In this document: one piece after another, positions 1 through 36,674 of the stretch
Layout: every line of letters starts with the position of its first letter
How positions within the stretch are numbered: position 1 is the first letter of the stretch
Assembly: GCA_021816765.1 (NCBI GenBank)
Contig: JAKAXB010000017.1
Span: forward strand, 1-36,674
Direction of reading: 5' to 3'
From: Natronospirales bacterium
GTDB taxonomy: Bacteria; Pseudomonadota; Gammaproteobacteria; Natronospirales; REEB76
DNA: 36,674 nt
Program-made: the position numbers and the translations under genes
The notes under the pieces: model-generated
What the model saw: only the letters and a program-made list of their open reading frames with translations
What the model was told of the DNA's origin: nothing
Databases searched by the model: none

Positions 1-60
1 CGTGGTCTTGCGATACTGTTCAAACCCCGCTTGCGCAAATGTCGCTTGCTTCTCACGCAT
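1..60 (-). CDS. IS5-family transposase, N-terminal fragment at window edge
   Basis: Twenty codons are visible, beginning MREKQATFAQAGFEQYRKTT. This matches the usual start of IS5-family DDE transposases, where a short lead is followed by a FxxxGFExYRKxT motif. A GGAG lies 6 bases before this ATG. An in-frame ATG at 72 is possible but has no better ribosome-binding site. The catalytic domain is outside the window, so intactness cannot be judged. Confidence 0.6.
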   Translation of the reverse strand, partial: MREKQATFAQAGFEQYRKTT

Positions 61-123
61 GGCCTTCTCCATCAGAAAATAAATTGATGTACGCTATGAC
101 CACGCGAATAAATCAGAGTTTCC
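1..123 (-). mobile_element. IS5-family insertion sequence, end only
   Basis: This is the promoter-side end of an IS5-like element; the rest lies left of the window. The proposed outer end is at 123: read inward on the minus strand it begins GGAAACTCTGATTTATTCG, and IS5-type elements commonly start GGAA. It is followed immediately by CTAG (124-127), which fits the 4-bp YTAR target duplication of IS5 elements. The oxidoreductase reading frame resumes at exactly that point. The second end and second CTAG cannot be seen, so the boundary is inferred. Confidence 0.6.
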
Positions 124-564
124 CTAGCCAAGAATGCGGGTGCGCATGTAATTGGCACTACATCTGGACGAAATGTCGAATTAGTGAAGTCCCTAGGAGC
201 TGATCAAGCCATAGATTACCGTTCCGATGATTTTACTGAACGTCGCAAGAGTGTGGATGTAATTTTGGACACGGTAGGCGGTGAGCTTCAAGAAAAGTTG
301 TGGGGTGTTCTGCGCAAAGGAGGCATCCTGGCTTCACTCGTTGAGCAACCTGCCGAAAAGGCTGCACAACGATACGGTGTGCTGGGAAAGCTGGTTAGCG
401 GAAACTGTGACTGCACCACTTTGACCGCGCTTGCCGATCTCGTGGATGCGCATAGGCTCAAGATCGTAGTTGACAGCGTGTTTCCGCTCGCCGAAGCAGG
501 GAAAGCTCACGAATTGAGCGCTTCCGGCCATGCGCGTGGAAAAATCATATTAGAGATAATTTAG
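124..564 (+). pseudogene. Zinc-type alcohol dehydrogenase / quinone oxidoreductase, C-terminal fragment
   Basis: The C-terminal part of a medium-chain dehydrogenase/reductase of the NADPH:quinone oxidoreductase type. The frame from 124 reads LAKNAGAHVIGTTSGRN, the second strand and turn of the Rossmann fold with a TTSGR-type NADP-binding loop. It continues through LGADQAIDYRSDDF and VDVILDTVGG and ends with the family's usual close GHARGKIILEI. The N-terminal catalytic domain and the GxGxxG turn are missing, replaced by the IS5 end at 123. An in-frame stop lies at 109-111, inside the IS end. A GTG at 184 could start a 126-residue product, but it would lack most of the fold. Confidence 0.75.
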
Positions 565-610
565 GCTCTTCACGTTTCCGAGTGGGTGGATTTTAGCGGA
601 TTTCACGGAT

Positions 611-721
611 TCAGAGTTCCGGCAGCATGCAGGTGAGGACCTTGAGACGCAGGTATTTTTCGTCGCGTAGTCCGTAGGCACGACACTGGATGACCCGGAT
701 CTTGTTATTGTATAAGCGTCA
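611..721 (-). pseudogene. ISL3-like transposase, C-terminal remnant
   Basis: A 36-codon stretch on the minus strand reads RLYNNKIRVIQCRAYGLRDE and continues to a TGA at 611-613 after LTCMLPEL. The NNKIRVIQxRAYGxRDxxYLRLKxL pattern is the C-terminal tail of ISL3-type transposases. A stop at 719-721 cuts the frame upstream and no further homology is seen, so this is a relic. Assignment to ISL3 is from motif memory. Confidence 0.5.
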
Positions 722-1027
722 AATTAACGACGCCCTACTCATTCTGAGATCGAACGTTTGGGTAGTAAATTCCGTGATGGATTGAGCAAGTATTAGCCAA
801 TTTGGCATGTGAGATAAAAATGCAGTTTCGTGATTGACGCCGGAGTGGCGGTCCGGTACGGCGCAAGCGGTTTGGTTCCCGGAAATCCCCCTTGAACACG
901 CGGCCTGATCGGTTGCCACTGCCCGCGTTGGGGAAGACCACGGTGTGACCCGGTGCGGGAATGGGCGGGGGCGCGCCGGTTCCCTGGAATGTCCGGGCAT
1001 ACCCGGTTAGCGGTTTGCGCCGCCTTC
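722..1027. other. Intergenic stretch, no gene recognised
   Basis: About 300 bases between the ISL3-like remnant and the stop of the membrane protein at 1028. Open frames here show no recognisable protein pattern, and no strong hairpin followed by a T-run was seen on the minus strand. Confidence 0.4.
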
Positions 1028-1594
1028 TCAAAACACGAAATGGGCCATCACCAGAATAATGCCCATCTGCATCAGTCCCTGCAGTCCCGCCAGCCGGATG
1101 TTGATGCGGTTGAGACGGATGATCCGCTCCCGGTCTGGGGTCGGGCGTCCCAACTCCCGCCAGATCCGGAAACTGTTGGGCAGAAGCACCCCCAGCCCGA
1201 TGAGGGTCATGACCAATACCATCGCCAGCGCAAGCAAAGTCCAAGGACGCAGAGGATTCCCCGGGGTCATGAACCCCAGCCTGGAGGCGAGGAACCAGCC
1301 AGCGGTGCCGGCGGTCAGGGCGACCATCGGGAAGTAAAGCAGTGTGCGCGGCACCAGGTAGGCGATCACCGCGGCGCGTGTCGGGGGCTCCAGCCGACGC
1401 AAGACGGGGCCGAGGATGAAACCCATGAGGAGGTCCGCGCCGGTCCACAGCGCCCCGCTGAGCACGTGGATCCAGTTGAGCAGGTACACGCTCCCCGTTG
1501 CCATGGCGACCAGCAGGACGGCCGGAAAGGCGAGCGCCCACCACGTCAACTGGCGAGCGAGTGGCGGGCGGGAAGGCGGTGCGGACCCTTGCAT
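1028..1594 (-). CDS. Polytopic membrane protein, CopD/DUF2269-like, paired with cytochrome c
   Basis: A 188-residue hydrophobic protein with four or five predicted membrane segments (about residues 17-38, 42-66, 85-106, 116-140 and 170-188). The segment WIHVLSGALWTGADLLMGF resembles the WIHVLxGxxWxG signature of CopD/HemJ/DUF2269-type membrane proteins, in which a helix histidine may bind heme. The start chosen is the ATG at 1594, 17 bases after the stop of the upstream cytochrome c gene; longer frames run into that gene and look artificial. The two genes probably form an operon, so a role in electron transfer or anchoring of the cytochrome is inferred. The exact family is not certain. Confidence 0.7.
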   Translation of the reverse strand: MQGSAPPSRPPLARQLTWWALAFPAVLLVAMATGSVYLLNWIHVLSGALWTGADLLMGFILGPVLRRLEPPTRAAVIAYLVPRTLLYFPMVALTAGTAGWFLASRLGFMTPGNPLRPWTLLALAMVLVMTLIGLGVLLPNSFRIWRELGRPTPDRERIIRLNRINIRLAGLQGLMQMGIILVMAHFVF

Positions 1595-1611
1595 ACCGTT
1601 GTCGCCGCCAA

Positions 1612-2130
1612 TCAGGGGACCGACTTGGGTTGCTGAGGCACAAAGACGATATACGGGGTCTTGGGTGTTTGCCCAGGAGGAACATAGCTCGGCGCAGGCC
1701 TTCCTGCGGGACCCAGCCCCTTGATAAAAGCGTAGATGGCCCTGAGGTCGCGGACGCTGAGCTGGTGATAGTTCACCCAAGGCATGGGAGGCCGCATGGG
1801 ATAGGCCGGTAACGGGGTCTTATATTTGAACATGGCGACCCATTGCCGCTCGGACACATGCTGGACGAGCAGACGCAGGTTATGGGCGTAAGTGGTTCCC
1901 CAGGGCCCTTGGAAGCCAACCGGGCTGCCGGTGAGCCATTGGGACCACGGCAGCTTTCCACCCGATCGCTCCCAACCGGGGGTATGGCAATCGTTGCAGC
2001 CGCCCGCCAGGACGAGGTATCTCCCCGCCTGCGTTACCGTCGGCGCCCACACATGCGGCGTTGCGCCCAACGCAACGGGGGTCGCCATCAGCCAAAACAC
2101 AACTGCTTTCCAAACGGGGTTTTTCTTCAT
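1612..2130 (-). CDS. Exported c-type cytochrome, monoheme
   Basis: A 172-residue protein with an N-terminal signal peptide (MKKNPVWKAVVFWLMATPVALG, cleavage near residue 22) and one heme-attachment motif, C45-N-D-C48-H49. Several methionines downstream (for example in YPMRPPMPW) could be the distal heme ligand. The C-terminal tail is proline-rich. GGAGG lies 8 bases before the ATG, supporting this start. It is followed after 17 bases by a polytopic membrane protein gene, suggesting a periplasmic or membrane-anchored electron carrier. The redox partner is unknown. Confidence 0.85.
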   Translation of the reverse strand: MKKNPVWKAVVFWLMATPVALGATPHVWAPTVTQAGRYLVLAGGCNDCHTPGWERSGGKLPWSQWLTGSPVGFQGPWGTTYAHNLRLLVQHVSERQWVAMFKYKTPLPAYPMRPPMPWVNYHQLSVRDLRAIYAFIKGLGPAGRPAPSYVPPGQTPKTPYIVFVPQQPKSVP

Positions 2131-2202
2131 GGACTGGCCTCCGGATACCCGGCTTTATTGGCATTGCGCTGGCGCCGCTTAAGAACTTAAGAAAAATTCC
2201 AC

Positions 2203-2230
2203 TTTATACTATATTAGTATTAGCTTCCAA
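2203..2230 (-). promoter_or_regulatory. Candidate sigma-70 promoter for the cytochrome c operon
   Basis: On the minus strand TTGGAA (2230-2225) and TATAAA (2208-2203) are separated by 16 bases. They sit in an unusually AT-rich pocket about 75 bases upstream of the cytochrome start. A CTTAAGAACTTAAG repeat lies between promoter and gene at about 2178-2191. Confidence 0.45.
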
Positions 2231-2335
2231 ATTGGCTTCCAGGCCGTATCCAGGAATAGTCAGCGATTACCTCTGTTGGGGAGATAGTCTCGTTCTCGGC
2301 CCGGAGCCGCGGAGCAAATGGGGTCACCGGAGCAA

Positions 2336-2361
2336 AGCACAAAGCACAAAGAAGCACAAAG
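2336..2361 (+). repeat. Short direct repeats AGCACAAAG, three copies
   Basis: AGCACAAAG occurs at 2336-2344, 2343-2351 and 2353-2361, immediately before a GGGGTCAGGTCTTGAA motif (2375-2390). That motif is a leader sequence I associate with REP-type transposase units. It probably marks the left side of the Y1 transposase element that follows. Confidence 0.5.
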
Positions 2362-2419
2362 ACAAAGGAAAGCAGGGGTCAGGTCTTGAAATATCAGTAT
2401 CTGATGCTAAGCTTGGGGC

Positions 2420-3118
2420 ATGACCCGTCCGTTGCGTATCGAATACCCTGGCGCGTGGTACCACGTCACCGCACGGGGCAATGCCCGGCAGCGTATCTAC
2501 ACGGATGCCGAAGACTTCCGGGCGTTCCCGGGACTGCTGGGCAAGCTGAGCGGTGTCATGCTTACTGCCTCATGAGCAATCACTATCACCTGCTGCTGGA
2601 AACCCCGGAGGGTAACTTGGCGGCCGGCATGCGGCAGTTGAACGGCATTTACACCCAGGCCTTCAATCGCCGACACCACCGGGTGGGGCATGTATTCCAA
2701 GGGCACTATCACGCCATTCTGGTGGATAAAGACCGCTACTGGCGGGAGCTTTCCCGCTATATCGTTCTGAACCCCGTACGGGCGAAGCTGGTGAAGGATA
2801 CGCAAGCTTATCCTTGGAGCAGTTATCGGGCCACGGCGGGAACCGGCAGCGGGCCCGCGTGGTGGCAATGCGATGGGCTGCTGAGCCAGTTTCATCGGCA
2901 GCGTCGCACCGCGCAAAAGCGTTACCGGCAGTTTGTCCGGGAGGAGCGAGGAGTGACGGGGCCGTGGACGCAGTTGCGAGGCCAGATATTTCTGGGGGAT
3001 GAGGTATTTGTGCGGCGCGTACGCACACGACGGGCCGACAGAAACCTGAAAGAAATCCCCCGTGGCCAGCGGTATGCGGGGCGTCCCGATGTCAAGACAC
3101 TGTTCGCGGAAGCGAAGA
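2420..3118 (+). pseudogene. REP-associated tyrosine (Y1/IS200-like) transposase, frameshifted and truncated
   Basis: The true N-terminus is the ATG at 2420: MTRPLRIEYPGAWYHVTARG, the standard RAYT start, running on to FRAFPGLLGKL near 2550. The rest lies in a different frame: RCHAYCLMSNHYHLLLETP with the HUH motif (HYH), GMRQLNGIYTQAFNRRH, and GHYHAILVDKDRYWRELSRY, followed by IVLNPVRA, which holds the nucleophilic tyrosine region. The usual dozen or so bases encoding the segment between LLGK and WRCHAYCLM are missing, which explains the frame change. The C-terminus stops after KEIPRGQRYAGRPDVKTLFA and lacks the usual helix-turn-helix, because the sequence runs into the radical SAM fragment from the other strand near 3118. 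Such enzymes mobilise REP hairpins; this copy should be inactive. Confidence 0.8.
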
Positions 3119-3883
3119 CCCTGACGCCATATTACCGCAATCATACAGGTAGCGTTGAGCCCGTTGCAGGGCTTCAATATCGCATAATGCAAGCCGGAAC
3201 TGGTGCTGGTCGCCGTGAATACGGCCGGCACGTTCGTAGTGGTAAGAGGCCAGTAAACCATCGCCGCGAATGAGCCCGCATAAATAGCCGCGGGTGTAAT
3301 CCGTATCTTGGTCCGGAGGCGAGGCAAACGCGTTTGTGCCCATCAGTTTGTTGCACGTGGTGAGGTGCGACCGACGCACGCCGCTGACAAATTTCCATCC
3401 GCGCCCCGTTAGAAAACGGTGATCTGCGCCAGCCACCAGTTCCGTGCCATCCTCAAGCAGGATGCGGTACGCAGGCTTGATGACATTCCAATGAGCCAGT
3501 ACCCGGGTTTTCACATAACGGCGATACCAACCCCGGCGCTGTGTACCGTAAATTTCATCGCCAGGTCTGATCTCCGCCAATGGGCGATGGTGCCCGTCAG
3601 TCATGAGTATCGGCGTGCGGCCGTCCAGGCAGTAAATACACCCATGCTCACAGCCACGATACGGGTTGATGGACTGGGCGAAGGGGATGTCCGGCGACTG
3701 GTTGCGGCTGATGATGGAGCGCGCCGGATCCGCGGTGACGGTGGTTTCCAGCGGAGGCAGTGCATCCTCTTCAGGCTGCTCCCAGCCATCACAGGAGTCT
3801 TCGCGAGTGCGGGTCTCGAAGCGCCCTGCCGGGTTGGAAAGGGCGCCCCGGCCTTTGCGCGAAGAAGCGGGTGGAATCGGCAT
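3092..3883 (-). pseudogene. PA0069/Rv2578c-type radical SAM protein interrupted by a partial intein, 3' end lost
   Basis: The first 84 residues match PA0069-family radical SAM proteins: KGRGALSNPAGRFE near the start, then SIISRNQSPDIPFAQSINPY and RGCEHGCIYC, the CX3CX2C [4Fe-4S]/SAM motif (C78, C82, C85). At the third cysteine the frame enters an intein (separate entry) and the C-terminal radical SAM barrel is never reached. Recognisable intein homology stops near residue 255 (about 3118), where sequence from the RAYT remnant begins; the frame closes at 3092. The intact family has roughly 350 extein residues and is annotated as SPL/DNA-repair-like, but its substrate is not established. Without the intein's second half, splicing and cluster assembly are impossible, so this is a pseudogene. 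The ATG at 3883 fits the family start. Confidence 0.85.
3118..3631 (-). other. Intein N-terminal half: Hint splicing block plus start of a LAGLIDADG endonuclease
   Basis: Starting at Cys85 of the radical SAM frame (codon 3631-3629), CLDGRTPILMTDG matches intein block A. GTELVAGADHRFLTGRGW matches block B, with its histidine at residue 155. YTRGYLCGLIRGDG (about residues 196-209) is the first LAGLIDADG helix of the embedded homing endonuclease. The second LAGLIDADG motif and the C-terminal splicing blocks with the HN ending are absent because the gene is cut near 3118. The first intein residue takes the place of the third cluster cysteine, which the +1 cysteine of the C-extein would normally supply after splicing. 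Confidence 0.85.
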
Positions 3884-3985
3884 GACAGTGTGGCCGTACG
3901 GAATTATCGCCAGGAAGCCGGGCGTCGAGCAGCGGGATTTGGGCGGAGACGCATCCCATGCTAAGGTAGCACCGCGTAAATCTCG

Positions 3986-4768
3986 ATGAAAAGCCGCAGT
4001 AACGGGTCACAAATGATGCAAAAGACGTGGGGGTTTTTACTGGCATGTCTTGTTCTGGCGGGGTGTGTTATCGTTCCTCCCGCGGCGCCTCCCAAACCGC
4101 AGCCGGCAGCACCGGCAGTGGCGGTGCCGGCATTGATCGGTACCCCCGTGAGCCAAGTGGTGACTCCGCAACTGCAGGCTCTGATGGACGGACTCACCGA
4201 CGGACAGGCCCTGCTGCGCTTTACCATTCAAGCCGATGGCAGCGTTCACAGCCCCCGGCTGGAGTTTTTCAATCTGTCGCCGTCGGACAGCGACGTGGTG
4301 CTGGCGGCCATTCGGCAATGGCGTTTCAAGCCCGCGATAGACGGCCATCATGCCGTGGAGCGGGATTTCATCTATCCGTTGTTTTTCGGTCCCGATGCCG
4401 CCCAGGACCGTACCCGCTTTTTTTGCCATCACCAGCACGACGTCTATGCGCCGGACAGCACCTGCAAGATAGTGAGCGTCGGTCAATGGCGCATTTACCG
4501 GATGAATCCGGTGTATCCGCTGGCCCTCCTGAGCAACCATCTCGCCGGCTCCGTGACCCTGACTTTCAATGTCGGTCCCAAAGGACAGGTGATTGATCCA
4601 CGGGTCGTGAAGGCCGCACCGCCGGGGCTGTTCGACGCCAGTGCGCTCGCGGCCGTGAAGCAGTGGTACTTCGAGCCCCTGGACGGCAAGAGTGCCAATG
4701 ACCCGCCTCAGCATGTTACCGTGACGGTCAAGTTCACGCCTCCCGTCATGAGCGGAACCCGCCGCTGA
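3986..4768 (+). CDS. Lipoprotein with two TonB C-terminal-like domains
   Basis: A 260-residue predicted lipoprotein. The lipobox LVLAGC places the lipidated cysteine at residue 27 counted from the ATG at 3986. ATGs at 4013 and 4016 would give a more compact signal peptide, and no ribosome-binding site decides between them. A proline/alanine-rich linker (PPAAPPKPQPAAPAVAVP) follows. Two regions then resemble the TonB C-terminal fold: one around FTIQADGSVHSPRLEF to IRQWRFKPAIDG, the other from MNPVYPLALLSNHLAGSVTL through VGPKGQVIDPRVVK to AAVKQWYFEPL. There is no TonB-type inner-membrane anchor, so it is unlikely to be a standard ExbBD-coupled TonB. It may act at the outer membrane. It stands alone, divergent from the radical SAM remnant. 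Confidence 0.75.
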   Translation: MKSRSNGSQMMQKTWGFLLACLVLAGCVIVPPAAPPKPQPAAPAVAVPALIGTPVSQVVTPQLQALMDGLTDGQALLRFTIQADGSVHSPRLEFFNLSPSDSDVVLAAIRQWRFKPAIDGHHAVERDFIYPLFFGPDAAQDRTRFFCHHQHDVYAPDSTCKIVSVGQWRIYRMNPVYPLALLSNHLAGSVTLTFNVGPKGQVIDPRVVKAAPPGLFDASALAAVKQWYFEPLDGKSANDPPQHVTVTVKFTPPVMSGTRR

Positions 4769-4884
4769 GCGGGGATTTTTGCCGCCGGAATTCCCGGGGT
4801 TTAGGTGTGCGCCAGCGCAGCGTTGCGGAGCATGGCCAGACAACGGTTCTGCGGCCCTACTCGGGTTGGGCGGTAACGGAGCCT

Positions 4885-4914
4885 GTGACTGTAATAGCGG
4901 GGTTCCGGTAGTAT
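4885..4914 (+). promoter_or_regulatory. Possible sigma-70 promoter for the MFS/DPP IV operon
   Basis: GTGACT (4885-4890) and TAGTAT (4909-4914), each 4/6 to consensus, are spaced by 18 bases and lie 41 bases before the MFS start. The match is weak, but it is the best candidate in this 187-base gap. No riboswitch-like fold was recognised there. Confidence 0.3.
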
Positions 4915-4955
4915 GGATGGGCCCCCCGTTGCGGCTGTCATGAAAGGGCAAGGTC

Positions 4956-6296
4956 ATGCGCATGACCCGTTTTCGCTGGATCGTCATCGCACTCCTTTTT
5001 TTCATCACCATCGTCAATTATATTGACCGCTCGGCCATCTCCTATGCCATCGGCGATATCGCCCGCGACCTCAATTTCAGCCAGCGCGACCAATCGTTCC
5101 TGAGCGGCTTCATCCTGTCTGCGTTCAGCATAGGTTATATGCTGACCACCTTCTTCGGCGGCATTCTTTCCGACCGTCACGGTGCCCGGGTCACGCTGTT
5201 CTGGGCCGCACTGGTGTGGTCCCTCGCCATCGGCCTCACGGGCTTGGCGGTGAGCTTTGTCATGCTGGCCTGCGCGCGCGTATTGCTGGGCGTGGCGGAA
5301 GGTCCCAACTTTCCCGCCATGAACCGGGCGGTGGCGGATTGGCTTTCCAGCCGCGAGCGCGCCATCGCACTGTCCAATTCCCTGGTGGCCGTGCCGTTGG
5401 CGCTCGCCATCGGTGCACCCATCGTCACCCAGCTCATCCTGCATGTGAACTGGCGCGGCATGTTCATCGTGCTCATGGTCCTGGGGCTCATCTGGTTGCC
5501 GTTGTGGTGGTTCCTGTTCCGCGATTTTCCCGAGCACAGCCGCTTCGTGAATAGGAGGGAACTGGAACACATACGCGACGGCAAGCCGCTGGATCCGCAA
5601 GCTGGAATCCAATCCATGCACCACCGCCGGCGGCATATTCAAGGCATGTGGAAATTCCTGCTGTCCAATCCCACGCTGCTGGCCAACGACTGGGCGTTCT
5701 TCGTGTTCGGCTATTACCTGTTTTTCTTCATGACCTGGCTGCCCACGTATCTGGAGAAGGCGTATCACCTCGATTTGAAACAGGTGGGCGTATTCGCGAT
5801 CCTGCCATGGCTGGTGGCGGCGGTGCTGCTGTGGAGTTTCGGCTATGTATCCGACGCGCTGCTGCGCAAGACCGGCAGTCTGCGCATTTCCCGCTCGCAT
5901 CCCATCTGGATCTCGCAGCTTCTGGCCGGGCTGTGTATCCTGCCGGTGATTTTCGTGCATGATCTCAGCGTGATGCTGATCTTCATTTCCCTGGCTGTGG
6001 GCCTTTCCATGAGCGCCAATGCGGCTTTCTACGCCATCAATGTGGACGTGGCCCGGGAGCGCGCCGGCACGGCGCTGGGCGTTATGGACACTTTCTTCGC
6101 AATTTCCGGTTTTGTGGCGCCGTTCGTCACTGGCTGGCTGGTGGGCCTGACCGGAAATTTTGCGAGCGCGTTCTCACTCATGGCGCTGCTGGCGCTGTCG
6201 TCAGTCGTGGTGGTGATTCTGTTTCACCATCCGGACCACAGCGGCCGGTTGGGATCAAATTCAGCGGCCCGGTCCACGGGAGTCGCCAGGTTGTGA
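4956..6296 (+). CDS. MFS transporter, anion:cation symporter (ACS) type
   Basis: A 446-residue inner-membrane protein with about 12 hydrophobic segments. The N-terminus RFRWIVIALLFFITIVNYID, followed by RSAISYA, and the loop GGILSDRHGARVTLF are typical of ACS/phthalate-permease family members, which usually carry organic acids. AEGPNFPAMNRAVADWL is also a family hallmark. An alternative start is the ATG at 4962; AAGG lies just ahead of both. The stop is 18 bases before the DPP IV start, so the two are probably cotranscribed. The context hints at uptake of a peptidase product, but the family does not normally move peptides, so the substrate is open. Confidence 0.85.
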   Translation: MRMTRFRWIVIALLFFITIVNYIDRSAISYAIGDIARDLNFSQRDQSFLSGFILSAFSIGYMLTTFFGGILSDRHGARVTLFWAALVWSLAIGLTGLAVSFVMLACARVLLGVAEGPNFPAMNRAVADWLSSRERAIALSNSLVAVPLALAIGAPIVTQLILHVNWRGMFIVLMVLGLIWLPLWWFLFRDFPEHSRFVNRRELEHIRDGKPLDPQAGIQSMHHRRRHIQGMWKFLLSNPTLLANDWAFFVFGYYLFFFMTWLPTYLEKAYHLDLKQVGVFAILPWLVAAVLLWSFGYVSDALLRKTGSLRISRSHPIWISQLLAGLCILPVIFVHDLSVMLIFISLAVGLSMSANAAFYAINVDVARERAGTALGVMDTFFAISGFVAPFVTGWLVGLTGNFASAFSLMALLALSSVVVVILFHHPDHSGRLGSNSAARSTGVARL

Positions 6297-6314
6297 ATGT
6301 CAGGGAGTAATCGG

Positions 6315-8522
6315 ATGAATACAGCATTCAGGTTTGCGGTCGCCATTGTGGCAGCGCTGCTTGCGGCGTTGCCGGTAGTGGCTGCCGACAAGGTTTCCCA
6401 GGATGGTTACACCATCGCGCAGATCTTTGCCAAACCGGGACTCACCGGCTATCACCCCGAGAGCATGGAATGGAGTCCGGATGGACGGCATTTTACCTAT
6501 CTGTTGCGCCGTCCGGGCAACGGGCTGGCGGATCTGTATATCGTGAACGCGGACACCGGTAAAGTATCTCTGCTGCTGAGCGCCAGGCAACTCGCCGGTG
6601 CCGCCGACCCCCCCAGCGCCATCAAGAACGAACGCGAACGGGAGCGCATCACGCGTTACCACGTGGCGAGCTATCACTGGTCGCCCAGGGGCGACGCCAT
6701 TTTTTATCTCAGCAACAATCAGGTGTATCTCTACAGTCTGGCGACGCATCAGATCACGCAAATTACCCATGCACCGGGCCGGAAGCGCGATCCGCAGCTC
6801 TCGCCGGACGAGCAGTGGGTCAGCTATGTGAGCGACGGCGACCTGCACTACCTGTCGCTGCGCGGCGGACCCATCTATACCGTTGCGCCTCACCAGGACG
6901 GGGTGCTGAACGGCGAGCTGGACTGGGTATATACCGAAGAACTGGCGCTGCGTTCCGCCTATGCCTGGTCACCGGACAGCCGTTACATCGCCTTCCTGCA
7001 GTTCGATGAACGCCCGGTGCACGGCTTTCCGCTCATCAACTACATGGATCAGCAGCCGGCGATCTACCTGCAGAAATATCCGACGGCGGGTGCACCCAAT
7101 CCCGTGGTACGGCTCGGTGTGCATGACCTGCTGTCCGACAAGACCGCGTGGATGGCCATGGCCGGTACGCCGAACACCTATCTTGCGCGTTTCGGCTGGC
7201 TGCCCCGGGGGGAGCGTGTGTACGGCGAAGTACTGAACCGTGCGCAGACCCAATTGCAACTGGTGACCGCCGATCCCGTCTCCGGACAAACCCGCACCCT
7301 GCTCATGCTCACGGACCCCGATTGGCTGGACGTGAATAATGATCTGTATTTCCTGAAAAGCGGCGGCTTCATCTGGAGTACGGACCAGGATGGTTGGCAT
7401 CATCTGTATTTTTTCAGCGATGACGGCCGTCTGGCACGCAAGCTGACGCGCGGCGACTACAATGTGCTCAAACTCGCCGGCGTGGACGAAAAGCGCGGTG
7501 TAGTGTATTTCACACGCTACACCCACGGTCCGCTCGACACCGAACTGTACCGTGTGTCGCTGCGCGGCGGCGAACCGAGCGCCGTGACCACCGGACCCGG
7601 CACCCACGACATTGACATGGGGCCGAAGGCCCTGCACTACCTGGACACGTATTCCAATGTCTTGACGCCGCCGTCCGTGACACTCGCGAACACGGACAAC
7701 GACCGGCGCTTTGTCATCCAGGCGGCGGCGAAACTGCCGTATCACTTCGAGAAGCCGCGGTTCTTTTCCATCCTTGCCGCCGACAACCGCACCCCCATTT
7801 ACGCACGCATGACGCTGCCGCCGGACTTCAATCCACAGAAGAAATATCCGGTAATCATGTACCAGTACGGCGGGCCGGATGAGCCGCCGGTGGTGCGTGA
7901 CATCTGGGGTGGTGAGCAGTTTCTTTTCGATCAATTGCTGCTGCAACAGGGCTTCATTTTGTTCGCCACCGATAACCGCGCCGCCACCTATTTCAGCCAC
8001 CGCGATCAGGCGCTCATCAAGCTGCATCTGGGCAAGCTGGAGCTGGACGATCAGTTGGCGGCCGTGAGCTGGCTCAAGTCGCGGCCCTATGTGGACGGCT
8101 CCCGCATCGGCATCTGGGGCTGGAGCTACGGCGGCTACATGACCACCTACGAACTCACGCACGCACCGGGCGTATGGCACGCCGGCATCGCCGTGGCGCC
8201 GGTGACCCGCTGGCAGGACTACGACTCCATCTACACCGAGCGTTACATGCGCACGCCGCAGGAGAACCCGGACGGATACAGGGAAAGTTCATCGGTGGCC
8301 GCGGCCGCCAACTTGAGCGATCCTTTGCTGCTCGTGGCCGGCACCGGCGACGACAATGTGCACTGGCAGAATACCCTGCAGTTCATCGAGGCGCTCATCC
8401 AGGCGGGCAAGCCCTACCAGTTGCTCATCTATCCCAACAAGACCCACGGCATTTCCGGCCCAAAGACGCGTACCCATCTGTTTACCGCGATGCAGCGCTT
8501 CTGGCTGGAACAGCTCAGATAA
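6315..8522 (+). CDS. Dipeptidyl peptidase IV, S9 family
   Basis: A 735-residue exported serine peptidase that releases Xaa-Pro (or Xaa-Ala) dipeptides from N-termini. A signal peptide (MNTAFRFAVAIVAALLAALP) is followed by the DPP IV beta-propeller. The double glutamate that holds the substrate amino group is present in DWVYTEEL (E208, E209). The C-terminal alpha/beta hydrolase has the triad S604 (GWSYGG), D679 (GTGDDNVHWQ) and H711 (KTHGIS). GGGAG sits 7 bases before the ATG at 6315, so I prefer it to the ATG at 6297 that abuts the MFS stop. Length and motifs look intact. It converges on the S10 array and shares the intergenic hairpin at 8542-8570. A periplasmic or secreted location is expected. 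Confidence 0.93.
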   Translation: MNTAFRFAVAIVAALLAALPVVAADKVSQDGYTIAQIFAKPGLTGYHPESMEWSPDGRHFTYLLRRPGNGLADLYIVNADTGKVSLLLSARQLAGAADPPSAIKNERERERITRYHVASYHWSPRGDAIFYLSNNQVYLYSLATHQITQITHAPGRKRDPQLSPDEQWVSYVSDGDLHYLSLRGGPIYTVAPHQDGVLNGELDWVYTEELALRSAYAWSPDSRYIAFLQFDERPVHGFPLINYMDQQPAIYLQKYPTAGAPNPVVRLGVHDLLSDKTAWMAMAGTPNTYLARFGWLPRGERVYGEVLNRAQTQLQLVTADPVSGQTRTLLMLTDPDWLDVNNDLYFLKSGGFIWSTDQDGWHHLYFFSDDGRLARKLTRGDYNVLKLAGVDEKRGVVYFTRYTHGPLDTELYRVSLRGGEPSAVTTGPGTHDIDMGPKALHYLDTYSNVLTPPSVTLANTDNDRRFVIQAAAKLPYHFEKPRFFSILAADNRTPIYARMTLPPDFNPQKKYPVIMYQYGGPDEPPVVRDIWGGEQFLFDQLLLQQGFILFATDNRAATYFSHRDQALIKLHLGKLELDDQLAAVSWLKSRPYVDGSRIGIWGWSYGGYMTTYELTHAPGVWHAGIAVAPVTRWQDYDSIYTERYMRTPQENPDGYRESSSVAAAANLSDPLLLVAGTGDDNVHWQNTLQFIEALIQAGKPYQLLIYPNKTHGISGPKTRTHLFTAMQRFWLEQLR

Positions 8523-8535
8523 CGCCGACGCTCCC

Positions 8536-8570
8536 AAAAAACTCCCTGCCCGCCGCAGGCGGGCAGGGAG
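8536..8570 (-). terminator. Rho-independent terminator of the S10 array, minus strand
   Basis: A perfect 13-bp stem, CTCCCTGCCCGCC (8542-8554) with GGCGGGCAGGGAG (8558-8570), closes a GCA loop. On the minus strand it is followed by six T residues. It lies just after the stop at 8584. The plus strand lacks a T-run, but the hairpin may still affect DPP IV mRNA. Confidence 0.9.
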
Positions 8571-8583
8571 ATGCATGACTCGC

Positions 8584-10122
8584 TTACTGCCAGGCGGCGC
8601 TGTCGTAAAAACGGGCGAGGTCCGTCCGGTATGCGGCCAGTGCCGGCAGGTGCAGATAGATCATGTGGCCGGACTCGTAGTAACCATACGTGATGTTTTT
8701 TCTGAGTGCCGCCGGCAGGCCCATGTGGTCGAGATCGTATTCAGTCTCGAAGAACGGCGTGGCAAAGTCGAAGTAACCATTGGCGGAGAACACCTTGAGG
8801 TTTGGATTTTTCACCATGGCATCGCGCAGATTTTCGGCCACGTCCATGAGCGGCCATTCCTGCCCATCGAGCCGCTGGCCGTTGTTCCAGTGCTTGCCGA
8901 CTACCGGATAATCGGTCACAAGGTAGGTGCGTGAGGTCTGATAATCGAGATCGTTCCTCAGGTACCAATTGAAGGCCGCGGTGAACGCCCCACTGATGGC
9001 TGCATCGGAAGGATCGTAGCCCGGACGTTCGCCGACACGGTCCCGGTCGAAACCGAGGAAGCGCGAATCGAGGCGCCCGGTTACCCGGTCCTCACCGCGC
9101 AGCAGCTCCTTCTCGAAGCGGCCGGGGGTGACGCGCAGGCGGATTTCCAGCAGGAACTTCACCGGCAGGCCGGTGTCGTTGTGCAACTGCTGCGCAATGG
9201 CCTGCGTTTCGACCGGGCTCAGCTTGTCGCCCTGAGCGAGTGCCCGCGCGTAGTCGCCCAAGGCGAAGCGGCGCACCTGTTGCAGGAAGACGGCGAGGTC
9301 GGCGGGTTTGTGGGGCAGCTTGTCGTGGTACCAGGCGGTGGCGGCCATGGTGGGAAGATAAAGCTCATAGGGCAGATCAAGGCTCAGCGGCGGACCGGGG
9401 AAATCCACGTAGGCGTTCAGGTACGAGGATTGCAGGATCACGCCGTTACAGGCGATGCCGTGCTGCTGCAGCCAGTCCACCAAGCCCGCGGCGCGAGTGG
9501 TGCCGTAACTCTCGCCCAGCAGGAACTTGGGGGAGTTCCAGCGGTTGTTGACGCTGAGATAGCGTTTGATGAATTTTCCGAAAGAGGCGATGTCGGCATC
9601 CGTGCCGTAGAAATCCTTGGGTGTGCCTGTACCCGCGAGGCGACTGAAGCCCGTGCCCATGGCGTCAATGAACACCAAGTCGCTGCGATCCAGCAGGCTG
9701 TAGCGATTGGGCACGATGCGGTAAGGGGCGGGCGGAGTCGCTCTGGCATCGGCCGTCTCGACGCGTACTGGACCGAAGGCGCCCATGTGCAGCCACACGG
9801 AGGAGGAGCCGGGGCCGCCGTTGAAGAGAAAAGTAAGCGGCCGCCGGGCGGAATTTTTAACGTCGTCCTCGGTATAGGCCACATAGAACATGCTGCCGAT
9901 GGCCTGGTTCTTGTCGTTGCGGATCAGGAGGTTTCCGGCGGTGGCGGTGTAGCGCAGGCGGCGGCCGTCGAGCGTGAGTGTGTGGTGGGTAACCACGCTG
10001 CGCTCTTTGAGCACCGGCAGCGCGGCCGCTGCGTTGGAGGCGGCGGGGGTTTCACCGGCATGCAGCGGCATGCCAGCCGCGAGCAGCATGGTGAGTGGCA
10101 GCGCCACAAGGATTTTTCTCAT
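8584..10122 (-). CDS. Secreted serine carboxypeptidase, S10 family (paralog 1)
   Basis: A 512-residue S10 (carboxypeptidase C/cathepsin A-like) enzyme that removes C-terminal residues. A signal peptide (MRKILVALPLTMLLAAGMPL) leads in. The oxyanion-hole motif is NGGPGSSS (about 101-108). The triad is S205 (GESYGTTR), D452 (NGYFDFATPF) and H486 (ESGHM). GAGGAA lies ahead of the ATG at 10122, which is preferred over the upstream in-frame ATG at 10179 that would lengthen the signal peptide into the preceding terminator. It is last in a run of four paralogs on this strand and has its own strong terminator. It converges on a DPP IV gene, which suggests cooperation in peptide breakdown. Confidence 0.93.
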   Translation of the reverse strand: MRKILVALPLTMLLAAGMPLHAGETPAASNAAAALPVLKERSVVTHHTLTLDGRRLRYTATAGNLLIRNDKNQAIGSMFYVAYTEDDVKNSARRPLTFLFNGGPGSSSVWLHMGAFGPVRVETADARATPPAPYRIVPNRYSLLDRSDLVFIDAMGTGFSRLAGTGTPKDFYGTDADIASFGKFIKRYLSVNNRWNSPKFLLGESYGTTRAAGLVDWLQQHGIACNGVILQSSYLNAYVDFPGPPLSLDLPYELYLPTMAATAWYHDKLPHKPADLAVFLQQVRRFALGDYARALAQGDKLSPVETQAIAQQLHNDTGLPVKFLLEIRLRVTPGRFEKELLRGEDRVTGRLDSRFLGFDRDRVGERPGYDPSDAAISGAFTAAFNWYLRNDLDYQTSRTYLVTDYPVVGKHWNNGQRLDGQEWPLMDVAENLRDAMVKNPNLKVFSANGYFDFATPFFETEYDLDHMGLPAALRKNITYGYYESGHMIYLHLPALAAYRTDLARFYDSAAWQ

Positions 10123-10133
10123 GACAGGTTCCT

Positions 10134-10164
10134 CAAGAAAACGCCCGCGGTGTCGCCGCGGGCG
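10134..10164 (-). terminator. Rho-independent terminator after S10 paralog 2
   Basis: The stem CGCCCGCGG (10142-10150) pairs with CCGCGGGCG (10156-10164). On the minus strand it is followed by TTTTCTTG. It lies between the stop of paralog 2 (10195) and the start of paralog 1 (10122), so the array is probably not one uninterrupted transcript. Confidence 0.85.
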
Positions 10165-10194
10165 TCGCATTTCATGCAACAGTTCAAGCCGCCG

Positions 10195-11757
10195 TCATTC
10201 GTGTTCCGTGCGGCCGTAGAACCTCACCAGATTGGCGTGCAGCTGCTTGAGCGAGGGCAGATGCTCGTAGAGCATGTGGCCGCAGTCGTAGTATTTGAGG
10301 GTGATGTTGCGGCGCAGGTTGGCCGGCAGGCCCATGTGGTCCACGGTGTATTGCGTGGCGAAGAACGGCGTGGCGAGATCGTAATAGCCGTTCTCGATTT
10401 CCACCTGCAGGTGCGGGTTGTAGCGCATCGCGTCGGCGAGGTCCACCGCCACGTTGGTGTAGCCCGGCCAGCCGAAGTCGCTGAACGGCCCGGTCTTGTG
10501 CTTCCAGTCCCAGTGGCGGTTGACCGTATCGCTCAGGATCACGTAGGTCCTGTCCTCGCCGAATTTCAGGGTCTGGCGCACGTAGCGGTTGAAGGCCGCG
10601 GTGTACGCGCCGGTGATGGCGTCGCTCTGGGGATCGTTGAAGGCATATTCGCCCAGTTCGTCCGCCGCCGCGCCCGAGTAGCGCGCATCGAGCCGGCCGG
10701 TGATGAGGCCGCGGCTTCTCTGCAGTTGCGCCATGAACTGGAACAGGTTCACCCGCAGTCGGGCGCGTTCCAGGTAGGTCTGGGAGAGGCCGGTGTAGGC
10801 GGAGAGTTTGGCGAGCACGTCGGCTTTCTCCTGCGGCGGCAGCGTGTCGCCTTTCATCAGGGCGTCGGTGTACTCACCGGCGGCGAATTGGCGCACCTGA
10901 TCGAGATACGCCGGCAGATCCGCCGGGCACTGCACCACTTTGTGGTAGCAGGCCGCCGCCGCGTAGCTCGGCAGGTACAGGATGTAGGGCTCGTCGTTGC
11001 CCGGATTGAAGCTCGCCGTCTGGAAATCCAGGATGGACGAGAGCAGCAGCACGCCGTTGAAATCCATGCCGTCGTGCTCCTGCAGGTAATTCACCAGGGC
11101 GGCGGAGCGGGTGGTGCCGTAGCTTTCGCCCAGCAGGTATTTGGGCGAGTTCCAGCGGTCATTGCGGCTCACGTAGTCATATATGAATTGTCCGAAGGAC
11201 GCGGCGTCGGCATCCACGCCGTAGAAATCCTTGGGTGTGCCCACGCCACCATGTTCCTTGTCCAGGATGCGGCTGAAACCGGTGCCCATGGCGTCAATGA
11301 ACACCAGGTCGCTGGCATCCAGCAGGCTGTATTGGTTGCTGACCACCGTGTAGGGAGCGGGCGGGGTGTGATGCGCATCGCCACTGATCACGCGCACCGG
11401 GCCGAAGGCGCCCATGTGCAGCCACACGGAGGAGGAGCCGGGGCCGCCGTTGTAGAGAAAGGTGATGGGGCGGGTGCTCGGATGCTTCACCCCGTCCTTG
11501 ACATAGGCCACGTAGAACATGCTGCCGGTGGGTTTGCCCGCCTGGTTCTTGAGAATGATCGTACCGGCGGTGGCGGTGTAGTCAATGCGTCTGCCGTCCA
11601 CCGTGACGCTACCGTGGGTGACGGACTGTTCCGCCTTGGGCGCGGCGGCACCGGTGCTCTGGGCGGCCTTTGCGTGGGCCGGCGCCGCGGCGGCAAAGCC
11701 GGCGTTGCCGAAGGCCAGGAAGCCGGCGACGGTCAGCAGGGTTAAAAGGCGTTTCAT
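10195..11757 (-). CDS. Secreted serine carboxypeptidase, S10 family (paralog 2)
   Basis: A 520-residue S10 peptidase with signal peptide MKRLLTLLTVAGFLAFGNAG and an alanine-rich lead. NGGPGSSS forms the oxyanion motif. The triad is S212 (GESYGTTR), D460 (NGYYDLATPF) and H494 (DCGHM). A strong GGAGGTT lies just before the ATG. Tandem paralogs stand on both sides. Compared with paralog 1 it keeps all active-site blocks but differs in the mid-domain (about residues 225-430), the region expected to shape the substrate pocket, so different side-chain preferences are plausible. Confidence 0.93.
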   Translation of the reverse strand: MKRLLTLLTVAGFLAFGNAGFAAAAPAHAKAAQSTGAAAPKAEQSVTHGSVTVDGRRIDYTATAGTIILKNQAGKPTGSMFYVAYVKDGVKHPSTRPITFLYNGGPGSSSVWLHMGAFGPVRVISGDAHHTPPAPYTVVSNQYSLLDASDLVFIDAMGTGFSRILDKEHGGVGTPKDFYGVDADAASFGQFIYDYVSRNDRWNSPKYLLGESYGTTRSAALVNYLQEHDGMDFNGVLLLSSILDFQTASFNPGNDEPYILYLPSYAAAACYHKVVQCPADLPAYLDQVRQFAAGEYTDALMKGDTLPPQEKADVLAKLSAYTGLSQTYLERARLRVNLFQFMAQLQRSRGLITGRLDARYSGAAADELGEYAFNDPQSDAITGAYTAAFNRYVRQTLKFGEDRTYVILSDTVNRHWDWKHKTGPFSDFGWPGYTNVAVDLADAMRYNPHLQVEIENGYYDLATPFFATQYTVDHMGLPANLRRNITLKYYDCGHMLYEHLPSLKQLHANLVRFYGRTEHE

Positions 11758-11838
11758 GGAAACCTCCTCGATTAAAGGGGCGAACAGGGTAACCGCTCCA
11801 CCGGTGCAGGACCAGCCGCGAGCGTGACGTTTGTCATC

Positions 11839-13407
11839 TCATCCGCGGGTGCCGCGGGAGGCCCCGGCGATGAAGGCGTCTATGTTGTGCGAGAGCGCCG
11901 GCAGCGCCTTGGGATTGACGTACAGCATGTGGCCCACGGGGTAGTAGTCTTCGTGGATGTTGCCCGCGAGCGAAGCGGGCAGACCCATGTGGCTCAAGGT
12001 GTAATTGGTGGCGAAAAACGGCGTCGCCATGTCGTAATAGCCGTTGTTCATCATGAGCTGCATGCCCGGGTCGTTATTCATGGCGCGCGCCAGCGCCGGG
12101 GCCACGTCGCGCGCGTGCAGATTGCCGACGCCGCTGCCCAGGCTGTTCAGTGGTGAACGGTAGTCCCAGTTCCAGGCTTTGAACACCTTGCCGCTGTCCT
12201 GTTTGTACAGACGTGCGCTGGTGTAATGCAGGCTGTGGACCAGATAGTCGTCGAAGCTCGCCGTGAGTGCGCCCCAGATGGCGGTGGTGGAGGCGCCCGC
12301 AGCGCTTCGCCCCGGGATGGGCAGCAACGGCTGCATCTCCGGGGTGGTGAAGCGCGCATCGTAGCGGCCGGTCATGGCGTATGCGCTGCCCAGCAGCCGG
12401 CGCATGTACACCGGCAGGGTCATGCGCAGGTCGGCCTCCCTCCACAGGCTGGCGGGAATGCCGGTGAACCCCGCAAGCCGCGTCGCGATGCGCTGCTTTT
12501 CGACTGGCGCCAGGTGATCACCGGCGAACAGTGCCTGCAGGTACTCGTTGCCAGCGAAGCGTTCCGCCCGGGCCACCAGCGCCGGCAGACTCGGCGGTTG
12601 CGGATGCAGCCGGTGGTGGTACCAGGCTACCGCCGCGTAAGAAGGCAGATACAATGCGTAGGGGAGGTCGTTGCCGGCACGGAAGTTGATGGTGGGCAGA
12701 TCCAGCACCGTGGAGCACAGGATCACGCCGTTGACGTACACGCCCTTCTGCACCAAATCCTGGGCCAGCACCGCCGAGCGCGTGGTGCCGTAACTCTCGC
12801 CCAACAGGAACTTGGGGGAGTTCCAGCGCCCGAAACACGTGAGATAGCGCTGGATGAACTGGGTAAAGGCAGCGGCATCGCCGCTGATGCCATAGAACAT
12901 CTTGGGCTTGCCTTTGCCCACTATGCGGCTGTAGCCGGTGCCCACCGCGTCAATAAATACCAGATCGGTGCTCTGCAGAATGCTGTCGTCGTTGTTCACC
13001 AGCCGGTAGGGCGGTTGCTCCGCCTGGATGTCGCCCGGGGCCGGCCACACGATGCGCCGCGGCCCGAAACCGCCGACGTCCACCAAGGCCGAGGCGAAGC
13101 CCGGGCCGCCGTTGTAGGCGAAGGTCAGCGGCCGTGCGGCGGGGTTTTTCACCCCGTTCCGGGTGTAGGCGATGTAGAACACGCTTGCTGTGGGCTGGTG
13201 CTTGGCGTCATACAGCAGCAGCGTGCCGGCGGTGGCGGTGTAATCCATGCGCTTGCCGTCGATCACCACGCTGTGGTGGGTCACGACGCTGCGCTCCTTG
13301 GGCACCGGTGCCGGCTTGACGGCGGGCGCCGCCTTGTCGGTCGCGAACGCGGCGGAGACGGTGAACAAGGCAAGCAGGCACAGGCAGACGGCAAGCAATC
13401 GTTTCAT
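11839..13407 (-). CDS. Secreted S10 family carboxypeptidase with altered oxyanion motif (paralog 3)
   Basis: A 522-residue S10 peptidase with signal peptide MKRLLAVCLCLLALFTVSAA. The triad is S205 (GESYGTTR), D459 (NGYYDMATPF) and H493 (PVGHM). The block that is NGGPGSSS in most paralogs is NGGPGFASA here, and the conserved WLHMGAFGP is replaced by LVDVGGFGP, so catalysis or specificity may differ. The ATG at 13407 is chosen because the signal peptide starts there; the longer frame reaches into the duplicated spacer. The first ~115 residues are very close to paralog 4 and the upstream spacers are homologous, indicating tandem duplication. Confidence 0.92.
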   Translation of the reverse strand: MKRLLAVCLCLLALFTVSAAFATDKAAPAVKPAPVPKERSVVTHHSVVIDGKRMDYTATAGTLLLYDAKHQPTASVFYIAYTRNGVKNPAARPLTFAYNGGPGFASALVDVGGFGPRRIVWPAPGDIQAEQPPYRLVNNDDSILQSTDLVFIDAVGTGYSRIVGKGKPKMFYGISGDAAAFTQFIQRYLTCFGRWNSPKFLLGESYGTTRSAVLAQDLVQKGVYVNGVILCSTVLDLPTINFRAGNDLPYALYLPSYAAVAWYHHRLHPQPPSLPALVARAERFAGNEYLQALFAGDHLAPVEKQRIATRLAGFTGIPASLWREADLRMTLPVYMRRLLGSAYAMTGRYDARFTTPEMQPLLPIPGRSAAGASTTAIWGALTASFDDYLVHSLHYTSARLYKQDSGKVFKAWNWDYRSPLNSLGSGVGNLHARDVAPALARAMNNDPGMQLMMNNGYYDMATPFFATNYTLSHMGLPASLAGNIHEDYYPVGHMLYVNPKALPALSHNIDAFIAGASRGTRG

Positions 13408-13459
13408 GGAAATCCCCCCATGATGGCAGGCGGACCCACGCCCCTGCGCGGGTTTACCC

Positions 13460-13552
13460 CTAGGACCGGAAATGTCAGGCGGCGTTCCGGTGGCTGGCGG
13501 ATTTTTCCCGGGACCGGGCTGAAAGTCCAGCCGCCTCCCCCAGGGAGGCGGC
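13460..13552 (-). repeat. Duplicated intergenic spacer, copy A
   Basis: About 93 bases upstream of paralog 3 match the 92 bases at 15177-15268 upstream of paralog 4. They share CTAGGACC, GGCGGCGTTCCGGTG and a CCGCCTCCC hairpin in the same order and spacing. This shows that the duplication unit included non-coding sequence. Confidence 0.8.
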
Positions 13553-13553
13553 T
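13529..13553 (-). terminator. Hairpin after S10 paralog 4, probable terminator
   Basis: AGCCGCCTCCC (13529-13539) pairs with GGGAGGCGGCT (13543-13553), an 11-bp stem with a 3-base loop. It lies 28 bases past the stop of paralog 4 on the minus strand. The following T-run is weak (GGACTTTC), so termination may be partial. Confidence 0.6.
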
Positions 13554-13580
13554 GCAAAAGGGTGTCAAGCGCGGATCGCC

Positions 13581-15119
13581 TCAGCGGCGGGTGGCTCGTC
13601 CGTAGAAGGCGTCGAGGTCGTGGTGCAGTTTCGCCAGCGCCTTGGGGTTCAGGTAGAGCATATGCCCGGCGGGGTAGTAGCCGAAGGTGATGTTATGTTG
13701 CAGTCCCGCCGGCAGGTTGGCGTGGGAGATGTCGTATTCGGTGCGGAAGAACGGCGTGGCGAGATCGTAGAGGCCGTTAGCGCTGAAGATCAGCAGGTGC
13801 GGATTCATCACCAGTGCGTCGCGCAGGTCGGGAACCGCATCGGCCACCACGTATTTCTGGCCGTTCACCACATGCGCCCAGTCCCAGTGGCTGTTGGCGG
13901 TCATGTTGAGTCCCACATAATGACGCCGCGTGCGGTAATCCAGGTCGTGCTCCAGGTAATAGCGGAAGCCGGCGTTGAAGGCGGCGGACACTGCATTGGC
14001 GCTGGCATCCTGCCGGGCAGACGCGCCCACCAAGTCCAGGTCCGGCTCGTCGTAGCGGGCATCGAAGCGCCCGATCTCTTTGCCTTTGCCGTGCAGCAGC
14101 GCCTTCAGAAAGCGCGACAGGGACACCCGCAGGTTGGATTCGATGAGGTAGCGCTCACTCAGCCCGGTGTACGCGTGCAAACGCGCTGCCACGGCATTGC
14201 GTTCGCTTGCGCTCAGGGCATCGCCCTGGGCGAGTGCGGCGGCGTAGGGTCCGATGGCGAAGGCCCGAACCTGCCGCAGATAGCTTTCAAGATCCGCGGG
14301 GCAGCGGGTGACTTGGTGGTAACAGGCCACCGCGGCGTAGGACGGCAGGGTGAGTTCGTAGCGCAGGTCGTTGGAGTAGCGCGGTACGAAGCCGTCTTCG
14401 GGACCAGTTTCCGCGAAATTGAGAATGCTGGAGAGCAGGATCACCCCGTTCAGATTATCGCCCTGCTGTTCCAGGTAGTTGGCGAGTGCCACCGAGCGGA
14501 AAGTGCCGTAGCTTTCTCCCAGCAGGAACAGCGGCGAGTTCCAGCGGTCGTATTTTGTGAGATAACGCTGGATGAACGCGCCGAAGGATTTCACGTCCTG
14601 ATCCACGCCCCAGAAATGCTTGGCCGGCGTCTTGCCGAGCGTGATGCTGTAGCCGGTACCCACCGCGTCAATAAATACCAGATCGGTTTTATTCAGCAGA
14701 CTGTATTGGTTATTCACCAGCCGGTAGGGCGGCGGCGGAGCGAACTTGGCGTTGGGGATTTGCACGCGCCGCGGACCGAAGCCGCCGATGTTCACCCAAT
14801 TCGAAGAGGCTCCGGGGCCGCCGTTGTAGGCGAAGGTCAGCGGCCGTTCGGCGGGGTTTTTCACCCCGTCCCGGGTGTAAGCGATATAAAACACGCTCGC
14901 TTCGGGCTGGTCCTTGGCGTTGCGCAGCACCAGGGTGCCGGCGGTGGCGGTATAACCAATGCGCTTGCCGCCGACCACCACACTGTGGTGGGTTACGACG
15001 CTGCGCTCCTTGGGCAGCGGTGCCGGTTTGACGGCGGGCGCCGCCTTGTCGGCCGCGAACGCGGCGGAGACGGTGAGCAGAGCGAGCAGGCACAGGCAGA
15101 CAGCGGTCAGTCGTTGCAT
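13581..15119 (-). CDS. Secreted serine carboxypeptidase, S10 family (paralog 4)
   Basis: A 512-residue S10 peptidase with signal peptide MQRLTAVCLCLLALLTVSAA. The oxyanion motif is NGGPGASS. The triad is S203 (GESYGTFR), D452 (NGLYDLATPF) and H486 (PAGHM). It is nearly identical to paralog 3 through the signal peptide and first beta strands (shared AAPAVKPAP and KERSVVTHHSVV), then diverges. It is the first gene of the minus-strand run and is preceded by copy B of the duplicated spacer and then by a truncated MFS gene. Confidence 0.93.
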   Translation of the reverse strand: MQRLTAVCLCLLALLTVSAAFAADKAAPAVKPAPLPKERSVVTHHSVVVGGKRIGYTATAGTLVLRNAKDQPEASVFYIAYTRDGVKNPAERPLTFAYNGGPGASSNWVNIGGFGPRRVQIPNAKFAPPPPYRLVNNQYSLLNKTDLVFIDAVGTGYSITLGKTPAKHFWGVDQDVKSFGAFIQRYLTKYDRWNSPLFLLGESYGTFRSVALANYLEQQGDNLNGVILLSSILNFAETGPEDGFVPRYSNDLRYELTLPSYAAVACYHQVTRCPADLESYLRQVRAFAIGPYAAALAQGDALSASERNAVAARLHAYTGLSERYLIESNLRVSLSRFLKALLHGKGKEIGRFDARYDEPDLDLVGASARQDASANAVSAAFNAGFRYYLEHDLDYRTRRHYVGLNMTANSHWDWAHVVNGQKYVVADAVPDLRDALVMNPHLLIFSANGLYDLATPFFRTEYDISHANLPAGLQHNITFGYYPAGHMLYLNPKALAKLHHDLDAFYGRATRR

Positions 15120-15176
15120 GGGAATCCCCCGGTTGAATGCAGTTGAGGTGCGCGACCCCGAGCCACGGACCCTCCT

Positions 15177-15268
15177 CTAGGACCCGGAAAGCCGGGCGGC
15201 GTTCCGGTGACCCGCGATTTTTTCCGGGACAGACGGGGAAATCCGGCCGCCTCCCGCGGGGAGGCCGC
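15177..15268 (-). repeat. Duplicated intergenic spacer, copy B
   Basis: This is the partner of 13460-13552. It contains a GCCGCCTCCC (15246-15255) / GGGAGGCCGC hairpin with one mismatch that matches the terminator hairpin of copy A. Here the hairpin follows the truncated MFS gene rather than a peptidase. Confidence 0.75.
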
Positions 15269-15298
15269 TGGGTCGGGCACGGATCCGGTGTAGCTGGG

Positions 15299-15606
15299 TC
15301 AGCGCGCTGCCACGTGGCGTGGGATTTCGGAGCGGAATAGCGTCAGGGACAACGCGGCGAGCATGAACTCGACGAGCGCGAATGTGCTAAGCGCGGCGGT
15401 GAAGCCCAGGCGCAGAACCTCACCGAAAACCAGGCTACCGAGACCGAAGCCGATGAACAGCGTGAAGACGTTCAAGCCCATCGCCTGTCCCGGCCGCTTC
15501 CCACCGAGGGAGGTAACGATGCCCGCAAACAGCGGCTGGGTCATGTCGTAACCCAGCGAGAGCAGTATCGCGATGACCGGCGCGAGGACCTTGGGAAAGC
15601 CCAGGA
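15299..15606 (-). pseudogene. MFS transporter, C-terminal fragment
   Basis: The open frame reads LGFPKVLAPVIAILLSLGYD, then MTQPLFAGIVTSLGGKRPGQ and AMGLNVFTLFIGFGLGSLVF. These are the last two or three membrane helices of a major facilitator, ending at a TGA at 15299. The remaining ~75% of a normal transporter is absent: sequence upstream of 15606 has no MFS pattern and runs into the next gene's 3' end. It is a decayed remnant at the junction between the peptidase array and the metal-resistance block. Confidence 0.75.
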
Positions 15607-15649
15607 TTCAGAAGCGTGGCCGCGAGTGAAAGCGTGTGTAGTTGCTACC

Positions 15650-16858
15650 TCATCGAGCCACCACCGTGCCGGAGTACATATTGGCGCCACAGTGGAATGC
15701 GTAGCGCCCGGGGTGTGGCGCGTAAAGCAAGACCGTGCGTGTCTGTCCCACGGGGACCGTGATCTCGGCCGCGCGACCGTCCGGGCCCAGTCCCTCAAAA
15801 ATGGTGCGCAATAAACAGCCGCCGATATGATCGGTAACCGTCACCTCAATACCCCGCCTAGTCGGTATTTCAAGGGTGCGCGGCTGATAGGGATAACCGG
15901 TCGTATTGACGCCTTCGGTCAAGTGGTACATCGGGATTGAGGTGGGGGTAGTCCCAAATGCCGGCGTACCCTGGTTAAGATAGACCCCGTAGTTCTGTCC
16001 AAAGTAATAGAACAAGAACACACCGGTGCCGATAAATAAGCCCGCCGTGATACGCATCAGCCACGGACCCATGCGCCGCAGGGCGGCGAATACACGCTGG
16101 CCCAATGCCATCATCACCACCACTAGAAACGCAATCGCGCAACCGTACGCAAACACGGAAAGTGCGGCCAGCGGATAATTCCCGGCGATCAGCGGGATCA
16201 GCAGGATGCCGAGGAAAATGGGCAGCGAACAGGTATGCGACGCAGCGCCGTAGGCAAAACCGAAGGAAATGAGCGTGCGTTTCGGGGATGCGCCGACGGT
16301 AGCGGCCCCGACTTCCTGACGCGTATAAAGGCGATTCATCGGGTTCCAGCGTTCAAGGAACGCCAGCGCTCCCGTGCGTCCCAGCAATATCAGTGCGCCG
16401 AGAAGAATGAATGCCGCACCGACGACGGGAATGAGGTAAACCAGGTAGTTGTAGACGATACTGCCAAACGCGCCGACGAGGATGCCGGCCGCCGCGTAGA
16501 AAACGACAATTCCAAACGCGACCAATCCCGCGGCATAAACCAGCGAGCGCGAAATGATCCGGGTGTCTGTCTTAGGCGGCGCCCCCGTTGTGAGGTAGGC
16601 CAGAAAAGCCGGGGTGATGGCGATGCTGCAGGGCGAGAAGAACGAGGCCGCTCCACCAATCAGCGCCAACGCCAGAATAAGCAGGGGCGGCAGCGCCTGG
16701 CCCTTCTGGAGAATCGTGCCCGCGTGCAGATAAAGAAAGTAGCCTCCCACCCCCAGAAGCAGGAGCGTGGTGGCGGCACCGGCCGGGATAATCCAATGCC
16801 TGCCGGAAGACTCCTGTCTGCTATTCCGCTGCATAGTGTTTGGCTGAGTTGGGATCAT
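15650..16858 (-). CDS. CcdA/DsbD-like membrane protein fused to a C-terminal cupredoxin domain
   Basis: A 402-residue protein. Residues ~20-290 are a polytopic CcdA/DsbD-beta-type domain with its two signature cysteines, in FFSPCSIAITPAF and in GAASHTCSLPIFLGI; these proteins carry reducing equivalents across the membrane. Residues ~310-402 form a small cupredoxin-like domain: VTDHIGGCLLRTIFEGLG followed by the closing FHCGANMYSG, with Cys, His and Met candidates for copper binding. The ATG at 16858 overlaps the stop of the HMA gene (ATGA), so translation is coupled. As the last gene of the MerR-controlled operon it probably handles redox or thiol chemistry of the exported metal in the periplasm. 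Confidence 0.85.
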   Translation of the reverse strand: MIPTQPNTMQRNSRQESSGRHWIIPAGAATTLLLLGVGGYFLYLHAGTILQKGQALPPLLILALALIGGAASFFSPCSIAITPAFLAYLTTGAPPKTDTRIISRSLVYAAGLVAFGIVVFYAAAGILVGAFGSIVYNYLVYLIPVVGAAFILLGALILLGRTGALAFLERWNPMNRLYTRQEVGAATVGASPKRTLISFGFAYGAASHTCSLPIFLGILLIPLIAGNYPLAALSVFAYGCAIAFLVVVMMALGQRVFAALRRMGPWLMRITAGLFIGTGVFLFYYFGQNYGVYLNQGTPAFGTTPTSIPMYHLTEGVNTTGYPYQPRTLEIPTRRGIEVTVTDHIGGCLLRTIFEGLGPDGRAAEITVPVGQTRTVLLYAPHPGRYAFHCGANMYSGTVVAR

Positions 16859-17106
16859 TGGGCGGCGGATGGGGCGGGTTGAATTGCCGCTTCCGTCGTG
16901 TAGCCAATAAGGCCAAGACGCTCGGCAATGGCCGACTCTTGGAGTTCTGCGGAGTCAAACAGCACCTCGATACGTTGTGACGACGCATCGGCTCGAACCT
17001 GTTCGATACCCTTCAGGGTCTTCAGGATACGTACCGCGCGCTGTTCGCAACTCGTGCAATGCAGTCTCTGGTCACCGATCACCATGAACACAGCAGATTT
17101 GAGCAT
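16855..17106 (-). CDS. HMA-domain metallochaperone (MerP/CopZ-like)
   Basis: A small heavy-metal-associated domain protein with the metal-binding motif CTSC (in RLHCTSCEQRAVRIL) and a ferredoxin-like pattern continuing KGIEQVRADASSQRIEVLFD. I start it at the ATG at 17106, which places the CxxC at the usual distance from the N-terminus. A GTG at 17163 overlaps the ATPase stop (GTGA) and would add 19 residues by translational coupling. It probably passes a soft metal ion to the P-type ATPase encoded just upstream. Confidence 0.82.
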   Translation of the reverse strand: MLKSAVFMVIGDQRLHCTSCEQRAVRILKTLKGIEQVRADASSQRIEVLFDSAELQESAIAERLGLIGYTTEAAIQPAPSAAQ

Positions 17107-17159
17107 GCTCGTACTCTCACCGAATAGGGATGGAAGATAAACTACCGTGGTTACTTCAA

Positions 17160-19607
17160 TCACGTCTCGGCAACCGCAGCACGTGTTCTGCCAACTCCTT
17201 TGACCGCTTCAAAGAAGTAGTTGCCGCGGCCCCACAAGGAGTTGATGAAGATTGCGGTGACACTCGCCGCCATTGCCACCATGCCCCATACCGGATAAAC
17301 CAGTCCAGTCGCCGCCAGAGGAATCCCGATCCCATTGAACAGGAATGCCAGAGTTATGTTCTGTACGATCTTGCGATAGCTGTAACGGCTGACGGCATAG
17401 GCGTCCAGCACCGCACCCAGGCATCTATTTAGAATGACCACGTCCGCGGACTCGATGGCGATGTCGGCACCGGTGCCGAACGCGATGCCCACATCCGCCT
17501 GCATCAATGCCGGGGCGTCGTTGATGCCGTCTCCCACCATGGCGACGCGATCGGTCTCTTGATACCGCCGCAGGATCGCCGCTTTCTCCGCAGGCAGCAC
17601 CTGTGCATGCACCTGCTCAATGCCGGCCGCTCGGGCGAAATGACGCGCCGCATGCTCGTTATCGCCGGTGATCAGGCTCGTGCGCATGCCCAGCGCGTGC
17701 AGCCGCTTTACCGTATCCGCGGCATCGGGCCTCAGCGCATCGCCCAATGCCAGCAAACCAAGCAGGGTACGCTCCCGTGCCACCGCGATCACGGTCAGTC
17801 CGGCGGTTTCCAGCTCCCGGATCCGCGCCGCCTGAGATGAGAGATCCACGCCTGCGGCAGCGACAAAGGCGGGGCTACCCACGGCGAGCGCCGTATCGCC
17901 CACGCGTGCCTTGACTCCTCGGCCGGCCACGGCTTCGAACGCCTGCGCTTCCGGGAACGGTAGCTTGCGTTCAAAGGCTGCGGCGACGACCGCGCGAGCC
18001 AGGGGATGCTCGGAGAAGGCCTCCGCCGCCGACGCGAGTGCCAGCAGTTCGTCCTCCGTGCATGCGATGGGCACCCGTTGCCGCAGGGCCGGGCGGCCTT
18101 CGGTCAAGGTGCCGGTCTTGTCGAACACGACGTGGGTCACGCGCCGCAGCGCCTGGAACGCCTCGCCGGTGCGCATGAGCACGCCTCGCTCGGCGGCTTC
18201 GCCCGCCCCGCGTACGATGGACAGTGGCGCCGAAATGCCTACGGCGCAGGGGTACCCCATGACCAGCACGCTCAAGCCGGCGAACACCGCCCGCCCGAGG
18301 TCCGGGGAGAGTCCCAGGGCGAGCGGTCCCAGGAGCCAGAAAAGAGTGGCACCGAACGCCGTCAGCAACACGAACGGGGTATATACACGCAGCACGCGAT
18401 CCACGAGGTGCAGCAGCCCCGGTTTGAGGGCGCGAGCCTCCTCCACGCTGCGCACCACCTGCCGTAGAAAACTGTCCTCACCCACGGCCATGACGCGCAC
18501 CAGCAGCGTGCCGTGACCATTGAGAGCCCCGCTGACCACCTTGTCGCCGGGGCTTTTCTCGACCGGTACGGGTTCGCCCGTGACGAGCGCTTCGTCCACG
18601 TCTGACTCACCGGATTCCACCTCGCCGTCCACCGGCACGCGTCCGCCTGGACGGATGCGGACGTGGTCGCCCACGCGCACCTGTTCGAGCGGCAATTCTT
18701 GTTCCCGTCCGTCCCTCACGACGTGCGCGACGTCAGGTTCCAGATCCAGGAGCTTCTTGACCGCCTGCGAACTGCGGGTCTTCACGATCAGCGACAGCCA
18801 CTCGGAAAAGATGTGGTAGCTCAACACCATGACCGCCACCGCAAAAAAGGCCGCGGTCGGATAGTGGCTCGGCCTGAATACCAGCCCGATGAACCCGCCT
18901 GTCAGCCCGGCAAAGGCGCCCAACTCGACCAACACATGCTGGTTGAGGATGCCGCGCCGCAGCGCTTGCGCGGCCATGCGCACGATGTGAAACCCCACAC
19001 CGAATATGAGAATGAGGGCAAGCAGCCCCGTAATCCAGGGGATGGCAGGGCCAAACGCGCCGCGGAGCTTCAGGGCATAAATTCCGGTGCCCAGCGCCGC
19101 CATCGTGGCGGTGCCGGTCAGCGCCCAGCGCAGGCCGTGTCCGCGCAAGACCACGAAAGAAAACGCCACCAGACTCGCCAACGAAAATACGCACAGCGCA
19201 AACCACGGACTGTTCACCGGATAACCGATAAATCCCATTGCTGCGATACTCATGCCAAGCGCTGTGAGAAAACGCCTGCGCTCGCGGACGAGCGCACGCT
19301 CTTCCTCGTCGAACGGGCGCAGCTTGCGCGGGTCGGAGAGCGTATAGCCCATTTCGCGCAACGTTCCCATGAGTCCGTCAGCCGAGGCGATGGCCGGGTC
19401 GTAGTCCACCAGCGCCTGTTCATGCGTCAGGCTGACGGCGACTTTGTGCACACCGGGGCGGCGACCTAGCACCTTTTCGATCGTGCCGGTGCAGAGCGAG
19501 CAATGCAGCCCGCCGATACGGGCCCGCACGCGGCGGCGATCGGCACGGCCGGTGGGTTCCTCGCTCCAATAGCGAAGCTCTTCTGGAAGAGTTTGCGCAG
19601 CGCTCAT
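17160..19607 (-). CDS. Heavy-metal P1B-type ATPase with a YPC membrane motif
   Basis: An 815-residue metal-exporting ATPase. Order: N-terminal HMA domain with C36-S-L-C39; membrane helices; actuator domain with VTGEPVPVEKSPGD; the intramembrane metal site Y452-P453-C454 (MGYPCAVGISAPL); phosphorylation site D496 (FDKTGTLTEG); SEHPLARAV in the nucleotide domain; VGDGINDAPALMQADVGIAF. The usual CPC of Cu/Ag or Zn/Cd/Pb pumps is YPC, and the later helices show LFNGIG and AASVTAIFIN rather than the clear YN/MxxSS of CopA, so the metal is not certain. It is the first gene of the operon, 42 bases inside a MerR-type promoter. The regulator's cysteine pattern suggests a soft divalent ion (Zn, Cd, Pb or Hg), while the cupredoxin partner suggests copper. 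Confidence 0.9.
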   Translation of the reverse strand: MSAAQTLPEELRYWSEEPTGRADRRRVRARIGGLHCSLCTGTIEKVLGRRPGVHKVAVSLTHEQALVDYDPAIASADGLMGTLREMGYTLSDPRKLRPFDEEERALVRERRRFLTALGMSIAAMGFIGYPVNSPWFALCVFSLASLVAFSFVVLRGHGLRWALTGTATMAALGTGIYALKLRGAFGPAIPWITGLLALILIFGVGFHIVRMAAQALRRGILNQHVLVELGAFAGLTGGFIGLVFRPSHYPTAAFFAVAVMVLSYHIFSEWLSLIVKTRSSQAVKKLLDLEPDVAHVVRDGREQELPLEQVRVGDHVRIRPGGRVPVDGEVESGESDVDEALVTGEPVPVEKSPGDKVVSGALNGHGTLLVRVMAVGEDSFLRQVVRSVEEARALKPGLLHLVDRVLRVYTPFVLLTAFGATLFWLLGPLALGLSPDLGRAVFAGLSVLVMGYPCAVGISAPLSIVRGAGEAAERGVLMRTGEAFQALRRVTHVVFDKTGTLTEGRPALRQRVPIACTEDELLALASAAEAFSEHPLARAVVAAAFERKLPFPEAQAFEAVAGRGVKARVGDTALAVGSPAFVAAAGVDLSSQAARIRELETAGLTVIAVARERTLLGLLALGDALRPDAADTVKRLHALGMRTSLITGDNEHAARHFARAAGIEQVHAQVLPAEKAAILRRYQETDRVAMVGDGINDAPALMQADVGIAFGTGADIAIESADVVILNRCLGAVLDAYAVSRYSYRKIVQNITLAFLFNGIGIPLAATGLVYPVWGMVAMAASVTAIFINSLWGRGNYFFEAVKGVGRTRAAVAET

Positions 19608-19655
19608 GCTGTGTTACCTCCGTTTAACTCGGTTGCCTCAATCGAATTAGGGATC

Positions 19656-19686
19656 AGGATAGATGCTGGAGTAAACTCCATGTCAA
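19656..19686 (-). promoter_or_regulatory. MerR-type promoter/operator of the P-ATPase operon
   Basis: On the minus strand TTGACA (19686-19681) and TATCCT (19661-19656) are separated by 19 bases, the over-long spacer typical of MerR-activated promoters. Inside the spacer TGGAGT-AA-ACTCCA (plus strand, 19667-19680) is a perfect dyad where the regulator should bind. The ATPase ATG is 48 bases beyond the -10. The regulator gene lies on the opposite side. Confidence 0.88.
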
Positions 19687-19703
19687 GGGGATGGAGCCTG
19701 CGT

Positions 19704-19973
19704 ATGGGTGTTGTGGTTGAATTTTTCTACTCGCCTTACTGCCGACGTTGCGCCGACGCCCGGCGTGCTGTCCAAGCCGCGCTTGCAGCCCTGCCAAGCG
19801 GCGCGCTGATTTATCACGAGAGGAATGTCATGGAAGATTTGGAACGTGCGGTGGAGCTGGGCATCACCTCGACACCAACGCTGGTGGTTGCTGGCAAGCC
19901 GTTCCCAGTCGGTCGCTGGCAGCCACAGCGACTGCGCCGGGCGCTGGTGCAACATGTTGTGAACGGAGGTTAG
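19704..19973 (+). CDS. Small thioredoxin/glutaredoxin-like protein
   Basis: An 89-residue thioredoxin-fold protein with the redox motif C13-R-R-C16 (FFYSPYCRRCADAR) and the cis-proline segment TSTPTLVVAGKPF. GGAG lies 7 bases before the ATG at 19704; the ATG at 19680 overlaps the operator and lacks such a site. No export signal is seen, so it is probably cytoplasmic. It is two bases from the regulator gene and divergent from the ATPase operon. A thiol-reduction or metal-transfer role alongside the CcdA-like protein is inferred. Confidence 0.8.
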   Translation: MGVVVEFFYSPYCRRCADARRAVQAALAALPSGALIYHERNVMEDLERAVELGITSTPTLVVAGKPFPVGRWQPQRLRRALVQHVVNGG

Positions 19974-19975
19974 CC

Positions 19976-20368
19976 ATGGGAATACAGATCGGCAAAGCCG
20001 CGGAGATTCTCGGGATGTCACCCGACACACTGCGTTACTACGAGAAGATCGGTCTTGTGCCGCGGGCCGGCAAGAATTATGCGGGGCGACGGGTGTACTC
20101 GGAGAAAGATCTCGCGCGGCTGCGTTTTGTGCAGCGCGCCCAGTGCATCGGCTTCAGTCTCAACGAAATCAGCCGCTTGCTCAAGCTGCGTGAAAATCCC
20201 GGAAAATCCAGCAAAAGTATCCGCGCGCTGGCTGCGCAAAAATGCGGAGAGATTGAGGAACGGCTCCAAACCCTGAAGAAAGTGCGCGGCGAACTCACGT
20301 TGCTGATCAATCTGTGTCGCGGTGATTCCGCGCACTGTCCGATCCTCGACCGGCTGGATCACGGCTGA
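19976..20368 (+). CDS. MerR-family heavy-metal-responsive regulator
   Basis: A 130-residue regulator with the MerR winged-helix start (IGKAAEILGMSPDTLRYYEK followed by IGLVPR), the second wing, and a dimerising helix. Metal-ligand candidates are C90 (AQKCGEIEERL), C114 and C121 (LCRGDSAHCPIL), in places comparable to the three cysteines of MerR, ZntR and CadR; this pattern points to divalent soft metals rather than Cu(I). GGAGGT sits 5 bases before the ATG and the thioredoxin-like gene ends 2 bases upstream. It should bind the dyad at 19667-19680 and remodel the 19-bp-spacer promoter. Confidence 0.92.
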   Translation: MGIQIGKAAEILGMSPDTLRYYEKIGLVPRAGKNYAGRRVYSEKDLARLRFVQRAQCIGFSLNEISRLLKLRENPGKSSKSIRALAAQKCGEIEERLQTLKKVRGELTLLINLCRGDSAHCPILDRLDHG

Positions 20369-20638
20369 TTCGGGCTGGCCGGAAGTAAAATGTCCTGTCA
20401 GCAGAGTAGTGGAACTATCTGCTGTCGCCACGCATCCCGGAAGGGATGTCTTTGGAGCGCGGTTACGCTGGTCTGGTCACAACACTTGGTAAGGCCGGCT
20501 CCGTATTGCGCCGGCGCTGGCAGGTTCAAAAACATGGGTTTTCGCGCGTGTTCGGTCATGAAAACGTTTCCCGCGGCGTCCTGTGCTACAATTCCTTGCG
20601 GATCAATTTCAACCTCTTTGGATGATTGAGTCATAACC
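20369..20638 (+). promoter_or_regulatory. Intergenic region before the cus locus, candidate extended -10
   Basis: No gene is recognised here. A GCATCCC-ggaa-GGGATG hairpin (about 20431-20447) follows the regulator gene and may end its transcript. TGCTACAAT (20584-20592) fits an extended -10 about 47 bases before the next coding start; no convincing -35 is seen. Confidence 0.35.
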
Positions 20639-21004
20639 TTGAAACGGCGCCGGAAAAGCATCCTGTCTTCGCTGACGACAACCGTCGTGCTGGCGCTGTC
20701 TCTGTGGACGCCATACTGCCTCGCCATGCAGGTGATGCCGTCGGCAGCCGCGGTGCAATGTTCCCGGGACATGGGCAGTCAGTCGGGGATGAATCAGCAT
20801 TGTGCGCAACTGCAAGCGACTGCAAGCTATCTGGGCGCCAAGGCGGCGAGCGTCAGCATGCCAGACTGGCAGCCGCTCGCGACCGTCGTTCTCGTCTCTC
20901 TCACGCCTGCCTGCCGCATGCAGGCGCGCCCGGGCTTTTTTGTGGATTTTTCTCCACCCTCCTTTCTGCCACTCAATCTGCGTTATTGCGTTTTTTTGAA
21001 ATAG
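20639..21004 (+). CDS. Small exported protein of unknown function before cusCBA
   Basis: A 121-residue frame starting with TTG: a basic N-terminus (KRRRKSILSS) followed by a hydrophobic stretch, TTVVLALSLWTPYCLAM, that looks like a signal peptide. The next region holds Met, Cys and His (CSRDMGSQSGMNQHC), reminiscent of small periplasmic copper-responsive proteins often found ahead of efflux operons. It has no family match I can name. It lies in the expected place and strand, 70 bases ahead of cusC. Another frame across the same stretch is open, so the assignment is tentative. Confidence 0.45.
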   Translation: MKRRRKSILSSLTTTVVLALSLWTPYCLAMQVMPSAAAVQCSRDMGSQSGMNQHCAQLQATASYLGAKAASVSMPDWQPLATVVLVSLTPACRMQARPGFFVDFSPPSFLPLNLRYCVFLK

Positions 21005-21074
21005 CGGTTTCCTGAAACCAGATCGGTGCCTGTCCCGCGACAGGCAAGTTGTGTCCTGAATCAGGAACCGTTCC

Positions 21075-22361
21075 ATGCGTGTTACATCCCGTATTTTTTC
21101 CACGCCCGCCGCCGTGGCTGCGGTGCTGCTGTTCGCCGCATCCGCCGCCGTGCCGGCATCGTCCGCACCCCCGCCTGCGCCGTTGACGCTCGCGCAGGCA
21201 CAAGCGCGGCTTGCGCGCGTCAACCCGGCCGTGCTTGGCGCCGAGCAGTCGCAGGAAGCGCTGCGGCATCAGGCGGTGGCAGCTTCCCAGTTTCCCGATC
21301 CGGAGATCGGATTGATGGCGCAGAACTTTCCGGCCAACAGTCTCTCATCGCCTTCGCAGGGGCCGAACGCCATGTTGAGCCTCGGCATCAGCCAACGTCT
21401 GCCGGCCTTCGGCCAGCGCAGGCACCGGGGCGAAGAATTGCAGGAGGAAAGCCGAGCGGCGTTCTACGCTGTCGCCGCCACCAGGACGGAGAATCTCCTG
21501 GCACTGCAACTTGGCTGGTTCGACGCCATCTACGCCGGGCAGGCGCTCGAGGTGCTGCGCACCCAGCGCGAACTGGAGACTGAGAGCGCTCAGGCCGCAC
21601 TGGCGCGCTTTCGCGTCGGCGCCGCCCCGGAAGCCGACGTGCTGCGGGCCAGACTGGACGAGCAGGCGCTGGCGAACCGCCTCTCCCAGGTTCAGGCCTT
21701 GGACACCGCCGCCCGCGCCAGAATTGCAGAACTGCTCGATGCAGAGGAGCTTCCCGAACTCGCGGCGGGCTGGCCGGTGATTCCCGAGCCGCCGGCATTG
21801 GCAGCTATCGAGAACGGTCTGGCCTACAACCCCCTACTGCGCCAGTCCGAGGCGCTCAACCGTGCCGCCGGCGAGGGCGTGGAAGTTGCCCGGAGCGAGT
21901 ACCACCCCGATATCACGGTGTTCGGTGCCTATGGCAAAAGCTATTACCCGGGCATGCCCAACCAGGTGACGGCGGGCATCAACATCACGCTGCCGATTTT
22001 CACCGCCCGGCGTCAGGATCAAACGCTGGATGCCGCGCGCGCCAAGGCGCGCGCCTCCGGCTATGCGTACCTGCAACAGTCGCTCTCCCTGCTGCAGCGC
22101 GCGCGCACCCTGTTTGCCCAATATGCATCGCTACAGACACAGTTGCACCGCACGCGGGATGTATTGCTGCCCACTGCCAAAGCCGCCTTTGCAGCGGCGC
22201 TGGCCGCCTATACGGCGGGTCAGACCGACATGACCAGCCTGCTCAGAACCCAGCAGGCGGTTCTGGAATACGCCCTGGATGAAATCCAACTCCGCCGTGA
22301 GCTCCTGATCACCCAGGCGGAACTCGACTATCTGGCGACACACGTGGAGAGTCAGCCATGA
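21075..22361 (+). CDS. cusC: TolC-family outer-membrane efflux channel (CusC/CzcC-like)
   Basis: A 428-residue outer-membrane efflux protein. A signal peptide rich in Ala/Val (residues 1-30, ending SSA) precedes two repeats of long helices. LTLAQAQARLARVNPAVLGA and FPDPEIGLMAQNFP are typical of the metal-RND branch. No lipobox is seen, unlike E. coli CusC. AGGA lies 8 bases before the ATG. The stop overlaps the next start by ATGA, so translation is coupled to the adaptor. It would form the exit duct of the tripartite Cu/Ag pump. Confidence 0.88.
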   Translation: MRVTSRIFSTPAAVAAVLLFAASAAVPASSAPPPAPLTLAQAQARLARVNPAVLGAEQSQEALRHQAVAASQFPDPEIGLMAQNFPANSLSSPSQGPNAMLSLGISQRLPAFGQRRHRGEELQEESRAAFYAVAATRTENLLALQLGWFDAIYAGQALEVLRTQRELETESAQAALARFRVGAAPEADVLRARLDEQALANRLSQVQALDTAARARIAELLDAEELPELAAGWPVIPEPPALAAIENGLAYNPLLRQSEALNRAAGEGVEVARSEYHPDITVFGAYGKSYYPGMPNQVTAGINITLPIFTARRQDQTLDAARAKARASGYAYLQQSLSLLQRARTLFAQYASLQTQLHRTRDVLLPTAKAAFAAALAAYTAGQTDMTSLLRTQQAVLEYALDEIQLRRELLITQAELDYLATHVESQP

Positions 22362-23692
22362 ACCGGAAAATGATCGTCTTCGTTCTTACGGCCGCCGTCT
22401 TGTTCGGCACGGGTCTCACCATCGGCCTCACGTGGCATGCCGGTGCACACTCGCCGGACACCGCGGGGCCTCGGTCCACGCCAGCGGAAAATCGCAAGGC
22501 AATCCCCCCGGAAAACTCCGCCCGCCGGGTGCTGTACTGGGTCAGCGCCATGAATCCCAAGCAGCGCTTTGATCACCCAGGCAAGGACAGCATGGGCATG
22601 GACTACGTGCCGGTGTACGCACCCGCTTCCGCCGCGCCGGAGGAAGGATTGAGGGTAAGCCCGCGCATGGTGCAGACCCTGGGAGTGCGCCTGGTGACGG
22701 TGCAACCCCGCCGGCTGGGCCAGGAAATCCACACCGTGGGCACGGTAGCGGTGGATGAAAACCGTCTCTACGACGTGAATCTGCGCGTATCGGGCTGGGT
22801 GACGGACCTCCGGGTGCGCGCGCTGGGGGATACCGTGCGGCGGGGACAATTACTGGCGACACTCTATTCGCCGGAACTGTATGCGGCGCAGAACGAATAT
22901 CTGATTGCGCGCGGCCAGTCGCGGCTCCTCGGCAACGGCAGCATCGAGCGGGCTGCAGTCGAGAAGCTCGAACTCCTCGGCATGACGCGCACGCAGATCG
23001 CGATCCTGGCTGTGCGGGGCAAGGCACGGAAACTCATGCCGGTTCTCTCGCCTGCTGACGGCACCGTGCGCGCGCTCGGCACGCGCACCGGCGGCTACGT
23101 CACACCGGGCATGACTCTTTTCAAGCTCGCCGATCTCGGCCGCGTCTGGGTGAAAGTCGCACTCTACAGCTACCAACTGCCCTGGGTCGCGCTGGGCGAT
23201 CCGGTGCGTCTGCGGCCCGCCAATGATCCCGCCCAAGTCTGGAACGGACGCGTGAGCTTCCTGTATCCGATGCTCAACGAGACGAACCGCACGCTGGAAG
23301 CCCGTCTGACGTTCGACAATCCGGCGGGGCTGTTACGTCCGGGAATGTTTGTGAATGCCACGCTACTCGGCACGCCGCGCACCGCACTCGCCATCCCCGC
23401 CGACGCAGTGCTGCGCTCCGCGGAGGGCGACTACGTGATGGTGGCTGAGGGACAAGGCCGGTTTCTTCCGACCCAGGTGGCACTCGGTCCCGAGTCCGGT
23501 GGCTGGGTGGAGATCAGGGCGGGGCTCAAGGAGGGCGATCAGGTGGCGGAAAGCGCCCAGTTTCTGCTGTACGCGGAATCCCAAGTGCAGCAGATCAACG
23601 CGCGCCTGCTGGGTCCCACGCCCGCCCCGCCAAAGAAGCAGCCAAAGATGCCGCCTATGCCGGGCATGCCGCCAAAAGGAGCGCAGCCATGA
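22358..23692 (+). CDS. cusB: RND efflux periplasmic adaptor, CusB-like
   Basis: A 444-residue membrane-fusion protein. One N-terminal hydrophobic helix (VFVLTAAVLFGTGLTIGL) anchors it in the inner membrane or serves as a signal. Residues ~60-87 are the heavy-metal-binding segment YWVSAMNPKQRFDHPGKDSM followed by GMDYVPVY, with methionines suited to Cu(I)/Ag(I). Then come the lipoyl/barrel-sandwich region and the beta-barrel (VTDLRVRALGDTVRRGQLLA; PADGTVRALGTRTGGYVTPG). The C-terminus is rich in Pro, Met and Lys (MPPMPGMPP). It overlaps both neighbours by 4 bases (ATGA). It links CusA to the TolC-like channel. Confidence 0.92.
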   Translation: MNRKMIVFVLTAAVLFGTGLTIGLTWHAGAHSPDTAGPRSTPAENRKAIPPENSARRVLYWVSAMNPKQRFDHPGKDSMGMDYVPVYAPASAAPEEGLRVSPRMVQTLGVRLVTVQPRRLGQEIHTVGTVAVDENRLYDVNLRVSGWVTDLRVRALGDTVRRGQLLATLYSPELYAAQNEYLIARGQSRLLGNGSIERAAVEKLELLGMTRTQIAILAVRGKARKLMPVLSPADGTVRALGTRTGGYVTPGMTLFKLADLGRVWVKVALYSYQLPWVALGDPVRLRPANDPAQVWNGRVSFLYPMLNETNRTLEARLTFDNPAGLLRPGMFVNATLLGTPRTALAIPADAVLRSAEGDYVMVAEGQGRFLPTQVALGPESGGWVEIRAGLKEGDQVAESAQFLLYAESQVQQINARLLGPTPAPPKKQPKMPPMPGMPPKGAQP

Positions 23693-26600
23693 TTCGCCGC
23701 CTCATCGAGACCTGCCTGGATAACCGCTATCTCGTCATGCTGGCTACTCTCGCGTTGCTGTTGGTCGGCATTCTGGCGGTCATGCGCATACCGCTCGAGG
23801 CCATTCCCGATATTTCACCGACCCAGGTGATCGTGAAGACCTCCTATCCCGGACAGGCGCCCCAAGTGGTGCAAGACCAGGTGACCTATCCCATCGAAGC
23901 CCTGCTGATGTCGGTGCCGGGACGGCGGGCGGTGCGCGGCTATTCCATGTTCGGCGATTCTTACGTGTACGTTATCTTCAAGGGCGGCACGCAGATCCGG
24001 CAAGCCCGCAACCTGGTGCTGCAGTACCTGAGTCAGGTCCAGGCGAAACTGCCGCCCGGGGTCACGCCGGCACTGGGTCCGGAAAGCTCCGGTGTGGACT
24101 GGATTTACGAGTACGCTCTCACGGACCCGAACGGCACGCTGAACCTCGCGGATCTGACCACGTTGCAGAACTGGTTTCTCAAATACCAGTTGCAGGCCAT
24201 TCCCGGAGTGGCGGAGGTGGCGACCGTGGGCGGTATGGTGAAGGAATACCAGGTGGTGGTGGACCCCAACAAACTGCTGGCTTACCACATCACCCTGCCG
24301 CAGGTGGAGGCGGCCATCCGCGCGGCAAACGGCGAAACCAGCGGCTCGGTGGTGGACATGGGCGGCGCCACCTACATGGTGCGCACTTCGGGTTATGTCC
24401 GCAATCTCGGCGATCTTGAGAGCGCGTCGCTCGCCGTGCGCGACGGCATTCCCATCACCCTGCGCGACATCGCCCGCGTTCAGTACGGTCCGCAACTGCC
24501 CAACGGTGTCGCCGATCTGAACGGCCGGGGACAGGTGGTGGGCGGCATCGTCATGATGATTCAGGGGGAAAACGCCTATACCATCATCCGGCAGATCGAG
24601 AACAAGCTCGCTACGTTGCAGACATCTTTGCCCAAAGGGGTAAAGGTCGTCACCACCTACAGCCAGCGTCCGCTGATCTCGAGAAGCATCCACACCTTGA
24701 GCGAAAAACTACTTGAAGAATTCCTCGTCGTCGCGCTGGTGTCGCTGCTGTTCCTCTTCCGCGTCCGCTCCGCGCTGGTGGCCATTGTGGCGCTGCCGCT
24801 CGGCGTGCTGATGGCGTTCATCGTGATGTGGGCGCAGGACGTCCCGGCCAACATCATGTCGCTCGGCGGCATCGCCATCGCCGTCGGCGCCATGGTGGAT
24901 GCCGCCATCGTCATGATCGAAAACATGCACAAGCATGTGGAGAAATCGCCGCAGGCCGATCCCTGGGCTCTGGCGCGCCAAGCCGCGGCAGAAGTCGGCC
25001 CGGCGCTGTTCTTTTCGCTGCTGATCATCGCCGTGTCGTTCCTGCCGGTATTCGCGCTCGGCGGAGAGGAGGGCAAGCTGTTCCGGCCGCTGGCTTTCAC
25101 CAAGACTTACTCCATGACAGCGGCGGCGCTGCTGTCGGTGACGCTGGTACCGATCCTGATGGCGTATTTCATCCGCGGGCGGATTGCTCCGGAGCACAGG
25201 AACCCGCTGAACCGGGTGCTGGCGCGTCTGTACCGGCCGGTAATTTCGCGCGCCCTGCGTTACCCTTGGTACGTGCTGGGCGCCGGAGCGCTGCTGCTCG
25301 GCAGCGTCGTCGTCCCCTGGAAGTACCTGCAGTCGGAATTCATGCCGCCGCTCGAGGAGGGCACGCTGCTGTACATGCCCATCAGCCAGGACCCGTCCAT
25401 TTCCATCGGCGAAGCTGCCTATGTACTCCAACTGACGGATCGCATCCTCAAGAAATTCCCCGAGGTGGAAACGGTATTCGGGCAAGCTGGACGTGCGCAA
25501 ACCGCCACTGACACGGCACCCATTTCCATGTATGACACGACGGTGACACTCAAGGATCCGGGCAAATGGCCGCGGGCGCTGACGATGCGCGAGCTGGAGG
25601 ACAAGCTCAATCGCGCGCTCAACATTCCCGGCTTGTCCAATATCTGGGTGCAGCCGATTCAGAACCGGGTGCAAATGCTGACCACGGGATTGCAGACGCC
25701 GCTGGGCATCAAGGTAGCAGGCCCGGATCTGGTCACCCTGAACCAACTCGGCGCCGACATCCAGGCGGCGGTGGAAAAGCTGCCCGGCGCCCGCACCGTG
25801 TACGCCGCCAAGGCCATCGGTGGGCGTTACATCGTGATCCATACGGACCGCCTGGCCGCTGCACGTTACGGTTTGTCCGTCGCAGATATAAACCGGTTCG
25901 TCGAGACCGCCATCGGCGGGGAAACGGTGGCGACCGCCGTCAACGGCCTGGAGCGCTTCCCCATTGTGCTGCGCTATCCGCGGGAACTGCGCCAGTCACT
26001 CTTGGCCCTGAAAGCGAGCCGCGTGGCCACACCCTCGGGCGCACAGATTCCGCTGGCGGAGCTGGCGGACCTCCGCATTGAGGATGGTCCGCCGATGCTC
26101 ACCAGCGATAACGCACAGTTGAACAACTGGGTGTATATAGACCTCAAGCCCGGCACCGGCATCGGGGGATTCGTGCACGCGGCGCAGCGGACGCTCGCCA
26201 GCACCCTGCGCCTGCCGGCGGGGTACACCCTGTCCTGGGTGGGGCAGTATCAGGTGATGCAGCAGGCGGCGGCACGACTGAAATTATTGATCCCGGCGGT
26301 GATCGTCCTGGTCGCGCTGCTGCTGTACTTCAACTTCAGGAATCTCACGGAAGTGGCGATCATCCTGTTGACGCTGCCGCTGTCGCTGGTCGGGGGTTTC
26401 TGGCTGGTATATCTGCTGGGGTACAAACTCTCGGTCGCCGTGGCCGTGGGGTTTATTGCGCTTGCCGGCGTGGCCGCGGAATTCGGCGTGGTGATGCTGC
26501 TGTACCTGGACCTGTCGGTGAAAACCCGGCTTTCCGAGGGCCGGCTCAATACCCCTGAGGACCTCCATCAGGCCGTTATCGAGGGAACGCTGTTGCGCCT

Positions 26601-26820
26601 GCGGCCCATGGCGATGACCTTCGCGACGGTGGTGGCGGGCCTCTTGCCCATCATGTTCAGCCAGGGAACGGGAGCGGACATCATGAAGCGCATCGCGGCA
26701 CCCATGGTGGGTGGCATGGTGAGCGCCGCCGCACTGAGCCTGGTGGTGATTCCTGCGGTGTATTACCTGTGGCAACGCGCTGTGCTCAGGCGTGCCATGC
26801 CGCATGACGGCGGCTCGTGA
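23689..26820 (+). CDS. cusA: CusA-family RND heavy-metal efflux pump (HME4, Cu(I)/Ag(I))
   Basis: A 1043-residue proton-driven efflux pump, full length for CusA (E. coli 1047). The membrane helix GGIAIAVGAMVDAAIVMIEN is the HME4 type found in monovalent-metal pumps; CzcA-type pumps have DFGxxVDG there. The three methionines that bind Cu(I)/Ag(I) in E. coli CusA (M573, M623, M672) have counterparts at M563 (LLYMPIS), M614 (PISMYDTT) and M663 (NRVQMLTTG). The C-terminal half ends with AGVAAEFGVVMLLYLDL and PMVGGMVSAAALSLVVIPA. It is the last gene of the operon. Confidence 0.95.
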   Translation: MIRRLIETCLDNRYLVMLATLALLLVGILAVMRIPLEAIPDISPTQVIVKTSYPGQAPQVVQDQVTYPIEALLMSVPGRRAVRGYSMFGDSYVYVIFKGGTQIRQARNLVLQYLSQVQAKLPPGVTPALGPESSGVDWIYEYALTDPNGTLNLADLTTLQNWFLKYQLQAIPGVAEVATVGGMVKEYQVVVDPNKLLAYHITLPQVEAAIRAANGETSGSVVDMGGATYMVRTSGYVRNLGDLESASLAVRDGIPITLRDIARVQYGPQLPNGVADLNGRGQVVGGIVMMIQGENAYTIIRQIENKLATLQTSLPKGVKVVTTYSQRPLISRSIHTLSEKLLEEFLVVALVSLLFLFRVRSALVAIVALPLGVLMAFIVMWAQDVPANIMSLGGIAIAVGAMVDAAIVMIENMHKHVEKSPQADPWALARQAAAEVGPALFFSLLIIAVSFLPVFALGGEEGKLFRPLAFTKTYSMTAAALLSVTLVPILMAYFIRGRIAPEHRNPLNRVLARLYRPVISRALRYPWYVLGAGALLLGSVVVPWKYLQSEFMPPLEEGTLLYMPISQDPSISIGEAAYVLQLTDRILKKFPEVETVFGQAGRAQTATDTAPISMYDTTVTLKDPGKWPRALTMRELEDKLNRALNIPGLSNIWVQPIQNRVQMLTTGLQTPLGIKVAGPDLVTLNQLGADIQAAVEKLPGARTVYAAKAIGGRYIVIHTDRLAAARYGLSVADINRFVETAIGGETVATAVNGLERFPIVLRYPRELRQSLLALKASRVATPSGAQIPLAELADLRIEDGPPMLTSDNAQLNNWVYIDLKPGTGIGGFVHAAQRTLASTLRLPAGYTLSWVGQYQVMQQAAARLKLLIPAVIVLVALLLYFNFRNLTEVAIILLTLPLSLVGGFWLVYLLGYKLSVAVAVGFIALAGVAAEFGVVMLLYLDLSVKTRLSEGRLNTPEDLHQAVIEGTLLRLRPMAMTFATVVAGLLPIMFSQGTGADIMKRIAAPMVGGMVSAAALSLVVIPAVYYLWQRAVLRRAMPHDGGS

Positions 26821-27019
26821 ATAAACCCCCGCCTGCGGGACCCCGCTGGGGCTGTGTTGATCGCATGGGCGATCAGTCTGCCGTGGCACGGACGTGGAAC
26901 TTGCGTCTGACTTGGCCAGTGCCCGGTGTGTGCAAAAGAGCCTGTAATGGTCGGCGGGATAGCCGCTGATGATGTTCATCGCCAGCGATACATCGAGATC
27001 CATGCTGTGCCTGAGATCC
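26821..27019. other. Intergenic region after cusA
   Basis: No gene is recognised. It contains small GC-rich hairpins (CCCCGCTGGGG; GATCGC-atgg-GCGATC at about 26860-26875) that may help end the cus transcript, without a clear T-run on the plus strand. Confidence 0.4.
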
Positions 27020-27051
27020 AAAAAAAACACCCACGGATCGTCCCGTGGGTG
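27020..27051 (-). terminator. Rho-independent terminator of S10 paralog 5
   Basis: CACCCACGG (27028-27036) pairs with CCGTGGGTG (27043-27051) around a 6-base loop. On the minus strand the stem is followed by eight T residues. It lies 26 bases beyond the stop at 27078. Confidence 0.93.
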
Positions 27052-27077
27052 CAGTATCGCAAGGCTGTCTTGCAAAG

Positions 27078-28616
27078 TCAGTGCCGCGAGAGCACCTGGC
27101 TGTAGAACGCGCTCAGGTCCCGGTGCAGATCCATCAGCGTGTGTTCATGCAGGTACAGCATGTGACCCGAGTGGTAGAAGTGGAAACTGACGTTCTTCAG
27201 CAACGCGGGCGGCAGCTTCATGTGGGCAAAGTCGTACTCGGTCTTGTAGAACGGCGTGCCGAGATCAAAGTAGCCGTTGCCCGAAAACACCATCAGGTTC
27301 GGATTCTTGCGCATGGCATCCGCCAGGTTCGGGGCCACATCCGGCAGCGGCACCGGAAAGAATGAGCCCGGCACCGGATGTTTCCAGTCCCAATGGCGGA
27401 TGGTCTGGTCGTTGAGGATGACGTAGGGACGCTGGCTCACGAACTTGAGGTCATTGCTCACGTACCAGTTGAAGGCGGCAGTGTAAGCCGGCGTGATGGC
27501 CTGGCTCATGGCGCTGTAGTCCGGGTATTCCTCGGCGTTGTCCCGGTTCCAGCCCTCGAAGCGTGCATCCAGGCGCCCGATGGTGCGGCCGCGGTCACGC
27601 AGGAGCTGCGCCCGGAAGCGCATCATGTTGATGCGCAGATTGACCTCGCGGATATATTTTGCGCTCAAGCCGGTGTACTCATGCAGCTTCTGCACCACTT
27701 GGTCGTATTCGGCCGGCGGCAGGCGCGTGCCCTCGAACAGCGCGTGCGCATACACGGTGCTGGCGAACTGCTCCACCTGCTGCACCAACGGCGCGAGGTG
27801 TGCGGGCTGTTGCGGCAGCGCGTGGTGATACCAGGCCACCGCCGCATAGGAGGGCAGATAGGTGATCTCGCCCAGATCCGTGCCCGGCCAGCCGTCGCCG
27901 TAGTTGAGGATCGAGGACAGCAGCACCACGCCGTTGAGCGCCACGCCGTTCTGCTGCAGCCAGTCCGCCAGGTTCGCCGAGCGGGTGGTGCCGTAACTCT
28001 CGCCCAGCAGGAATTTGGGTGAATTCCAGCGGTTGTTGTCGCTGATGTAGCGCTGGATGAACTGTCCGAAGGAACGCACGTCCTGGTCCACGCCCCAGAA
28101 CATCTTGTCGGTGCCCTTGCCCACGGGCCGGCTGTAACCGGTGCCTACTGCGTCAATGAACACCAGATCGGTTTTGTTGAGCAGGGTGTAGGGGTTGTTG
28201 GTATTGATGTCATAAGGTGGCGGTGGGGTGGGAACGTGATCCTTCGTCATCACCCGCATGGGTCCCATGCCGCCCATGAGCAGCCAGACGGTGGAGGAAC
28301 CGGGGCCGCCGTTGTACACGAAGGTCACGGGCCGCTTGGCGAGGTTGCGCACCCCGTCCTCGGTGTAGGCCACATAGAACATGCTGGCGGTGGGCTGGTT
28401 CTTGGCATCGCGCAGCAGCAGGGTACCGGCGGTGGCGGTGTAATGGATAGTCTTGCCATTCACTGTGACCCGGCCGTGGGTGACGGATTTTTCTTCCTTG
28501 GGAATCGCTGTGGCGGGGGTGGCCGATTTGGCAGCGGCGGGTGCGGTGTCGGCAGCCAACACGGGCGCTGCCAACACTGCGGCCAGCAGCGGGATCAAGA
28601 CGAGATGGCGTTGCAT
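27078..28616 (-). CDS. Secreted serine carboxypeptidase, S10 family (paralog 5)
   Basis: A 512-residue S10 peptidase separated from the other four by the metal-resistance block. Signal peptide MQRHLVLIPLLAAVLAAPVL; oxyanion motif NGGPGSST; triad S207 (GESYGTTR), D451 (NGYFDLGTPF) and H485 (HSGHM). The ATG at 28616 has GGGGAT about 8 bases upstream; an in-frame ATG at 28625 is also possible. It lies 121 bases downstream of pepQ on the same strand, so the two may be cotranscribed. That would link extracytoplasmic C-terminal trimming with cytoplasmic Xaa-Pro cleavage. Confidence 0.93.
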   Translation of the reverse strand: MQRHLVLIPLLAAVLAAPVLAADTAPAAAKSATPATAIPKEEKSVTHGRVTVNGKTIHYTATAGTLLLRDAKNQPTASMFYVAYTEDGVRNLAKRPVTFVYNGGPGSSTVWLLMGGMGPMRVMTKDHVPTPPPPYDINTNNPYTLLNKTDLVFIDAVGTGYSRPVGKGTDKMFWGVDQDVRSFGQFIQRYISDNNRWNSPKFLLGESYGTTRSANLADWLQQNGVALNGVVLLSSILNYGDGWPGTDLGEITYLPSYAAVAWYHHALPQQPAHLAPLVQQVEQFASTVYAHALFEGTRLPPAEYDQVVQKLHEYTGLSAKYIREVNLRINMMRFRAQLLRDRGRTIGRLDARFEGWNRDNAEEYPDYSAMSQAITPAYTAAFNWYVSNDLKFVSQRPYVILNDQTIRHWDWKHPVPGSFFPVPLPDVAPNLADAMRKNPNLMVFSGNGYFDLGTPFYKTEYDFAHMKLPPALLKNVSFHFYHSGHMLYLHEHTLMDLHRDLSAFYSQVLSRH

Positions 28617-28737
28617 GGTTTTCATCCCCAAAGTTTGGTGATACAGGAGGCTCAGACCATATTGGCGGGAGCAGGTTCCGTTACGGCCCCCTTATCGGGT
28701 GTCTCCCCGCCGGCGGATGCCGGGGATACGGGATACA

Positions 28738-30060
28738 TCATGCCGTTTTAAATGCGTCGCGGGTGAGATTTTCAGGTCCGGCGGTCCTGGCCACCACGTT
28801 GTCCTCGATGCGCATGCCGCCACAGGGACGGAAAGCGTCCACCTTCACCCAGTTCACGTGACGGCCGTGTTCGCCCGCCTTGAGCCTGGCGAGCAGCGGC
28901 GCGATGAAATACAGGCCCGGCTCGATGGTGACCACGAAGTTTTCCTTCAACTCCCGGGTGGTGCGCAAGTAGGGGTGACCGTCGGGCTTGGGCAGACTGT
29001 CGCCTCGAGGACTTGCCATGCAGCCGCCCACGTCGTGGGTCTGGAGTCCGAGGAAATGGCCGAGGCCATGGGGCAGGAACGCACTGCTGATGCGTGTCGC
29101 CACGATCTCTTCCGGCGGCAGGCGCACAAAATCAAAATCATGCAGCAGTTTCGCGATGACGTGATGCGCATCGAGATGCAGTGCCTTGAAGTCGAGTCCG
29201 GGCTTCACCTTTTTGCCCAGCGCCTGCTGCTCTTTATCCAGCGCGTTAATCAGGGACTGGAATTCATCCGCTGCCGCGGAATAGGTGCGCGTTACGTCGG
29301 CGGCGTAGCCATGCACCTGGGCAGCGGCATCAATCAGAAATGCATGGAGTTGCGCGGGCTTGTCCCGGTTCCAGTGCTGATAATGCAGTGTCGCGGCATG
29401 CTCGTTGAGCGCGACGATGGCGTGGTACGGATGCTCATCGTCCGTCTGGCCACAGGCGGCGCAAAACGCATTATGGATTTCGAATTCACTGCCGCCGGCA
29501 CGGAATACCTGCTCGGCGGCACGGTGACCCCTGGCACTGAGAGCATTGGCACGGCGCATGCATTCCAGTTCATATTCGGTCTTGGCGGCACGCGTGTAGT
29601 GCAAAGAATGGATCAGGGTTTCGGGGTTGACATCGGCGAAGCCCCAGTGCTTGAAGCGCTCCTGCCATTCGCCGAGGAAAGCGCAGCGCCTCGCCGTCGG
29701 CAGTGCGCCCGGCGCGTCTTCCGGCCGCTTGATGATACGGATGTCGAAATGCTCCACCCAGTAACCGGCCGGCGGGTCCGGCGGCAGGTACCAGTAATCC
29801 TCCGGCTGATAGAACACCAGCACCGGTTTATGACCCGGAACGTACACAACAAATGAATCATGGGCATGGGTGAGCGGCAACCAGTTCTTGAAATGCGGAT
29901 TCACCCGAAACGGGTAATCCATGTCATCCAGAAACTGGGTATGCGGACTGCCGGCGAACACCGCCACCGCGTCGAAACCGGCCGCCGCCAGCGCCATGCC
30001 GAAGCGCTTTTGCACTGTCTCAAGATGAGCAGGGTAGTGTCTGGCCAAGGCGTCGTTCAT
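28738..30060 (-). CDS. pepQ: Xaa-Pro dipeptidase (prolidase), M24B
   Basis: A 440-residue cytoplasmic prolidase that splits Xaa-Pro dipeptides. It is the same size class as E. coli PepQ (443). The five dinuclear-metal ligands are all present at matching spacing: D244 (FLIDAAA), D255 (AADVTRTY), H335 (HGLGHFLGLQTHDVGG), E380 (VTIEPGLYF) and E419 (MRIEDNV). The start chosen is the ATG at 30060; the frame continues upstream but that extension has no family similarity. It is divergent from the aldo/keto reductase (127-base gap) and upstream of S10 paralog 5. Its substrate is the product made by the DPP IV in this window. Confidence 0.95.
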   Translation of the reverse strand: MNDALARHYPAHLETVQKRFGMALAAAGFDAVAVFAGSPHTQFLDDMDYPFRVNPHFKNWLPLTHAHDSFVVYVPGHKPVLVFYQPEDYWYLPPDPPAGYWVEHFDIRIIKRPEDAPGALPTARRCAFLGEWQERFKHWGFADVNPETLIHSLHYTRAAKTEYELECMRRANALSARGHRAAEQVFRAGGSEFEIHNAFCAACGQTDDEHPYHAIVALNEHAATLHYQHWNRDKPAQLHAFLIDAAAQVHGYAADVTRTYSAAADEFQSLINALDKEQQALGKKVKPGLDFKALHLDAHHVIAKLLHDFDFVRLPPEEIVATRISSAFLPHGLGHFLGLQTHDVGGCMASPRGDSLPKPDGHPYLRTTRELKENFVVTIEPGLYFIAPLLARLKAGEHGRHVNWVKVDAFRPCGGMRIEDNVVARTAGPENLTRDAFKTA

Positions 30061-30187
30061 GGCGGCTCCGGGACGTCGCGGGGAAGCCGGATTATTCCAG
30101 ATTCTGACCGGGCCGGCAGCCTGTCCGCGGCCGCAGGCGGGCGCACGCGCTAAAATAGGCGCCGGCATCGGCGGAGAGAATCGCAGC

Positions 30188-31159
30188 ATGGAATACCGGC
30201 GGCTCGGCAAATGGGGACTGAAACTCAGCGTCCTGTCTTTCGGTTCCTGGGTGACGTTCCAGAACCAGGTGGATAGGAAATTGGCCGGGCAATGTCTCGC
30301 CACCGCCTACGACGCCGGCGTGAATTTCTTCGACAACGCCGAGGCCTATGCCAACGGTGAATCCGAATGCATCATGGGCGCTGCGCTCAGGAATCTGGGG
30401 CTCCCGCGCGATTCCTGGTGCGTGTCCAGCAAGGTGTTTTTCGGCTGCAAGACCGACCCGAAGCCGACCCAGAAGGGACTGTCGCGCAAGCACATCGTGG
30501 AGGCCTGCCACCAGGCACTTGTGCGTCTGCAGGTGGACTATCTGGATTTTTATTTTTGTCATCGCCCTGACCCGGAGACTCCCATCGAGGAGACGGTACG
30601 CAGCATGCACGATCTGGTGCGGCAGGGTAAGGTGCTGTACTGGGGCACGTCCGAATGGACGGCGCAGGAGATCACCGCGGCGCACGCGATTGCGCGCAGC
30701 GAGCACCTCACACCGCCCAGCGTGGAGCAGCCGCAATACAATCTGTTTGCGCGCGCGCGCGTGGAGCAGGAGTACGCGCCCCTTTACCGAGACTATGGCA
30801 TGGGCACCACTATCTGGTCACCGCTCGCTTCCGGTGTGCTCACCGGCAAGTACAACGACGGCATTCCGGCGGATTCGCGTCTCAACCTGCCGGGCTATGA
30901 ATGGCTGCGGGAGCGCCATCAGAGTGAGGAGGGCCGCCGGCGCATCGAAGCGGTGCAGAAACTCTCCGCCATCGCGCGTGAACTCGGCATGAGCACCGGC
31001 CAGCTGGCCATTGCCTGGTGCCTGAAAAATCCCCACGTGACAAGCGTGATCCTGGGCGCCTCGCGGGTGGAGCAGCTCAGGGAAAACCTGAACGCACTTG
31101 CGCACCTGCCGCAGATCACACCGGCCGTCATGGCGCGCATTGAGACGGTGGTGGGCTGA
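30188..31159 (+). CDS. Aldo/keto reductase, potassium-channel beta-subunit-like type
   Basis: A 323-residue NADPH-dependent oxidoreductase with a TIM-barrel pattern. The catalytic tetrad is visible: D49 and Y54 (NFFDNAEAYANG), K82 (VSSKVF) and H125 (FYFCHRPD). SVEQPQYNLFARARVEQEYA and SPLASGVLTGKY are characteristic of the Kv-beta/AKR6-like branch, whose bacterial members reduce small aldehydes; the physiological substrate is unknown. The ATG at 30188 is chosen because the family pattern MEYRRLGKWGLKLS starts there, with GGAGAGA upstream. The stop shares one base with the next gene's ATG (TGATG), so translation is likely coupled to the TPR-sulfotransferase. Confidence 0.92.
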   Translation: MEYRRLGKWGLKLSVLSFGSWVTFQNQVDRKLAGQCLATAYDAGVNFFDNAEAYANGESECIMGAALRNLGLPRDSWCVSSKVFFGCKTDPKPTQKGLSRKHIVEACHQALVRLQVDYLDFYFCHRPDPETPIEETVRSMHDLVRQGKVLYWGTSEWTAQEITAAHAIARSEHLTPPSVEQPQYNLFARARVEQEYAPLYRDYGMGTTIWSPLASGVLTGKYNDGIPADSRLNLPGYEWLRERHQSEEGRRRIEAVQKLSAIARELGMSTGQLAIAWCLKNPHVTSVILGASRVEQLRENLNALAHLPQITPAVMARIETVVG

Positions 31160-31795
31160 TGCCGGAACATTCCGGCGAGGCGGTGCCCGGCGAAATCCAT
31201 CGGCTGATGTTCGAGGCCACAGCCTGCTACAACCACGGCGATATTGCCGGTGCCAGCGCGTGCTGTGCGCGCGTGCTTGCGCACTCGGGCGAATTTCCCG
31301 AGGCATTGCATCTGCTGGGTTTGTGTCGCTGGAAAGGCGGGGATCTCGAGGCGGCTCTCCACCTGCTGACCCGAGCCCAAGCCTTGCGGCCCATGGATGC
31401 GCAGTGGTGGCACAACCTGGGCATCGTGCGTGAGCAAAGCGGTGACACATCCGGCGCACAAGTGGCTTTTCGGCGTGCCGCGGAACTCAATCCGCGCAGT
31501 GCGGAATCCCATTACAACCTGGGCGTGACCTGTGAGGCGTTGGGTGACAGCGACACGGCGGAAACCGCCTACCGGCGGGCGCTCTTGGTGAATGACCGGC
31601 ACACCGGCGCGGCCGCGGGGCTCGCGGCCCTCTGCGAGGCACGGAATCGGCTGGATGAAGCACAGCGGTGGGTGGATACCGCACTGCGTGGAAGTCCCGA
31701 GGATGCGGTCGCCAATCTCACCCAGGCGCAGTTGGATTTCCGCACGGGACGCTACACGCAAACGGCCGCGCGGCTGGAAGCGCAGCTGAAGCATC
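31159..31795 (+). pseudogene. TPR-sulfotransferase, 5' part, split by the IS66 element
   Basis: This is the N-terminal 212 codons of a tetratricopeptide-repeat sulfotransferase. Successive TPR units are visible: EALHLLGLCRWKGGDLEAAL, AQWWHNLGIVREQSGDTSGA and ESHYNLGVTCEALGDSDTAE. At codon 213 the frame enters the IS66 left end, and a hybrid 229-residue product would stop at 31848. Joining 31795 to 35448 restores an uninterrupted frame of 543 codons including the stop. In intact homologues the TPRs precede a PAPS-dependent sulfotransferase domain. Confidence 0.9.
31788..31795 (+). repeat. Target-site duplication, left copy (GAAGCATC)
   Basis: GAAGCATC directly precedes the left terminal repeat and recurs exactly at 35440-35447. 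Eight bases is the duplication length made by IS66-family elements. Confidence 0.93.
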
Positions 31796-31821
31796 GTGTC
31801 CTTCCGGCGAGCGTGCGTGAC
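31796..31821 (+). repeat. IS66 terminal inverted repeat, left
   Basis: It pairs with 35414-35439 in inverted orientation at 23 of 26 positions and abuts the target duplication. Confidence 0.92.
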
Positions 31822-31951
31822 GGGTGTCCCGTAGAGGCGGTACGCTGAGGTAGGCGACTGATGTCGGCGTCTGGTGTGGCAGGGTGCTCGCCCTGGGACT
31901 CACCCCCTGCGGAGCTTGCGTTCCGAGATCGGTTCCGCTATCGTCTGCGGC

Positions 31952-32839
31952 ATGGAGACCCTGCTGCGCTACCGGGGCCGTGCGCTCACGACGGCCGATA
32001 TCCGAGAGATTCGGGAGCTGATTGCGGCGCACCCGGGTATGAGCCGGCGGAAGCTGTCAGAGCGATTGTGCGAGCAATGGGGCTGGCGGCAGGCGAACGG
32101 TGCGCTGCGGGATATGGTGGCACGGGGGCTGATGCTGGCGCTGCATCGGGCCGGGCACATCGAGCTGCCGGCGGTGCGCCGCGGGTTGCATAATCCTCTG
32201 GCGGCGCGCCAATTGGCCCGTCGGCGACCGCACCCGGTGGAGGTCGATCGCACGCCCTTGTGTGCGAGCCTGCGGGAGCTGGGAGCGCTTACGTTCTGTC
32301 AGGTTCGGCGTACACCGCAGGAGGCGCTGTTTAACTGGTTGATCGAGAGCGATCACTATCTGGGCTATACCCGGGCGGTCGGGGAGCATCTGAAGTTCAT
32401 GGTGTACGCGGGGGTTAGACCGGTGGCCCTCTTCGCCTGGAGCTCGGCGGCACGGCACCTGGGACCTCGTGATCGGCATCTGGGATGGTCGCTTGAAGCG
32501 CGGCGGCAGAACATTCGTTTCCTGGCCTACAACACGCGCTACCTGATCCCGAGCTGGGTACAGGTGCCGCACCTGGCCTCGCACCTGCTTTCGCGCATGA
32601 CGCGGATGTTGTCTGTCGAATGGGAGAAGGTGTACGGGCATCCGGTGTATTTCGCCGAGACGTTTGTCGATCCCACGCGTCATCGGGGCACCTGCTACCG
32701 GGCAGCGAACTGGGTGATGCTCGGGCGCACCCAGGGGCGTGGCAAGGATGACCTCACGCACCGGCCGAACCGCACGGTGAAGGACGTGCTGGGACTGGCG
32801 TTGGTGGCGGACTTTCGCGAGCGGCTGCTTTCGGCATGA
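31952..32839 (+). CDS. DUF4338 (DruA-like) protein carried by the IS66 element
   Basis: A 295-residue DUF4338-family protein. Its N-terminal part, RYRGRALTTADIREIRELIA followed by AHPGMSRRKLSERLCEQWGW, is a helix-turn-helix-like segment, and NGALRDMVARGLMLALHRAG is the family hallmark. The core includes LFNWLIESDHYLGYTRAVGE, then HLKFMVYAG, and VYFAETFVDPTRHRGTCYRA. The C-terminus VKDVLGLALVADFRERLL is also typical. DUF4338 is the domain of DruA in Druantia anti-phage systems, but no other Druantia component is present. The start is the ATG at 31952, where homology begins; the longer frame from 31874 reaches toward the terminal repeat. Its stop overlaps the tnpC start (ATGA). The biochemical activity is unknown to me. 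Confidence 0.9.
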   Translation: METLLRYRGRALTTADIREIRELIAAHPGMSRRKLSERLCEQWGWRQANGALRDMVARGLMLALHRAGHIELPAVRRGLHNPLAARQLARRRPHPVEVDRTPLCASLRELGALTFCQVRRTPQEALFNWLIESDHYLGYTRAVGEHLKFMVYAGVRPVALFAWSSAARHLGPRDRHLGWSLEARRQNIRFLAYNTRYLIPSWVQVPHLASHLLSRMTRMLSVEWEKVYGHPVYFAETFVDPTRHRGTCYRAANWVMLGRTQGRGKDDLTHRPNRTVKDVLGLALVADFRERLLSA

Positions 32840-34527
32840 GTCGCAAGGGTGGAAAGCCGCACCGGCATGCCCCGATAGGCAAGCCGCCAACGATGGAGGT
32901 GAACCTCGAGGAGCTCGCGGCGGTTCTCGAGCGCGCCAAGGGAGCGTTGAGTGCCGAGGATCACGCGAAGCTGACGGCGGCGATGGCAACGCTCGCCTCG
33001 ACGACGCAGATCGTGGCCGAGCTGATCGCACAGCTGCAAGGGAAGAAGACCTCCCTCGAGCGGCTGCGCCGGATGCTCTTTGGATCCCCGACGGAGAAGA
33101 CCGATGAGGTGCTGGGCGAGGAACGCGCCGGTGCGGACCGGCAGGATGGGGCGGTGAGCGCATCGCCCGATGGCGCGGCGGCCCGCAAGAAAGCCCCTGG
33201 CCACGGGCGCAACGCGGCGAGCGCCTACTCTGGGGCCGAGCACATCCGGGTCGCGCACGCGGATCTTTCCCGGGGCGATGCCTGCCCCGGCTGTCCCCAG
33301 GGCAAGGTCTATCCGCTCGAATCCCCCGCGGTGCTGGTGCGCATTACGGGGATGGCGCCGCTTGGGGCGCGGGTATACGCCTGTGATCGGCTGCGCTGCA
33401 ATCTGTGCGGAGAAGTCTACACCGCCGCCGCCGCCCCCGGGGTGGGGAGCGAGAAGTACGATGCGAGCGCCACCGCCATGGTGGGGATGCTGCGCTACGG
33501 CACCGGGCTACCGTTCAATCGCATCGAACAACTGCAGAAAGCGATGCGTGTGCCACTGCCCGCGGCCACGCAGTGGGATCTGGTGAGAGGTGCCCTTCCG
33601 CAGCTCCTTCCCGCACACGAGCAGCTGATCGAGCAGGCCGCCCAAGGCACCCTGGTGCACACCGACGATACGACCATGAAGCTGCTCGAGCTCACCGCCG
33701 AGCAGCGCGCGGCGGCGCTCGGGGAGGATGCCGAGGGGCGCACCGGGGTGTTCACCTCCGGGATCGTCTCGATCGGTGAGGGACGCAAGATCGTGCTGTT
33801 TTTCACCGGCGCGCGCCATGCCGGAGAGAACCTCGCCGAAGTCCTCAAGCGGCGCGCGGCGCAGTTGCCCATCCCGATCCAGATGTGCGATGGCTCATCA
33901 AGCAATACCGCCGGGGACTTCGAGACGCTGCTAGGGAAATGTAACGCGCACGGTCGGCGCAAGTTCGTCGAGCTCGCCGAGCTCTTCCCCGAGCAGGTGC
34001 GTTTTGTGCTCGAGACGCTGCGGGAGGTCTACAAGAGCGATGCCGAGGCACGTACTCGAGAGCTCAGCCCCGCAGAACGGCTGCGACTGCACCAGCGTGA
34101 GAGCGCCCCGCGCATGGCGGCGTTGAAGGAGTGGATGGACCGCCAGCTCACCGAGCGCCTCATCGAACCGAACTCGCGCCTCGGGGAGGCGATCCGGTAT
34201 CTACAAAACCACTGGGATGGGTTGACACTGTTTTTGCGGGTGGAGGGCGTGCCACTCGATAACAACGTGGTCGAAAGAGCGCTGAAGCGGGCGATCCTGC
34301 ACCGTAAAAACTCGTTGTTCTACAAGACGCTCAACGGCGCGAAGGCCGGCGATGTCTTCATGAGTTTGATTTATACCGCGGAACTGAACGGGGTCAATCC
34401 GTTCGAGTACCTCACGGCCCTGCTGCGCCACCCGCTCGAGCTCGCCGAGCGAGCGGGCGAGTGGATGCCCTGGAACTTCGACTCGACGCTCGCGCGTCTG
34501 GAAGCAGGCCCGGACCCGCCCGCATAG
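32836..34527 (+). CDS. tnpC: IS66-family transposase TnpC
   Basis: The 563-residue catalytic protein. N-terminal coiled-coil region (LAQLQGKKTSLERLRRMLFG-like, about residues 30-90); zinc-ribbon cysteines C150/C153 (CPGC) and C188/C191 (CNLC); then the DDE-type domain with D277 (HTDDT), D352 (MCDGSS) and E480 (DNNVVERALKRAILHRKNSL), and the C-terminal VFMSLIYTAELNGVNPFEYL. It is the normal length for the family and shows no frameshift. Translation is coupled to the DUF4338 gene by a 4-bp overlap. In classic IS66 elements tnpC follows tnpA and tnpB on one strand; here those are on the other strand. Confidence 0.95.
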   Translation: MSRKGGKPHRHAPIGKPPTMEVNLEELAAVLERAKGALSAEDHAKLTAAMATLASTTQIVAELIAQLQGKKTSLERLRRMLFGSPTEKTDEVLGEERAGADRQDGAVSASPDGAAARKKAPGHGRNAASAYSGAEHIRVAHADLSRGDACPGCPQGKVYPLESPAVLVRITGMAPLGARVYACDRLRCNLCGEVYTAAAAPGVGSEKYDASATAMVGMLRYGTGLPFNRIEQLQKAMRVPLPAATQWDLVRGALPQLLPAHEQLIEQAAQGTLVHTDDTTMKLLELTAEQRAAALGEDAEGRTGVFTSGIVSIGEGRKIVLFFTGARHAGENLAEVLKRRAAQLPIPIQMCDGSSSNTAGDFETLLGKCNAHGRRKFVELAELFPEQVRFVLETLREVYKSDAEARTRELSPAERLRLHQRESAPRMAALKEWMDRQLTERLIEPNSRLGEAIRYLQNHWDGLTLFLRVEGVPLDNNVVERALKRAILHRKNSLFYKTLNGAKAGDVFMSLIYTAELNGVNPFEYLTALLRHPLELAERAGEWMPWNFDSTLARLEAGPDPPA

Positions 34528-34549
34528 GGATCGGGCCCGAGCCTTCGAG

Positions 34550-34930
34550 TCAGGAGGGTCTCGCTGCGGGCGGCTCGAGGGCAATCCGCCGCCACATCGG
34601 GGCCGCCTGAGCCCGCTGCGGATCCCCGCCCCAGATCAGCGCCGAGAACTCATGCGCCAGCAGCTCCCGGCTGACCGCCCCGGCACCCGCCGGCCAGTAC
34701 CGGAATCTCCCCGCGCTCAGGCGTTTGCTCGCGAGCCAAAATCCTTGGCCGTCGTAAACCAACAGGCGGATCGCCTTCCCCGAGCGGGTGCGAAACACGA
34801 ACATCGTCCCGTCGCCGGGGTTGGCCAATAGCACCGAACGGCAGACCTGCCCCAGCCCATCGATCCCGCGGCGGCCATCGACCGCCTCGATCGCCACCAG
34901 CACGCGCATCTGCGGGGTAATCTGGATCAT
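34550..34930 (-). CDS. tnpB: IS66 accessory protein TnpB
   Basis: A 126-residue TnpB (Orf2) protein: MIQITPQMRVLVAIEAVDGR, RGIDGLGQVCRSVL, GTMFVFRTRSGKAIRLLVYD, GQGFWLASKRLSAGRF. It is required with TnpA and TnpC for IS66 transposition in studied elements, though its mechanism is unclear. The ATG at 34930 overlaps the tnpA stop (ATGA) and matches the family N-terminus. The C-terminal ~25 residues, after FSALIWGGD, are an extension beyond the usual end. Confidence 0.9.
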   Translation of the reverse strand: MIQITPQMRVLVAIEAVDGRRGIDGLGQVCRSVLLANPGDGTMFVFRTRSGKAIRLLVYDGQGFWLASKRLSAGRFRYWPAGAGAVSRELLAHEFSALIWGGDPQRAQAAPMWRRIALEPPAARPS

Positions 34931-35352
34931 GACCGCGCTCCCAAGCCTGCGCGGCACAGCCCCAGCACCACCTCGGTTGCCGCTCCCGCGGGCATCTGCA
35001 CGGAAAAGCGCTGCCCGCCCGGACCCTCGAGAACCAGCCGACAGTCTCCACCGACGGTGAGCGCGCCGCTCAGATCCACGAACTGCGGCGAAGGAGGCTT
35101 CCTCGACCTGCTTGTGCGTGCCTGCCTGGGTCGATCCGCCGCCGCCGCACCGCTGAGGCGTTTGAGCTTGTTGTACTCAAGTCCCAGCACCCGGCTGCTG
35201 CGATGCACCCCGTGCCGGCGCGCCAGCCTGCCCGCCGCAGCCCACGCCCATCCTGGCAGGGCCTTGCCCGGCTGGCTATCACGCCGATACTCATCCAGCC
35301 GTTGCCGCAGACGCACCAGGTCCTGCGGTTGCCCGTTCTCTCTGTTGCCCAT
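34927..35352 (-). CDS. tnpA: IS66 accessory protein TnpA
   Basis: A 141-residue TnpA-like protein. Residues ~30-65 (WAWAAAGRLARRHGVHRSSR followed by VLGLEYNKLKRLSG) resemble the DNA-binding part of IS66 accessory proteins. The C-terminal portion QFVDLSG and CRLVLEGPGGQRFSVQMPAG also fits. GGAGGA lies 4 bases before the ATG at 35352. The gene begins 61 bases inside the right terminal repeat, so its promoter should lie in 35353-35439. Confidence 0.85.
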   Translation of the reverse strand: MGNRENGQPQDLVRLRQRLDEYRRDSQPGKALPGWAWAAAGRLARRHGVHRSSRVLGLEYNKLKRLSGAAAADRPRQARTSRSRKPPSPQFVDLSGALTVGGDCRLVLEGPGGQRFSVQMPAGAATEVVLGLCRAGLGARS

Positions 35353-35413
35353 ACGCTCCTCCAATCGCCCGAATTAGGCGTCAGAGAAACGCTATCAATC
35401 CCGGCCGCCCCCA

Positions 35414-35439
35414 GTCACGCACGCGTGCCGGAAGTACAC
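35414..35439 (-). repeat. IS66 terminal inverted repeat, right
   Basis: Inverted copy of 31796-31821 with 3 mismatches in 26, abutting the right copy of the target duplication. Confidence 0.92.
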
Positions 35440-35447
35440 GAAGCATC
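35440..35447 (+). repeat. Target-site duplication, right copy (GAAGCATC)
   Basis: Exact repeat of 31788-31795. Deleting the element plus one copy joins AAG-CAT to CCG-CTC in frame. Confidence 0.93.
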
Positions 35448-36439
35448 CGCTCTCGCCGGTCAATCTTTCTCTCACCCTTGGACGGCTGGGGTCGGCTTAC
35501 GACCGGCTCGGGAAACATGCGGCTGCGTATGCTGCCTTCCTGCGGGCCAAAAGGGTACTGAGTGGCATGGCGGGGGACGCACCCGAGGACAGCGTGTACG
35601 GCCTTGCTTCCGCCAAACGCATGCGGCGTCTGTTTGGTGTCCTCGTAAAGGATGCCGACACGGAGGCTCGGGAACCTGCGGCGGTTTCTCCCGTGTTCCT
35701 GCTGGGATTCCCCCGTTCCGGCACCACGCTGCTGGATCAGATTCTCTCCTCCCATTCACGCATCGTGGTACTGGAAGAAAAACACACGCTGCAGGACATA
35801 CTCAATGAGTATGCGGTTTCCGATGCGGGGCTCGCGGAATTTGCCGGCTGCGACGGCGCCACGCTGCAACATTATCGCGAGCGTTACTGGGCGCGGGTGG
35901 CGGAATTCATGCCGGGTCGGCCGCCCGATAAACTGTTCGTGGACAAGTTGCCGCTCAATACCCTGCTGCTGCCGCTTATCCGGCGGTTGTTTCCGCAGGC
36001 GCGCTACCTATTCGCCGTGCGTGATCCACGTGATGTGGTGCTCTCCTGCTTCATGCAGAGTTTCGAACCCAATGAGGCGATGCGGCATTTCTTCACCTTG
36101 GAAAGTACGGCGCGTTATTACACCGCCGTCATGGATGTCGGACTGCGGGCATTGCAGGTATTCCCACAGTGTATCCACCGGCTGCGTTACGAGGATCTGG
36201 TGGAGGATACACAGGCCGAAGCAAAACGATTGCTGGCGTTCCTGGGCCTGCACTGGGAGCCACTGGTGCTGGAATTCCACAAGACAGCACGACAGCGGCA
36301 TATCAATACGCCCAGCTACCATCAGGTGGCGCAGCCGATTTACCAAACCTCACGCCAGCGTTGGCGCACCTACGCGAGTTATCTGCAACCGGTTACGGCC
36401 GACCTGCGGCCGTTTATAGAGTATTTCGGTTACACCTGA
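35448..36439 (+). pseudogene. TPR-sulfotransferase, 3' part (PAPS-dependent sulfotransferase domain)
   Basis: The frame resumes VNLSLTLGRLGSAYDRLGKH, the final TPR, and then a complete sulfotransferase domain. The 5'-phosphosulfate loop is FLLGFPRSGTTLLDQIL, the 3'-phosphate region is YLFAVRDPRDVVLSCFMQSF, and the end is TADLRPFIEYFGYT. It lacks its natural start. An ATG at 35567 could begin a 290-residue product with the whole catalytic domain if transcribed from the IS or its flank. Together with 31159-31795 it makes a 542-residue protein. Such proteins sulfate tyrosine or small molecules; the target here is unknown. Confidence 0.9.
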
Positions 36440-36543
36440 ATCCTGACGGATTACACCCTGCAACCTCTGTCGGCCGCACTGCGCGACACACACCTCGCCC
36501 CGCCCCGCTGGGGCAGGCTCCCGATGTCCCGGATAGCGTGTGT

Positions 36544-36674
36544 TCAGTGCGGCGGCTGATAGGGGATGGTTTTGACCGCCGTGCCTGCCGCGGGTGCCGA
36601 GGAGGTGGAGGACATGCCGCTGCCGAGACACTTGTAGATGCCAAAGGTTTGCGCGCCATTGGCCATCGGCGTCA
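36544..36674 (-). CDS. C-terminal end of an unrecognised gene, cut by the window edge
   Basis: A frame entering from the right edge on the minus strand ends GTAVKTIPYQPPH and a TGA at 36544-36546. It includes ANGAQTFGIYKCLGSGMSST. It is low-complexity (Ser/Ala/Thr) and unassigned. Its convergent position after the sulfotransferase is plausible for a real gene, but the evidence is thin. Confidence 0.35.
   Translation of the reverse strand, partial: TPMANGAQTFGIYKCLGSGMSSTSSAPAAGTAVKTIPYQPPH

What the first reader, a model, noticed from the sequence alone, without database searches (positions are those of the whole stretch)
31952..34527. DruA-like DUF4338 protein as a translationally coupled transposon component
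DUF4338 is known as DruA of Druantia defence, but here it sits inside an IS66 element with an ATGA overlap to tnpC and no Druantia partners. This suggests that DUF4338 proteins work with transposases, for example in target choice or regulation, and that DruA may have been recruited from mobile elements. Alternatively the element could carry a defence-like passenger.
Basis: partly seen in the sequence, partly recalled or inferred. Interest (0 to 1): 0.8.

Follow-up and report, generated by a model that had tools for sequence, protein, structure and literature searches.

The report
Mom-like enzyme built into jumping genes
A bacterial jumping gene carries, locked to its transposase, a protein usually labelled as part of a phage-defence system; relatives of this protein are joined to transposases of about seven unrelated jumping-gene families and look like the enzyme that phage Mu uses to chemically disguise its DNA.

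Summary
Confirmed and extended. Window 31796-35439 is a complete 3,644-bp IS66-family element with ~29-bp inverted repeats and an exact 8-bp target duplication (GAAGCATC). It interrupts a TPR-sulfotransferase gene whose frame is intact once the element is removed. Its genes are DUF4338 then tnpC (ATGA overlap), convergent with tnpA then tnpB (ATGA overlap). No Druantia partner is present. The layout is conserved: 74 of 82 closest loci, from many phyla, have tnpC directly after DUF4338. Elsewhere DUF4338 is fused to, or adjacent to, IS4/Tn5, ISAs1, IS701, IS1634, ISKra4 and IS1380-like transposases. Multi-copy elements with intact DUF4338 and target duplications show that it moves with them. 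The AlphaFold model is a GNAT fold whose best PDB match is phage Mu Mom. The residues conserved in Mom (His58, Arg111, Ser124, Asp149, Tyr159, Asn163) are kept in all or nearly all transposon DUF4338 (Asp/Glu at Asp149) but are lost in Druantia DruA. Best reading: DUF4338 is a Mom-like, probably DNA-modifying, transposon accessory, not a defence passenger. Chemistry and purpose are inferred. DruA being a derived offshoot is plausible but not resolved by the tree.

The parts
31788..31795 (.). left copy of the 8-bp target site duplication GAAGCATC
   Evidence: exact match to 35440-35447; the only register of 41 tested that gives an 8-bp match
31796..31824 (+). left terminal inverted repeat GTGTCCTTCCGGC...
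   Evidence: the same repeat motif occurs at the ends of related elements in other phyla
31952..32839 (+). DUF4338 (PF14236) protein, 295 aa: N-terminal helical HTH-like region plus Mom-like GNAT domain (about residues 108-290)
   Evidence: PF14236 E 7e-24; AlphaFold model pLDDT 92; best PDB match phage Mu Mom
32836..34527 (+). tnpC, IS66 DDE transposase, starts in an ATGA overlap with DUF4338
   Evidence: PF03050 2e-46, NF033517 1e-64; junction sequence
34550..34930 (-). tnpB, IS66 accessory protein, convergent to tnpC
   Evidence: PF05717 2e-21, NF033819 3e-19
34927..35364 (-). tnpA-like IS66 accessory gene, ATGA overlap with tnpB
   Evidence: no family hit but matches the gene in the tnpA position of related elements, 1e-13 in the same genus and 5e-45 in L044
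35411..35439 (-). right terminal inverted repeat GTGTACTTCCGGC...
35440..35447 (.). right copy of the target site duplication GAAGCATC
31159..31795 (+). 5' part of the interrupted TPR-sulfotransferase gene (host DNA; includes one copy of the duplicated target)
   Evidence: left flank joined to right flank gives one uninterrupted frame; TPR families
35448..36439 (+). 3' part of the interrupted gene, sulfotransferase domain
   Evidence: PF13469 7e-38

Best explanation
The DUF4338 gene is an integral component of a four-gene IS66-family insertion sequence, made together with the transposase TnpC. Its product has an N-terminal helical, HTH-like region and a GNAT-fold domain of the phage Mu Mom type. 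Most likely it is a DNA-base-modifying enzyme that acts where the transposase acts, on the element's ends or its excised form. There the modification either shields element DNA from host restriction, as Mom does for the transposable phage Mu, or sets a mark that gates transposition, comparable to Dam control of IS10 and IS50. Shown here: element borders, target duplication, conserved gene order, mobility of DUF4338 with the element, multi-family transposase association and fusions, predicted fold, and shared Mom residues. Inferred: DNA modification, its substrate, and its purpose.
For: Element with inverted repeats, 8-bp duplication and restored target gene. tnpC follows DUF4338 in 74 of 82 loci, 41 of 74 with a possible 4-bp overlap; DUF4338 and TnpC distances correlate (Mantel r 0.49, p 0.001, similar to TnpB-TnpC 0.39). 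Related elements have the same inverted-repeat motif and exact 8-bp duplications in L086, L087, L098, L114 and L116. Nine copies of a 2,413-bp element holding only DUF4338 and tnpC, all nine DUF4338 frames intact, exact 8-bp duplications in four. Nine near-identical copies of a DUF4338-Tn5 fusion element, with target duplications visible at several. Fusion or adjacency to IS4/Tn5, ISAs1, IS701, IS1634, ISKra4 and IS1380-like transposases. Model pLDDT 92; Mom 8bv8 is rank 1 of 350,542 PDB chains, Foldseek E 6.9e-7, Z 14.5 over 169 residues against 13.2 for the next entry. Profile-profile alignment to Mom E 1.6e-6, prob 90, over 163 columns. Pfam Mom reaches 26 of 40 family members at E up to 0.1, best 1.1e-9. 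Mom His58, Arg111, Ser124, Asp149, Gly156, Tyr159, Ala161, Asn163, Gly168 correspond to 135, 196, 210, 240, 246, 249, 251, 253, 258, almost invariant across all transposon groups. S124A is the inactive mutant in 8bv8 by its title.
Against: No activity has been shown for any transposon DUF4338. The window's own hit to Pfam Mom is weak (13.5 bits, cut-off 27.1), and an HMM of the family does not find Mom in PDB sequences, so the link rests on fold, profile-profile comparison and residues. GNAT proteins modify many substrates, and PMC10853773 takes DUF4338 domains fused to DndF to act perhaps on proteins. Most IS66 elements lack DUF4338, so it is not needed for IS66 transposition in general.
Confidence: 0.55

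Rival explanations
1. DUF4338 is a DNA-binding regulator or target-selection factor without catalysis: the HTH-like region and the GNAT fold act as a docking module for the transpososome.
For: N-terminal helical HTH-like region in most stand-alone forms; fusions to transposases fit a targeting domain.
Against: Catalytic-type residues shared with Mom are almost invariant over many transposase partners, more than docking would need; ISAs1 fusions lack the N-terminal region yet keep all of them.
Confidence: 0.2
2. DUF4338 is a GNAT protein acyltransferase that modifies the transposase or a host protein and thereby controls transposition.
For: GNAT fold; many ordinary N-acetyltransferases follow Mom in the fold search; PMC10853773 calls DUF4338 a GNAT domain.
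Against: The usual CoA-binding signature R/Q-x-x-G-x-G/A is not kept: the G position (207) is His or Asn in most members, as Asn in Mom; the specific resemblance is to Mom.
Confidence: 0.15
3. DUF4338 is a defence or anti-defence passenger captured by the element (a piece of Druantia).
For: Distant homology to Druantia DruA over the first half of the GNAT domain (hhalign 9e-11, prob 97); shared R-D-x-x-x-G-W motif.
Against: No Druantia partners; PADLOC no hit; regularly next to or fused with the transposase; stays in a two-gene element that lacks tnpA and tnpB; DruA lacks the Mom-like residues; transposon proteins are not nested in DruA.
Confidence: 0.07

Closest known systems
IS66 family insertion sequences (tnpA, tnpB, tnpC)
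   Same: TnpC with DDE_Tnp_IS66, TnpB PF05717, 8-bp target duplication, overlapping genes
   Different: A fourth gene, DUF4338, sits directly before tnpC; in this copy tnpA-tnpB are inverted; repeat ends begin GTGT rather than GTAA (GTAA recalled from memory; seen here in the G663 elements)
Phage Mu Mom (PDB 8bv8; PF25680)
   Same: GNAT fold, best PDB match; same order of conserved His, Arg, Ser, Asp, Tyr and Asn; Mu is itself a transposing element whose Mom protects its DNA from restriction (PMC6483171)
   Different: Only about 17% identical, extra N-terminal HTH-like region, an insert carrying R-D-x-x-x-G-W, linked to or fused with IS transposases; activity unknown
Druantia type I DruA (PF14236)
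   Same: Same Pfam family; first half of the GNAT domain aligns; R-D-x-x-x-G-W motif
   Different: DruA lacks the Mom-type residues, has its own long N- and C-terminal parts, and sits with druB-E; separate clade
DUF4338 GNAT domains fused to DndF
   Same: Same Pfam domain, called a GNAT (PMC10853773)
   Different: In phosphorothioate restriction systems; no transposase; that paper has no mention of Mom or DruA in its main text

Membership tests
IS66 insertion sequence | TnpC with IS66 DDE domain | tested here: met
   PF03050 2e-46 and NF033517 219 bits against cut-off 180
IS66 insertion sequence | accessory TnpB | tested here: met
   PF05717 2e-21, NF033819 above cut-off
IS66 insertion sequence | accessory TnpA | tested here: inconclusive
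   no family hit; similar to the gene in the tnpA position of relatives
IS66 insertion sequence | terminal inverted repeats and 8-bp target duplication | tested here: met
   also in relatives
Druantia system | DruA together with DruE helicase and DruB-D | tested here: not met
   none among the window's neighbouring ORFs; PADLOC no hit for the four element proteins
Druantia system | full-length DruA profile (PF14236 1-297) | tested here: not met
   window covers 44-225 only, Druantia DruA 3-296
Mom DNA-modification family | Mom-type GNAT fold | tested here: met
   rank 1 in PDB, Z 14.5, on a predicted model
Mom DNA-modification family | conserved Mom residues including Ser124 | tested here: met
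Mom DNA-modification family | passes the Pfam Mom cut-off | tested here: not met
   window 13.5 bits against 27.1; best of 40 relatives E 1.1e-9
Mom DNA-modification family | modifies DNA bases | not testable with these tools
   needs LC-MS or restriction-protection assay
canonical acetyl-CoA GNAT | R/Q-x-x-G-x-G/A loop | tested here: not met
   position 207 is His or Asn in most members

The most novel reading that the evidence does not exclude
Several insertion-sequence families carry, as a built-in and often fused transposition factor, a Mom-like enzyme that modifies element or target DNA; the defence protein DruA is a descendant of this mobile-element family that lost the Mom-type active site.
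Probability: 0.4. Interest if true: 0.9.

Novelty: new variant of a known kind. Interest (0 to 1): 0.75.

Why it matters
It gives DUF4338, a domain of unknown function best known from Druantia, a concrete testable activity (Mom-like DNA modification). It identifies an accessory domain shared by about seven transposase families. It suggests that self-encoded DNA modification can be part of how simple transposons move or survive. It also warns that the family name DruA misdescribes transposon genes: of 71 neighbourhoods surveyed, 46 have a transposase fused or adjacent and 3 are recognisable Druantia loci.

Tried and rejected
IS91 plus tyrosine-recombinase as a further partner (Thiodictyon, L028): rejected, because the DUF4338 groups with IS4/Tn5 forms and an IS4 transposase lies downstream within the same split DUF2235 gene, so the IS91 unit is probably a later insertion. 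DUF4338 as Druantia remnant: rejected. A shared single origin of all IS66-linked DUF4338: rejected (AU p 0.00014). Finding Mom in PDB by sequence with a DUF4338 profile: nothing. Direct Mom-DruA profile match: none (E 0.27). DruA fold search: weak GNAT matches, Mom tied for best at Z 9.3, so DruA's closeness to Mom is undecided. First motif tally had an offset error and was replaced. The L061 'target duplication' is a run of N and is not counted. Literature searches found no paper linking DUF4338 with IS66 or transposons, but subscription papers, including the 2010 IS66 review known to me from memory, could not be read.

Full report
CHECK. The ORF called DruA-like is real: window 31952-32839, 295 aa, PF14236 at E 7e-24, and tnpC starts inside its stop codon (ATGA, 32836). 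Left flank plus right flank gives one uninterrupted TPR-sulfotransferase frame, so the element is a recent-looking clean insertion. On the minus strand, convergent to tnpC, lie tnpB (PF05717) and a tnpA-like gene, again with an ATGA overlap. The element is single-copy in its genome; a same-genus genome (G003) holds a diverged relative with the colinear order tnpA-tnpB-DUF4338-tnpC.

CONSERVATION IN IS66. A scan of one genome per species gave at least 581 relatives; the best 80 come from Pseudomonadota, Acidobacteriota, Planctomycetota, Chloroflexota, Desulfobacterota, Bacteroidota and others. Counting the window and G003, 74 of 82 loci have a tnpC partner, 59 colinear and 8 convergent like the window; four of the eight exceptions end within 400 bp of the DUF4338 stop, so a missing partner cannot be judged there. 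A 4-bp overlap is possible in 41 of 74. DUF4338 and TnpC divergence correlate about as TnpB and TnpC do. Related elements share the inverted-repeat motif and several have exact 8-bp duplications. IS66 elements without DUF4338 are common: in a sample of Acidobacteriota 4 of 20 IS66 matches (4 of the 7 longest) had DUF4338 next to them, in a sample that included one genome chosen for having it. So DUF4338 marks a subset of IS66.

MOBILITY. In one planctomycete genome nine copies of a 2,413-bp element contain only DUF4338 and an IS66 transposase between long inverted repeats. All nine DUF4338 frames are intact and four copies have exact 8-bp duplications. In another, nine near-identical copies carry DUF4338 fused in frame to a Tn5-type IS4 transposase, and direct repeats of about 8 bp are visible at several of them, e.g. 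CTTGATAG, CTTATATG, CTTAAATC (read by eye). DUF4338 therefore moves with the transposase and is not host DNA.

OTHER TRANSPOSASES. In 71 PF14236 neighbourhoods taken from family searches of whole genomes in several phyla (fetched), 46 have a transposase fused or directly adjacent: IS66 23, IS4 12, IS701 4, ISAs1 3, IS1634 2, IS1380-like 2 (the IS1380-like matches are weak). Three are Druantia loci, four are full-length DruA without a tested partner, three are large non-transposase proteins, and fifteen are unassigned, several at contig ends. Copies of one element in one genome are counted separately (G663 four times, G629 several times). Other searches added ISKra4 and further IS4/Tn5 and ISAs1 fusions. 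The survey genomes include some chosen for carrying the gene, so these are counts, not rates. On trees the IS66-linked proteins are not one clade (AU p 0.00014) and at least 11 partner changes are needed once the mislabelled IS91 case is discounted.

FOLD AND RESIDUES. The model of the window protein has mean pLDDT 92. Of 350,542 PDB chains the best Foldseek match is phage Mu Mom 8bv8 (E 6.9e-7), ahead of all ordinary GNAT enzymes; VIA-align 2 gives Z 14.5 over 169 residues, 3.7 A rmsd, 17% identity, next entry 13.2. Profile-profile comparison with ten phage Mom proteins aligns 163 columns (E 1.6e-6, prob 90), and Pfam's Mom model reaches 26 of 40 family members, best E 1.1e-9, though the window only weakly. 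The conserved Mom residues H58, R111, S124, S146, D149, G156, Y159, A161, N163, G168 match H135, R196, S210, T237, D/E240, G246, Y249, A251, N253, G258, which are all but invariant across every transposon group. S124A is the inactive mutant crystallised, by the entry title. The CoA loop of ordinary acetyltransferases is not kept in either. Druantia DruA aligns with the first half of the domain but has Ala, Val, Gly and mostly Lys at 135, 196, 210 and 240, and Mom and DruA profiles do not find each other.

READING. The transposon proteins bridge Mom and DruA: they share the catalytic-type half with Mom and the R-D-x-x-x-G-W half with DruA. With Mom as outgroup, the simplest history is that the Mom-type site is ancestral and was lost on the Druantia branch; the branch is so long (4.45 changes per column) that the tree itself cannot place DruA. 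Mom protects Mu DNA from restriction (PMC6483171). By analogy DUF4338 would modify transposon DNA near the transposase, for protection or for timing; Tn5 and Tn10 are known (from memory) to be timed by Dam methylation. This step is inference. That DUF4338 is a GNAT domain was already stated by PMC10853773; the transposon association and Mom-type active site were not found in the papers that could be searched.

Noticed in passing
L249 and L367 (planctomycete G663, near 2.11 Mb): Two DUF4338-IS66 copies have outer flanks that are reverse complements of each other (TGATATTC / GAATATCA), which suggests an inversion by recombination between the two copies.
   Followed up: no
L254 (G629): Two different DUF4338 transposons lie within 1 kb of each other, one fused to a Tn5-type and one to an ISAs1 transposase.
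   Followed up: no
L028:4339-10324: A DUF2235 gene is split by a DUF4338-IS4 element that seems itself interrupted by an IS91 plus tyrosine-recombinase unit.
   Followed up: partly
L039:182-3904, L145, L146, L147, L304-L306: PF14236 domains in very large proteins (650-1300 aa) or next to ATPases/helicases with no transposase: candidate defence systems distinct from Druantia type I.
   Followed up: no
BFVD hits: Several phage proteins annotated as homing endonucleases or endonuclease-like match the DUF4338 model, so Mom-like GNAT domains may be fused to phage nucleases.
   Followed up: no
H3-H13: NCBI names most divergent PF14236 plasmid proteins 'Druantia anti-phage system protein DruA' even where no DruE is annotated near; names from this family should not be taken as Druantia.
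   Followed up: partly
window 23689-26820: A large RND-type efflux pump gene (CusA-like by eye) lies upstream of the element; not examined.
   Followed up: no
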